Below are positions 1 through 39,936 of a stretch of DNA of 39,936 nucleotides, piece by piece (position 1 is the stretch's first letter; each line of letters starts with the position of its first letter). The DNA is from a virus, in IMG/VR virus record IMGVR_UViG_3300020182_000074, positions 1 to 39,936 of that record. The stretch is one strand, 5' to 3'. The position numbers and the translations under genes are program-made. The notes beneath the pieces are model-generated. The model had not been told where the DNA came from. It saw only the letters and a list, made by a program, of their open reading frames with translations, and ran no database searches.

Positions 1-2544
1 GACTGATATTACATCTGATGGGATAAAGGCATTAGTTCCGTCACCAAATTCAACATGCGTTCTTTTATCATTTTTATCTAAGATATAAACTTGTTCTCTT
101 TCTCCTGCTTCAAAATATTCAAAATCACCGTCATACCCTTCACCCGTGTTCATTTTAACTTCGTAATCATTTTTGAAAGTGATTATTGCTTTACTTTCAT
201 TTATATCATCCTTCTTAACTAAGGTTAGTTTAAAAGAGTCATGTAAACCAGTTTTCTTTTTTCCGGCTTTACCGTTAGTAACTCTTACGTAAGCATCATG
301 TCTACCAACTTTTCCGTCTACTCTTTGGTAAATATTACCGTGTTGATTTTTAACATAATCTCCTACTTCAATTTGACCTCCAGTTGCTTCATTCAAGTCA
401 GCATCTAATTCAAACTTCTTAAATTTATCTACGTCATTGATACTCTTAATATGAACTCTCTTACCGTCTTTATCTAATCCGTATACTTTAGAACCATCAT
501 TTCCAGGTTTCTTTAGCTCTGCTTTTGCTCTACGTTTTGATACTGATGAACCTATTCTTAAGTCCTTTCTGGTAGCTTCGAATAAATCTTTAGCTTTTAA
601 TACTTTCTCCAGGTCAAATATAGCATTATGCATTGAATCTAATTTAGCCTTTAAGTCTTTATCTTTAGCAGCAATCATCTTTAATGGATTTGAATGTCTA
701 AATTTAAACATTGCTCCATTAATATCTGCTACTGCTTTTTTCACTAACTCTTTTGATTTATTGCCATCTAATTCATTAACTGCTTCGCTAACTCTTTTCC
801 CTAATCCAGGTAAGTTTCTTAAATCTTGTACGTATTGATCTGTTTTAACAATAATAGTACCTAGATTAGTATCTTCTCCTTCTGGGTCTTTAAATAAAGT
901 AATTTTAGATACTCCAGGATTAAAGCTTGGATCTCTGTCTTTAAAGTTACTGTTGTAATATTGTGTTTGATGCATCTGGTATTCTTCACCTTCATGTTCT
1001 AAATTATGATATTGAACGTGAACAAACATTGGTGCATATCGACCCATTCTAGCTTTGATAGGACTCTTATCGTGTGCTTTTAAAGCTTCAACGGCATCGT
1101 TTTCACTTGCTACTCCTTTAGGAAGTAAGTCTGCAAATATTCCTTTACCGAACATATCAGGACCTCTTTTGTTAGCATCATCTATTACTTCTGAACCTTT
1201 AAATCTATTATCGGTAAATTCTTTTAATACTTCATTTTTAGTTTTTTTCATTAAATCTATAGCGGCTTGTCTAGCTTTTAACCTTGAGATTTCTTTTGCA
1301 AATCCTTTTGGATTTTCAGCTTCAAGTTTTTTAATCTCTTTTGCTATATCCTTATCTGCAACCATATTTTCAGCTAAAGAAGATTTGAATACATCAATAG
1401 AAACTTTTCTTTTCTTACCTTTAAGTTCATATTCTACAAAATCCTTTGAGCCTGGTTTTTTAATATAGTCAGTTATTTTTACATCTACAGGTACTTTTTG
1501 ATTCTTAGCTGCACTGTATTTTTTTATAGCTACAACTTTACCAATCTTCATTGAAAGGTCTTCATTTAGTCCATCAAATTTTCTTTGTTTTAAAGCTGCC
1601 ATGATAGCATATACAGCATCTTGCTCTTCATATTCGTATCTCTTAGCCATTGCTTTAATAAATTGATTGACTTTATTAGATACTTCTGGATTGAGTGATT
1701 CTTTTATCATTTCATTAAAGTCATCTTCATCAAAATCGTAAAAACCTAATCTTTCTAGTTCATCTGCTTCATATTCATTAGTTAATTTACTTCTAAATTC
1801 CGGTATAGAACCTATCCATTCCATTATTACTTCAACACAGCCAGGATTATCTTCTATAAATTCATCAAAACCTTGTCTATATCCTAGTGCTCCAAATATT
1901 TCATCTAAATTTCTAGAAGCATTTTCTTTTAAATTATTAGCTTCATTTAAAGATTTAAAATGCTTCATAAGTTCGTTTTTCAGCACATCTTCATTTATAA
2001 ATGCTTCACCGGAAGGTTTTACTCCTACATCAACTAATTTTTTATTAAAAGAAAAATCTGCTAGATGAAGATTACCGTCTTGAATATGAAATGCAAATTC
2101 GTCTTCTCCTGCTTCACCTTTATACATAACATGTATATCAAATGAATTTTCTTCTAAACGATGGGCTTTAATTCTTGCAACTTCATCTCCTAGTGTCTTT
2201 AAACATTTAGTTAGCGCTCTACCTACTTGAGTTATCATATTTCTCATATCGTTAACTGAGAATTCTATGGTAGTGTCTTCGTTTTCTTCTATTTTATCTA
2301 CTAAGTCTACATTAACTCCCTGTTTAGTAAGCTTCTCTGCTTTTCTTTCATCATCTGTACGTACTGTGCCGTTTTCTTCTTTCAGTAGTGAAAGTTTGTT
2401 GAGTATAGATTCTTTTAGTGTATTAAGTTTAACTGTGGTTTCTTTAACAAATGTAGTTGAGTGCTTTGAACCTTTATTTGTGTTCAAATCTTTTAAAGCA
2501 GTTTCTACCTTAATTAAGCGTTTTTTAAGCTCGTTGTAGGTCAT
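1..2544 (-). CDS. Large charged phage protein, C-terminus cut by window edge
   Basis: An uninterrupted reading frame of 848 codons runs from an ATG at 2544 off the left edge, so the C-terminus is missing. The product is Lys/Glu-rich. It opens with a likely coiled coil (MTYNELKKRLIKVETALKDL) and has another helical, charged stretch in the middle. Towards the visible end a short motif occurs twice: VYGLDKDGKRVH near residue 687 and VYILDKNDKRTH near residue 819. Between them lies a beta-rich segment (GDYVKNQHGNIYQRVDGKVG), so this part may be two related small domains. I do not recognise a catalytic motif. Its position next to other late accessory genes and its size suggest an internal or structural virion protein, which is inference. 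The ATG is preceded by an AT-rich leader with no Shine-Dalgarno sequence. Confidence 0.8.
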   Translation of the reverse strand, partial: MTYNELKKRLIKVETALKDLNTNKGSKHSTTFVKETTVKLNTLKESILNKLSLLKEENGTVRTDDERKAEKLTKQGVNVDLVDKIEENEDTTIEFSVNDMRNMITQVGRALTKCLKTLGDEVARIKAHRLEENSFDIHVMYKGEAGEDEFAFHIQDGNLHLADFSFNKKLVDVGVKPSGEAFINEDVLKNELMKHFKSLNEANNLKENASRNLDEIFGALGYRQGFDEFIEDNPGCVEVIMEWIGSIPEFRSKLTNEYEADELERLGFYDFDEDDFNEMIKESLNPEVSNKVNQFIKAMAKRYEYEEQDAVYAIMAALKQRKFDGLNEDLSMKIGKVVAIKKYSAAKNQKVPVDVKITDYIKKPGSKDFVEYELKGKKRKVSIDVFKSSLAENMVADKDIAKEIKKLEAENPKGFAKEISRLKARQAAIDLMKKTKNEVLKEFTDNRFKGSEVIDDANKRGPDMFGKGIFADLLPKGVASENDAVEALKAHDKSPIKARMGRYAPMFVHVQYHNLEHEGEEYQMHQTQYYNSNFKDRDPSFNPGVSKITLFKDPEGEDTNLGTIIVKTDQYVQDLRNLPGLGKRVSEAVNELDGNKSKELVKKAVADINGAMFKFRHSNPLKMIAAKDKDLKAKLDSMHNAIFDLEKVLKAKDLFEATRKDLRIGSSVSKRRAKAELKKPGNDGSKVYGLDKDGKRVHIKSINDVDKFKKFELDADLNEATGGQIEVGDYVKNQHGNIYQRVDGKVGRHDAYVRVTNGKAGKKKTGLHDSFKLTLVKKDDINESKAIITFKNDYEVKMNTGEGYDGDFEYFEAGEREQVYILDKNDKRTHVEFGDGTNAFIPSDVISV

Positions 2545-2606
2545 GTTAGTTTCTTTTAATTTTATAGCTATATAAATAAATAGATTCTTTTTATTAAATA
2601 CTTGTA

Positions 2607-2807
2607 TTATTGACAGTGGTAGTTTAGGTACCTCTGTAATGCTTTTGCAAAATGTGTTCCTTTATCTTTTAATTTACCTTTCTCTTTTCGTACTTTTGAA
2701 CAAGATAATTTTCCAATTCTCTTTTTTAATATACCCGGTTGTACCGGATCATGTGGACCTTCATAAAGCACTTCAAGTATTATATCTTTTAAATCGCTTC
2801 TATTCAT
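2607..2807 (-). CDS. Small basic protein with N-terminal IIxE-type helix
   Basis: This is a 66-residue basic protein. It starts MNRSDLKDIILEVLYEG, the amphipathic opening shared by several unrelated proteins in the window, with an I-L-E site at residues 10-12. The rest (about residues 25-66) is Lys/Arg-rich with two Cys residues and ends ALQRYLNYHCQ, which looks like a small helical nucleic-acid-binding or packing domain. It ends 62 nt upstream of the large protein that follows and starts 5 nt after the preceding 65-residue gene, so all three are probably co-transcribed. Function unknown. A virion-packaged small basic protein is a reasonable guess. Confidence 0.7.
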   Translation of the reverse strand: MNRSDLKDIILEVLYEGPHDPVQPGILKKRIGKLSCSKVRKEKGKLKDKGTHFAKALQRYLNYHCQ

Positions 2808-2812
2808 GCCGT

Positions 2813-3010
2813 TTATATTGCATTTCTTTTTCTAAGTTCTGAGCTTATTACTCTTTTCTTTTTACTCATAGAAGGACTTTCCAAATACTTTAATAGGTCT
2901 TTTGTAGACGCACTAGCTACTGTATAGTGTTTCCACTTCCATTTACTAGTCATCCTACCGTTACTGTCTTTTTTATATTCCTTAGAACTTGGTTTTAATT
3001 TTGGTGCCAT
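2813..3010 (-). CDS. Small basic hypothetical protein (MAPKLKPSSKEY family)
   Basis: A 65-residue basic protein begins MAPKLKPSSKEYKKDSNGR. I chose the ATG at 3010 over the longer frame from 3145. The longer version would overlap the upstream gene by more than 120 nt and add sequence that reads as a shadow of it, while 3010 lies 13 nt after that gene's stop. The middle (TSKWKWKHYTVASASTKDLL) is well conserved, as I recall, in small proteins of marine T4-like phages whose role is unknown. The C-terminus is a basic helix (KKKRVISSELRKRN). It may bind nucleic acid, judged only from charge. No Shine-Dalgarno sequence is seen. Confidence 0.65.
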   Translation of the reverse strand: MAPKLKPSSKEYKKDSNGRMTSKWKWKHYTVASASTKDLLKYLESPSMSKKKRVISSELRKRNAI

Positions 3011-3023
3011 TTTAATATTAATA

Positions 3024-3698
3024 TTATTTCTCTTTCCATATATCTCCTCTACGGCAGCGAACAACTGCTCCGGATGCGTATGCTGATGGCCAGGTGTCGT
3101 ATTTTTGTTTTGCCAATCTTGTACACCTATCATCTTTTTTCTCATTTAGATTATCATCTGTCATTGCATCATATCTATCTTCATCGCTTTGTGCAGAATT
3201 AAGCATATCATTTAAATCATGATCATCTCTGAATTCTCCTCTAGGGAAGGTAATAGCATTAGGTAAATCATCTCCTCTTCCAATATGAAGTTCATAATCT
3301 TGACCTTCTTTATAATTACTTCTTAAGTGATCTACAACATCTTGTATTGCTTCTAGATCATATCCTAAAGTAACCATGTTGCTTTTCATTTCATATAACA
3401 TTCCTACAACTAGATTTTTAACGTCTTCAACGTTTACTTTTGCTTTTTTAGTATTTTTCACGATTTGTTGTCCTTTAGCTCCTGCTTTCTTTTTTTTGGC
3501 AGCAGTAGCGGCTCTTTGGCCTTTTGTTAAACTTTGTGCTTTTGCTTTTGGTAAGCACCTATCAGGGTTCTTTTTATTCTTTGATGTTCCACAATCCCCA
3601 GCTATATTACCAGACGAAGAAATACGAACCCATTTTTCTTTTTTAAACCAATCTCTTAGTGATTCTTTAACTATATTTCTTACAGTATCTTTATTCAT
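3024..3698 (-). CDS. Accessory virion-type protein with Cys-basic and WPSAYASG motifs
   Basis: The 224 residues fall into four parts. An N-terminal amphipathic helix (MNKDTVRNIVKESLRDWF) carries V-K-E at residues 10-12. A very basic Cys-containing stretch (about 25-75) includes DCGTSKNKKNPDRCLPKAKA and runs of Lys/Ala. An acidic middle part follows (about 100-180). The C-terminus has CTRLAKQKYDTWPSAYASG followed by a second Cys. The last motif, a Cys pair around WPSAYASG, recurs as an add-on in many marine myophage proteins of unknown function. The stop overlaps nothing downstream. Its start shares one base with the stop of the XhlA-like gene (TAATG), so translation is probably coupled. Charge, modular build and the N-terminal tag suggest a DNA-associated virion or injected protein, which is inference. 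Confidence 0.7.
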   Translation of the reverse strand: MNKDTVRNIVKESLRDWFKKEKWVRISSSGNIAGDCGTSKNKKNPDRCLPKAKAQSLTKGQRAATAAKKKKAGAKGQQIVKNTKKAKVNVEDVKNLVVGMLYEMKSNMVTLGYDLEAIQDVVDHLRSNYKEGQDYELHIGRGDDLPNAITFPRGEFRDDHDLNDMLNSAQSDEDRYDAMTDDNLNEKKDDRCTRLAKQKYDTWPSAYASGAVVRCRRGDIWKEK

Positions 3699-4054
3699 TA
3701 CTGTAAACGTATTACTTCAGATAGCAGCTTGATTACCACTCCGGCTAGAACTGTAAATATTATCCAAAGAGCTTTCTGTACACTGTCTTTCCATTTTTTT
3801 AGATCTTGTATTTCTTGAAGTTTATTAAAAAAATCTTTTTCGTTTTCTTCCATCCTTCTGCGAAAAGCTGAGTTTTGATTAGTTTTTACTATTGTACCGT
3901 CTTCTGGGTTTAGTAATGTGTATTTCAGGTCCGACATGTCTTCTTTTAAAGCTTTTACATCTTTAAGCATAATCTTTAATTCACCATTCGGCATATGCTT
4001 TTTTATGTGAACTAGCTCCTGTAGTACTGATTCAAGTAAATCTTTCTGTGTCAT
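3698..4054 (-). CDS. XhlA-like protein: coiled coil plus C-terminal membrane segment
   Basis: This 118-residue protein has a long helical, coiled-coil-prone region (about residues 5-95) and one hydrophobic segment near the end (ALWIIFTVLAGVVIKLL). That layout matches XhlA/haemolysin-type phage proteins, which sit in the inner membrane and assist holin-mediated lysis. The match is by architecture, not by a catalytic motif. The first residues (MTQKDLLESVLQELVHI) loosely resemble the N-terminal helix shared by other genes here, with L-Q-E. It is coupled to the next gene by TAATG. A TATTTATA motif lies just upstream (4086-4096). It could equally be an anchor or a superinfection protein. Confidence 0.6.
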   Translation of the reverse strand: MTQKDLLESVLQELVHIKKHMPNGELKIMLKDVKALKEDMSDLKYTLLNPEDGTIVKTNQNSAFRRRMEENEKDFFNKLQEIQDLKKWKDSVQKALWIIFTVLAGVVIKLLSEVIRLQ

Positions 4055-4085
4055 ATTAACTGATGTGGAATATATATATATTTCT

Positions 4086-4096
4086 TATAAATATAG
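4086..4096 (-). promoter_or_regulatory. CTATATTTATA motif, possible late promoter element
   Basis: On the minus strand this reads CTATATTTATA, 32 nt before the ATG at 4054. Related CTATTTATA or TATTTATA sequences precede four other late genes (starts 2544, 17825, 30207, 32609). It is the reverse complement of the T4 late promoter box TATAAATA, so orientation argues against a simple T4-type match. Confidence 0.3.
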
Positions 4097-4097
4097 C

Positions 4098-4673
4098 CTA
4101 TTCCAGCTTAAGTTTTAAAAAGTCAATATACTCTTGTAATTCTTTAGTAATTTTTCTTTTTGATTCTGTTTCATTACCTTTCCAGTCTTCTATATCTCCT
4201 TGTTCTGTAACAAACGTCTGTTTGCTTGAATCATTTATGTGCTTAATTTTCTGTTCAAAAGCTTTTATAAAGTACTTAATATTTCCTTTATTAACACTTC
4301 TAATGTAGTCATCGAATAGTCCGTTTTTTCTTAGCTCTTCTGTGTATTCCATATAGCAGCTAAAACACATTTTTGATTTTTTATATGTTTCTTTACTTAG
4401 GTAGTATTTCATTGTTCCGCTACACTTTGGACAGGTAAGGGGTGTTTGCATCGCCTTTTTTGCTGAATCAAATTTTGTTACGTTCTGTTTAACACCGTTC
4501 TTTATTGTCCACTGTTTACCATTCTCCTCCCATATCTCTCCTTCTATATGTACTGTAGATTGTTTTTTATATCCTATTTGTGATTTAGTAGATGCAGTAT
4601 AATCTTTTTTAATAAGATTTCTCATTCGTTCTACATCAGCTTTTTTAAACTCTTTTTTTAGTTTACTACTCAT
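4098..4673 (-). CDS. Zinc-finger protein, unknown function
   Basis: The 191 residues have a charged helical N-terminus (about 1-35), a beta-rich part (STVHIEGEIWEENGKQWTIK), then a four-Cys zinc-binding site made of CPKC near residue 80 and CFSC near residue 103. A helical C-terminal half ends in a coil (TKELQEYIDFLKLKLE). The CxxC pairs 20-odd residues apart are what is seen. Zinc binding follows from the family pattern, and a DNA or protein partner is unknown. The gene overlaps the end of the HAD gene by 8 nt and so shares its mRNA and probably the promoter at 5286-5318. Similar proteins occur in other marine myophages as uncharacterised families. Confidence 0.7.
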   Translation of the reverse strand: MSSKLKKEFKKADVERMRNLIKKDYTASTKSQIGYKKQSTVHIEGEIWEENGKQWTIKNGVKQNVTKFDSAKKAMQTPLTCPKCSGTMKYYLSKETYKKSKMCFSCYMEYTEELRKNGLFDDYIRSVNKGNIKYFIKAFEQKIKHINDSSKQTFVTEQGDIEDWKGNETESKRKITKELQEYIDFLKLKLE

Positions 4674-5256
4674 ACCCTAATTCTCTAAGACCATTTAATG
4701 CTTCTGTTATATCTCCTCCTTTTACCCTAAACGCTATACCTCCTTTTGCTCTCCATTCTTCTATATTTGACTTTTTATCGTCGATAAGTATTGAGGTAGA
4801 GTTTGCGTAATTCTGTTTATTTGCCGAGTATGCAAATATTACTTTCGGTTTTGGAGTAAGTTGATTTTTAACCCAAAGGTTTTTACCTAGTCTAGATGTA
4901 TTATCTCTTGATGGTGAGGTAAGGAGGGATGGATTGTACTTAGATATAAAATTCCACAGTTCCCTTCCTCTTGGCATCCAGTCCATTCCTACCCAAAATG
5001 ATACACCTACTATCTGATCTATAAATTTCCAGAATTCGGTCATACCAAATATTGCTTCAAAATCTTTTGGTTTAATTACTTTTTTTATATCCTTGAGCGG
5101 ATAGTAGTCGGGACCTACCTCATTTACTTTGTCAAAAAATCTTTTTTCAAAGTCCGTTAATACTCCGTCCATATCGCAGTATATCTTGTACTTTGATGTA
5201 ATTTCTGTTACTGTTGGTGGGTGTGCATCTAATAAATCTACTATACTTGTACTCAT
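4666..5256 (-). CDS. HAD-superfamily 5'-deoxyribonucleotidase-like enzyme
   Basis: The 196 residues carry the four HAD hydrolase elements: motif I YCDMDGVLTDF with the nucleophile and acid-base pair D28 and D30, motif II Thr113 in LLTSPSRD, a Lys near residue 129-131 in the motif III position, and motif IV SILIDDKKSN with D159/D160. The closest known type is the NT5C / 5'(3')-deoxyribonucleotidase group. These enzymes remove phosphate from deoxynucleoside monophosphates and are found in several phages, where they adjust nucleotide pools. The start is supported by a full promoter (GTTG-N20-TATATTAAG at 5286-5318) and the AAAAGGTTATG leader typical of the early genes of this phage. A specific substrate cannot be read from the sequence. 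Confidence 0.85.
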   Translation of the reverse strand: MSTSIVDLLDAHPPTVTEITSKYKIYCDMDGVLTDFEKRFFDKVNEVGPDYYPLKDIKKVIKPKDFEAIFGMTEFWKFIDQIVGVSFWVGMDWMPRGRELWNFISKYNPSLLTSPSRDNTSRLGKNLWVKNQLTPKPKVIFAYSANKQNYANSTSILIDDKKSNIEEWRAKGGIAFRVKGGDITEALNGLRELGYE

Positions 5257-5285
5257 AACCTTTTTTTTAGTTTATACTATTCTTA

Positions 5286-5318
5286 CTTAATATACGAATT
5301 TTTTTTGTAATTACCAAC
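5286..5318 (-). promoter_or_regulatory. Early-type promoter GTTG-N20-TATATTAAG
   Basis: On the minus strand GTTG (5318-5315) is followed by exactly 20 nt and TATATTAAG (5294-5286), about 30 nt before the HAD gene start. The spacing and both boxes match the copies at 35538-35570, 37293-37325, 37607-37639 and 37991-38023. The pattern fits the Bacteroidota housekeeping promoter (TTG near -33, TAnnTTTG near -7). Confidence 0.65.
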
Positions 5319-5323
5319 TAATT

Positions 5324-7345
5324 TTACAGTTTTTCTTTAATACCTAGTGACTTAAGTCGCAATGACCATACTCTCTTAACATCTTCAACATCTTGTTTAG
5401 TTAGGTATGGATCACCGTTTTCATCATATTGCTCTGTAAAATCGTAAAGGTATTGATCTACAACATCTTTAAAAGGACGCTTTGCTTTCTTAGCTGAAAG
5501 GTACAGTCCTTGAATGTTTGCATCTATTTCAGAAGGTATTGTTAAGTATTTATACCCATTTTTAATATCTCCGGATCTAATTTTCTCTCTAAATTCTTTC
5601 TCCTTACTTGTGCCGAATATACCTTTAAATTGGGCATCTTTACCGAATGATTTACTTCTTTCATTTCCTCCTGCTTGTGTAAGGTGTTCGATTTCGTGCC
5701 TTAACACATCTGTTATTTGAGCTGATAATTCTTCAAAATCTCTAGGAAAATTGTACGGGTCTAGCACAAATTCTAATTCAACTTTAGGTTGAATCCAGGA
5801 ATCTGTAGAGTCAAAACCTCCTTTAGAAGCTCCTCCGTTTCTCATTATACTATCACAGCCCTTAACAAATATAGCTTTTAAGTCATAGTCAAATTCTACA
5901 TCTGATTCTTTTTGAAATTCTTTATCTATATCGTCCGGTAGTGATAGTATTACTATTGGGTAGGAGTCCTCTACTACTTTTTTCATTGCTATTTGAGCAG
6001 ATTCGGTTTTAACATCTCCAAAATGCCCCTCTTTGTAGTGGTTTATTTTTTTTGCTAAAGCATTCTTTACACCTTCTATACTCTTATTAGTTAGGTAGGT
6101 GGTAATTGCATCATACCTACCTTCTGTTATAGTTTTATTTTCTTTAATAGATTTATCTCCATCTAAATTCTTTAAACTATCTTCCCAATTGCGGAAAGTT
6201 ATGTTACCTAGAAGGTAAGCTTCTTTTTCTATTTCCATTAAGTACCCGTCTTCATTAGTGTTTGAAGTATCTATACGTCCTAACCTTCCTTCAATATTCT
6301 GCATATGGTGTATCATCTCGTGGGAAAAAGACCTAACGATATCCTTATCGTGTCTCCCTTCTACAAAGAGTACTATTTCTTTTAATGCAGGACTGTAGTA
6401 AGCTGTTCTACCGAAAAAATTACTTGCTTCTATTGGATCTTTTTTAATTTTTACCTCCGGCAACGGTAGTATATTCATTTTGCGTTCTAACATATACTCT
6501 AATAGCGAACTTATATAATCTTTTAATTCTAGTTTCTTCTCTGTGCTTTCATTAAGTTCTGGGTATCCAACTGTGATTGTATTTTTATTATATTTTATAG
6601 AAGCATTGTTGGGTATCAGTCTAGATAGGTACCTGTATAGGTTATCTGTGTCATTTTTCTTTTTACTTTCTACAGGGGTATTTTTAATAGCAGGTTCTTC
6701 AGGTGCGAAGTATTCATCTATAATTCCTCCTAGATTTGAGGTTAAAATTTCTGCTACTATTTTATCCTTTAATCCTGTGAGAATATTTAGTATCTCTTCT
6801 CTAGATAAGTCTTCAGGAAAAAAATCTAAAACCGTATCTAAATTACCTGAAAGTATATTATTCCTAAAATCTGTTGCTCTAATTGTTGATCCGGGTTTTG
6901 CTGCTAATGCTAATCCTTTCACATTTGGAGCGTTTTTATAGGTAGTAACTCTTCTCAAATCTACAAAATCTTTTTCTCCTCTTATACCTGTTACTGATGC
7001 AAATTTTTGTTCAGGGTTAGCTTGTGCATAGTCCTTAGCTGCGAACATTGGATTACTCCCTCCGTCTCTTATCTCAACATTACCTAAGTACTTAGCATAA
7101 ATATTCCATATATACATCGATTCATCTTTGGATATACCGTTTCTCTCACCTGCTCCTACAAAAACTATAACTTTATCTATATCCGGTTTTTCACCGTTAC
7201 TGCCACCTAGAAGTGAAGCACCAGTTTCTTTATAATTGTCTTTATTATATAGTGAACCGTTATATGTTCCGTCTAATAGTGATTTTACTACGTTGTAATG
7301 TCCTCTATGTGGAGGTTTATATGCGCCTGGATATAATGCTATCAT
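5324..7345 (-). CDS. Adenylyltransferase (HxGH) fused to two HExxH metalloprotease-like domains
   Basis: This 673-residue protein has three parts. Residues 1 to about 200 form a nucleotidyltransferase of the NMNAT/cytidylyltransferase fold: GAYKPPHRGH with H13-R-G-H16, and the second signature GSTIRATDFR near 152-161, equivalent to ISSTxIR. Residues about 300-390 contain SFSHEMIHHMQNIEG (HExxH at 342-346) with a downstream EKEAY. Residues about 520-640 contain DVLRHEIEHLTQAGG (HExxH at 550-554) with a downstream IPSEIDANIQG. The HExxH sites are zinc-metallopeptidase signatures, each with a plausible third ligand. The first part may act in NAD synthesis or nucleotide transfer. The others may process virion or host proteins. 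Fused versions of the first two parts occur in marine phages, and the second protease-like part is less familiar to me. Confidence 0.75.
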   Translation of the reverse strand: MIALYPGAYKPPHRGHYNVVKSLLDGTYNGSLYNKDNYKETGASLLGGSNGEKPDIDKVIVFVGAGERNGISKDESMYIWNIYAKYLGNVEIRDGGSNPMFAAKDYAQANPEQKFASVTGIRGEKDFVDLRRVTTYKNAPNVKGLALAAKPGSTIRATDFRNNILSGNLDTVLDFFPEDLSREEILNILTGLKDKIVAEILTSNLGGIIDEYFAPEEPAIKNTPVESKKKNDTDNLYRYLSRLIPNNASIKYNKNTITVGYPELNESTEKKLELKDYISSLLEYMLERKMNILPLPEVKIKKDPIEASNFFGRTAYYSPALKEIVLFVEGRHDKDIVRSFSHEMIHHMQNIEGRLGRIDTSNTNEDGYLMEIEKEAYLLGNITFRNWEDSLKNLDGDKSIKENKTITEGRYDAITTYLTNKSIEGVKNALAKKINHYKEGHFGDVKTESAQIAMKKVVEDSYPIVILSLPDDIDKEFQKESDVEFDYDLKAIFVKGCDSIMRNGGASKGGFDSTDSWIQPKVELEFVLDPYNFPRDFEELSAQITDVLRHEIEHLTQAGGNERSKSFGKDAQFKGIFGTSKEKEFREKIRSGDIKNGYKYLTIPSEIDANIQGLYLSAKKAKRPFKDVVDQYLYDFTEQYDENGDPYLTKQDVEDVKRVWSLRLKSLGIKEKL

Positions 7346-7412
7346 ATTGTTTCGTGTGTTGGTTGACCCCAGGGTTTAATCCAATATTCCCAAAATATTT
7401 GTTTTAACTTTT

Positions 7413-8354
7413 TCATGCTAAAAATGTTTGTACTTTTTGATCTATTTCTCCTACTGAGGAGTGTTTTAATTTTTCTTGGAATGTTGGGTTATATATCATA
7501 TCTACTATATTATCTAGTACCTGATCTCCTTTTTCTTTCCTTTTAATACTGCTCTCTCTATATTTTTTAACAGCAGCAGCAAGTTTATCTTGCCCTGGGC
7601 CGGTTCCGTTTTTTCTGTAAGCTTTGAGAAAGGTATTTTTAATTGCTTTATCTTCTGATCTATTATTTTTATCCCAACTTATACTTCCGGCATCTTTTAT
7701 AAACTGCTGTTCTTCTTCAGGTGTCATTTCTACTGGTACAAAGAATGAAGAACCGCCGGTGTTATTATCTTGATTAAATTTATCTAAATAATCTTTTACT
7801 CCATTCAAACCGTTTTTAGCAGCTTTGTCAAATCCTTCAACTTCTTTTTGGTACTTACCGCCTCTATCACTAACAAATATAGATAGATTACCTTTTAATT
7901 GCTTGTTAAAATCTTCTATTTTAGTATATACATTTCTCCAGGTAGCGAATACAGAATCACCAGGGATATTTCTTTCCCTAGCCATAAAGTTAGAAACATA
8001 TGAGATCATGGGGTGAGTATATACCATAACCATATATACCTTGTATCCTGAGGCAAGTATTTTATCTAGGTTTTTTTGAAATCCTGCTCCTGATGCTGTT
8101 GTGTCCCAAACAAAGCTAGTTTTTTCTTCTACTGCTGCCATTGCGTCTTTGGACGTTTGGTTGGCTGCTGGTCCTAGTTTGTTGTAATACTGGTGGGTTT
8201 TGTCTTCTATATACTTGTCTGGGTTGAATTGAACTAGACTGTCCAAGCCTAACTGGTTGAGTAGATACGTTTTCCCTGATCCTGCTCCTCCTGCCATTAT
8301 CACTGCTTTGGGTGCGGACCTGTCTTCTAGTATTAGTGTTGATAGTTTTATCAT
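7413..8354 (-). CDS. Zeta-toxin-like P-loop kinase with N-terminal tag
   Basis: The 313 residues begin MIKLSTLILEDRSAPK, the N-terminal motif shared by many genes here (L-I-L-E at 7-10). A P-loop follows at once: AGGAGSGKTY, with G22, G27, K28 and T29. WDTT at residue 83-86 and HPMISYVSNFMARERNIPG near 114-132 match the zeta-toxin / polynucleotide-kinase-like family, whose members phosphorylate small molecules such as UDP-N-acetylglucosamine, or nucleic acid ends. The C-terminal 100 residues are helical and charged. The tag suggests the start at 8354 is correct even though the first 239 nt overlap the end of the lipoprotein gene in another frame. Substrate unknown. A virion-delivered kinase is inference. 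Confidence 0.75.
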   Translation of the reverse strand: MIKLSTLILEDRSAPKAVIMAGGAGSGKTYLLNQLGLDSLVQFNPDKYIEDKTHQYYNKLGPAANQTSKDAMAAVEEKTSFVWDTTASGAGFQKNLDKILASGYKVYMVMVYTHPMISYVSNFMARERNIPGDSVFATWRNVYTKIEDFNKQLKGNLSIFVSDRGGKYQKEVEGFDKAAKNGLNGVKDYLDKFNQDNNTGGSSFFVPVEMTPEEEQQFIKDAGSISWDKNNRSEDKAIKNTFLKAYRKNGTGPGQDKLAAAVKKYRESSIKRKEKGDQVLDNIVDMIYNPTFQEKLKHSSVGEIDQKVQTFLA

Positions 8355-8973
8355 TTCTCGTGTTATTTATTCTTCGGTTCTTTACTTCTACTTTAATTAA
8401 ATCTGCAATGTCGTCTACTGTTTGAGTTCTTTCTATATTTCGGCTTACTACTCTACCTGAAATATTACTGTTTATGCCTCTTCTGCCATAAGTATTTGTT
8501 GTATTCCATGCTCTATTATAATTAGTATAATAGTTCCAATTGTTCCACCCATAATTGTTCCAACCATAGTTATTCCAGGCATACCCCCAATTGTTATACC
8601 CCCATCTATCATATCCAAATGGTGACCATCTATGAGGTGTAAATCCCCAAACCCAATCATTCCACATTTGATCTCTGTTCCAGTAAGAACCATAACCCCA
8701 ATATGGGTTATAACGATTATACCTGTTACCTAAAATACGATTATTCCAATCAAATGAAATAGGTTGACTTAAGGCATATTGGGCAAAATCAAATCTGAAG
8801 TTAATATCTGTTCTAAGTAAACGTTGTAATTCAAATTCATTATTTATTACTACTATTTCTGCATCTGATCCTTCTATGCTGTATATTGGATCGTGGCCCG
8901 TTGTACTTACATGCCATGTTGATGAACATCCTGCTAATAATAATACTAGTAATAATAATAATGATTTCTTCAT
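8116..8973 (-). CDS. Lipoprotein with Asn/Trp/Tyr/Gly-rich repeats
   Basis: The 285 residues start with a clear lipoprotein signal peptide (MKKSLLLLLVLLLAGCSS, lipobox LAGC with Cys16). The mature part has a small folded region (to about residue 75), then a low-complexity aromatic region (about 85-160) with repeats around NNYGWNN and NNWGYAW. The tail (about 195-285) is rich in Arg, Asn, Gln and Ser. The protein should be anchored in a host envelope membrane. Phage lipoproteins commonly act in superinfection exclusion, which is inference here. The last 79 codons overlap the kinase gene in a different frame, so that tail may be a late extension by stop loss. The gene starts 3 nt after the nuclease gene ends. 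Confidence 0.75.
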   Translation of the reverse strand: MKKSLLLLLVLLLAGCSSTWHVSTTGHDPIYSIEGSDAEIVVINNEFELQRLLRTDINFRFDFAQYALSQPISFDWNNRILGNRYNRYNPYWGYGSYWNRDQMWNDWVWGFTPHRWSPFGYDRWGYNNWGYAWNNYGWNNYGWNNWNYYTNYNRAWNTTNTYGRRGINSNISGRVVSRNIERTQTVDDIADLIKVEVKNRRINNTRNDKTINTNTRRQVRTQSSDNGRRSRIRENVSTQPVRLGQSSSIQPRQVYRRQNPPVLQQTRTSSQPNVQRRNGSSRRKN

Positions 8974-8976
8974 ATG

Positions 8977-9759
8977 TTATAATTTTAGTGCTGTAGGGTA
9001 ACTATTATAAATAGGTTCTGTATTAGGGTTCTCTAATGAATATAGTTTATATATCATTTTAAACAGTTCAAAATTTTCCTCTATTTCATCTATCTGTAGG
9101 ACTTTCCATCCTTTTCCCTGTATTACGTTTTTCTGTTTTGATGGTCCTCTAGAATGAGCTTTTAACCATATTATACCTGTACGTTGTATTTTTATTCCTT
9201 TTGCTTCTTCTAAACCTTTAGCATAAGCTGAAAGCTGTAAATCAAAAGACTTGTGTACTGAGTTTGATGTTTTGATGTCTAATAGCCATATTTCTCCGTG
9301 CATTTTTACTACCAAATCTGCTGTTCCTGCATATTTGTGTTCATCCGACCATACAAAGTCTTCAGCAGATATTAATTCCGGCTTATGTGTTCTCCAGAAG
9401 TCAGCAAACTTTAATATCATTTCCCAAACTATTTGAGAGTATTTTGCATTACCGTAATCATCCATCCAGGTAACTTCTTTACCTAGTACTAGCTGTTCAC
9501 ATGCTTCATGAACTTGTGTTCCTTGTTTACCAGCTCGTCTCATAATAAGATCGGCGTTATGCCCAACGTCTTTAAGCCAAGACTCAAAAAACTTGTTCTT
9601 GGGCATATACTGAAGTATAGTTGTTACGGACGGGTAATATACTCCTTCGCCTCTCTTATAAACTCTTCTATCTAAGAAATTAATCTGCTTTAATTGCGGG
9701 TTAAAATCTAATCTCTTTTTTTCATTCTGTTCTAGAATGTTCATTCCTTGCTTTATCAT
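8977..9759 (-). CDS. PD-(D/E)XK (RecB/Cas4-like) nuclease
   Basis: The 260 residues contain the ordered motifs of RecB-family exonucleases: GTQVHEACE near residue 80-88 (conserved His84), GTADLVV with Asp148, LLDIKTS with D161-I-K163, and LQLSAYAKG (Gln175, Tyr179). The acidic residues and Lys bind Mg2+ and cleave DNA. The start shares ATGA with the end of the primase gene, so the two are translationally coupled and probably act in replication, recombination or breakdown of host DNA. No four-Cys iron-sulphur cluster is visible, which argues against a true Cas4. A phage recombination exonuclease is the best reading. Confidence 0.85.
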   Translation of the reverse strand: MIKQGMNILEQNEKKRLDFNPQLKQINFLDRRVYKRGEGVYYPSVTTILQYMPKNKFFESWLKDVGHNADLIMRRAGKQGTQVHEACEQLVLGKEVTWMDDYGNAKYSQIVWEMILKFADFWRTHKPELISAEDFVWSDEHKYAGTADLVVKMHGEIWLLDIKTSNSVHKSFDLQLSAYAKGLEEAKGIKIQRTGIIWLKAHSRGPSKQKNVIQGKGWKVLQIDEIEENFELFKMIYKLYSLENPNTEPIYNSYPTALKL

Positions 9760-10679
9760 AGGTTTAATTTTTGCAGCATTATTTTAGAAAAGTCTAGTTC
9801 TGCTGCGTTCTGTACTAATTTGGTAAATTCTTTAAACCCTAATTGTGAAGGGTCTTTACCTTTTAGTTCTATTAAGTAAACTTTAAATCCTGCTGCTATA
9901 AATTTTTCAGCTATCCTTAAAGCTGCGTCTTGTGCATCTTCATCTAATGCAATGTATATATCTGTAAGACGGCTTGTTAATATTTTTTTATATAATTCGG
10001 TTGATACACTTTTACCTAGAAGTGGTATAGCGTTTCGTTTAATAGCCATGGCGTCAAAAACTCCTTCACAGAGTATAATTGGAGTATTCCAATTAATAAG
10101 ATTTTCGTAGAATATTATGTCTTTAGAAACTTCAGGATTTTTGTATTTAAAGAAGTTTCCATCATAGCTTCTTCCAACAAAATAGTTGAGCCTATTGGAC
10201 TCAGTATAACTTGGCAAAATAACTCGTCCTCCATACTCACCAGTTGTGCAGTATCCAATACTATATTTAATAAAATCATTGTCGGTAAGTCCTCGTTCAT
10301 ATAAGTAATTTTTAACTATGTTAGCAACAACTGATGATTTAGAAGCTTTATATAGTAGTTGGTATTCTTTTGGTAACTCTACTATAGATAGCTGCTTATA
10401 CTCTATATTTGACCCTTTTGGAAGGTACTTTAAAACTAATGCTGCTTCTTCTCGAGGGGTCCTTAACTGTTTAAGTAGTGAGCGTATTGTACGGCCTCTT
10501 GTTTGACATACCCAGCATTCCCAAGGGTTATGTCCTTCCTCGTTAGTTTCCATATTTATCTCTAACTTGGGTTTTCTATGATTACAGAATGGACAATGAA
10601 AAGCGTGGTTTCCTCTAGCTCTCTTGTGAGATTTACCCAAGAGGTTTTCAATAGAACCTAATAAAAAAGTATAATCCAT
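9756..10679 (-). CDS. DnaG-type DNA primase
   Basis: The 307 residues have an N-terminal CHC2-type zinc site (C29-x2-C32 in HCPFCNHRKPK and C55-x2-C58 in CWVCQTRG) and a Toprim domain with the catalytic Glu in CEGVFDAMAIKR (E205) and the acidic pair in YIALDEDAQD (D246, D248). It makes RNA primers for phage replication, as T4 gp61 does. It is short for DnaG: there is no C-terminal helicase-binding domain, and the N-terminal part of the polymerase core is compact, as is usual in T4-like phages. A promoter of the repeated early type ends 24 nt before the ATG. The gene overlaps the nuclease by 4 nt. Confidence 0.9.
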   Translation of the reverse strand: MDYTFLLGSIENLLGKSHKRARGNHAFHCPFCNHRKPKLEINMETNEEGHNPWECWVCQTRGRTIRSLLKQLRTPREEAALVLKYLPKGSNIEYKQLSIVELPKEYQLLYKASKSSVVANIVKNYLYERGLTDNDFIKYSIGYCTTGEYGGRVILPSYTESNRLNYFVGRSYDGNFFKYKNPEVSKDIIFYENLINWNTPIILCEGVFDAMAIKRNAIPLLGKSVSTELYKKILTSRLTDIYIALDEDAQDAALRIAEKFIAAGFKVYLIELKGKDPSQLGFKEFTKLVQNAAELDFSKIMLQKLNL

Positions 10680-10700
10680 GTAGTTGTCCGTAACTATTAT

Positions 10701-10735
10701 CTTATAATATAAGAAAAATAATTCTAAATGTCAAC
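10701..10735 (-). promoter_or_regulatory. Early-type promoter GTTG-N20-TATATTATA
   Basis: On the minus strand GTTG (10735-10732) is followed by exactly 20 nt and TATATTATAAG (10711-10701), about 22 nt before the primase start. It lies partly inside the 3' end of the preceding gene, as expected for a promoter added inside a compact operon so that replication genes can be read early. Confidence 0.6.
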
Positions 10736-11152
10736 TAATTTCAGTTTATTTTTTTGATTAACCATTACATTTGATGGTCTGATATCTAATTCATCTGGGT
10801 CGAGTCCCATTCTTTGTGCTTCTGCTTCAGTTGCTTCGATCCATTCTTCAGGAATATCTCCTTTAAATTCTCCTAGCACTTCCATTTGGATAATTCCTAA
10901 CTTCTCATTAATTTCTTCTACATCGTATATAAATGCAAAGTTGTTTGTTTTTTTACCTTTAAGTATGTGTGCATGTTCTAACTCTATTGAATCAGTTGTT
11001 ACTTTATATACTCTACCGTTTAAAAGATATGCAGAGCCGTAATCTCCTGAGCCTAGATATTTCCCTCCAAGTTCTTTTACTTTCTCTACTTCTTTTTCAA
11101 ATCCGGGATCGTAGTAGAGTATTTCACCTAAAATAACGTGCGATAATCTCAT
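10724..11152 (-). CDS. Very small protein-kinase-like protein with N-terminal tag
   Basis: Only 142 residues long, it shows the landmarks of the protein-kinase fold in order: a glycine loop LGSGDYGSAYL (G34, G36, G39), the ATP-binding Lys in VYKVT (K50), a likely alpha-C Glu in ELEHA (57-59), a catalytic-loop-like DIRPSNVMVN (D123, N128), and LVDI at the very end (D141) in the place of DFG. It stops there, so the usual C-lobe helices are missing. The first residues, MRLSHVILGEIL, carry the shared tag (L-G-E at 8-10). It may be an active minimal kinase or a pseudokinase that binds nucleotide. It is coupled to the next gene upstream by TAATG at 11152. Confidence 0.65.
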   Translation of the reverse strand: MRLSHVILGEILYYDPGFEKEVEKVKELGGKYLGSGDYGSAYLLNGRVYKVTTDSIELEHAHILKGKKTNNFAFIYDVEEINEKLGIIQMEVLGEFKGDIPEEWIEATEAEAQRMGLDPDELDIRPSNVMVNQKNKLKLVDI

Positions 11153-11502
11153 TATTTAATATCGAATTTAAATTTAATTTTTGGGTAATAGTATCTTTCT
11201 CCAGGGTCATGGTCAAAGTAATTAGAGGATTGATCTAAATCTACTTCGTAACCTTCTTTGGAGATTATATCAATAGCCTTTTTAAACTCATTATCTGGTA
11301 AAGTGTCTTTATGTAAGAATTCTACACTTCCGTATCCTTTTCCTTTCAGCGGATCATTATCTAATCTATCTTGATTGTATTCTGCTATTCTAACTGCTAT
11401 TCTATAGTTTGAGGATAGTCCTGTAATTAATTCCACCTCTAACTCTTTTTCCTCTTTACTGTATTTATCGTACAATTCTGATATAATATTTTTTAATTTC
11501 AT
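11152..11502 (-). CDS. Hypothetical protein with N-terminal tag
   Basis: The 116 residues open with MKLKNIISELYDKY, a clear copy of the shared N-terminal motif (I-S-E at 7-9). The remainder is an alpha/beta domain with alternating beta strands and charged helices (ELEVELITG, YRIAVRIAEY, PKIKFKFDIK). I recognise no family. The gene overlaps its neighbours by 4 nt on the upstream side and 1 nt (TAATG) on the downstream side, so it belongs to the same translationally coupled run as the kinase-like protein, which suggests a shared purpose. Confidence 0.65.
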   Translation of the reverse strand: MKLKNIISELYDKYSKEEKELEVELITGLSSNYRIAVRIAEYNQDRLDNDPLKGKGYGSVEFLHKDTLPDNEFKKAIDIISKEGYEVDLDQSSNYFDHDPGERYYYPKIKFKFDIK

Positions 11503-11774
11503 TTCCGTTCTATTTTAAGGGTTAAGTCTCCTGTGCCTTTTATTAGTCGATGGTACACTTCCTTTGGTATAAATAGCTTGTTATCATCTAAAGAAACGGG
11601 AAGGTTGTTATCAAATTGAAATTGCCAATCTGTTTTATGCGTTGCTACAACATACCGATCCTCTCGGTCTTTATGCCAAACAAATTCATCTTCATCTGTA
11701 TTTTGATTGAAGTGCCTGATATCGCCGTCATCTAAGTACGGTCTACCAGTATCCTGAGAAGTTTCTTTTTCCAC
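11499..11774 (-). CDS. Small beta-rich, possibly cupin-like protein
   Basis: The 91 residues have a strand-rich core from about residue 28: EDRYVVATHKTDWQFQFD, then LPVSLDDNKLFIPKEVYHRL and a final strand DLTLKIERK. The order of strands and the IPKxxYHR element resemble a small cupin-type half barrel. As I recall, the family recurs in marine T4-like phages without a known role. The frame opens with GTG at 11774, inside the last codons of the preceding gene (32 nt overlap). No ATG lies before the conserved core, so GTG is the likely start. It shares ATGA with the next gene. Confidence 0.6.
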   Translation of the reverse strand: MEKETSQDTGRPYLDDGDIRHFNQNTDEDEFVWHKDREDRYVVATHKTDWQFQFDNNLPVSLDDNKLFIPKEVYHRLIKGTGDLTLKIERK

Positions 11775-12438
11775 CTAATGATTTCCAATAACGTCCAATA
11801 TTACAAGCCCAGTAACCTGGTTTTGTTTTATCTTTTTTAGTTGAGCACTTATGACGTGCTGCAAATGATGATCTTGCTCCAGGTTCATCTATCTTAACAT
11901 TTAAACCTGTTGTACCGCCAAAGGATACTTTAACAACATTTCCTTTTTTGTTTTTAGTATAAACAAAGAATTTTTTAGAACCTCCTCTTTTTGGTTTATT
12001 TAAAGGTACATCTTTACCTTTATACTTAGCTTCCTTTACACCTACTTTATTCCTCTGATTCCAAACATTGTCTTTTTCTTCATCAGTACAGTCTTTAAAG
12101 TCTTCATCATACTGTCTATGAGCTATAAGATCTAATCTAGTTTCTTCTTCATGTGATAGCTGTCTTCCTTCATACTCTGCTTCATAAATCATAGGTAAAT
12201 CTAATGGTACTTTCTGTTCTTTAAATACTCCATACTCTCCTATATCTGTTGTTTCTATTAACTTTAAGTCTTCTTCATTAAGTTGAATTTTACCGTCTCT
12301 ATAAGCGTCTCTTGCTTCAGCAAATAATTGTATAAAGCTATTGCTAGAATAACGGTAGACATTCTCATATAAAGAGAGACTGTTATCTATATGATACTTA
12401 AGAGAGGGTGTACCTATTATTTCAGTTAATTTAATCAT
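11743..12438 (-). CDS. Marine-phage accessory protein with ARHKC...PGYWAC domain
   Basis: The 231 residues begin MIKLTEIIGTPSLKYH, a variant of the shared tag without the Glu. A helical, acidic middle part follows. The C-terminal 90 residues are a conserved module: KYKGKDVPLNKPKRGG, FFVYTKNKKGNVVKVSFGG, SFAARHKCSTKKDKTKPGYW and ACNIGRYWKSLGG. This C-terminal block is common in marine myophage proteins of unknown function and holds two Cys that could bind metal with the nearby His. It precedes the cupin-like gene with overlap. A structural or packaged virion protein is the likely class. Confidence 0.7.
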   Translation of the reverse strand: MIKLTEIIGTPSLKYHIDNSLSLYENVYRYSSNSFIQLFAEARDAYRDGKIQLNEEDLKLIETTDIGEYGVFKEQKVPLDLPMIYEAEYEGRQLSHEEETRLDLIAHRQYDEDFKDCTDEEKDNVWNQRNKVGVKEAKYKGKDVPLNKPKRGGSKKFFVYTKNKKGNVVKVSFGGTTGLNVKIDEPGARSSFAARHKCSTKKDKTKPGYWACNIGRYWKSLGGKRNFSGYW

Positions 12439-12444
12439 ATTATA

Positions 12445-12861
12445 TTATTTTGTATTTCTGTTCTGCCACTCTTGTGATATTGAATCTTTTTCAATTGGAC
12501 CTCCTTTTGCCCATGTTCTACAGCTTCTTGCTGAATGGCATTTAAAATGATGCATCCAACAGTAACCTAGTTTTCCATCTTCATCAGATGTTACACCTGG
12601 CATACATTCTTCCATTCTTGGAGATATATCAAATGCAACACAGTTGCTACAGTTAGTTCCTTTTGCTGCTTCTTCTGTAGTGTTCCAGTATTTAGCTATA
12701 TCTTTCCAGTAGTTACCGGGTTCGTTAACATTTAGTGGACCGTATTGAATATGGGTTGCCTTTATTGCTGAGTCTCTATTTTTTGTGTTTAGTATTAAAT
12801 CTTGAGTTGCAGCAGGGCATGATTCATTATCTTCTTTAAGTATTATATCTCTTAGTTTCAT
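12445..12861 (-). CDS. Cys-rich marine-phage protein with N-terminal tag
   Basis: The 138 residues start MKLRDIILKEDNESCPAATQ, one of the clearest copies of the shared tag (L-K-E at 8-10). They then carry about nine Cys residues: CPAATQ, NCSNC, EECMPG, YCWMHHFKCHS and SCRTW, with two adjacent His. The spacing suggests a metal or iron-sulphur site or a disulphide-rich fold. The stretch IQYGPLNVNEPGNYWKDIAK is strongly conserved, as I recall, in the same protein of cyanophages and other marine T4-like phages, where its role is unknown. The gene overlaps the GIY-YIG-like gene by 4 nt. Confidence 0.7.
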   Translation of the reverse strand: MKLRDIILKEDNESCPAATQDLILNTKNRDSAIKATHIQYGPLNVNEPGNYWKDIAKYWNTTEEAAKGTNCSNCVAFDISPRMEECMPGVTSDEDGKLGYCWMHHFKCHSARSCRTWAKGGPIEKDSISQEWQNRNTK

Positions 12862-13337
12862 AGTGTAAAGTCTTTTCTGTAGAATTTTCCTAGGATATTG
12901 TCGTTAATATATGCATCCTGGTTCTCCAGCACTTCGTTTATAAATAGATATTTACATTCATAGTACGTAAGTAACTTCTTATTAGGAACAAAATATAATA
13001 TACGTCTTTCAAAGTCCATTGGGGAACCTTCTTTAACGTATTTTAAAATATCTTTATGAGATCCATAATAAGTCTTCCAATCTGATTCTTTTATTACTTT
13101 CTGTTTTAATGGTGTTCTTCCTCCAATTCCTTTTGCTTTTCTTTCTTCTCTTAGGGCCTCTAAAGCTCTTTTCCCCAGTCTTTTATTACGTTCAAAGAAT
13201 AGTACTTTTTTACCTAAGTACTTTTTGCCACTAGGTTTATGAAATGTTTCGTAGATAAAACCGTAAGTGCCTTTAGGCATATCGTCTATAGATGTAATAA
13301 ATTTTGAGTTATATGTCCAACCTGGGATTGTTACCAT
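12858..13337 (-). CDS. GIY-YIG-like endonuclease family protein
   Basis: The 159 residues include TYGFIYETFHKPSGKKYLGK near residues 24-43, a variant of the GIY-x10-YIG signature (GFIY / YLG). A basic region with several Arg follows (RLGKRALEALREERKAKG), then a C-terminal part with FERRILYF and a conserved Glu/Asn-rich end (LFINEVLENQDAYINDNILG), as in T4-type Seg and related phage nucleases. It probably cuts DNA at a single site and may be a free-standing homing endonuclease or a repair enzyme. It directly follows the tail-fibre gene on the minus strand and is coupled to the Cys-rich gene downstream by ATGA. Confidence 0.65.
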   Translation of the reverse strand: MVTIPGWTYNSKFITSIDDMPKGTYGFIYETFHKPSGKKYLGKKVLFFERNKRLGKRALEALREERKAKGIGGRTPLKQKVIKESDWKTYYGSHKDILKYVKEGSPMDFERRILYFVPNKKLLTYYECKYLFINEVLENQDAYINDNILGKFYRKDFTL

Positions 13338-13372
13338 TTATTAAATATAAGAATAATTTTACAGGATTACAA

Positions 13373-15094
13373 CTACCCTGTATACATAATATATGCTAGA
13401 GCAAAGTAAGGGGGTATATTACTATCAGCTGTGATTGTATGATTATGGCTTCCTGCTCCACCGGTATAGTACGATTCCCCATTTCTATAGTACACGTACT
13501 GATTATCATTATCAGTATCTCCACTACCTTTGTAAGGTCCTCCTGCTATCGGACCGTCTACTCCTGAGATTGCTTTGTGTTGTCCTACTCCTGGGTCATT
13601 TACCTCCATATAGTATGAATCCTTATAATCATGTTTATGAGAAGGTATTTGAGCTGTTGTTAGTGTTGTACCGCCTGTGTTTCCTCCATGACTGTGGTTT
13701 ATGTTACCTCCTGTAGATTGTGCACCGCTTCCCTGTATTGTTGTGGTTGGGGTACCTGTTGTGTTATTAGATCCTATTATAAATTTATTTCTTAGGTCCG
13801 GTGTTGTTATTGAGTTTTGGATTTGACCATTACAAAGAGCCCATCCTGATGGAAGTGATTGTACTGCTCCGGACCACATTATAATTCCTCCTTGTGGTAT
13901 TGGTGCTGCATTTACTTGTTTTGTTACTGCACCGTTTGACTCTCTAACTAAATAATTATAGTTAGTAGCACTAGCAGCGTTTGCGACACTATTTAAGGTA
14001 AGTGTATCATCAAATGTAGCGCTTTGACTCACATATAAAGATCCAGATACTTCTGCATCGTCTTCTATTGTTGCAGTTCCTGTTACATCTATAAAAGACC
14101 CTGATATACCGCCTGCTACTGTTAATTTATAAGTCCCACCTCCTACTGCATCTGTTCCTATACCTACCTGTCCGTTACCTTTAAACATTGCTACTAACTT
14201 GTTGTAAGTTACATCGAAGTTAGATGATGTAGGCGGTCCTGATAGTATTGAAAATGTCTGTGATGTAGTAGCAGTACCGAATGATTTAAGTCCTACTATT
14301 ACGTGACCTTCATCTGGTCCGTCTAGCATAAATCCTCTTTGATTACCTACATTGTTCATTTCCGTAGTAAAAGGGACTGTAGTACTGTTTGAATCAACAT
14401 ATGCAACTCTAAACTTTGCATTTATGTTATTGTTGTTACCGTCTACAACTAATGAACCGGATAGGTTATTATCACCGTGAGATGAATTAGCGTTTCTTGT
14501 ACTAATTGATCCGTCTCCGTTTATACTTAAAGCAGGAGTTGGTTTGTACCTGTTTACTATAAAATGTATACCTGCAGAAGAAGGGGTTGCTGTTGGTTCT
14601 GAATGATGGTTAGTAATATTAAAGCTACCGTCTCCTATTTCATTCAACTTAAAACTGCTACTATAGTTTACACTACCATCATCATACTGTAATGTTAGTT
14701 CTGGTTCAGATACTGCTGCGGTTCTTTGAATTTTAATTCCTCCGTCTCTTATTGATAATCTAGTATCTGATTCTGGTTGTGCATTTGCACCTAGTAGTAC
14801 TGTGTTGGTGCCTGCATTCCATCTAAAATCGTCATCTCCACCAAATGATCCAGCATTGTTATACTGTATTGTAGTTGAGTTACCTCCTACCGGTGGTGTT
14901 GATCCAGTATATGGATTCAATGGTATTTGTATTTGTGTTGCTGAAACCCCTAAGCCACTACTTCCTGTGTAGTGTAGGTTTAAGTACTCTTGGTTACTAC
15001 TAACTGATGCAGAATAAAAAAATGAGATAAAGTTATTATCTACCTCTGAGTATGTTAGTGCTGTTGTTTTGTCTGCTCTTAATACTATAGCCAT
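13373..15094 (-). CDS. Tail fibre with collar domain and HxH metal-binding tip
   Basis: The 573 residues begin MAIVLRADKTTALTYSEVDN, a typical fibre attachment end. A beta-rich shaft follows, with repeated GSL/GIGT turns (for example GQVGIGTDAVGG, SGSLYVSQSATF). The C-terminal third is a phage collar domain: PQGGIIMWSGAVQSLPSGWA, LCNGQ, TPDLRNKFIIGS, then Gly-rich segments with HSHGG, SHKHDY and SHNHTI, ending PPYFALAYIMYTG. The His-x-His pairs are like those that hold metal ions at the tips of T4 gp12 and gp37. This is the likely receptor-binding protein, reading a host surface glycan or protein. It is the last gene of the tail module. Confidence 0.85.
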   Translation of the reverse strand: MAIVLRADKTTALTYSEVDNNFISFFYSASVSSNQEYLNLHYTGSSGLGVSATQIQIPLNPYTGSTPPVGGNSTTIQYNNAGSFGGDDDFRWNAGTNTVLLGANAQPESDTRLSIRDGGIKIQRTAAVSEPELTLQYDDGSVNYSSSFKLNEIGDGSFNITNHHSEPTATPSSAGIHFIVNRYKPTPALSINGDGSISTRNANSSHGDNNLSGSLVVDGNNNNINAKFRVAYVDSNSTTVPFTTEMNNVGNQRGFMLDGPDEGHVIVGLKSFGTATTSQTFSILSGPPTSSNFDVTYNKLVAMFKGNGQVGIGTDAVGGGTYKLTVAGGISGSFIDVTGTATIEDDAEVSGSLYVSQSATFDDTLTLNSVANAASATNYNYLVRESNGAVTKQVNAAPIPQGGIIMWSGAVQSLPSGWALCNGQIQNSITTPDLRNKFIIGSNNTTGTPTTTIQGSGAQSTGGNINHSHGGNTGGTTLTTAQIPSHKHDYKDSYYMEVNDPGVGQHKAISGVDGPIAGGPYKGSGDTDNDNQYVYYRNGESYYTGGAGSHNHTITADSNIPPYFALAYIMYTG

Positions 15095-15095
15095 G

Positions 15096-16154
15096 TTATA
15101 TATCTAGTTTTACTACTACCGTCATTTCTGTATTCTCAGAAACCGGCACAGGTTTGGCCATTTTAGCAATGGCGATTAATTCATTTGTCTCATTATACAA
15201 TCCTACTGATGTAAAATACGGTTGAAATTCACTTCCTGAAACATTATCTGATATTGACCCGGATGTGTCTTTTTTTGCAGATGGGTGTTGTGAAAAATTA
15301 AATTCATTCTCTTTTATATTACAGTGGTAGTTATGTGTATAAATAGGGTGCGATGCCTTCCATGCAATACTTCCAGAGAAGTAAGTAGAGTAATAGTCTG
15401 CTATAGTCGGGTTAGTTAGTATAATTAATCCGTGAGAATATATTACATTTCCTACTACTCTTCTATAGTCTCCTGCTGATCCGCTTAGTAGTATATTTCC
15501 ATTACCATCATCGATTAATTCTACACCCCAGGGTACACTATATATTGATCCAGAAGATGTTAAGTCACTATCTGTGCTGTTTAAATATGTACCTATATAC
15601 TTTGTAGGGTCTGGTGCACTATTCGAACTAGCACCGCCTTGATAGGTTTCATCATTATCTTCAAAATAACCTTGGGCATCATTAAATTGTGTTGATCCGG
15701 TAGCGTAGTTATCCGTAGCATAATCGGGTATGGTTCCGGGTTTTAGTAATATACTGTTAGGCTGTATATTAGTTCCTATAAGATTTCTCGGTATAGAGAT
15801 AACGGTAAATTGTCCTTCATCTCTTCTTTGTTGAGAAGTATAGCTACTTTGTAAGTAATTTTCTACAGAAGATCCTGATATGTCGTAACTACTTGTTGAA
15901 GGTTCTGCATTCTCAAATCCAGAATAATATAGGTGTTTAATACTTCTGTAGACTAAATCTTCGTAATGTTCATAGTCGGTACCTACTAACCTCTTACTAC
16001 TTCCTGTAATATTAAAAGCTGTTGATCCTGATATACCCACATATGTTTCAACTCCAAGTTCGTCGTGTTGTGAACCAGATGCTGAAAATTGTTTATGCGC
16101 TGTATAGGATGTTATAAATGAATCCTGTTTGTTTAATTTCTTGTAGCCGCTCAT
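15096..16154 (-). CDS. Virion structural protein, paralogue of the next gene upstream
   Basis: The 352 residues are rich in Ser, Gly, Tyr and Asn, as in tail appendages. The C-terminal 130 residues match the C-terminus of the neighbour at 16158-17159: a GLIIL strand, NxFNFSxHPSA, then FTSVGLYNETNELIAIAKMA and a closing VVKLDI. The shared end probably forms the same attachment domain, while the N-terminal halves differ, with a distinct region up to about residue 200. It lies 1 nt from the tail-fibre gene. Likely a baseplate or neck appendage protein. I cannot assign it a T4 counterpart. Confidence 0.7.
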   Translation of the reverse strand: MSGYKKLNKQDSFITSYTAHKQFSASGSQHDELGVETYVGISGSTAFNITGSSKRLVGTDYEHYEDLVYRSIKHLYYSGFENAEPSTSSYDISGSSVENYLQSSYTSQQRRDEGQFTVISIPRNLIGTNIQPNSILLKPGTIPDYATDNYATGSTQFNDAQGYFEDNDETYQGGASSNSAPDPTKYIGTYLNSTDSDLTSSGSIYSVPWGVELIDDGNGNILLSGSAGDYRRVVGNVIYSHGLIILTNPTIADYYSTYFSGSIAWKASHPIYTHNYHCNIKENEFNFSQHPSAKKDTSGSISDNVSGSEFQPYFTSVGLYNETNELIAIAKMAKPVPVSENTEMTVVVKLDI

Positions 16155-16157
16155 TCA

Positions 16158-17159
16158 TTAATAATCAAGTTTAATTCTAACCAATGCTTCTTTTGTAAAG
16201 TCTTTTAATAGAGGTTTAGAAAGTTTTGCTACTCCTAAACAATCATTTGTATCGTTATACAGCCCTACTGTTGTGATATATGACTGAGGATTATTTATCA
16301 TAGAATTATGTCTAAGTTCTCCTGAACCGGATATATTAGAAGGGTTATTTGAATAGTTAAATTCACTGTTTCTAACTCTAACAAAAATGTAATTTGAAGA
16401 AACTGTTTCTTCCGCATTCATTTTGAAAGATCCGCCAGCTCTAATTGCATTATATAGTATACCGTTATTTGCTCCGTTGTTATCACTTGATCCTGTTAGA
16501 ACTGCTAATGGACCTATTTCTGTATCAAGTGCTTGTGCGTTTAGTATTATTAATCCAACATCTGGTAAAAACTTACCGTAAGAGCCTGCTGTTGGAATAC
16601 CTGTTCCTCCATCGTGACTTACACCGTTAGATCCTGATATAATTTCGTACTCTCTTCCTGCATCGGTATATGTTACTGTAGATACCATTCCGCTATTGTC
16701 TGTTAATACTCTAGTAGAAGATCCCGAAATTAATGTAAGGTTAAATGTACCTGGTAGTAATTTTTCTTTGTACCTAGCTCTATCTAGCGATATAGCGAAT
16801 ATACCTTTTTGTGAAACTTTTCCGTCAAATTTAAAGTCTGATTCTTCATCTCCTAATACTAATGAGCGATACTGTCCGTAAACTGTTGCTGAAGGAGATT
16901 TTCCTGATACGTTTGTGTTAAATAGTGACGCTCCTGCTCCATCTTTATGTCCATAGGCTATTGAGTACTGTACTTCTGCATTGTTAAGTTCGGAGCCAGT
17001 TTGGTATACGTTTAAGTAGTAGTCCCCACTTGTAGAGGAGTCTTGGGTGGACGAAGTAAATGCTGCTGTTAGGTTGTAGGTTCCTGTTGACCATAACACT
17101 GATGAGATAGAATCTGCACTTACTACTATATCCTCGTTATCAAATTTTTTAAATGACAT
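16158..17159 (-). CDS. Virion structural protein, paralogue of the next gene downstream
   Basis: The 333 residues open MSFKKFDNEDIVVSADSISS and are strand-rich with many Ser/Gly. The end carries the same module as the 15096-16154 product: VRVRNSEFNYSNNPSNISGS, ITTVGLYNDTNDCLGVAKLS, KPLLKDFTKEALVRIKLDY. Proteins ending this way occur in large marine myophages next to tail genes. Tandem position and a common C-terminus point to gene duplication. Likely part of the baseplate rim or tail appendage. No enzyme motif is seen. Confidence 0.7.
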   Translation of the reverse strand: MSFKKFDNEDIVVSADSISSVLWSTGTYNLTAAFTSSTQDSSTSGDYYLNVYQTGSELNNAEVQYSIAYGHKDGAGASLFNTNVSGKSPSATVYGQYRSLVLGDEESDFKFDGKVSQKGIFAISLDRARYKEKLLPGTFNLTLISGSSTRVLTDNSGMVSTVTYTDAGREYEIISGSNGVSHDGGTGIPTAGSYGKFLPDVGLIILNAQALDTEIGPLAVLTGSSDNNGANNGILYNAIRAGGSFKMNAEETVSSNYIFVRVRNSEFNYSNNPSNISGSGELRHNSMINNPQSYITTVGLYNDTNDCLGVAKLSKPLLKDFTKEALVRIKLDY

Positions 17160-17165
17160 ATCTTA

Positions 17166-17825
17166 TTAGTTTGTTTTAGTAATTGTTATTGGAATAGTAA
17201 TTCTAGCTCCACTGTCTCTTCCTATAATTGAAATAGTACTTGAAAGAGCTGTATTGGATGTACCGAATAATGTGTTGATAGTTGTACCAGTTAAGTTAAT
17301 CGATGTACCTACTACTGTTTTAGATACATTAGTACCTAGAGTAGTACTTGCATTTAATCTATCTGCTTCTGCACTATTAATACCTACTCCTGTAAAGTTG
17401 GATAGTAGTCTAACATCTGCAATAGTTACAGTGTACCCGCTGGATTCAAACGCTTGTGATGCTCCTAGGTAGTTAAGTGTCTGTGGAGTGATTGTTAATG
17501 CTGCTCCTTGTTTTAATGTTATAGAGGCGAAACCTGCTTCTAATATCGGTAGTTTAGCAGTTCCTCTAGGTAGAGTAGCAAGTTTATATTTCATTACTTG
17601 AGTTTCATCTGCAAATGCTTCTAGTAGAGGCATATTTTCTACTGCTTCACCGTAGAATGCTGAGCCGGATGGATGAGAGGGATTATAAAGTGTGTAATCT
17701 ATTTCATCATCAGCTAAAGCAAATTGTGTTATTTTAAAAGAGCCATCTCCTCTAGCTAGTAACTCTCTTCCTTTTTTTGTAAGTATTGCATCGACTGTTA
17801 CGACACCGTTGTTTAAATATCCCAT
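17166..17825 (-). CDS. Conserved tail-module structural protein
   Basis: The 219 residues begin MGYLNNGVVTVDAILTKKGR, followed by GDGSFKITQFALADDEIDYT and YNPSHPSGSAFYGEAVENMP. This N-terminal block is highly conserved in marine T4-like phages, to my knowledge without an assigned role. The second half is a Thr/Ser/Asn-rich beta domain. A 59-nt gap precedes it, holding TATTTATA (17850-17843), so it may head its own late transcript. The order of genes (before the two paralogues and the fibre) suggests a peripheral tail or baseplate protein. Confidence 0.75.
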   Translation of the reverse strand: MGYLNNGVVTVDAILTKKGRELLARGDGSFKITQFALADDEIDYTLYNPSHPSGSAFYGEAVENMPLLEAFADETQVMKYKLATLPRGTAKLPILEAGFASITLKQGAALTITPQTLNYLGASQAFESSGYTVTIADVRLLSNFTGVGINSAEADRLNASTTLGTNVSKTVVGTSINLTGTTINTLFGTSNTALSSTISIIGRDSGARITIPITITKTN

Positions 17826-17842
17826 TTGTTAATGTTGTTTAT

Positions 17843-17850
17843 TATAAATA
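17843..17850 (-). promoter_or_regulatory. TATTTATA motif, possible late promoter element
   Basis: It reads TATTTATA on the minus strand, 17 nt before the ATG at 17825 in an AT-rich 59-nt gap. It is one of five such motifs placed upstream of late genes in this window. Confidence 0.25.
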
Positions 17851-17884
17851 TATTAATTTAATCTTTTCTACCTAGTCTTAATGT

Positions 17885-19693
17885 TTAAAGTGTACCGTCT
17901 TGTGATCCTGTTACGTATGTGTTAAATATAAACCCTTGGTTGTTAGTTTCTACTATAATCATCTCATCAGGAGCATCTTTTACTTTGTCTGGGTTTAGTA
18001 CAAATTTTGCATTAGAAAAAGGTATAACCCTATTACCTTGTAGGTCTATTAGCCTATCTCCTGATGCTAGTGAAATTATGTGGTTATCATTGGCACTATC
18101 ACCTGCGTCCAAATTGGCGTTTCCATCTGGTCCTCTACCTCTTAGTACCTGTACTGTTTTTACTTCTCTTATTACTGTCCCGCCGGCATCGTACTTTGTT
18201 GATACCGATATAACCTGCATATACTCTTTCTTTTCTGATAGTCCTGAACCGGATTCAAATGAAAGTAAATCTCCTGGTAGTATTTTCTGACCGTATCCTT
18301 CTACAAATATATCAAAAGTGTGTGTTGCACTCCCTTCTATTTCATAAGCATTTGGACCGGTATAAAACTCACCTACGTTTCCAACTCTTGTTGCTGGTTT
18401 ATCTCTGACGCCTGTAAACGATATCTCTTCAAATGCATTTTCATATTCTTTTCTTAATCCGTCTGAACCTGATATACCGTTTAGTAAGCTGTTTATATTT
18501 AACCATGATCTACCGTAAGCTTGTGTGTTATCAAAGGAACTAGATATAGAACCTTCAGTCAACCTCAATACATTAATAGTTTGGGCGTTTATAGCAGAAT
18601 CTATTCCACTGAATTCTTCTTTGGAAGTTTTAGATCCTCTATACCTTGCATTAGATACACCTATTGATGTATAGTTAGAATCTTGAACTTCAGCAGGTTC
18701 TGCGTAAGGTGTAAACTCTGGTGTTGCGTACCTTACTTCGGTATAGTTTGTTGTCTTGTCTAACGATGTTATCGTTCCTATAACTCTCTTAAGTGGTGTT
18801 GCGCCACTGTAGCTTATTCCTGGGCTATTAATTACTTTTATTCTGGTGTATATAAAATCACCATAGCTACCAGATGGAATTACTTGTCTATATGGGTTGA
18901 TAGTCTTTAAATAACTACCGTCAGTATATTCTACTAGTGCTAATGTATGTGTTTCGCCAGTACCGGAGAAGTTACTCTGTGGGTTAATCTCAAGTTTAAC
19001 TGTAAAGATGTGGTTATATTTCTCCTCGGGGTCTTTTAATATTACTGCACCGTTTACGTTACCTAGTGCGTTTACAATTGAGTCCCTAGTTACAGAGACC
19101 TCTACCTCTGTATCATTTCTAAATGGAGCTGGTGCTGTGGTAACAGTACTTTGGCCAGCGGTTGTGTTAAATACTGTATTATTTACAAATGAATTATGGT
19201 CCTCATCGTCAAATCCGATCCTGTTAACTTCTATTCCAACTGCTGCGTTAAAGTTAGAAGGGTGTACAGTACCTGCAGATCTATTTAACTTATACCTCTT
19301 AGTACCTGTTCGAATGTCTTCTGAATTACTTATCAATACGTTATAATCATTGTTATAAAAGTTTTCTGAAATAAATGGATCAAATACAACAGATGATGAT
19401 AAGCTTGAAGATATATCGGCAAATGTAAGATCTACATTATCAATAAAGAAGTAGTTGCCTTTTTTTGTTGCTGATATCTTTTTAAATGAGCTGAAATCTC
19501 CTGAGCTTGTTATTTTCATTTTTAAACTCTGGAGGTTCTGTAATGTAGGCACTACGTCAATACCTCCAATAGCATTTTCATGTACCGTAAGAGCTCGTAC
19601 TATGTGGTCTCCAGACAATGAATCTACATTATAGAATGCTCTAATTTCTCCATTATTTGGGTTTGTGTTTGCAAATTGTGTTATGTTAGCCAT
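17885..19693 (-). CDS. Virion structural protein, unknown
   Basis: The 602 residues begin MANITQFANTNPNNGEIRAF and are predicted to be mostly beta strand, with many Ser, Thr, Asn and Gly and few Cys. Segments such as SATHTFDIFVEGYGQKILPG and MQVISVSTKYDAGGTVIREV look like small beta-sandwich domains. It lies between the Hint-containing tail protein and the conserved 219-residue protein, all on one strand with short gaps, so a role in the tail or baseplate is very likely. I see no signal, membrane segment or catalytic motif. Confidence 0.7.
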   Translation of the reverse strand: MANITQFANTNPNNGEIRAFYNVDSLSGDHIVRALTVHENAIGGIDVVPTLQNLQSLKMKITSSGDFSSFKKISATKKGNYFFIDNVDLTFADISSSLSSSVVFDPFISENFYNNDYNVLISNSEDIRTGTKRYKLNRSAGTVHPSNFNAAVGIEVNRIGFDDEDHNSFVNNTVFNTTAGQSTVTTAPAPFRNDTEVEVSVTRDSIVNALGNVNGAVILKDPEEKYNHIFTVKLEINPQSNFSGTGETHTLALVEYTDGSYLKTINPYRQVIPSGSYGDFIYTRIKVINSPGISYSGATPLKRVIGTITSLDKTTNYTEVRYATPEFTPYAEPAEVQDSNYTSIGVSNARYRGSKTSKEEFSGIDSAINAQTINVLRLTEGSISSSFDNTQAYGRSWLNINSLLNGISGSDGLRKEYENAFEEISFTGVRDKPATRVGNVGEFYTGPNAYEIEGSATHTFDIFVEGYGQKILPGDLLSFESGSGLSEKKEYMQVISVSTKYDAGGTVIREVKTVQVLRGRGPDGNANLDAGDSANDNHIISLASGDRLIDLQGNRVIPFSNAKFVLNPDKVKDAPDEMIIVETNNQGFIFNTYVTGSQDGTL

Positions 19694-19717
19694 ATTACTA
19701 TTCTATATTATTTTTCT

Positions 19718-22700
19718 TTACTTTGTATTGTGAGATAGTATACCGTTGCTTATGTATGTACGACATTTTTCTACTGTAAGGCTTACTACCTTTTGTTTAG
19801 CCCCTTCTTTTATACTCCTTATTGTCTTTCCTGATGCTTTCTGTTCTACTTTTATATCTCTTAAGGCAATAAATTTACTTTCTTCTTCTATATACACTCT
19901 ATGTCCTGGTGTAGCTATAAGTACTGTTCCATCTTCAAATTCAATTTCTAGTGTTTCTTTTTCTGTTGATGAAATTTCTTTACGTATAACTATATCTTCA
20001 AACCACTCTAATGTATCTTCATGTTGAGTCCTAATAATATCTCCAACCTGCAACTCTTCAGCTAGTTTCTGTTTACCGGTTTTCATTAAAATATTGGTGT
20101 CCATACTAACACATAGTTCCTCCTGTTCCCAACCTTGAGCGTCAGAAAATATGTAAGTGTAACCGTCTTTGGTAATTTTCTTATTGAAATTTCCAAATCG
20201 TGAGTTATTTCCAGAATTTTCTGTAACGATGGCTGTAAAAACATTACTGTTCCCTTTTCCATAAGTACGATCTCCATTCACTGAATAGTATGGGTTGTAT
20301 GCTTGAAGCCAACCACCTGGTGCTAGTACTTGCATTTGGTAGTCCGTGTTACCTACGTATGATCCATTGTTTTTTGCTCTTACATAATAAGAACTTGTTT
20401 GTGCGTAACCGGTTACATTAATATAGGTTGGTGGTGTATTTCCGTTGGATGCGTTTTCCCAATCATAATCATATTCTGGTTTGTGTATTACGGATGCTGT
20501 GTAGTATGTTCCTACGTTACCGAAGGTATCAGTAAGGTATATGTACCCAAATACAGTATTACCGTAATCAACGCTAGAGAAATCTTGATTTATATAATCG
20601 TCGAATACAACACTTGATGTACCTGGTGTTGCTGATGATGCGCTTACGTATGTTGTGGTTGCTGTTCGTTGAGTTGCACCAGTATGATTACCATCAAAAA
20701 TTACTGAGACTGTACCGTTAAAGTCTACAGAGTGGTTTACATGGACTTTATATCTAGCAGTGTAATTTACAGACTGTGTTAGTAATAGTACACCGCTTTC
20801 TCGAATTGCAAAGTATCCTGAATATCCTGATGGTACTGCAACTTGTTTAGGTATTACTTTACCGTGGTGGTGGCTTGCTGTATGAACTGTTGATTCTGGT
20901 GATACGTTCCCTACTGCATCTCTTAGTTTAACACTTAGTGTAATATCGTCTCCATCTGATAAGGTAGAACAGTTTACACTTCCAAAAACGGATGATTGGG
21001 CAGCACCTAGTGCTGTATGAACTTCATTACTACTTTCATCTGATGCAGTTACTATCAGTGTAGTACCTACCTCGCAGTTATATACTCTGTAAGGAACGGA
21101 AGTAACGTTGTTGGATGTTATTGAAGAATTATACCATGCTGCTGAAGGGGCTAGAGGAGCAGTATTGTCTAATGTACTACAGTTCGTTATACTGAGTATA
21201 GTTCCATCTGTCTCTATCTCCATGGCAAATATTTCTACTGTATTACCTGTCTGTATTGCTGCGCTATAGAAATCACCTGATCCATTTCCTTGAAAAACTG
21301 AAGCACCGTTAATATCTAGATAAACTTTATCACTTCCGTTTGCTAAGGGTGGTGATGTGGTACCATTGTGGTAGAATTGATATGCATCTGATACAAACGT
21401 GAAAGCTCCACATGCAGCAATATTAGTATTATACTCTGTAGGGTTAAGGCTATCCATTATGTATAGTGACTCTAATACATCGGCACCACTTTGCTCTACT
21501 GAGGTTATATTAAATTTTGTTACCGGGTGAGATAGATATTTAAATGGATTATTAGCATTTAATTCTCCATCAGTTACAGTAATAGTAGAGCCTGATAGTT
21601 CTCCATTATATTTTGGAGATTCATCTGCTATATTTTTTGTAATGGAACCACTCATAGTTTTCACTTCTTCGTTATAAAACGTAGTAGCGTTATGTCTTAT
21701 GTTAGTTCTTGATTTGTTTTTTCCGCCGCTCCAATAAGGGATAGGGTATGAACTAGAATGTAACATGAAGGTTGCCATTACACTGTTTAAGGAAGATGGG
21801 TTATTTGCCACGTTTCCTGATGTTCCAAGCTGTTTTTGTGTTATTCTTAAAGTATCTCCGTCTTCAAATTTAGTTACAATTTCTAATTCAAATCTATACT
21901 TTTGCGCATTAGAACTTTCGATAGCATCTCTAAATGCTAATGCTTTTGTTGCTGCTGAACTACTTACTGGGATTACCACTCCTACATTGGAGCTGTAAAT
22001 GTCTCCGGTTGTTCCGGCATTTCTTACTTGGTAAGATTTTGTTAAAACAGGTAGAACGTTAGAAGTAAGGATTAAACATTGATTCGCAGCAGTTGGAGAG
22101 TAATCAGAATACTTAAATGTAAGTTCTGTAGTTGCTGCTGTAGGTTCTTCAATAATAAAACCATTTAGTGGAGTATAGAATTTATGTATTTCTTTTTTAA
22201 CTCCTACAGAACCTGATTGTTCAAATGCTGCTAGTATTACATCGTTTGGAAGTGGATCAAAAACGTGGTAATCGTTACTGTCATCAAATCTGGCGGACCA
22301 TCTACTGCTTGAGTTTTGTAGGTTATAAGCTATACACACTAGGTTTGGGTGATGTATATTAGCATCAAATGAAGTGTTTCCTGGGAATCTATTATCAATT
22401 GACTCAGAGCTGAACATTACATAGAAGTCTTGATGTATACTTGTGGTTGATCCTGTAGGATGTATTTCGTAGGGTGTACCTATAAACTTATCTTTTATAA
22501 CTGGATCTGTACCTATTATATTTCCTGGTTTGTATACTTCTTCTATATCATACTCAGTTCCATCTGGATGATAAAATACTGTACCCTGTGGTACTATTTC
22601 ACCGTAGTCTACTGATCCAGTAGCAAAATTTATATGAAAATTGATATCTGAATGTCCTCCTACCTTACCTGGGCTAAAATCAACAGGTAGTCCTTTTAAG

Positions 22701-25495
22701 TGTTTATTTTCCGGTAATACTTTATCATTGTATACTCCTGCTGAAGAACCTGTTACAAATGCTGTATCTATGCTTGCTGAGTAAGTATTGTCGGTTCCTT
22801 CAACAGAGGGTGATTTAATTTTAGATCTCTCTAACTTATGTGGCTGTATGATAATACCTACATCTAAATTTGCATTAGAAGGTACAAAATCTTTAATCAT
22901 CTTAAAGAGTACGTTATCGTAAAATTTAAAAATACGTACAAAATCTTTTAAGTTATAATTTAAATATTCTTTTCCTAGATCCGGAAAAATATTATACTTC
23001 AGTCTCTCTAACGTGTACTTATACTTATCATCAGGTGATTCATAAACATCCTTATTAAGGTCTCTAGGATCTCCAATCCAATCATCTAGACTAAATTGCG
23101 AAGATTGGAAGGATGGTCTTATTAGGTCTGTTTGTTCAGTAATGTATTTATTTAATACTGTAGAAGGTGAAAATCCTACTTCTACTTTTCTTGACTTATT
23201 TATGTTAGTAGACCTATTATCTCCTGCTGGTGCTTCTAATGTTATTGACCTATTTCCAGTTAGTACTTTGCCGTCTTCTGGGGTTGTGGATTTTACGGTT
23301 ACGCTCTTTATAGAAGATGTATAGGTATTTTCTGGTCCAAAATATATAGAGTCTTCCTGCTGCCCAAATGTTTTAATTGTTAAAAAATCTTTAGGTATAC
23401 CAAAGCAGTTTATAAGTGCTCTTAGTCCTCGTTCTGTACCTTTGGATTTAAGTAGAAGCGGTATATTATGGTAAAGTCTTTTGTATACACTTGCTTCATA
23501 ATCTTTTGTAGATATAGACTTATTGGTAGAAGTAATACCTCCTGTGAATGCGGTTGACATTCCTCCGGATATTTTATCTACTCCATAAAAGCTAGACCCT
23601 GTTACCCATGCTAGATTTCCTTGCGGACCTGCTATTGTTTGTTTTATTATTATCTCTCCAGCTATGGATGATGATTCATAAGTAAATTCTGCACCGTGAC
23701 CATTATTACTCTTTATAGCGTTACTAAATCGATACTCTCTTGTTGTTGCTGCTGTATACGTCGCTGGTTCCCCTATATAAAATAGTGTATTACCTGTTGT
23801 TGCATCAATTGTAGATGTTTTTGATATATCGTTAGTCGCTTGGTATGTAATTGTTGTTCCTTGTACAGAGGTTAAAGTAAGTGTCATATTACTGTCTGCA
23901 GTATTTGAATCACTTCTAAATCTTATAAAGCCACTTGCAAACTCTGCTTCAACAAAAGGACCTGCGTAGTGGTTTATTACTTCGCTTTGACTGCCGCTGT
24001 CGTATGTATCCTGTATAATGTAGCTGAACAAATCGTTTGCACCTTCAGTAGAATTGTATAGTTTTAAACCCATACTCTTTACTGCTTCTTGTACTAAGTC
24101 TTTAGATATACCATAATCTAACCTGTTGTCTGTATCATATTTATCTGTTAGAGCTTTAGTATATATCCATAAGTTATCGTAATGCTGACCGAGCATATGG
24201 GTGAATGTAATAGCTGCTTTATTATTATCATCGTCTGCTATATATCCTGGTAGAAATCCGGTTAACAGATCTAGGTTTCTTGCATCATAAGCAGATGCAG
24301 ATGATAACTGTTCGTTAAACCATGTTACCGATGATGTGTTGTTTATCTCTAAATTTATATAGGGTTTATCATCATTAGATTTAGGCCACGATTTAGATCC
24401 ACTTTCATAGTATAAGAACCTTTCATAGTGATCAAAATTATTTACTATTCCGTCTATTAGATTCTTTGTTGCTACTATACTTCCGCTTGCTGCTGTTGTA
24501 TTAGGATTGTTAATTCCCTGTTCTGCAAGTAAGTCACTCTCGTATGCTTCTAGTAAGCTTACTTTATATTTAAAGTTTCTGAGTCTTTCTTCAGCAGAAG
24601 AAAAGTGAATAAAGTTTTCGTATTCTCTATGGTCTATGCCGATGTTTGCACTCTTTTCATTTATGAGTGAAAATAATTCTTTATTAGAGTTACTAGACTC
24701 ATAGCTAAATAAATCGTTTAATTTAAAGTACTCTGTAGGTGTACTGTCTTGAGTCTCTAATTCTACGGAAAAGTTTGCTTGTCTTAGTTTTGGAGGCTGT
24801 CTTTCTTCTTCCTCTATATCCGGTATAACTAAAGTAGCTATTGAATCTGATATTTTTTCTACTAGTTGAACCTCACTCTTAATATCGTATTTATCAGGTA
24901 ATGGTTCATATAACCTCAGTGCAACTGTGTATTTATTATCTAGTTGGAATGTATCTATATTTGTTATTATCAGAAGATCATTATCCCCCATGTTAAGAGA
25001 AAGTTCTTCAAAGTAACTTTTACTCTGTATCTTTTCTTTTAGTTCATCTGTTTTGTTAATTAGGTCGTTTACCTTTATCTTATCAGAGTATAGTAGAACT
25101 TCTTTACGGTCTGTTGATATACTGTGTATATATAAATCTTGCTTACCGTTACCGATTGTAAATACATCGTTTAGAAAGTGAAATAGTACTTTTACTTTAG
25201 TACGTGCAAATCCTTGCTGTATGGCTAGTTCAGCAGGTTTTAATTCTATTTCTGTTGATTTTTGATCTGCTGTAGGTATACTTAGATTCGGGACCGGTAG
25301 TGAGTAGTTATACGAAGAGTACAGTCTATAGTTATTTACCGTATAAAAATGAGTTTCAATATAATGCTTATTAAAGTCAAACTCCTTATTAACTTTAAAA
25401 TTATCTATTAAGTTAAGATCTTTACTTGAGTATTGCTCTACATCAGGTAGGTTATTAGCAATAATATCTTGTGAAGTGTATGTTACTTTAGCCAT
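19718..25495 (-). CDS. Giant tail/baseplate protein ending in a Hint (intein-type) domain
   Basis: This is the largest gene in the window (1925 residues). The first 1000 or so residues resemble baseplate proteins of marine myophages in position and composition. About 1400-1780 is beta-rich, with Ig-like turns (DNTAPLAPSA, LRDAVGNVSP, LTDTFGNVGT) suggesting adhesion modules. Residues 1795-1923 form a Hint domain: Cys1795 in LCVSMDTNILM, the block-B signature ATPGHRV, and the closing block TYISNGILSHN, followed by Thr-Lys and the stop. All residues needed for N-S acyl shift, Asn cyclisation and a +1 nucleophile are present. The domain may remove itself from the mature tail protein or attach the end to another molecule. 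Confidence 0.8.
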   Translation of the reverse strand: MAKVTYTSQDIIANNLPDVEQYSSKDLNLIDNFKVNKEFDFNKHYIETHFYTVNNYRLYSSYNYSLPVPNLSIPTADQKSTEIELKPAELAIQQGFARTKVKVLFHFLNDVFTIGNGKQDLYIHSISTDRKEVLLYSDKIKVNDLINKTDELKEKIQSKSYFEELSLNMGDNDLLIITNIDTFQLDNKYTVALRLYEPLPDKYDIKSEVQLVEKISDSIATLVIPDIEEEERQPPKLRQANFSVELETQDSTPTEYFKLNDLFSYESSNSNKELFSLINEKSANIGIDHREYENFIHFSSAEERLRNFKYKVSLLEAYESDLLAEQGINNPNTTAASGSIVATKNLIDGIVNNFDHYERFLYYESGSKSWPKSNDDKPYINLEINNTSSVTWFNEQLSSASAYDARNLDLLTGFLPGYIADDDNNKAAITFTHMLGQHYDNLWIYTKALTDKYDTDNRLDYGISKDLVQEAVKSMGLKLYNSTEGANDLFSYIIQDTYDSGSQSEVINHYAGPFVEAEFASGFIRFRSDSNTADSNMTLTLTSVQGTTITYQATNDISKTSTIDATTGNTLFYIGEPATYTAATTREYRFSNAIKSNNGHGAEFTYESSSIAGEIIIKQTIAGPQGNLAWVTGSSFYGVDKISGGMSTAFTGGITSTNKSISTKDYEASVYKRLYHNIPLLLKSKGTERGLRALINCFGIPKDFLTIKTFGQQEDSIYFGPENTYTSSIKSVTVKSTTPEDGKVLTGNRSITLEAPAGDNRSTNINKSRKVEVGFSPSTVLNKYITEQTDLIRPSFQSSQFSLDDWIGDPRDLNKDVYESPDDKYKYTLERLKYNIFPDLGKEYLNYNLKDFVRIFKFYDNVLFKMIKDFVPSNANLDVGIIIQPHKLERSKIKSPSVEGTDNTYSASIDTAFVTGSSAGVYNDKVLPENKHLKGLPVDFSPGKVGGHSDINFHINFATGSVDYGEIVPQGTVFYHPDGTEYDIEEVYKPGNIIGTDPVIKDKFIGTPYEIHPTGSTTSIHQDFYVMFSSESIDNRFPGNTSFDANIHHPNLVCIAYNLQNSSSRWSARFDDSNDYHVFDPLPNDVILAAFEQSGSVGVKKEIHKFYTPLNGFIIEEPTAATTELTFKYSDYSPTAANQCLILTSNVLPVLTKSYQVRNAGTTGDIYSSNVGVVIPVSSSAATKALAFRDAIESSNAQKYRFELEIVTKFEDGDTLRITQKQLGTSGNVANNPSSLNSVMATFMLHSSSYPIPYWSGGKNKSRTNIRHNATTFYNEEVKTMSGSITKNIADESPKYNGELSGSTITVTDGELNANNPFKYLSHPVTKFNITSVEQSGADVLESLYIMDSLNPTEYNTNIAACGAFTFVSDAYQFYHNGTTSPPLANGSDKVYLDINGASVFQGNGSGDFYSAAIQTGNTVEIFAMEIETDGTILSITNCSTLDNTAPLAPSAAWYNSSITSNNVTSVPYRVYNCEVGTTLIVTASDESSNEVHTALGAAQSSVFGSVNCSTLSDGDDITLSVKLRDAVGNVSPESTVHTASHHHGKVIPKQVAVPSGYSGYFAIRESGVLLLTQSVNYTARYKVHVNHSVDFNGTVSVIFDGNHTGATQRTATTTYVSASSATPGTSSVVFDDYINQDFSSVDYGNTVFGYIYLTDTFGNVGTYYTASVIHKPEYDYDWENASNGNTPPTYINVTGYAQTSSYYVRAKNNGSYVGNTDYQMQVLAPGGWLQAYNPYYSVNGDRTYGKGNSNVFTAIVTENSGNNSRFGNFNKKITKDGYTYIFSDAQGWEQEELCVSMDTNILMKTGKQKLAEELQVGDIIRTQHEDTLEWFEDIVIRKEISSTEKETLEIEFEDGTVLIATPGHRVYIEEESKFIALRDIKVEQKASGKTIRSIKEGAKQKVVSLTVEKCRTYISNGILSHNTK

Positions 25496-25526
25496 TTACT
25501 TTTTTTATTTTAATCTATTTCCTACT

Positions 25527-26513
25527 CTATCTTAACCTGTATCCAACTTCGGTTTCAGCTTCAGGATCGTTATATGTTATAAGTCTGAAAACTACTTTGT
25601 TATTCATGCTTCCTGTTTTATTTGCTGCTTCAACAATTGCATCAGCTTTGTATCCCGCTTGTTTTAACTCTTCTACAAAAAAGTCTAGTGTCATTTCCTT
25701 TGATTCTCTTGCTGTTGACGGTATAAAGTAGGTACTATCCCCACCTCTTCGTGATCTCCAGTCTCCTTTATCTGATGCATTTTTTCCGAACAACCAATAG
25801 AATTTATTTCTGTAGTTAACTGCTATCGCTCTAGCCCATGATGGACCTCTATGCCATTGGAAGAGATTAATAGTGTTATCATGTTTCATATAGTTATATG
25901 CTCGACCTAATACCTGGTTGCCGTCTTTAAATATAGTGGTAAGTTCTTTTACATCTGATTGTATTGATGCTGCTTCTGCTGCTTCTGCTGCTTGTTCATC
26001 TGCTGTTGCTTGTGCTTCTGCTTGGGCAGCGGCTGCTTCTTGTGCTGCTTCTGCTGCACTGTTAGCTACTGTGTTAGCGGTTTCTAGTGCAACAATATTA
26101 GCATTTGCTGCTGCTAAATCTGCTTGTAGTAGAGCAACTTTTTCTACATCTTCATAAGATGTTTCGTTACCTGTTGCTAATTGTATCTCTAATTCAGCAA
26201 TTCGCCTATTTCCATCTAATATCTGCTGTCGTAGTTGTGCTACTTCATCGAGTAGTGGTTGAATTGATTCTAACTGTCTATCAATTTGGTATAGTTCCGA
26301 ACTTTTTTCAACTAGATACTGGTGACTGTCTCTTTCTCCTTCAACCGGTATTAGTAAGTATAGTTTGGAGTATAGCCTAAAGAGCTCTTCAACTGTATCA
26401 GGATCTATAATAGGTTCAGGTTCTTTAAAAAAAGTAAACTTACTATCGATAGTGTTCTTAAATGAACTCTTATCAAATACTGTTTTTGATATTTTTACTT
26501 TTTTACTATCCAT
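25527..26513 (-). CDS. Structural protein with Ala-rich coiled coil
   Basis: The 328 residues begin with a short N-terminal region (to about 70). A long coiled coil follows (about 75-190): first LDEVAQLRQQILDGNRRIAE, then an Ala/Glu/Gln-rich run (AAEAAQEAAAAQAEAQATAD). A globular C-terminal domain has FQWHRGPSWARAIAVNYRNK and WRSRRGGDSTYFIPSTARES. The coil implies an oligomeric fibre or connector. The gene overlaps its upstream neighbour by 8 nt and precedes the giant tail protein. The GCT/TCT-type triplet repeats in the coil are coding and may vary in length by slippage. Function beyond structure is unknown. Confidence 0.7.
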   Translation of the reverse strand: MDSKKVKISKTVFDKSSFKNTIDSKFTFFKEPEPIIDPDTVEELFRLYSKLYLLIPVEGERDSHQYLVEKSSELYQIDRQLESIQPLLDEVAQLRQQILDGNRRIAELEIQLATGNETSYEDVEKVALLQADLAAANANIVALETANTVANSAAEAAQEAAAAQAEAQATADEQAAEAAEAASIQSDVKELTTIFKDGNQVLGRAYNYMKHDNTINLFQWHRGPSWARAIAVNYRNKFYWLFGKNASDKGDWRSRRGGDSTYFIPSTARESKEMTLDFFVEELKQAGYKADAIVEAANKTGSMNNKVVFRLITYNDPEAETEVGYRLR

Positions 26514-27564
26514 TTCTTACAATCTTAAAGATTTGGTCATTATCTATTACTACATCTGTTCCGTCTATTTCTGATTTTATTAATACTTTATAAAATCTCT
26601 CTGGTTGAAGACCGTCTAAGTATATATCAAAATAGTTAGATTTATTATCACAGCTTAGTTTAGTAAACGTAGTGTCAAAATCTACTATCATTTCCTCTGT
26701 AAATTCATCTCTAAGTCCCCAATACGATGCAGTCGGTAAAGCATAGTTTACAGTGTATGCAGACGATGTAGTGAAGGTTCTAGTTGGATAATTTGGTCTT
26801 GAATTTACTCTAAATCGTACCTTTCCTTCGTCTGCGTATTTACCTTTATTATTTTTTAAAGTAATAACTGCATCTGAATCTGTTAATGTTGGGAGTGAAC
26901 CAGAATCGTGATTAAAGTCGTCCCATTTTAATTCTAAATATGGTGGGTATATTGTATTTGTGTCGCTGGAGTAATATTTTAATCTTATAGATGCTGATGT
27001 AAAGTTTTCGTAAGTATCTTCTACTTTAAGTAATAGCCCATTATTAGCTAATGGACTTCCATCTTTAGTCCATTCAGTAACTGCATTAGTTACATTTAAA
27101 TCTAAATCATAAGGTGTAGTTTTGTCTAATGTCTTAGATGCACTAACAATAACACCGCTATTTGTACCTACATAATCTCCACCTGCAGATGACCAGTTAA
27201 TACCTGAGTCACTTGCTGTCCAAGAACACCCACCTTTACTCTCTGGGTTATCTCCAAGCTTACCTAATCCTTCTCCCCATGCTCTTGTAAGTACATGACT
27301 TTCCACTTTAAAGCTAGTAGGTATTTCAGATGCAAAGTTTAAGAAGCATTTTAAGCTGGCAGAAAAGTCTGAGCCTCCTGCTTTATCTGTTAATACTTCT
27401 TGTATGTCTTCTGTTTTAAACTCAATTAACGCTCTAGCAGTAAACCCTGTTCCAGAAGATGGAAATCCACCTATTTCTAGTAACTCATCTCTACCGGTAT
27501 TCTTATACGGGTATTGAGAGTAAATTGTTGAGTCTTGAGTAGGAAAAATTCTGTATAGTGCCAT
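26506..27564 (-). CDS. DNRLRE-like beta-sandwich tail protein
   Basis: The 352 residues begin ALYRIFPTQDSTIYSQYPYK, followed by LLEIGG and RALIEFKTEDI. That order (a DSTIYS strand, a Gly pair, RALIxF) matches the DNRLRE-type carbohydrate-binding-like domain, which occurs in cell-surface and phage tail proteins. The second half has SPPYLELKWDDF-like strands (seen as YPPYLELKWDDFNHDSGSLP) and a final fibronectin-like region ending DNDQIFKIVRNG. Adjacent to the gp6-like gene, it is probably a baseplate-attached protein. Sugar binding is possible but not shown. Confidence 0.65.
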   Translation of the reverse strand: MALYRIFPTQDSTIYSQYPYKNTGRDELLEIGGFPSSGTGFTARALIEFKTEDIQEVLTDKAGGSDFSASLKCFLNFASEIPTSFKVESHVLTRAWGEGLGKLGDNPESKGGCSWTASDSGINWSSAGGDYVGTNSGVIVSASKTLDKTTPYDLDLNVTNAVTEWTKDGSPLANNGLLLKVEDTYENFTSASIRLKYYSSDTNTIYPPYLELKWDDFNHDSGSLPTLTDSDAVITLKNNKGKYADEGKVRFRVNSRPNYPTRTFTTSSAYTVNYALPTASYWGLRDEFTEEMIVDFDTTFTKLSCDNKSNYFDIYLDGLQPERFYKVLIKSEIDGTDVVIDNDQIFKIVRNG

Positions 27565-27566
27565 TT

Positions 27567-29360
27567 TTATAATGTTGTTATTCTACCTTGAATATCATTG
27601 TCTGGGTATTTTATTTCAAATACCATAGGATCTAATGAAGGGAAAATAATATTATCTTTCATTGCTCCCGGTATATCGTAATCATACTCAGAATAGCTAC
27701 CTCCGGTTTTGGTTGTTATCTTAATATTCTGTACTGTTTGAACTCCTTTTATTCTATCTAGTAATGTGTAGACTGTTGATAGGTTTATCGGTTGATTAAT
27801 TAATCGATTTGCTGTTCTAAAATAATTTTTCAACGCTAAAGAGCAGTTAAATAGCACTTCTCTAGAATTGTAATTAGGTAGTGATATTATATCATAATCA
27901 ATACCTATGTTTATAATGTAAGCATCTTTAATATCAAGAGAATCTGTTAGCATCATATACGGTGCAAGGTAGCCTTTTAGGTTTTCTTTAAGTTGAGTTG
28001 AAGCTTCTGTTAGTTTATAGTTATTATCATATGCTAAAACATATAGACAAACATTAGTACTATCAATTTTATCGTAGCTTTTTGCATTACTTGTTGTAAC
28101 TATGTCTGGTGTTGTAACAAATGATTTAGCTATTGCTCCTAGATTAGGGGTCATAGTTAAAGCTCTAAATGCATAATCTTCTTTAGTTACTAACCTACCT
28201 TGTTCTGCAAAAGCTTTAAGAGAGTTCTGTCTTACTTCTTCTGCTGAATCTCCGTCTTTACCTCCGGTTGCAGGTTTTGGATTATTATAAGACAATGTAC
28301 CTGAGTAGGTATTATCTATTGCTGTAAATGTAGCATTTGTTGAAGTTGTAAGTGTATTTGCTTCTACATTTGATTCAACTCCTCCACCTCGTAAATACCT
28401 AACTGTTAGTACGGTGCTAGATGGTGCTATACCGTAACTATCTGTGTATAAGAAGTTGGAAGGATCATATGCATAATCTAGTCTACTTATACCTCCAGTG
28501 AATGGAGAACCAATATTTGTCGGATTAGGTACAACAGCTGTATTCTCTGTTGTTGGTGCTCCTGATCCGAATTGTACTTGCATTTGATTATTAGACTTTA
28601 ATCTTGTTACAAACCTTCTCGGTACATTAATTAATGTTAGCTGGTCTTCTGATCCTGTTATATTTGTAGTTTCGTATACTGTTTCTTGACCTAAATACGG
28701 TACCTCATACCATTTATCTCCATTACTGTCTATTATATCAAGTACACCTATTATATTAATGTCATTTATTTCAAAAGTAAAGTTCTGCTGGTGTCCTATT
28801 ACTTCTACTGTTTTAGTGGCTATCTCTCCTGCAGTTGCTTTTACTTTTTTTGTAAGTATAAATTCCGAAGGATTATCTCCCATTAATGAATAAATTGTAA
28901 CATCTGTAGGGTCATAGGAACTAGAAAATTTAAAATCAACTGGTTGATCAATTATAAATTTCTGTTTTCCGTATTCTAGTTGAACGTTACCGTTTACAGT
29001 TAAGGCTTGATCCCAGTCCGGTATATAAGATGCTCCTGTTGCTGCGACACGTTGTGATACTTCGATTTCTACTGAAGATGCTCTTGTTGCTCTTGGTCGA
29101 TACCCCATCATGTAAGCTAGTGTGTATAGGTTACTTGGATTTTGAGCGTACTGCAGATATGTTTCTTGAAGTTGTGAGTCTTGGTAGAAAGATAATATAT
29201 CTCCTACATAAGCAGACATTTCCATAAACATCATACCTGGTGACGTTGCAGAGAAGTCATTATAGCTGTCTGGGAAATAGTTTTTAGACATCTCTATTAA
29301 CTGCTGTCTTAAGCTGTTAAAGTCTTTGTCTGTATATTTTATACTAATATTTTGAGCCAT
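27567..29360 (-). CDS. Baseplate wedge protein, gp6/gpJ-like
   Basis: The 597 residues open with IKYTDKDFNSLRQQLIEMSK and SATSPGMMFMEMSAYVGDIL, the N-terminal signature of the gp6 / P2 gpJ / Mu gp47 baseplate family. The C-terminal half has the expected domain: SAEEVRQNSLKAFAEQGRLV, TKEDYAFRALTMTPNLGAIA, and a later part where a poly-strand unit (INIGIDYDII, LINQPINLSTVYTLLDRIKG) completes the wedge. In T4, gp6 dimers form the inner ring that ties the wedges together. It follows the gp25-like gene by 2 nt, the usual order in contractile tails. Confidence 0.9.
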   Translation of the reverse strand: MAQNISIKYTDKDFNSLRQQLIEMSKNYFPDSYNDFSATSPGMMFMEMSAYVGDILSFYQDSQLQETYLQYAQNPSNLYTLAYMMGYRPRATRASSVEIEVSQRVAATGASYIPDWDQALTVNGNVQLEYGKQKFIIDQPVDFKFSSSYDPTDVTIYSLMGDNPSEFILTKKVKATAGEIATKTVEVIGHQQNFTFEINDINIIGVLDIIDSNGDKWYEVPYLGQETVYETTNITGSEDQLTLINVPRRFVTRLKSNNQMQVQFGSGAPTTENTAVVPNPTNIGSPFTGGISRLDYAYDPSNFLYTDSYGIAPSSTVLTVRYLRGGGVESNVEANTLTTSTNATFTAIDNTYSGTLSYNNPKPATGGKDGDSAEEVRQNSLKAFAEQGRLVTKEDYAFRALTMTPNLGAIAKSFVTTPDIVTTSNAKSYDKIDSTNVCLYVLAYDNNYKLTEASTQLKENLKGYLAPYMMLTDSLDIKDAYIINIGIDYDIISLPNYNSREVLFNCSLALKNYFRTANRLINQPINLSTVYTLLDRIKGVQTVQNIKITTKTGGSYSEYDYDIPGAMKDNIIFPSLDPMVFEIKYPDNDIQGRITTL

Positions 29361-29362
29361 TT

Positions 29363-29770
29363 TTATACTATATTAATTAAGATTTCATCCTCTAAGTCTG
29401 TTCCTACTATGGCAAACTTTAAGCCAAACTCTATTGTGTTATATTCTGTTTTATTATTTAGAGATAAGTCTAAAATATTAAGTTCAGGGAAATAATTTAC
29501 TAATGCTTCTCTTATTAATATTTCGATGTCTTCTAAGTTTTCAACAGTAGCGTTTTCAAAAAGCATACTTCTAAGCCCTGAACCAAATGTAGGTCTAAGG
29601 TATCTTTCACCTTTCCCTGTTAGTAGGTAGTTTATCAAATTTGCTTTGATAGCATCAACAGATTGATATGTAGAGTTAAACACAGCATTACCTGAGAAAG
29701 GTATTGCTACACCTATTGCTTTTCTAGGTTGTAAATCTAACGGATTAATCTTTTTTGCGTCAAATGCCAT
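29363..29770 (-). CDS. Baseplate wedge protein, gp25-like
   Basis: The 135 residues match the gp25/GpW lysozyme-like wedge family: PFSGNAVFNSTYQSVDAIKA, NLINYLLTGKGERYLRPTFG, SGLRSMLFENAT, and a closing strand pattern ILDLSLNNK / IEFGLKFAIVG. The GERYLRPTFGSGLR stretch is the family hallmark. In T4 and related machines this protein nucleates sheath assembly on the baseplate. Length is typical. It lies directly before the gp6-like gene in the transcript. Confidence 0.9.
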   Translation of the reverse strand: MAFDAKKINPLDLQPRKAIGVAIPFSGNAVFNSTYQSVDAIKANLINYLLTGKGERYLRPTFGSGLRSMLFENATVENLEDIEILIREALVNYFPELNILDLSLNNKTEYNTIEFGLKFAIVGTDLEDEILINIV

Positions 29771-29775
29771 TTACT

Positions 29776-30207
29776 CTATATTAATTGTTTTTCTACATCT
29801 TTACTATTAGATGCTTTAAATACCTCTCCTGCTTTCTTAACAAAGTCTAAAGAACTTATATCTATTCCGGGTGCCGGTCCTCCTTGTAGTCCCATTTGAG
29901 ATGCCATACTAGTTGCCATGTTAGGACCTCCTTGTACCATGTTAGATGTTCCAGAGAATACGTTTTTGTATTCTTCATTAGTCATCGTAGACTTAGTCAT
30001 TCTTAACATCTCATCTAGAGATGCTTTACCTGTTTTTGGTACTACTGTTGGTTTCTTTGTAGGTACTTTTTGAGTACTCACTGTCGCCTGTGGTGTACTG
30101 GGGTTACTTGCGATCTTGATTGCCTCGTTCATTACTTCTTGTAATTCTGATTTAACTGCAGATCGTACTTCTTCCCTGATTATTTTTCTTAGTTGATCTA
30201 GTTTCAT
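29776..30207 (-). CDS. Tail-module protein with N-terminal IIREE helix
   Basis: The 143 residues start MKLDQLRKIIREEVRSAVKS, a long amphipathic helix that contains the shared N-terminal motif (I-R-E at 10-12). A Pro/Thr/Lys-rich linker follows (about 35-62), then a Gly/Met-rich part (MATSMASQMGLQGGPAPGID) and a short helix. The linker and low complexity suggest a flexible adaptor. Its place just before gp25 is unlike the other tagged genes, which lie in accessory blocks. CTATTTATA occurs 4 nt before the ATG. Function unknown. Confidence 0.65.
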   Translation of the reverse strand: MKLDQLRKIIREEVRSAVKSELQEVMNEAIKIASNPSTPQATVSTQKVPTKKPTVVPKTGKASLDEMLRMTKSTMTNEEYKNVFSGTSNMVQGGPNMATSMASQMGLQGGPAPGIDISSLDFVKKAGEVFKASNSKDVEKQLI

Positions 30208-30210
30208 ATA

Positions 30211-30219
30211 TATAAATAG
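30211..30219 (-). promoter_or_regulatory. CTATTTATA motif, possible late promoter element
   Basis: It reads CTATTTATA on the minus strand, directly before TATATG of the gene starting at 30207. If it were a -10 box the mRNA would be nearly leaderless, so a translation-start role is also possible. Confidence 0.25.
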
Positions 30220-30224
30220 TTATG

Positions 30225-31073
30225 TTATGGAAGTTGGTTATTAATTCTAAATTTTATTTCGTCTATCAACACTCTCGTTGAAGAACTAAAGGATTTAGGG
30301 CCTTTTAGTACTGCTATATTAAAAGAATCATAGACTACAGCGTAACGACGTTTTGCGTAACTAGGTGAGTCTTTATCTTCTTCAATTTTTATTGTGTATT
30401 CTTTTCCTGATGATGGTTTGGTATACCCGTATACTGTTCCGCCGGCGTCATCTGTAGATTTTTCGTCAAGTAGACCTACATTTGACGGTAAGTTTTCTAT
30501 TACAGACATAATATGGTCTTTTTGATCTTGAGGTAATTTATCTACACATGTAAATAATTTAAAGTCTAAGCTCATTAATTTTGCTTTAACTGGTGTCATT
30601 GTTGCTAATGCAGAGTTTGTTACGTATTTAATAGCTTTCTGATCTTGCTCTAACATCTCTACTATCTTACATGCTATATTTAACAGCTGGGCTAATCTAT
30701 TCTGTTTTCCTACAGAAATAGAATATATCACACCACCACCTGGTCCGGAGGTAATCCAATAAGTACCTGGAACTGGTAGCATTTCTAGTAATGTTATAAT
30801 TATTTTTGCTGCTTTTATCGGAGGATCTAATTTATCAGCAAATGCTGCTATAGGTTCAATCTTCTTTTCAACTAATGTAATCTTATTAATTAAAGAATCT
30901 CGTGTCTTTAGTATATTTTCTAATATAGATAAGTCTGGGCAGAAATTACCTAGTAGCTCTTGAAGTACTTTAGCTATTAACTTAGTTACTTGTGCCATAA
31001 TAAGCCCTTCTAGTTTACCTATTAATTTGCCTATAAAAAGGCCTAGTTGCGATGGAGGGATAGTACACGGCAT
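30225..31073 (-). CDS. Tail-module structural protein, unknown
   Basis: The 282 residues begin MPCTIPPSQLGLFIGKLIGK with several hydrophobic helices (about 5-50, 75-105) but no classical membrane anchor pattern. A Gly-rich turn SGPGGGVIYSISVGKQNR and a beta-rich end (GKEYTIKIEEDKDSPSYAKR, RYAVVYDSFNIAVLKGP) complete it. It sits between the spike gene and the gp25 region, the place where hub and tail-tube-initiator genes are usually found. Hydrophobic helices could allow insertion into the host membrane on infection, which is speculative. Confidence 0.65.
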   Translation of the reverse strand: MPCTIPPSQLGLFIGKLIGKLEGLIMAQVTKLIAKVLQELLGNFCPDLSILENILKTRDSLINKITLVEKKIEPIAAFADKLDPPIKAAKIIITLLEMLPVPGTYWITSGPGGGVIYSISVGKQNRLAQLLNIACKIVEMLEQDQKAIKYVTNSALATMTPVKAKLMSLDFKLFTCVDKLPQDQKDHIMSVIENLPSNVGLLDEKSTDDAGGTVYGYTKPSSGKEYTIKIEEDKDSPSYAKRRYAVVYDSFNIAVLKGPKSFSSSTRVLIDEIKFRINNQLP

Positions 31074-32233
31074 TATTCTACGAAGGTTTTAGTTGATTTC
31101 AGATTTGACTTCCCGCTTGGGTTTATAAGAGATTGTTGTTGTTCTAGTCTCACTAAAGACGACATACCTTCTTTTACTAAACTTACTACTGGTCCTCCTC
31201 CGTTTGAGGCTGCTTGCATAGCGTTACACATAGATTTAAGTATGTCTATGGTATCGCTAAGAAATTGCTCAACCTCGTGACCTTTCATCACCGGTTGTTT
31301 CTTTTCGTTATTATATTCACGTGCTTTAGATCCTAAAAATATTTTAGGTGCGTCTATACATAGATAGTCGCTTGCGTCTACGTTTACTGTGTTTGTATTT
31401 ATTCCTACTGATTTAGCACTTGATATTAATATATCATCTGTCTTAGCATTAAAGGTTAACCTTCCTGCATTTAAAACTACCTGTTCTCCTTGGTATTTAG
31501 TTGGTGAGTCTGGTACATCATCATAGCTATCCCTTTTTGAATTAGCTAGTGTAATTGGTATTATGTGATTAGATGTTAAATATATAGATGAAGGATCCTT
31601 ATCTATATTCTCTATTAGATGGTATATACCGTTTTTGTTTAGATTTGTATTAGTCTGTCCATTACTTATTAGAATAAACGGGTCATTAATATTATCTTCA
31701 TCTGTTAGTGGGTTTATTTCTGAAAGCCCTCCTGACATACGTATAGACTGTGCTAATCTACCTTCTATAATAGTATCCCCTGGATATGGTTGTAAAGGAG
31801 CGATTTCTGGGTTTAGATTTACTCCATCTTGAATATCTACCTCTGCGTCTGCGGCATCATATACCGGATAAGCATTGACATGGGGATGATTAAATATCTT
31901 ATAAACTGTCTGGTAGTAATCTACATCGTTGTCTCCTGAAGTGCTTATTATTTTGTTTGGACCTTTAATTAAGAATACTATTTCATTCTTTAGTGGGAGT
32001 GTAGTTATGTTAGGATTTAACGGATGGGCGAAACCTGTAAATGCTTCTTCTCCAGATTCAGAACTATCATGAGACAGTCCTAGCTCTCTATAGAATATAC
32101 CTCCTACACCTGCTGCTTTTCCAGCGAGTTCATATCTTGGATGATCTTTATCTACTATTACGTCTATAACCCTAACAGGCTTACTCAGTGTATCAAATTC
32201 ATCAGTCCCTAAGTCCGGTCCTTTTTTACTCAT
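31073..32233 (-). CDS. Baseplate hub spike, gp5/VgrG-like
   Basis: The 386 residues have an N-terminal OB-like domain (VRVIDVIVDKDHPRYELAGK, then PLKNEIVFLIKGP), a middle part with YPGDTIIEGRLAQSIRMSGG, and a beta-helix-like stretch (GRLTFNAKTDDILISSAKSV, GINTNTVNVDASDYLCIDAP, KIFLGSKA) as in gp5C and VgrG needle domains. A helical tail follows. No lysozyme domain like that in T4 gp5 is visible, so it is a spike without an obvious cell-wall enzyme. Start and stop share one base with neighbouring genes or lie within a few nucleotides. Confidence 0.8.
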   Translation of the reverse strand: MSKKGPDLGTDEFDTLSKPVRVIDVIVDKDHPRYELAGKAAGVGGIFYRELGLSHDSSESGEEAFTGFAHPLNPNITTLPLKNEIVFLIKGPNKIISTSGDNDVDYYQTVYKIFNHPHVNAYPVYDAADAEVDIQDGVNLNPEIAPLQPYPGDTIIEGRLAQSIRMSGGLSEINPLTDEDNINDPFILISNGQTNTNLNKNGIYHLIENIDKDPSSIYLTSNHIIPITLANSKRDSYDDVPDSPTKYQGEQVVLNAGRLTFNAKTDDILISSAKSVGINTNTVNVDASDYLCIDAPKIFLGSKAREYNNEKKQPVMKGHEVEQFLSDTIDILKSMCNAMQAASNGGGPVVSLVKEGMSSLVRLEQQQSLINPSGKSNLKSTKTFVE

Positions 32234-32237
32234 GACT

Positions 32238-32609
32238 TTACTCTTCTTCTTTATCGTTACCCTCTTGTTTATCTACTAACTCTTCTTGGATATCTTCTGA
32301 TTCTTCAAGTAGTGATTGAAGGTCTTCGAAGTTAAACATATCCTCTCCACCACCTTTAGTTTGAGCTATTTCCATTCTCTGTATAATGGTAGCTAGTTTA
32401 ACTAGTGCATCGTCATTTTTAACACCTATCTCCATATACTCTTTAATCATAGGTACTATTAATGTTGCATCGCCAATGTTTTCTATTAGAGGTTTAAGTT
32501 CTCCAATAAGTGATTTCACTTGAGATTTTGTCTCTTTTGAGTTATCGTAGATTTCACCAAAAAGATCAGATAATGATTTACCTTTAAAAATTTCTTTATC
32601 AGTACTCAT
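32238..32609 (-). CDS. Small acidic tail-module protein
   Basis: The 123 residues are helical and acidic: FKGKSLSDLFGEIYDNSKET at the N-terminus, a central helix pair, and a Glu-rich end (LLEESEDIQEELVDKQEG). It ends 4 nt before the spike gene. Small acidic helical proteins in this place may be chaperones or assembly factors for the hub, which is only an inference. A CTATTTATA motif lies 12 nt before its ATG and no Shine-Dalgarno sequence is seen. Confidence 0.65.
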   Translation of the reverse strand: MSTDKEIFKGKSLSDLFGEIYDNSKETKSQVKSLIGELKPLIENIGDATLIVPMIKEYMEIGVKNDDALVKLATIIQRMEIAQTKGGGEDMFNFEDLQSLLEESEDIQEELVDKQEGNDKEEE

Positions 32610-32620
32610 ACGTTTTTATA

Positions 32621-32629
32621 TATAAATAG
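32621..32629 (-). promoter_or_regulatory. CTATTTATA motif, possible late promoter element
   Basis: It reads CTATTTATA on the minus strand, 12 nt before the ATG at 32609, between the late sigma factor gene and the first tail gene. This is where a tail transcript could start. Confidence 0.3.
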
Positions 32630-32631
32630 AT

Positions 32632-33336
32632 TTAAAGTTCTTTTGTACGAATTAAACCTACATCATTATATTTATCAAATAAAACATAGAAGTGTGTTTT
32701 TAACTTATTTACTACTTTAGTTAAGTGTGGAGTTTCACAATCCGTCATTTCCCTTATGTATATATACAGAGCTTTCTTTTTAAAGATATCTAAATCCTGT
32801 CTTGTTTTGAATATGGTTAAAATAGCATCTGCTATCTTTCTTTCGCTTTCCTTAGGGAAGTTATTTTCTAAGTCCACATATGCTTCTTCTACGTATGTAT
32901 CTAGAAATTGGCTGAGTGATATAGAGTCTTCTTCGTTTTTCCAAAATGGAGTATCGTACGAGTCTTCCATATCATCAAAACTCCCGATCTTCTTTAACTT
33001 CTTATAATTTTTATTATTGTAATTTATTAACCACCTTTTTACTATAGTTCCAAAATAAGAATAAGCTTTTGCTCCATTATCCTTATCAAACTTCATAATC
33101 TTTTCTTCTAAAAGCATAGAAACTATTTCATGTTTAAGATCTTCAATCTTATCAACATCTGTATAATAAAATTTAAATGTATGAATTATATTCTCTGCTA
33201 GCTTATAGAACGGGTAGTATATATGTTCTGTGAATATTTTATTACGGTATTCGGTATCTATTGAAGAGTTATACCTGTTTATATATTCTTCTGTCTCTTT
33301 TGTAAAGTAATTAGCTTTTGATTTCTTTCTTGGCAT
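32632..33336 (-). CDS. Late-transcription sigma factor, T4 gp55-like
   Basis: The 234 residues contain a sigma region-2-like core at about 60-115: KIEDLKHEIVSMLLEEKIMK, FDKDNGAKAYSYFGTIVKRW, LINYNNKNYKKLKKIG. The FD-x-A-x-x-YF-x-x-x-x-x-R-W pattern is the hallmark of gp55-type factors, which with the sliding clamp direct host RNA polymerase to late promoters. It lies directly before the tail genes. The C-terminal half (about 150-234) is helical and less conserved. Start at 33336 overlaps the upstream membrane-protein gene by 26 nt. The next in-frame Met is well inside the domain, so this start is preferred. Confidence 0.8.
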   Translation of the reverse strand: MPRKKSKANYFTKETEEYINRYNSSIDTEYRNKIFTEHIYYPFYKLAENIIHTFKFYYTDVDKIEDLKHEIVSMLLEEKIMKFDKDNGAKAYSYFGTIVKRWLINYNNKNYKKLKKIGSFDDMEDSYDTPFWKNEEDSISLSQFLDTYVEEAYVDLENNFPKESERKIADAILTIFKTRQDLDIFKKKALYIYIREMTDCETPHLTKVVNKLKTHFYVLFDKYNDVGLIRTKEL

Positions 33337-33631
33337 AGTTTTCGGGTAGTTGGTACTTATCCAACTCTTTTTGTATCAGTTTTATATTTTCAAAAAAATA
33401 ACCGACCTCATCATCAGACTTGAAAACCCCACGTTCGTCAAGATTGTTTAGGTGCTTTTGTGAATCTACTATTAAAGAAGAGACTTTTACCAGGTATTGC
33501 GATTGATTATTAGTAATATCTTGGTAATTCTCTACCTTTCTTAGTAGGTTATATGTAATATACGATAAAATTCCGGAAAAAGCAACTAAAATTGTTACTA
33601 TTATGTAAAATGTTGTAGGATTCCAATTCAT
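33311..33631 (-). CDS. Membrane-anchored helical protein
   Basis: The 106 residues have one N-terminal transmembrane segment (FYIIVTILVAFSGILSYITY) followed by a charged, helical region that could form a coiled coil (LLRKVENYQDITNNQSQYLV to KLIQKELDKYQLPENY). The arrangement suggests an inner-membrane anchor with a soluble helix in the cytoplasm. Possible roles are lysis control or superinfection exclusion, neither shown by a motif. It lies 1 nt after the HD gene and overlaps the sigma-factor gene by 26 nt. Confidence 0.65.
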   Translation of the reverse strand: MNWNPTTFYIIVTILVAFSGILSYITYNLLRKVENYQDITNNQSQYLVKVSSLIVDSQKHLNNLDERGVFKSDDEVGYFFENIKLIQKELDKYQLPENYAKKEIKS

Positions 33632-33632
33632 A

Positions 33633-34364
33633 TTATAGGTTTTTAAGCATATTAGTTAATCCTGGTGAAGAATTTACTCTCTTACCAGTTGTTGATTTTG
33701 TTTTCTGTACTGAAGGTTTAGAACTTCCTCCGTTTCTTTTCCACATATCGTATTCTACTTTAGAAGCTAAGAAGTCTGCTGTATGTAGAACAGAGATAAG
33801 AGCTGTTTTCTGTCTAGATGATTCAACATTACTGAAAAAGTAAGCTTCATTAGCTTTATCAAACACTCCGTCATGACATCTTATACCTAAAAACTCTTTC
33901 TGGTCTACTTTTATTCCAAATTTCTGTAAAATAAACAAAGATCTGTCTGGTATTAACATAAATTGAAGATCTGGATTGTAAGTATACATTTCTGAAAGCT
34001 TATCTTGTCTCCATTTATCTGTCTGAGGAATATAATTCGGTGTATCTCCATCTCCTATCTTACCTAAATCATGAAAGAGAGCGGCAAATACCAATTGTTC
34101 TTCAGTATAATCTAAAGTACCTCCCATTTTTTCATATAATCTAGACTGCTCTACAGCATATTGTACTACTCTATTAACATGATCTACATATCCACCTGCA
34201 AAAGCATTGTGATACCAAGTCTTACCACTAGCAGGAGCCATTACATAGTTATCCTCCATATGCTTTAACATCTCTTTACAAGCAATAGCACGACCTCCTA
34301 AGTAGGTATCAATGATTTTTAAGTGTTTTTCGTAGTTTTTAGCAATCTGTTCAGCATTTAACAT
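33633..34364 (-). CDS. HD-domain metal-dependent phosphohydrolase
   Basis: The 243 residues carry the HD signature in order: GGYVDHVNRVVQYA (H62), ALFHDLGKIGDGD (H98-D99), a later IRCHDGVFD, and ISVLHTADFLASK with the final Asp. Such enzymes hydrolyse phosphate from nucleotides, nucleic acids or second messengers. The His-Asp pair followed by a second HD element recalls the HD families of phage dNTP or cyclic-nucleotide hydrolases, so it may adjust nucleotide pools or break host signals. The C-terminal 35 residues are basic and flexible. It is preceded by a promoter-like site (34479-34509) and an AAAGGTTA leader. Confidence 0.8.
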   Translation of the reverse strand: MLNAEQIAKNYEKHLKIIDTYLGGRAIACKEMLKHMEDNYVMAPASGKTWYHNAFAGGYVDHVNRVVQYAVEQSRLYEKMGGTLDYTEEQLVFAALFHDLGKIGDGDTPNYIPQTDKWRQDKLSEMYTYNPDLQFMLIPDRSLFILQKFGIKVDQKEFLGIRCHDGVFDKANEAYFFSNVESSRQKTALISVLHTADFLASKVEYDMWKRNGGSSKPSVQKTKSTTGKRVNSSPGLTNMLKNL

Positions 34365-34478
34365 AGGTAACCTTTTTAAAATTATTATTATTAATAGTTA
34401 ATTAAATTATTATTAAATATTATATTTATTTAAATATATTTTTTATTATATCTTATTAATTATCTTATATAACATATA
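34365..34478. other. Extremely AT-rich leader
   Basis: Apart from a few bases this stretch is only A and T, with TTAATTAAATTATTATTAAA-type runs. It separates the promoter at 34479-34509 from the HD gene start. It may be an untranslated leader or an easily melted site. No repeat family or hairpin stands out. Confidence 0.35.
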
Positions 34479-34509
34479 CAAGGTATTAAAAATTTTGCAG
34501 AAAAACAAC
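34479..34509 (-). promoter_or_regulatory. Early-type promoter GTTG-N20-TACCTTG
   Basis: On the minus strand GTTG (34509-34506) overlaps the stop of the lipoprotein gene. Exactly 20 nt later comes TACCTTG (34485-34479), a good TAnnTTTG-like -7 box. The spacer contains TGCAAAATTTTTA, which is also found upstream of the gene starting at 36022. Confidence 0.5.
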
Positions 34510-35147
34510 TATTCTATAATATATTTTTCTATATATTCATCTTTTAACACGGAATACTCTCCTGCATCCCAAAATACCCTCATATAAATCGATATAGTAT
34601 CCCCTATCATCTCTTCTGGAACTGGACCAACTAATCTTTTTGTAGTAAATCTACCCTCTTCATCATCTGAAAAGTAAATTCTAGTATCATTTTGTACTAT
34701 CGGCAATACCATTCCTTCAAACTGACTTAAATAAACCACAGTATCTTGAACAGGTATAGGAAAACCATCATAAGTCTCCAAACCAGTATAAGGATTATAC
34801 AATGGGATAGTAAAAGCAATACTATCTCCTAACACATAATAAGTATCTGTATCAAACTCAGCACTTACTACAGGTGCATCGTTATAATGATAAACAGGAT
34901 TAGTACGAGATGCCTCTACATCTATAGCAAAATAAGGTAAATACTCACTAGTCCAATCAAGAACAGCGTGTGTATAACCGTTACTGTCTTTATAAAATTG
35001 AGTATACATATATGCATCACAATCACCTCCTATACAGGTGTTAGGTACCAATACATCTTTTTCACAAGAAAGAGCGAGGGCGAGTAAAAACAAAATGGCC
35101 GCCGCGCGAAACGCGCGCAAGTTGCCGCGAAGATTTATATCTAACAT
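34509..35147 (-). CDS. Bacteroidota-type surface lipoprotein
   Basis: The 212 residues begin with a lipoprotein signal: AAAILFLLALALSCEKDVLV, lipobox LALSC with Cys28. The acidic EKD after the Cys resembles Bacteroidota lipoproteins, where charged residues at these positions can direct export to the cell surface. The mature part is a beta-sandwich-like domain rich in Asp, Tyr and Thr (for example YTGLETYDGFPIPVQDTVVY). A unit of this kind in a phage early region suggests an envelope change such as superinfection exclusion. The first 20 codons are unusually GC-rich (35098-35135) and contain a perfect hairpin, unlike the rest of the gene. Overlaps the upstream gene by 7 nt. Confidence 0.75.
   Translation of the reverse strand: MLDINLRGNLRAFRAAAILFLLALALSCEKDVLVPNTCIGGDCDAYMYTQFYKDSNGYTHAVLDWTSEYLPYFAIDVEASRTNPVYHYNDAPVVSAEFDTDTYYVLGDSIAFTIPLYNPYTGLETYDGFPIPVQDTVVYLSQFEGMVLPIVQNDTRIYFSDDEEGRFTTKRLVGPVPEEMIGDTISIYMRVFWDAGEYSVLKDEYIEKYIIE
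35103..35117. repeat. GC-rich hairpin inside signal-peptide codons
   Basis: CGCGCG-aaa-CGCGCG forms a perfect 6-bp stem with a 3-nt loop in otherwise AT-rich DNA. It encodes the RAFRA part of the lipoprotein signal region. Its GC-rich makeup resembles the two repeats at 38437-38474 and 39653-39691, although sequence similarity is weak. Confidence 0.5.
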
Positions 35148-35512
35148 ACCTCAAAGTGTTTAGCTACCCATCCGTACTTCTCTATACTCTCCTCAGCATA
35201 GACATCATCTCCATACATAAAGAAGGCATCAGCTTGATCTAACCATCTACAGGCAGTCTCTTTATCAGGTGCTCCTACAGACATTACATCTTTAAGAGCC
35301 TTCTGTTCGAAAGCCTTCTCTTCATCTATCAGTCTACTGTTTTCTTCTGATAGGTCATTTACGAAATCAGTTAACTCCTGGAAAGACCAATTATGGAAGT
35401 TATACCCTCTAGGTCTGATACCATATACGTCTTTGTATAAGTCTGAGACCCACATAAGGCATTCATCGAATTGACTTTGATTAGAAATTGAAAATGTGTT
35501 TGAATTTGTCAT
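35141..35512 (-). CDS. Conserved phage hypothetical protein, probably early
   Basis: The 123 residues begin MTNSNTFSISNQSQFDECLM. I chose the ATG at 35512, not the upstream one at 35569. A complete promoter lies at 35538-35570, so the longer frame would start inside it, and the AAAGGTTATG leader ends at this ATG. The product is acidic and helical, with GIRPRGYNFHNWSFQELTDF and GAPDKETACRWLDQADAFFM. As I recall, related proteins occur in other marine phages with no known role. Not secreted and no metal site seen. Confidence 0.75.
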   Translation of the reverse strand: MTNSNTFSISNQSQFDECLMWVSDLYKDVYGIRPRGYNFHNWSFQELTDFVNDLSEENSRLIDEEKAFEQKALKDVMSVGAPDKETACRWLDQADAFFMYGDDVYAEESIEKYGWVAKHFEVC

Positions 35513-35537
35513 AACCTTTATCTTTTTATCTTTATAC

Positions 35538-35570
35538 TTAAAGATACGAAAAATTAAGTTACTAGGCAAC
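35538..35570 (-). promoter_or_regulatory. Early-type promoter GTTG-N20-TATCTTTAA
   Basis: On the minus strand GTTG (35570-35567), exactly 20 nt, then TATCTTTAA (35546-35538). The start codon follows about 25 nt later behind AAAGGTT. The upstream and spacer bases (AGTTGCCTAGTAACTTAATT) are nearly the same as in the copy at 37991-38023. Confidence 0.7.
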
Positions 35571-35581
35571 TAAAGTGACAG

Positions 35582-36022
35582 TTATTTATTGATTATTTGG
35601 TAAACTTCTTCTAAAATAAAGAGATCTTTGTATTGAACGATTTTAGCACATTTTTCATAATGCTCAACATTTACATAATGTTCTATCAAATCATCTAAAG
35701 CTAATTGTATCTCATCCTTTGAATAGCTTTTACCTATACGGAAAGCAGTCTCTATCTTAGTTAAATCTAATCTATTAAGATATCCATACATCTTATCGTA
35801 GTATTTACCTTTAATACCTGGTTCTGCCTTCTCGAATTGCTCTGGATACTTACGAGTATACATTAATACCATAAGTTTATAGTTCTCTAAGCCTCTTAAT
35901 ACCATACCCATAAGTACAAAGGGATTATCTAAGACATCATCATGTCCATGCTCTCTATATACCTCCTCATCCCCTTGTTCAAAGATGCTAAACAGCGTAT
36001 GTGGGTCTAGTTTTTCCATCAT
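35582..36022 (-). CDS. Hypothetical helical protein, probably early
   Basis: The 146 residues (or 145, if the second ATG three bases later is used) are acidic and helical: LFSIFEQGDEEVYREHGHDD, GMVLRGLENYKLMVLMYTRK, and an end ALDDLIEHYVNVEHYEKCAK. No catalytic motif is visible. It is divergent from the plus-strand bS21 operon, with both sets of promoter signals packed into about 120 nt. A minus-strand TTG-N22-TACCTCT at 36044-36075 could drive it. Function unknown. Confidence 0.7.
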   Translation of the reverse strand: MMEKLDPHTLFSIFEQGDEEVYREHGHDDVLDNPFVLMGMVLRGLENYKLMVLMYTRKYPEQFEKAEPGIKGKYYDKMYGYLNRLDLTKIETAFRIGKSYSKDEIQLALDDLIEHYVNVEHYEKCAKIVQYKDLFILEEVYQIINK

Positions 36023-36043
36023 TAATAAATAGCATGTTTGTAT

Positions 36044-36075
36044 AGAGGTAAAAATTTTGCAAAAAAAAAATTCAA
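36044..36075 (-). promoter_or_regulatory. Possible promoter TTG-N22-TACCTCT
   Basis: On the minus strand TTG (36075-36073), 22 nt containing ten T and GCAAAATTTT, then TACCTCT (36050-36044), about 22 nt before the start at 36022. The spacer shares TGCAAAATTTTTA with the site at 34479-34509. The 22-nt spacing is off from the other copies, so this is less certain. Confidence 0.35.
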
Positions 36076-36080
36076 TATTA

Positions 36081-36113
36081 GTTGTTTTTTATACCAAAAG
36101 TTCATATATTAAT
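36081..36113 (+). promoter_or_regulatory. Early-type promoter of the bS21 operon
   Basis: On the plus strand GTTG (36081-36084), exactly 20 nt, then TATATTAAT (36105-36113), 28 nt before the ATG at 36141. It is the only plus-strand copy of the repeated promoter in the window. Confidence 0.6.
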
Positions 36114-36140
36114 TTATATAACAAAGTATAGAGAATATAG

Positions 36141-36323
36141 ATGAGTACTGGAGAAGATTTACTGTATATTGCATATGCTCAAGGTAAAAACGTAGAGCTA
36201 CTTAAAAGGGTCGGAGAAATACGGTCGACCAAGCAAGGACAACGTAAAGATATGAACGAACTCATAGATATGGCATATCAAGAGCTAGTCAAAGAAGGAA
36301 TACTCCAGTTAGACAGCCCATAG
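36141..36323 (+). CDS. Small helical protein, first gene of the bS21 operon
   Basis: The 60 residues begin MSTGEDLLYIAYAQGKNVEL and are predicted to be two or three helices with a basic middle (RVGEIRSTKQGQRKDMNELI). No family recognised. It is the first gene after the plus-strand promoter and lies 27 nt before bS21, so the two are almost certainly on one mRNA. A role in ribosome or RNA binding would fit the basic charge and the neighbour but is only a guess. Confidence 0.65.
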   Translation: MSTGEDLLYIAYAQGKNVELLKRVGEIRSTKQGQRKDMNELIDMAYQELVKEGILQLDSP

Positions 36324-36350
36324 ATAGCCTATGTACTACAAAATATATTA

Positions 36351-36551
36351 ATGTTAAGAATAATACTTAAGAAAGGTGAGGACATTGCAAGAGCATTAAA
36401 GAGGTATAAACGTAAGGTACGTAATACAAAGCTATTAAAAGAGCAGAGAGAACGTAAACACTACACAAAACCTTCTGATGCCAAGCGTAAGTCTAAACAA
36501 AAGACGATCATGACTCGTAAATACAAAGATAAACATGAAGATTTAAACTAA
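36351..36551 (+). CDS. rpsU: Ribosomal protein bS21, phage-encoded
   Basis: The 66 residues match bS21 throughout: MLRIILKKGEDIARALKRYK, RKVRNTKLLKEQRERKHYTK, PSDAKRKSKQKTIMTRKYKD. The RALKRYKRK and KPS elements are those of Bacteroidota bS21. bS21 is the last protein to join the small subunit, near the 16S 3' end. In Bacteroidota ribosomes it helps hold the anti-Shine-Dalgarno tail. Phage copies are known from several marine phages and are thought to replace the host protein. From memory, the host protein has Tyr at position 54; here an ungapped count puts Met54 there. No Shine-Dalgarno sequence precedes the ATG. Its stop shares a base with the next start (TAATG). Confidence 0.9.
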   Translation: MLRIILKKGEDIARALKRYKRKVRNTKLLKEQRERKHYTKPSDAKRKSKQKTIMTRKYKDKHEDLN

Positions 36552-36694
36552 TGGATAATAGAGAACAAAATAAACAGTTAGGCAAACAAGTATTAGGTAT
36601 GTTGGGTGATACCGTATTTGCTTTAATAGTAGGTGTATTGTGTTTATTTGTATTAGGTGGTGTTGTGAGTGCTATGTGGAGTATAATAGCTTAA
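36551..36694 (+). CDS. 47-residue single-span membrane protein
   Basis: This small gene starts in the stop codon of bS21 (TAATG) and was found by reading the frame. The product begins MDNREQNKQLGKQVLGMLGD, then has one hydrophobic span (TVFALIVGVLCLFVLGGVVS) and ends AMWSIIA. The strict coupling to bS21 and the clean hydrophobic span support it as real. A polar N-terminus and one span fit a small inner-membrane protein. Role unknown. Confidence 0.65.
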   Translation: MDNREQNKQLGKQVLGMLGDTVFALIVGVLCLFVLGGVVSAMWSIIA

Positions 36695-36747
36695 CATATA
36701 TACATATATATTACTATATACCAAAATTCTATAGGAAGTATGCTAAT

Positions 36748-36891
36748 AGGTATGGCAGAATCTTGCAGAGGACCAACCCTTTAGGGAACTTTACTGTCAC
36801 TGTTCTATCACCATGATATCGACATGCCTTCACCCGGCCGGCAGGATACCGGACGAGTTAACGAAGGACTTAGGAAGGTTAGGCTATACCT
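36748..36891 (+). ncRNA. Candidate structured RNA closed by a 9-bp stem
   Basis: AGGTATGGC (36748-36756) pairs with GCTATACCT (36883-36891), nine pairs with one G-U, and encloses about 126 nt with at least three further hairpins. These are CCC-ttta-GGG (about 36778-36787), TATCA-cca-TGATA (about 36808-36820), and a long one with CCTTC/GAAGG outside CCGG/CCGG (about 36830-36867). The stretch is clearly more GC-rich than its surroundings. It lies between the convergent bS21 operon and the gene ending at 36884, whose last codons it overlaps. Strand is uncertain because a paired structure reads on both. I could not match it to tRNA, tmRNA, 4.5S RNA or a ribozyme I know. A two-sided terminator is the main alternative. 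Confidence 0.4.
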
Positions 36892-37090
36892 TGGAATTGT
36901 TTATACGTTTGATTACATACTCTATACCTGCCCATATGCCTAATATAGATAATACTATAACACATGTACGTTCTGGATGTATAAAGATTTGATATAATAT
37001 ACCATTAACCAGTTGTATAAAGGCATAACCTATACCGTATACTATTATTATACCAGCTACTACCATTACAGCTCTTAGTATATTAACCAT
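36884..37090 (-). CDS. Small two-span membrane protein
   Basis: The 68 residues show two hydrophobic segments: VMVVAGIIIVYGIGYAFIQL near the N-terminus and CVIVLSILGIWAGIEYVI further on, ending in a basic tail (KRINNSKV). The start codon lies in the last bases of the 54-residue gene upstream (8-nt overlap), so it shares that gene's promoter at 37293-37325. Size and layout fit a holin or a small envelope protein, but no lysis enzyme is next to it. Function unknown. Confidence 0.65.
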   Translation of the reverse strand: MVNILRAVMVVAGIIIVYGIGYAFIQLVNGILYQIFIHPERTCVIVLSILGIWAGIEYVIKRINNSKV

Positions 37091-37247
37091 GGATCAATTT
37101 TTGTTTAGACACAAAGTAGATAAGACTATCTAGTGCCTTATTCATACCATCGAAGTCGTTATTACTCTTAGCCTCATCAAAACGTTGTTGATGTAGCTCA
37201 ATCTTAGGCAAATAGCCGTCTGGGTATGCATTGAAGTTCTTACTCAT
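37083..37247 (-). CDS. 54-residue hypothetical early protein
   Basis: Found by reading the minus strand: the product begins MSKNFNAYPDGYLPKIELHQ and ends SLIYFVSKQKLIHG. It is soluble and helical and carries no known motif. The start is well supported. A full GTTG-N20-TATATTAAG promoter lies upstream, and the AAATAAAGGTTATG leader is the same as in the other early genes. Its end overlaps the start of the membrane protein gene by 8 nt, suggesting coupled translation. Confidence 0.7.
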   Translation of the reverse strand: MSKNFNAYPDGYLPKIELHQQRFDEAKSNNDFDGMNKALDSLIYFVSKQKLIHG

Positions 37248-37292
37248 AACCTTTATTTTATTTAATTAATACTTTCTCTCTCTATCTTATAC

Positions 37293-37325
37293 CTTAATAT
37301 ACGAACCAATATGTTAATAAGCAAC
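37293..37325 (-). promoter_or_regulatory. Early-type promoter GTTG-N20-TATATTAAG
   Basis: On the minus strand GTTG (37325-37322), exactly 20 nt, then TATATTAAG (37301-37293). TTCGTATATTAAGGTATA is identical to the copy at 37991-38023. The site lies against the stop codon of the preceding gene and 45 nt before the start at 37247. Confidence 0.7.
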
Positions 37326-37586
37326 TTATACCGTACCTATTATACATCTCTCTAACTGAGCAATAGACATTGTATTCAATCCAGGTGTTGGATGATACAG
37401 CTTATCTGTTCTCTTACTACCATCTACTCTTCTACCAGATACATTAGCATGTTCACCATAACACTCCATGTAGTAGGCCTTATTCATATCCTCTTCTACT
37501 CTAATCAATAGACTAGCACCTGTAGAACTAAAGTTGTCACTGAAGATTGTACCTACCTTACTCTTTAAATAATCTAAATTTGTCAT
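37326..37586 (-). CDS. Hypothetical early protein, 86 residues
   Basis: The product begins MTNLDYLKSKVGTIFSDNFS. It has a mixed alpha/beta look with SSTGASLLIRVEEDMNKAYY, a basic middle (GRRVDGSKRTDK) and a hydrophobic end (TMSIAQLERCIIGTV). No family recognised. Promoter (37607-37639) and AAAGGTTATG leader are both present, so it is very likely expressed early and separately from its neighbours, like the other small genes in this region. Confidence 0.7.
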   Translation of the reverse strand: MTNLDYLKSKVGTIFSDNFSSTGASLLIRVEEDMNKAYYMECYGEHANVSGRRVDGSKRTDKLYHPTPGLNTMSIAQLERCIIGTV

Positions 37587-37606
37587 AACCTTTATTGCTT
37601 TATATA

Positions 37607-37639
37607 CTAAATATAAGAAAAATAACCTTAGGAGGCAAC
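37607..37639 (-). promoter_or_regulatory. Early-type promoter GTTG-N20-TATATTTAG
   Basis: On the minus strand GTTG (37639-37636), exactly 20 nt, then TATATTTAG (37615-37607), 20 nt before the ATG at 37586. This copy has the -7 box closest to the Bacteroidota TAnnTTTG consensus. Confidence 0.7.
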
Positions 37640-37659
37640 TAATACCCCATAGGATTTAT

Positions 37660-37962
37660 CTATCCTTCAACCATTATCATCTCATATAGCGGAAAGGAAT
37701 AGTTAGTTCTCTGAGACATCATATCATATGTGTAACATTTAACCGTAGTAGGACCCAAAGAAGCTACATTCATACCACTAAAGCTATTCCAGATACTATA
37801 AGAGGACTTACCATCCTTATCTTTATAACAATGAATCTTATATACATTAGGCTCACCCTTCCATCCTTTACCATATGTAAAACTAATTCTCTCTTCATCA
37901 TTCATTGACTTGATGATGTCTAACATAACCTTTGAACCCTTAACTTTGTCTGAATATACCAT
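37660..37962 (-). CDS. Hypothetical early protein, about 100 residues
   Basis: The product begins MVYSDKVKGSKVMLDIIKSM and continues with a strand-rich domain (ISFTYGKGWKGEPNVYKIHC, YSIWNSFSGMNVASLGPTTV). I chose the ATG at 37962. The longer frame to 38022 would run through the promoter at 37991-38023, and AAAGGTT lies just before this ATG. A second AAAGGTTATG occurs at 37926 in frame (MLDIIKSM), so a shorter form of 88 residues is also possible. No known motif. Confidence 0.65.
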   Translation of the reverse strand: MVYSDKVKGSKVMLDIIKSMNDEERISFTYGKGWKGEPNVYKIHCYKDKDGKSSYSIWNSFSGMNVASLGPTTVKCYTYDMMSQRTNYSFPLYEMIMVEG

Positions 37963-37990
37963 ATAACCTTTATTTATCTTATTAATATAC

Positions 37991-38023
37991 CTTAATATAC
38001 GAATAATTAAGTTCCTAGACAAC
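37991..38023 (-). promoter_or_regulatory. Early-type promoter GTTG-N20-TATATTAAG
   Basis: On the minus strand GTTG (38023-38020), exactly 20 nt, then TATATTAAG (37999-37991), 28 nt before the ATG at 37962. Spacer and flanks closely match the copies at 35538-35570 and 37293-37325. Confidence 0.7.
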
Positions 38024-38333
38024 TGTTTGGTGGGTTATTTTCCTCTATATAGAAAAAAAAATATTGGAGAGGGGTGCATGCCTGATATAATTTACTTTCA
38101 TTCCATACATTATATAGGTATTATTCTATACAAACGATATATCTCCATATAAAAATATATGTATATCAATATATTAATATATACGTTCTACTTATTAGAT
38201 AGGCTTTAGGTGTAACGTAGTACGTTTACCCTTTATCTACCTTATTACACCGGTATCTCTCCATTGATCTATTGTCTAATGATATGTAGTATTGATCAAA
38301 GTCGTACACTCTCAGACACATGCTTTAGCATGC
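38024..38333. other. Intergenic region without a clear gene
   Basis: This stretch of about 310 nt holds only very short frames (the longest on the minus strand is about 20 codons). It contains AT-rich runs and one near-perfect inverted repeat, GTAACGTA-g-TACGTTTAC at 38212-38229, that could be a protein-binding site. A short hairpin, CATGC-ttta-GCATG, at 38322-38335 begins at the stop codon of the next gene and has no T-run after it, so it is only a weak terminator candidate. Confidence 0.4.
38212..38229. repeat. Near-perfect inverted repeat, possible operator
   Basis: GTAACGTA, one G, then TACGTTTAC form a near-palindrome with a single extra T in the right arm. Such a compact dyad is typical of a dimeric repressor site. 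There is no promoter box right beside it, so the role is unclear. Confidence 0.25.
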
Positions 38334-38531
38334 TTACATATATGCCTTAGGTGATGGCAGACCTCCGTAATGACACCATTCTTCTTCTTTAAGTTTGTTA
38401 GGTTGGGAGGAATCATTTGAGACGTTCGTCGAAAATGCGCGTGGCACCTTCGGTGGAGAGAGAAACGCCCCCTCCCCCTTCAAAGCTGTCGTATCAAAGC
38501 CCCATCCTTTTAATTGTTCTTTTATTGTCAT
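38334..38531 (-). CDS. Small early protein carrying a GC-rich in-frame insert
   Basis: The 65 residues begin MTIKEQLKGWGFDTTALKGE. In the middle, GAFLSPPKVPRAFSTN is encoded by a GC-rich stretch (38437-38474) that forms a hairpin and is closely related to a stretch in the gene at 39637-39792. The end, EEEWCHYGGLPSPKAYM, returns to AT-rich codons. AAGGGTTATG precedes the start, like the other early leaders, but no promoter box is seen; it lies 15 nt after a run of three coupled tiny genes. Function unknown. Confidence 0.55.
   Translation of the reverse strand: MTIKEQLKGWGFDTTALKGEGAFLSPPKVPRAFSTNVSNDSSQPNKLKEEEWCHYGGLPSPKAYM
38437..38474. repeat. GC-rich palindromic repeat, copy 1
   Basis: On the minus strand it runs from GAGGGGGCGTTT to GCCACGCGC with a central CACC-GAA-GGTG hairpin and an outer GCGT/ACGC pair. 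Copy 2 at 39653-39691 has the same flanks and loop, but its central stem is CGAC/GTCG, so both sides changed while pairing was kept. Confidence 0.65.
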
Positions 38532-38546
38532 AACCCTTATTTTAAT

Positions 38547-38687
38547 TTAATATAGTATTATCTTATCTGTCTCTATTGAAGTTCTTCTTATATAGTCCTT
38601 TATAAAGCCTTCTTCTACTACATATGGTCTCCATAGTCCTATTGTTAAAGGTTTATAGTTCCATTCTTTATATTGTGTAAACTTCAT
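38547..38687 (-). CDS. 46-residue hypothetical protein
   Basis: Found by reading the minus strand: MKFTQYKEWNYKPLTIGLWR, then PYVVEEGFIKDYIRRTSIET and a short end DKIILY. It is aromatic-rich and mixed in charge. The ATG follows the preceding tiny gene's stop by one base (TAATATG), so it is likely translated by reinitiation. No motif recognised. Confidence 0.55.
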   Translation of the reverse strand: MKFTQYKEWNYKPLTIGLWRPYVVEEGFIKDYIRRTSIETDKIILY

Positions 38688-38688
38688 A

Positions 38689-38802
38689 TTAGTCTTCTAT
38701 ACATGTAGGCGGTTTACTTCCTGTCGGTACTGAGACATAATCATCTATACCATCTTCTATTATATCATCCATCCAATCCCATTCTCTATCGCTATTGATC
38801 AT
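38689..38802 (-). CDS. 37-residue acidic protein
   Basis: The product begins MINSDREWDWMDDIIEDGID and ends VSVPTGSKPPTCIED, so it is strongly acidic. Its start overlaps the stop of the 30-residue gene (ATGA). Strong negative charge in a very small phage protein fits a DNA mimic or an inhibitor that binds a host enzyme, but this is only a possibility from composition. Confidence 0.5.
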   Translation of the reverse strand: MINSDREWDWMDDIIEDGIDDYVSVPTGSKPPTCIED

Positions 38803-38891
38803 CTCTTTCGCATTTTATATATTAAGTACCCATTCCATAACACTAACACTACTATAGCTAATATCAAATCCGGTATTCCTTCTTTACTCAT
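38799..38891 (-). CDS. 30-residue single-span membrane peptide
   Basis: The product begins MSKEGIPDLILAIVVLVLWN and ends GYLIYKMRKR: one hydrophobic span and a basic tail. Its start overlaps the stop of the MazG-like gene (ATGA) and its stop overlaps the next start (ATGA), so it sits inside a chain of coupled tiny genes. That arrangement is the main support for it. Confidence 0.5.
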   Translation of the reverse strand: MSKEGIPDLILAIVVLVLWNGYLIYKMRKR

Positions 38892-39118
38892 AGCTTATAC
38901 TTCTTTACCTTATTTTCTATTCTCTTATCAATGTACTCTTTATCATAGCGTTTCTCTACAATGTTCAACCATAACTTAACATCTGCTATTTCGTCTTGTA
39001 TCTCTAATGTATGTTCCTTCTTAGGTTTATTATAGTTCTGAAGTAATACTGTAGCTAATTCATTTAACTCCTCTATTAGCTTCAACGTTATTTTATCTTT
39101 AGTCATTTTATAAGGCAT
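38888..39118 (-). CDS. MazG-like nucleotide pyrophosphohydrolase
   Basis: The helical core contains LKLIEELNELATVLLQ and EIQDEIADVKLWLNIVEKRY, matching the ExxE ... ExxD metal-binding pattern of all-alpha NTP pyrophosphatases (MazG/MazG-like). These enzymes cut (d)NTPs to the monophosphates. Phage MazG proteins are thought to adjust nucleotide or ppGpp levels. The frame could extend to 39163, but that would overlap the upstream gene by 35 nt. I prefer ATG 39118 (MPYKMTKDK), with ATG 39106 as an alternative. About 76 residues, so near the short end of the family. Start of the next gene overlaps its stop. Confidence 0.7.
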   Translation of the reverse strand: MPYKMTKDKITLKLIEELNELATVLLQNYNKPKKEHTLEIQDEIADVKLWLNIVEKRYDKEYIDKRIENKVKKYKL

Positions 39119-39128
39119 ACCTCTTTCT

Positions 39129-39635
39129 TTAAAATTTCTTAGCCAATACTTTCCACTTATCAAAATCGGCTTTATTAATCATATAACCCCAATGTAGTAA
39201 TGATTGTTGAATACGTGGACTTATATCCCAATTATTACTTTCATATATTTTAGAGTATATTCTATTTCTCCATCTACCATTTATTCCACAAAACTCTCTC
39301 CATCGTTGAATCTGTCTTTCATCATCTGAATGTCTTCTACCGTTATGATATTTTAAGTACCATTCAAACCAACCATATGGATCATCATTATGTATCCAAC
39401 CCTTCTCTTTCCAATAGTCATAAGGCATGCCGCTCTTAATCTTAAACATATTCTTCTTCGCATCATATTTATCTCCTAAGTACTTTTCCGGAGATACATC
39501 TACTAATGTCTCTTGAAATAGAGATTGATAATCATAATCACCTTCTAAGTCTTTTGTACCGAAGTATGATCCTCCAAAGGCACCGCAATTAAGAATTCCT
39601 TTAGGAGTTAGTATAGGTTTAAATTCTTCTAGCAT
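39129..39635 (-). CDS. Conserved phage protein of unknown function (GGSYF / RQIxRW family)
   Basis: The 168 residues begin MLEEFKPILTPKGILNCGAF, followed by GGSYFGTKDLEGDYDYQS, then WFEWYLKYHNGRRHSDDERQ, IQRWREFCGINGRW, and an end SPRIQQSLLHWGYMINKADF. The GGSYF, GRR-x-DDERQIQRW and LLxWGY elements form, as I recall, a widespread family in phages and some cells with no function known to me. The many Trp and Arg suggest a compact helical fold that binds nucleic acid. It starts 1 nt after the preceding gene and has no Shine-Dalgarno sequence. Confidence 0.75.
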   Translation of the reverse strand: MLEEFKPILTPKGILNCGAFGGSYFGTKDLEGDYDYQSLFQETLVDVSPEKYLGDKYDAKKNMFKIKSGMPYDYWKEKGWIHNDDPYGWFEWYLKYHNGRRHSDDERQIQRWREFCGINGRWRNRIYSKIYESNNWDISPRIQQSLLHWGYMINKADFDKWKVLAKKF

Positions 39636-39636
39636 A

Positions 39637-39792
39637 TTACTTATTTAAATTCGCGCGTGGCGACTTCGTCGAGGAGGAAAAACGCCCCCTCTTCTTAAAT
39701 GCCTCACTAACAAACTTCTTTTTATTATTATTCATCTCATTATACACCTCCCAGTACAAGCTAGAGGTTTCTTCACAATATGTTCTACTCAT
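39637..39792 (-). CDS. 51-residue protein ending in a GC-rich repeat
   Basis: Found by reading the minus strand: MSRTYCEETSSLYWEVYNEM, then NNNKKKFVSEAFKKRGRF and an end SSSTKSPRANLNK. The end is coded by the GC-rich palindromic repeat at 39653-39691. An internal ATG at 39735 behind GGGAGGTGTATAATGAG has a good Shine-Dalgarno sequence, so a 32-residue form is possible. The start at 39792 overlaps the stop of the edge gene by 8 nt. Function unknown. Confidence 0.5.
   Translation of the reverse strand: MSRTYCEETSSLYWEVYNEMNNNKKKFVSEAFKKRGRFSSSTKSPRANLNK
39653..39691. repeat. GC-rich palindromic repeat, copy 2
   Basis: On the minus strand it runs from GAGGGGGCGTTT to GCCACGCGC with a central CGAC-GAA-GTCG hairpin. 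It differs from copy 1 (38437-38474) by compensating stem changes and one indel. It lies at the 3' end of a coding frame. Confidence 0.65.
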
Positions 39793-39936
39793 TTCTCTTT
39801 GGTGTTTTGTTTTTCTTCCAACATTGTAGCCATAAGTTAAACCAAGCTATTTGTATATCTATTGCAAAATGGTATCTACCTATATTGTTTTGTTTGTAAA
39901 TTTTTAAAACTAATCCAAAGTCAAGCCAATCCCAAA
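39785..39936 (-). CDS. C-terminal part of a Trp-rich hypothetical protein, cut by window edge
   Basis: An open frame enters from the right edge and ends with TAG at 39785. The visible 49 residues begin WDWLDFGLVLKIYKQNNIGR and end CWKKNKTPKRNE. The start is outside the window. The aromatic, amphipathic middle (AIDIQIAWFNLWLQC) could lie at a membrane surface. The stop overlaps the next start, in line with the tight packing of this region. Confidence 0.5.
   Translation of the reverse strand, partial: WDWLDFGLVLKIYKQNNIGRYHFAIDIQIAWFNLWLQCWKKNKTPKRNE

Follow-up and report, generated by a model that had tools for sequence, protein, structure and literature searches.

Domains with the intein fold are usually viewed as selfish inserts or as processing domains of toxins and Hedgehog proteins. 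To our knowledge, BIL domains have been described on cellular secreted proteins and not on phage tail tips, and our literature search, conducted mostly outside subscription journals, found no report of terminal Hint or BIL domains on phage tail proteins. A-type BILs lack a +1 nucleophile and keep the terminal His-Asn; cleavage dominates in them, with some ligation by the freed amine (PMC4031507; PMC7664689). BIL2 of Tetrahymena is reported to splice by forming an isopeptide bond to the epsilon-amine of a lysine (PMC8616854). Tail spikes can also carry a C-terminal domain, peptidase S74, that detaches itself and aids folding (PMC7824862).

In this work, we analyse a Hint domain that closes a 1925-residue protein of a marine virus of bacteria, known from a 39,936-bp virus record (hereafter the window, meaning this whole stretch of DNA). 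We place it among its relatives, define a lysine that follows the domain throughout its family, and weigh what this residue may do.

Results

A Hint domain ends a tail protein

The window carries a T4-like tail module on its minus strand (Table 1), in which two small genes lie between the gp6-like gene and that of the Hint carrier. Gene order alone suggests that the 1925-residue protein is a baseplate component; an AlphaFold2 model of its residues 1-930 reached a mean pLDDT of 57, and a Foldseek search with it gave no significant match.

Table 1 Features of the window discussed in the text
Feature	Position	Strand	Basis or remark
1925-aa tail/baseplate protein, Hint carrier	19718..25495	-	ORF; third gene after the gp6-like gene
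Residues 1-930	22706..25495	-	kept in all homologues with or without the Hint; tblastn, ORF comparison, alignment
Residues 1651-1794	20114..20545	-	fastest-evolving stretch, directly upstream of the Hint; dN/dS 0.37 (1651-1800 bin)
Hint domain, residues 1795-1923 (Hint numbering 1-129)	19727..20113	-	family profile, AlphaFold2, structure matches
Catalytic Cys1 (Cys1795)	20111..20113	-	invariant in 66/66 clusters
Block B T-P-G-H, residues 1862-1865 (His is Hint position 71)	19901..19912	-	His invariant in 66/66 clusters
Thr119-Tyr120 near block F	19754..19759	-	invariant in 66/66 clusters
Block G His128-Asn129 (His1922-Asn1923)	19727..19732	-	invariant in 66/66 clusters
C-extein, two residues Thr1924-Lys1925	19721..19726	-	Lys (19721-19723) is the conserved element
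Stop codon TAA of the 1925-aa protein	19718..19720	-	next gene starts at 19693
gp25-like gene	29363-29770	-	upstream of the 1925-aa protein gene
gp6-like baseplate wedge gene	27567-29360	-	upstream of the 1925-aa protein gene
Collar-domain fibre gene	13373-15094	-	last of further tail genes after the 1925-aa protein gene

General-purpose profiles see the domain weakly. Searched with the window protein, Pfam returned Hint (E = 1e-3) and Intein_splicing (2.5e-3), both under the gathering score, and NCBIfam returned intein_Nterm (2.9e-3) and intein_Cterm (0.024), with TIGR01443 at 14.9 bits against a cut-off of 15.6. The domain is nonetheless a member of the HINT superfamily, with the horseshoe beta fold predicted by its model together with Cys1 and the block-B His: a family profile and an AlphaFold2 model built from 73 relatives (pLDDT about 98 across the domain) settle its identity, the model matching mini-inteins and BILs at Z 20-21 (20.9 to 6y75 and 6frh). 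Coordinates, profile and model thus bear out the preliminary description, which had read a complete domain from the catalytic Cys through a T-x-x-H block B to the closing His-Asn, with Thr-Lys and the stop behind it, and had set its start exactly at the first base of the Cys1795 codon.

This ending is not an artefact of truncation or frameshift, as the same protein with the same end, at 89% identity, occurs on six other contigs, and diverged relatives end similarly. Nor does the C-extein continue in the next ORF, which starts independently 24 bp downstream and in a relative, too, is a gene of its own.

Elsewhere in the window, two long ORFs on the minus strand (7413-8354 and 8116-8973) overlap in different frames; one starts like a P-loop kinase (GGAGSGKT) and the other resembles a lipoprotein. 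A 673-residue ORF (5324-7345, minus strand) begins like a nucleotidyltransferase (weak match to CoaD/NadM) and contains two HExxH-like motifs, SHEMIHHMQ and RHEIEHLTQ.

Homologues with and without the domain

A search with the whole protein found 434 relatives in viral contigs, all sharing residues 1-930 and differing in the C-terminal part. As the preliminary description had proposed, comparing them separates proteins with the domain from those that lack it. In a tree built from this shared part, the Hint is characteristic of a single deep clade, which comprises 27 sequences and lost it once (L019), and a PT-HINT-like version was gained separately on two occasions (L035 and L039). Hintless L019 and L073 stop just past a BACON-like domain, the one that lies immediately before the Hint in related proteins, and a cultured hintless homologue, gp109 of Flavobacterium phage immuto, adjoins baseplate genes. 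The protein is thus viable without the Hint, as the hintless sister L019 indicates. One relative (L016:11663-12061, plus strand) carries a 133-residue C-extein containing a KIICNELYRQGYLPEEIWNADEQWG-type domain; this C-extein may be either ancestral or secondary.

Measured against the nearest relative (L001, protein 89% identical), the Hint has the lowest dN/dS of the protein, 0.036 (23 synonymous and 4 nonsynonymous changes), whereas the bin just before it has the highest. The catalytic residues stay invariant although members of the 73-row alignment drop to 21% identity with the window Hint.

The same domain on unrelated tail proteins

Searches with a Hint profile located this module at the C-terminal end of lambda-J-like fibres in Sphingomonas-type phages and prophages (phrog_5616, phrog_31) and of a further tail protein (phrog_376), as well as within proteins of phrog_358. 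The N-exteins of the family fall into several families without detectable similarity, often with a Gly-rich linker before the Hint, and C-extein length is bimodal, with 2-15 residues in most clusters and 63-1545 in the others. Cultured Sphingomonas and Stakelama strains, among them Stakelama pacifica DSM 25059 and Sphingomonas naasensis KIS18-15, carry prophage genes for tail proteins with a terminal Hint, and a J-type protein with the domain lies on a human-gut phage contig. A gene-transfer-agent origin of the Sphingomonas members is unlikely, the domain being confined to 4 of the 296 genomes sampled from the order.

In phrog_358, the Hint sits at the junction of two halves, which are fused around it in L174 and encoded by separate ORFs, with the Hint on either one, in L101, L105, L108, L172 and L180; the phrog_358 protein of L181 has two Hints. 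We considered this arrangement as an argument for a polyprotein cutter and set it aside, as the family profile runs unbroken across the junction and so does not separate cutting from splicing. A GPGDGVSDSIPATI..GEFVIPARIV motif region is common to the long C-exteins of L109, L150, L196, L200 and L202; this phage structural domain recurs after the Hint.

One lysine follows the domain

For a census of the residues around the splice site, we grouped 129 unique Hints into 67 clusters at 65% identity. Cys1, His71, Thr119, Tyr120, His128 and Asn129 are invariant in 66 of these, that is, in all but L137, and the first residue of block B is Ser or Thr. The +1 residue varies freely (I, K, L, V, N, A, T, G or M across clusters), yet a lysine stands at +1 (19 clusters) or +2 (47 clusters) in 66 of the 67; the same holds for 127 of the 128 unique sequences that are not truncated, and arginine never takes its place. 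Counted by position, lysine occupies +1 in 19/66 and +2 in 48/66. The exception is again L137 (HN|Thr-Gly), which resembles an ordinary intein. Further along, from +3 to +12, only 7 of 441 residues are lysine. Exactly one lysine is found in 44 of 45 short C-exteins and two in the remaining one; outside the conserved position, these short C-exteins hold a single lysine, against 8.0 expected from their own N-exteins. On the Hint tree, few branches of which are well supported, the lysine moves between +1 and +2 at least five times and is never lost.

The search patterns mostly left out the +1 and +2 positions; the one that included them contributed six loci. Because the clusters are partly interdependent, the very low probabilities of the lysine pattern arising by chance are descriptive only. 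We also considered the lysine as a by-product of the ribosome-binding site of the next gene and rejected this, as C-exteins of 63-1545 residues keep it too. The conserved lysine contradicts the earlier statement that nothing is left to join after the domain.

Control Hints behave differently. Among Pseudomonadota PT-HINTs and inteins, C-exteins begin AC, QS, CG, GG or CH, with a lysine in none of the 12 that were readable, and two phage inteins (in a terminase and at the far end of a split RecA-like gene) begin HN|Thr-Glu and HN|Thr-Gly, again without lysine. A scan with PT-HINT-like phage Hints returned three sorts: +1 Cys inteins, structural proteins with Gly-rich C-exteins, and a class with lysine at +1. 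Inteins of phage enzymes read HN|Cys and lack the lysine. In the Lys+1 class, three proteins end His-Asn-Lys-stop (L378:1082-2995, L381:1082-2995 and L372:1070-3025, plus strand), and a phrog_358-type protein (L351:2-4279, plus strand) carries four tandem Hints with exactly one lysine between them (HN-K-CFVKGT), so that its repeating unit is a Hint plus a lysine. Upstream, each of the first three contains another intein-like stretch, a degenerate one (LMHNPFGAGRY or VLHNPYGVGRW).

Three terminal Hints of more distant phage proteins have no lysine at +1 or +2: HN-APVDQKH in phage NCTB, HN-VEEDLKQKE in L328 and HN-IQDELVEKD in L329. The NCTB protein (LT598654.1, 96419-100333; also L342) is labelled 'large intein domain protein' and has its terminal Hint behind a Gly-rich linker. 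L326 and L328 share a genome with L014, as do L327 and L329 with L010. In such a genome, three Hints occur together: a terminal one on the tail protein, an intein-like one (HN-Thr) in a 3165-residue ORF and, in an adjacent 235-residue ORF, a terminal Hint without lysine at +1 or +2.

Comparison with described Hint domains

Among PDB sequences, the family profile best matches BIL2 of Tetrahymena thermophila (E = 1e-15), which comes from the BUBL1 polyubiquitin locus and is also the joint top structural match (6Y75, 6TMM; Z 20.9, rmsd 1.6, 133 aligned). BIL2 lacks a +1 nucleophile, and in the window family none is conserved. However, it is eukaryotic, zinc-activated and not at a protein C-terminus, and its acceptor lysine is reported inside the neighbouring ubl5, whereas the conserved lysine of the window family is at +1 or +2. 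A BUBL-type domain follows a ubiquitin-like N-extein ending Gly-Gly and has an acceptor lysine in the C-extein; here, the N-extein is the putative baseplate protein, ending Glu-Glu-Leu, and the lysine, invariant at +1/+2, is placed unlike that of BIL2.

The second PDB match, CthBIL4 of Clostridium thermocellum (2LWY, E = 2e-14), exemplifies the A-type BILs, with which the window Hint shares Cys1, the block-B His, the C-terminal His-Asn, mini size, the lack of a conserved +1 nucleophile and variable flanks (PMC4031507). His-Asn is invariant throughout the family, no Cys, Ser or Thr is conserved at +1 (the window itself has Thr), and the setting is a variable region of a non-enzymatic protein, whose C-terminal half varies and evolves fastest directly upstream of the domain. 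In contrast to the window family, control PT-HINT and BIL-type domains have no conserved lysine at +1/+2. The lysine rule sets the family apart as a variant within the A-type kind, of which our search, mostly outside subscription journals, found no earlier report.

Other classes agree less well. Class 1 mini-inteins (Ssp DnaB M86, gp41-1) have the same fold (Z 19-21), Cys1 and His-Asn, but need Cys, Ser or Thr at +1 and rejoin functional exteins; in the window family, +1 is Thr in 3 of 67 clusters and Cys or Ser in none, the window C-extein is only Thr-Lys, and homologues without a Hint stop at the point of insertion or close to it. B-type BILs lack block G, whose His-Asn is present and invariant here. 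The preliminary description had likened the domain to those of Hedgehog proteins, a label that fails: Hedgehog Hog (1AT0) shares the fold (Z 19.6), the C-terminal position and Cys1, but lacks the His-Asn of block G and has a sterol-recognition region, whereas the window protein ends His-Asn-Thr-Lys-stop, and the sequence match (E about 1e-3) is poorer than those to A-type BILs. The PT-HINT profile (PF07591) matches the BIL-type Hint of L035 and its close copy in L039 above the gathering score; searched against the window protein it gave no match, and no toxin domain follows, as nothing lies downstream of the Hint.

Discussion

On sequence and modelling evidence, it is an evenly balanced judgement that the window Hint is an active, self-removing C-terminal module of the A-type BIL kind in which lysine probably replaces the usual Cys, Ser or Thr. 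The parts of this reading differ in strength. That the domain detaches itself from the tail protein is very probable; that the C-extein lysine is the chemical acceptor is a proposal we make tentatively, a little short of even confidence. In the proposed course of events, Cys1 would take the tail protein as a thioester through an N-to-S shift, and the epsilon-amine of the invariant lysine would attack this thioester, a step we infer because a Cys, Ser or Thr nucleophile at +1 is absent as a conserved feature. Cyclisation of Asn129 would then free the Hint, leaving a mature tail protein that ends near residue 1794 plus a lysine-containing scar (Thr-Lys), attached through an isopeptide bond or, should the freed alpha-amine be the attacking group, through a normal peptide bond. 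The Hint would most likely be a temporary tag for synthesis or tail assembly, gone from the finished fibre tip. Such a role would be comparable to that of S74 intramolecular chaperones, from which the Hint differs in fold, chemistry (Ser-Lys in S74) and ancestry. Of the earlier proposal of an autoprocessing tag, the C-terminal tag itself is supported by the invariant catalytic set, the strongest selection in the protein and the recurrence on unrelated tail proteins; the idea that it leaves no useful remainder is not.

The lysine as acceptor is favoured by the reported isopeptide splicing of BIL2, by the His-Asn-Lys-stop and tandem Hint-Lys proteins, and by the controls, which have no lysine at this site. 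The exclusion of arginine, the single copy and the tolerance of either position would fit a flexible amine nucleophile better than charge or packing, short of proof. Against this stand the location of the BIL2 acceptor in a ubiquitin-like domain, the A-type BILs that cleave, and splice weakly, without a lysine, those more distant terminal Hints that lack it at +1/+2, and the structural phage Hints with Gly-rich C-exteins; moreover, Thr+1 of the window could act as a canonical nucleophile, and an invariant lysine could be structural. A structural lysine would leave the domain an ordinary A-type BIL that cuts at both ends, by thioester hydrolysis and Asn cyclisation, with some alpha-amine ligation and a lysine kept for charge or packing. 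We consider this unlikely, though a serious contender: it fits the described mechanism, with cleavage dominant and the +1 nucleophile absent (PMC4031507; PMC7664689), as well as the second rank of CthBIL4 among PDB matches, but it leaves unexplained why the residue is always lysine and never arginine, exactly one, and at either +1 or +2, when PT-HINT and intein controls do not keep it.

It is improbable that the domain instead works as a conjugation device, its thioester passing the tip of the tail protein to another molecule, be it a neighbouring fibre subunit, a different tail protein or an amine on the host surface; the lysine would then be a decoy or would receive the tip on an adjacent chain. 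BIL2 reportedly transfers a ubiquitin-like protein to other proteins (PMC8616854), the Hints sit on tail-tip proteins, often behind flexible Gly-rich linkers, and some phages have two terminal-Hint proteins; yet no partner protein was found, a 167,696-bp relative has a single Hint, and the conservation of His-Asn argues that release at the C-terminal end matters too. Thr is allowed at +1 of a canonical class 1 intein, and the TIGR01443 score falls just under its cut-off, so the domain could in principle be such an intein stuck at the C-terminus, splicing its N-extein to Thr-Lys. We hold this to be very improbable, as nearly all relatives have Val, Ile, Leu, Ala, Gly, Asn or Lys there, the nearest of the same architecture having Gly or Asn. 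A decaying or selfish relic, without a role and kept because it is harmless at the C-terminus, is hardly credible: intein-like domains are often selfish and presence is patchy at large scale, but the lowest dN/dS of the protein beside the highest just upstream, the invariant catalytic residues, the deep clade of 27 with its single loss and the lack of a homing endonuclease all speak against it.

Returning to the lysine-accepting tag, a wider reading is that a large phage-borne class of Hints splices through a lysine side chain, the tag leaving an isopeptide-bound lysine and possibly joining tail subunits; judged from sequences, this is conceivable but rather doubtful. What recurs is a distinct Hint clade, which closes unrelated tail-tip proteins of phages and keeps a lysine that no canonical mechanism needs. 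If the proposal is right, it would add another route by which an intein-fold domain resolves its thioester, written into the C-extein as a single invariant lysine at +1 or +2, and a lysine nucleophile would amount to a natural, enzyme-free isopeptide ligation in many phages that may serve as a ligation tool. Many receptor-contacting tail proteins would then, in their mature form, end earlier than annotated, which would bear on work on their structure and on host range.

Follow-up and report, generated by a model that had tools for sequence, protein, structure and literature searches.

The window, by which the whole stretch of DNA analysed here is meant, is a virus record 39,936 bases long and is probably a fragment; in it, a + strand unit of three genes is surrounded by genes on the - strand. 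The middle gene of this unit encodes bS21 (Table 1). An earlier note, made from the sequence alone, had described a full bS21 of Bacteroidota type on a divergent operon with its own promoter, the absence of a Shine-Dalgarno (SD) leader, and a Met at position 54, and all of these features are borne out.

Table 1. Features of the bS21 operon and its divergent neighbour in the window
Feature	Coordinates	Strand	Remarks
Phage-type promoter motif of the bS21 operon, AGTTG-N17-TTCATATATTA	36080-36111	+	Recurrent motif
60-aa ORF, first gene of the operon	36141-36323	+	Conserved in L003 and L034
bS21 (rpsU homologue), phage-encoded, 66 aa, complete	36351-36551	+	Pfam, PHROG, 7jil alignment
Codon 54, ATG (Met)	36510-36512	+	AAG (Lys) in nearest relative; Tyr in hosts
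Codon 58, TAC (Tyr)	36522-36524	+	Aromatic one helical turn past 54
47-aa ORF with long hydrophobic stretch	36551-36694	+	Start overlaps bS21 stop (TAATG)
146-aa gene, divergent from the bS21 operon	35582-36022	-	41% identity to a Flavobacterium phage immuto gene

The product of the middle gene, MLRIILKKGEDIARALKRYKRKVRNTKLLKEQRERKHYTKPSDAKRKSKQKTIMTRKYKDKHEDLN, matches Pfam Ribosomal_S21 (PF01165) with 53 bits (E=2.7e-14), above the curated cut-off of 27, and the PHROG annotation 'ribosomal protein S21' (2.2e-7). Its top matches among solved structures are two bS21 chains, 9i5v and that of Flavobacterium johnsoniae (7jil), and both align without gaps; against 7jil the alignment spans residues 1-62 and places Met54 opposite Tyr54, the rest of the protein being of the Bacteroidia type. 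Flavobacteriaceae provide the closest cellular homologues (as much as 65-72% across the 46-52 N-terminal residues). The structure model is helical (mean pLDDT 87), and a Foldseek search with it matched only chains of ribosomes or ribosomal subunits, albeit weakly (best E 0.11, TM ~0.48). Between the window and the nearest relative, L003, the gene has accumulated 14 synonymous and 7 non-synonymous changes, and the resulting dN/dS of ~0.09 indicates that the whole gene is under strong purifying selection. The 60-aa ORF is without a match in Pfam or PHROG, while the 47-aa ORF is conserved in L003 and has a counterpart in L036, where a small ORF of like kind comes after bS21.

By kinship with its relatives, the window phage is most likely an immuto-like myovirus of marine Bacteroidia. 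Thirty-two window ORFs match Flavobacterium phage immuto at a mean identity of 52%, and their order is largely kept through the tail and baseplate block. Related contigs (G001, G007, G011, G013 and G014) likewise match immuto; the largest related contigs are 168 and 191 kb, and the 168-kb relative shares 67 ORFs with immuto. When the first 24 kb of the window were compared with phage records by megablast, no match was obtained. No TerL, the protein that defines clades a-e of the bS21 phages of Chen et al. (2022), was identified within the window; the kinship described is to immuto. This phage, the lineage's only cultured relative, grows on Flavobacterium sp. LMO8, and the host class of the window phage, judged from its relatives, is probably Flavobacteriia. 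No bS21 of immuto, even residual, was found in the 92 kb examined or in a search of all phage records. Two other proteins of the window deserve mention. A 234-aa protein (32632-33336, -), 62% identical to an immuto protein, looks sigma-factor-like by eye and has no match in Pfam or PHROG, and a 1925-aa protein (19718-25495, -) ends in a Hint/intein-splicing-like region (about residues 1792-1923), the Pfam matches of which are weak and under the cut-offs.

The promoter ahead of the bS21 operon belongs to a family that recurs throughout these phages. AGTTG-N17-TYNTATNTTW is found in 9 copies in the window versus 0.5 expected, every copy being exactly 32 nt long, and it is similarly enriched in the 168-kb relative (28 copies versus 1.6 expected) and in the immuto stretches (20 versus 1.0), while remaining at chance level in hosts and in phages whose bS21 carries Tyr54. 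Upstream of the bS21 start there is no SD, and the strong extended SD of Bacteroidia rpsU is absent. In the cellular genomes surveyed, the standard host rpsU carries a strong SD, unlike the phage gene, but many second cellular bS21 copies also lack one, and the absence of an SD is thus not specific to phages. A separate leader element, AAAGGTT immediately 5′ of ATG, occurs five times in the window (5254, 35510, 37245, 37584, 37924, -) where 0.17 copies would be expected, most of them following the phage promoter motif; in G001 and G013 it stands before 16 and 7 genes, respectively, and it is nearly missing from hosts and Tyr54 phages. At a distance of 2 nt from the start codon it is too close for a normal SD and was rejected as a possible one, and it is absent from the bS21 operon.

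In F. johnsoniae, Tyr54 of bS21 stacks on A1534 (McNutt et al., 2023; PMC9976891). The family and the numbering are the same in the phage protein, and the Y54A mutant of that study serves as a laboratory analogue of a non-aromatic residue 54. In Y54A, expression of SD-bearing reporters rises about 1.7- to 3-fold and that of SD-less ones is nearly unchanged; the 3-fold increase is that of the SD-bearing rpsU reporter, seen both in vivo and in vitro, whereas initiation complexes on SD-less mRNA form somewhat more poorly with Y54A ribosomes, and Y54A cells form normal colonies (PMC9976891). The statement in the earlier note that the host protein has Tyr at this position is confirmed by the cellular homologues surveyed: among 113 distinct Bacteroidia-type proteins, residue 54 is Tyr in 109, Phe in 2 and His in 2, and in none is it Met. 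A further 20 cellular proteins from the same phylum sample, of non-Bacteroidia type, have Arg54, and neither Lys54 nor Met54 was found in the 133 distinct cellular homologues; these tallies combine the best genome-collection matches with matches from an even phylum draw, where reading was confined to those that scored better or had been picked by hand, and they do not represent a random sample.

Among the distinct phage bS21 proteins, this site is Tyr in 37, Lys in 9, His in 2, and Met and Arg in 1 each. Lys54 is encoded by seven contigs whose bS21 is 92% identical to that of the window, an eighth related contig (L024) ending before the residue, and the Met codon is one base away from the AAG of these nearest relatives. 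Met54 itself was found in one contig only; a DNA pattern for KQKTIMT gave a single other match, which is out of frame and not bS21, and was rejected as a second instance. The lineage state at 54 is Lys rather than Met, a point that had escaped the earlier note, and non-aromatic residues extend over a lineage of immuto-like phages (10 distinct proteins), within which Y, H, K and M are all represented. The aromatic residue that characterizes ASD-sequestering bS21 of the Bacteroidia type is thus missing from the window protein and from its nearest relatives. In a published survey of phage bS21, residue 54 was aromatic in 61 of 61 proteins (Chen et al., 2022; PMC9723584), relative to which the Met/Lys54 lineage is new.

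Also overlooked at first reading was the aromatic residue at position 58, which is present (as Tyr, Trp or Phe) in all 10 distinct Bacteroidia-type phage proteins with a non-aromatic residue 54. The immuto-like phages contribute 22 distinct bS21 proteins of the Bacteroidia type, namely these 10, a further 7 that are aromatic at both positions and 5 that have Tyr54 alone, and none lacks an aromatic residue at both; the other phage lineage invariably has Tyr54 and never an aromatic residue 58. The association between the two sites has a Fisher p of 2e-6 over all phages with ancestry ignored, and within the lineage, whose sequences share ancestry, the pattern has a chance probability of 0.03. A poorly resolved tree of columns 1-51 requires a minimum of 4 changes at residue 54, and independent pairs were too few for a phylogenetic sign test; few independent events, possibly a single origin, underlie the association. 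Tyr58 is retained through a synonymous change between the window and its nearest relative, and in the structure model residues 41-63 form one predicted helix, on which 54 and 58 lie one turn apart. Conceivably, the aromatic residue at 58 compensates for the one lost at 54, in which case it would be residue 58 that touches the 16S tail. Two divergent, N-terminally extended phage bS21 proteins (L406 and L409, the latter in the match starting at 3001) have Arg54 and some immuto-like neighbours; one of them has Tyr58 and the other, L406, Tyr57.

Similar genes are known from other phages. Chen et al. (2022; PMC9723584) described large freshwater myoviruses, with Bacteroidetes as their predicted hosts, that likewise encode a Bacteroidia-type bS21; its gene, like that of the window, runs opposite to the adjoining structural genes, and the protein was proposed to replace host bS21. 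Those phages differ from the present lineage, which is tied to immuto and combines Met/Lys54 with an aromatic residue 58. The bS21 of Pelagibacter phage HTVC008M, also a phage gene but of alphaproteobacterial type and outside the context of a sequestered ASD, is incorporated into 70S ribosomes of E. coli (Mizuno et al., 2019; PMC6375957), and by analogy the window protein probably enters 30S subunits. The F. johnsoniae system itself departs from that of the phage in two respects: its rpsU has a strong SD and is autoregulated, whereas the phage gene is without an SD, and residue 58 is Leu rather than Tyr.

These observations can be combined in a scheme to which we would give an even chance, namely that a functional, vertically inherited phage bS21 replaces host bS21, evades SD-based autoregulation, and keeps hold of the 16S tail by an altered contact. 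The protein would be produced during infection from its own phage promoter and through an SD-less leader that ordinary ribosomes could read; because this leader has no SD, the gene should stand outside the SD-dependent autoregulation of bS21 that applies to rpsU of the standard type. The phage protein would then take the place of host bS21 in 30S subunits, and the 16S 3′ tail would now be contacted by an aromatic ring at residue 58, on the helix face that also bears residue 54, the former site of contact. As Tyr54 alone, both aromatic residues, and an aromatic residue 58 alone are each represented among the bS21 proteins of this lineage, most likely the tail is still held, although differently. 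A more specific version, in which relocation of the clamp in immuto-like phages sets the anti-SD tail in another register and confers a phage-specific, SD-independent preference in initiation, strikes us as doubtful.

The earlier note had instead suggested that the phage protein could free or re-set the tail and change which mRNAs are read during infection. Part of this idea stands, as the residue at the tail-holding site is indeed not that of hosts, being fixed as non-aromatic in a phage group and absent as such from the 113 Bacteroidia-type cellular proteins, and the increased output of the SD-bearing rpsU reporter in Y54A shows what loss of the aromatic ring can do (PMC9976891). What did not hold up is the expected use of SDs by phage genes. 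With gene starts called by a simple script rather than a gene finder, the share of genes with an SD tetramer ahead of them is 0 of 34 in the window (4.2% when shuffled), 4.3% in G001 (4.2%), 4.8% in G007 (7.3%) and 5.6% in G011 (5.3%); pooled over the phages with Met54 or Lys54 the value is 4.6%, close to each contig's shuffled value, versus 55% and 17% shuffled in the T4 control. Neither by motif nor by mean pairing energy is there any SD enrichment in these phages, which do not differ in this regard from Tyr54 phages or immuto, and SD use was accordingly rejected as a sign of a freed ASD. As phage genes lack SDs above chance, freed tails would not favour them, and Y54A ribosomes are somewhat worse at forming initiation complexes on SD-less mRNA. 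The best predicted beneficiary is host rpsU itself. This result argues against retargeting through SD pairing and leaves other effects of an altered tail unaffected; given also that the contact may be replaced by the aromatic residue 58, a freed tail that alters mRNA choice in the manner of Y54A is an unlikely outcome.

A plainer view is that the phage merely supplies bS21 so that 30S subunits stay complete during infection, with residue 54 relaxed, tail holding irrelevant, and residue 58 aromatic by descent only. The mixture of Y, H, K and M in one lineage fits this, as do the Lys/Met difference between nearest relatives, the absence of a detected bS21 in immuto, and the normal colonies of Y54A cells (PMC9976891); against it stand the strong purifying selection over the whole gene and the unbroken occurrence of an aromatic residue 58 in Bacteroidia-type proteins that have lost that at 54, and we regard it as possible but rather unlikely. 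Alternatively, the phage protein could match a host that itself has a different bS21 or 16S tail, such as Weeksellaceae with a UCUCA anti-SD or a non-Bacteroidia host with Arg54. Arg54 is standard in the non-Bacteroidia cellular proteins, an alternative ASD is present in Chryseobacteria and their relatives (PMC8710568), and the host of the window phage is judged from its relatives only. Yet the only cultured one infects Flavobacterium, the N-terminal half of the phage bS21 is Bacteroidia-type, and Lys54 and Met54 are missing from the 133 distinct cellular homologues examined, which makes such matching quite improbable. Finally, a sequencing or assembly error in the single contig with Met54, one base from Lys, would be in keeping with the lack of another such contig, but codon 54 sits among normal synonymous differences, and the main point would survive because Lys in the seven related contigs is also non-aromatic; we consider an error very improbable.

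That phages encode bS21, that it likely enters ribosomes, and that Tyr54 has a role in holding the tail were known already; the lineage combining a non-aromatic residue 54 with an aromatic residue 58 is new. Of all ribosomal proteins encoded by viruses, bS21 is the most common. Reporters and purified ribosomes with which to measure what residue 54 does are already available for Bacteroidia, and the natural allele series (Y54, Y54 with aromatic 58, H54 with F58, K54 with aromatic 58, and M54 with Y58) thus lends itself to a direct test of whether initiation is reprogrammed by phages via the 16S tail.

Cellular genomes contain related arrangements. Several Flavobacteriaceae with two or three bS21 genes (L113, L111, L120 and L137/L107; genomes G015-G020) have one copy with a strong SD, AGGAGG, and one or more that are SD-less. 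The second paralogues L113, L111 and L120 resemble the phage gene in lacking an SD, in sequence and, in several cases, in having an aromatic residue 58, but they are cellular and keep the aromatic residue at 54; several SD-less copies are thus aromatic at both positions. One further protein, L328, combines His54 with Tyr58.
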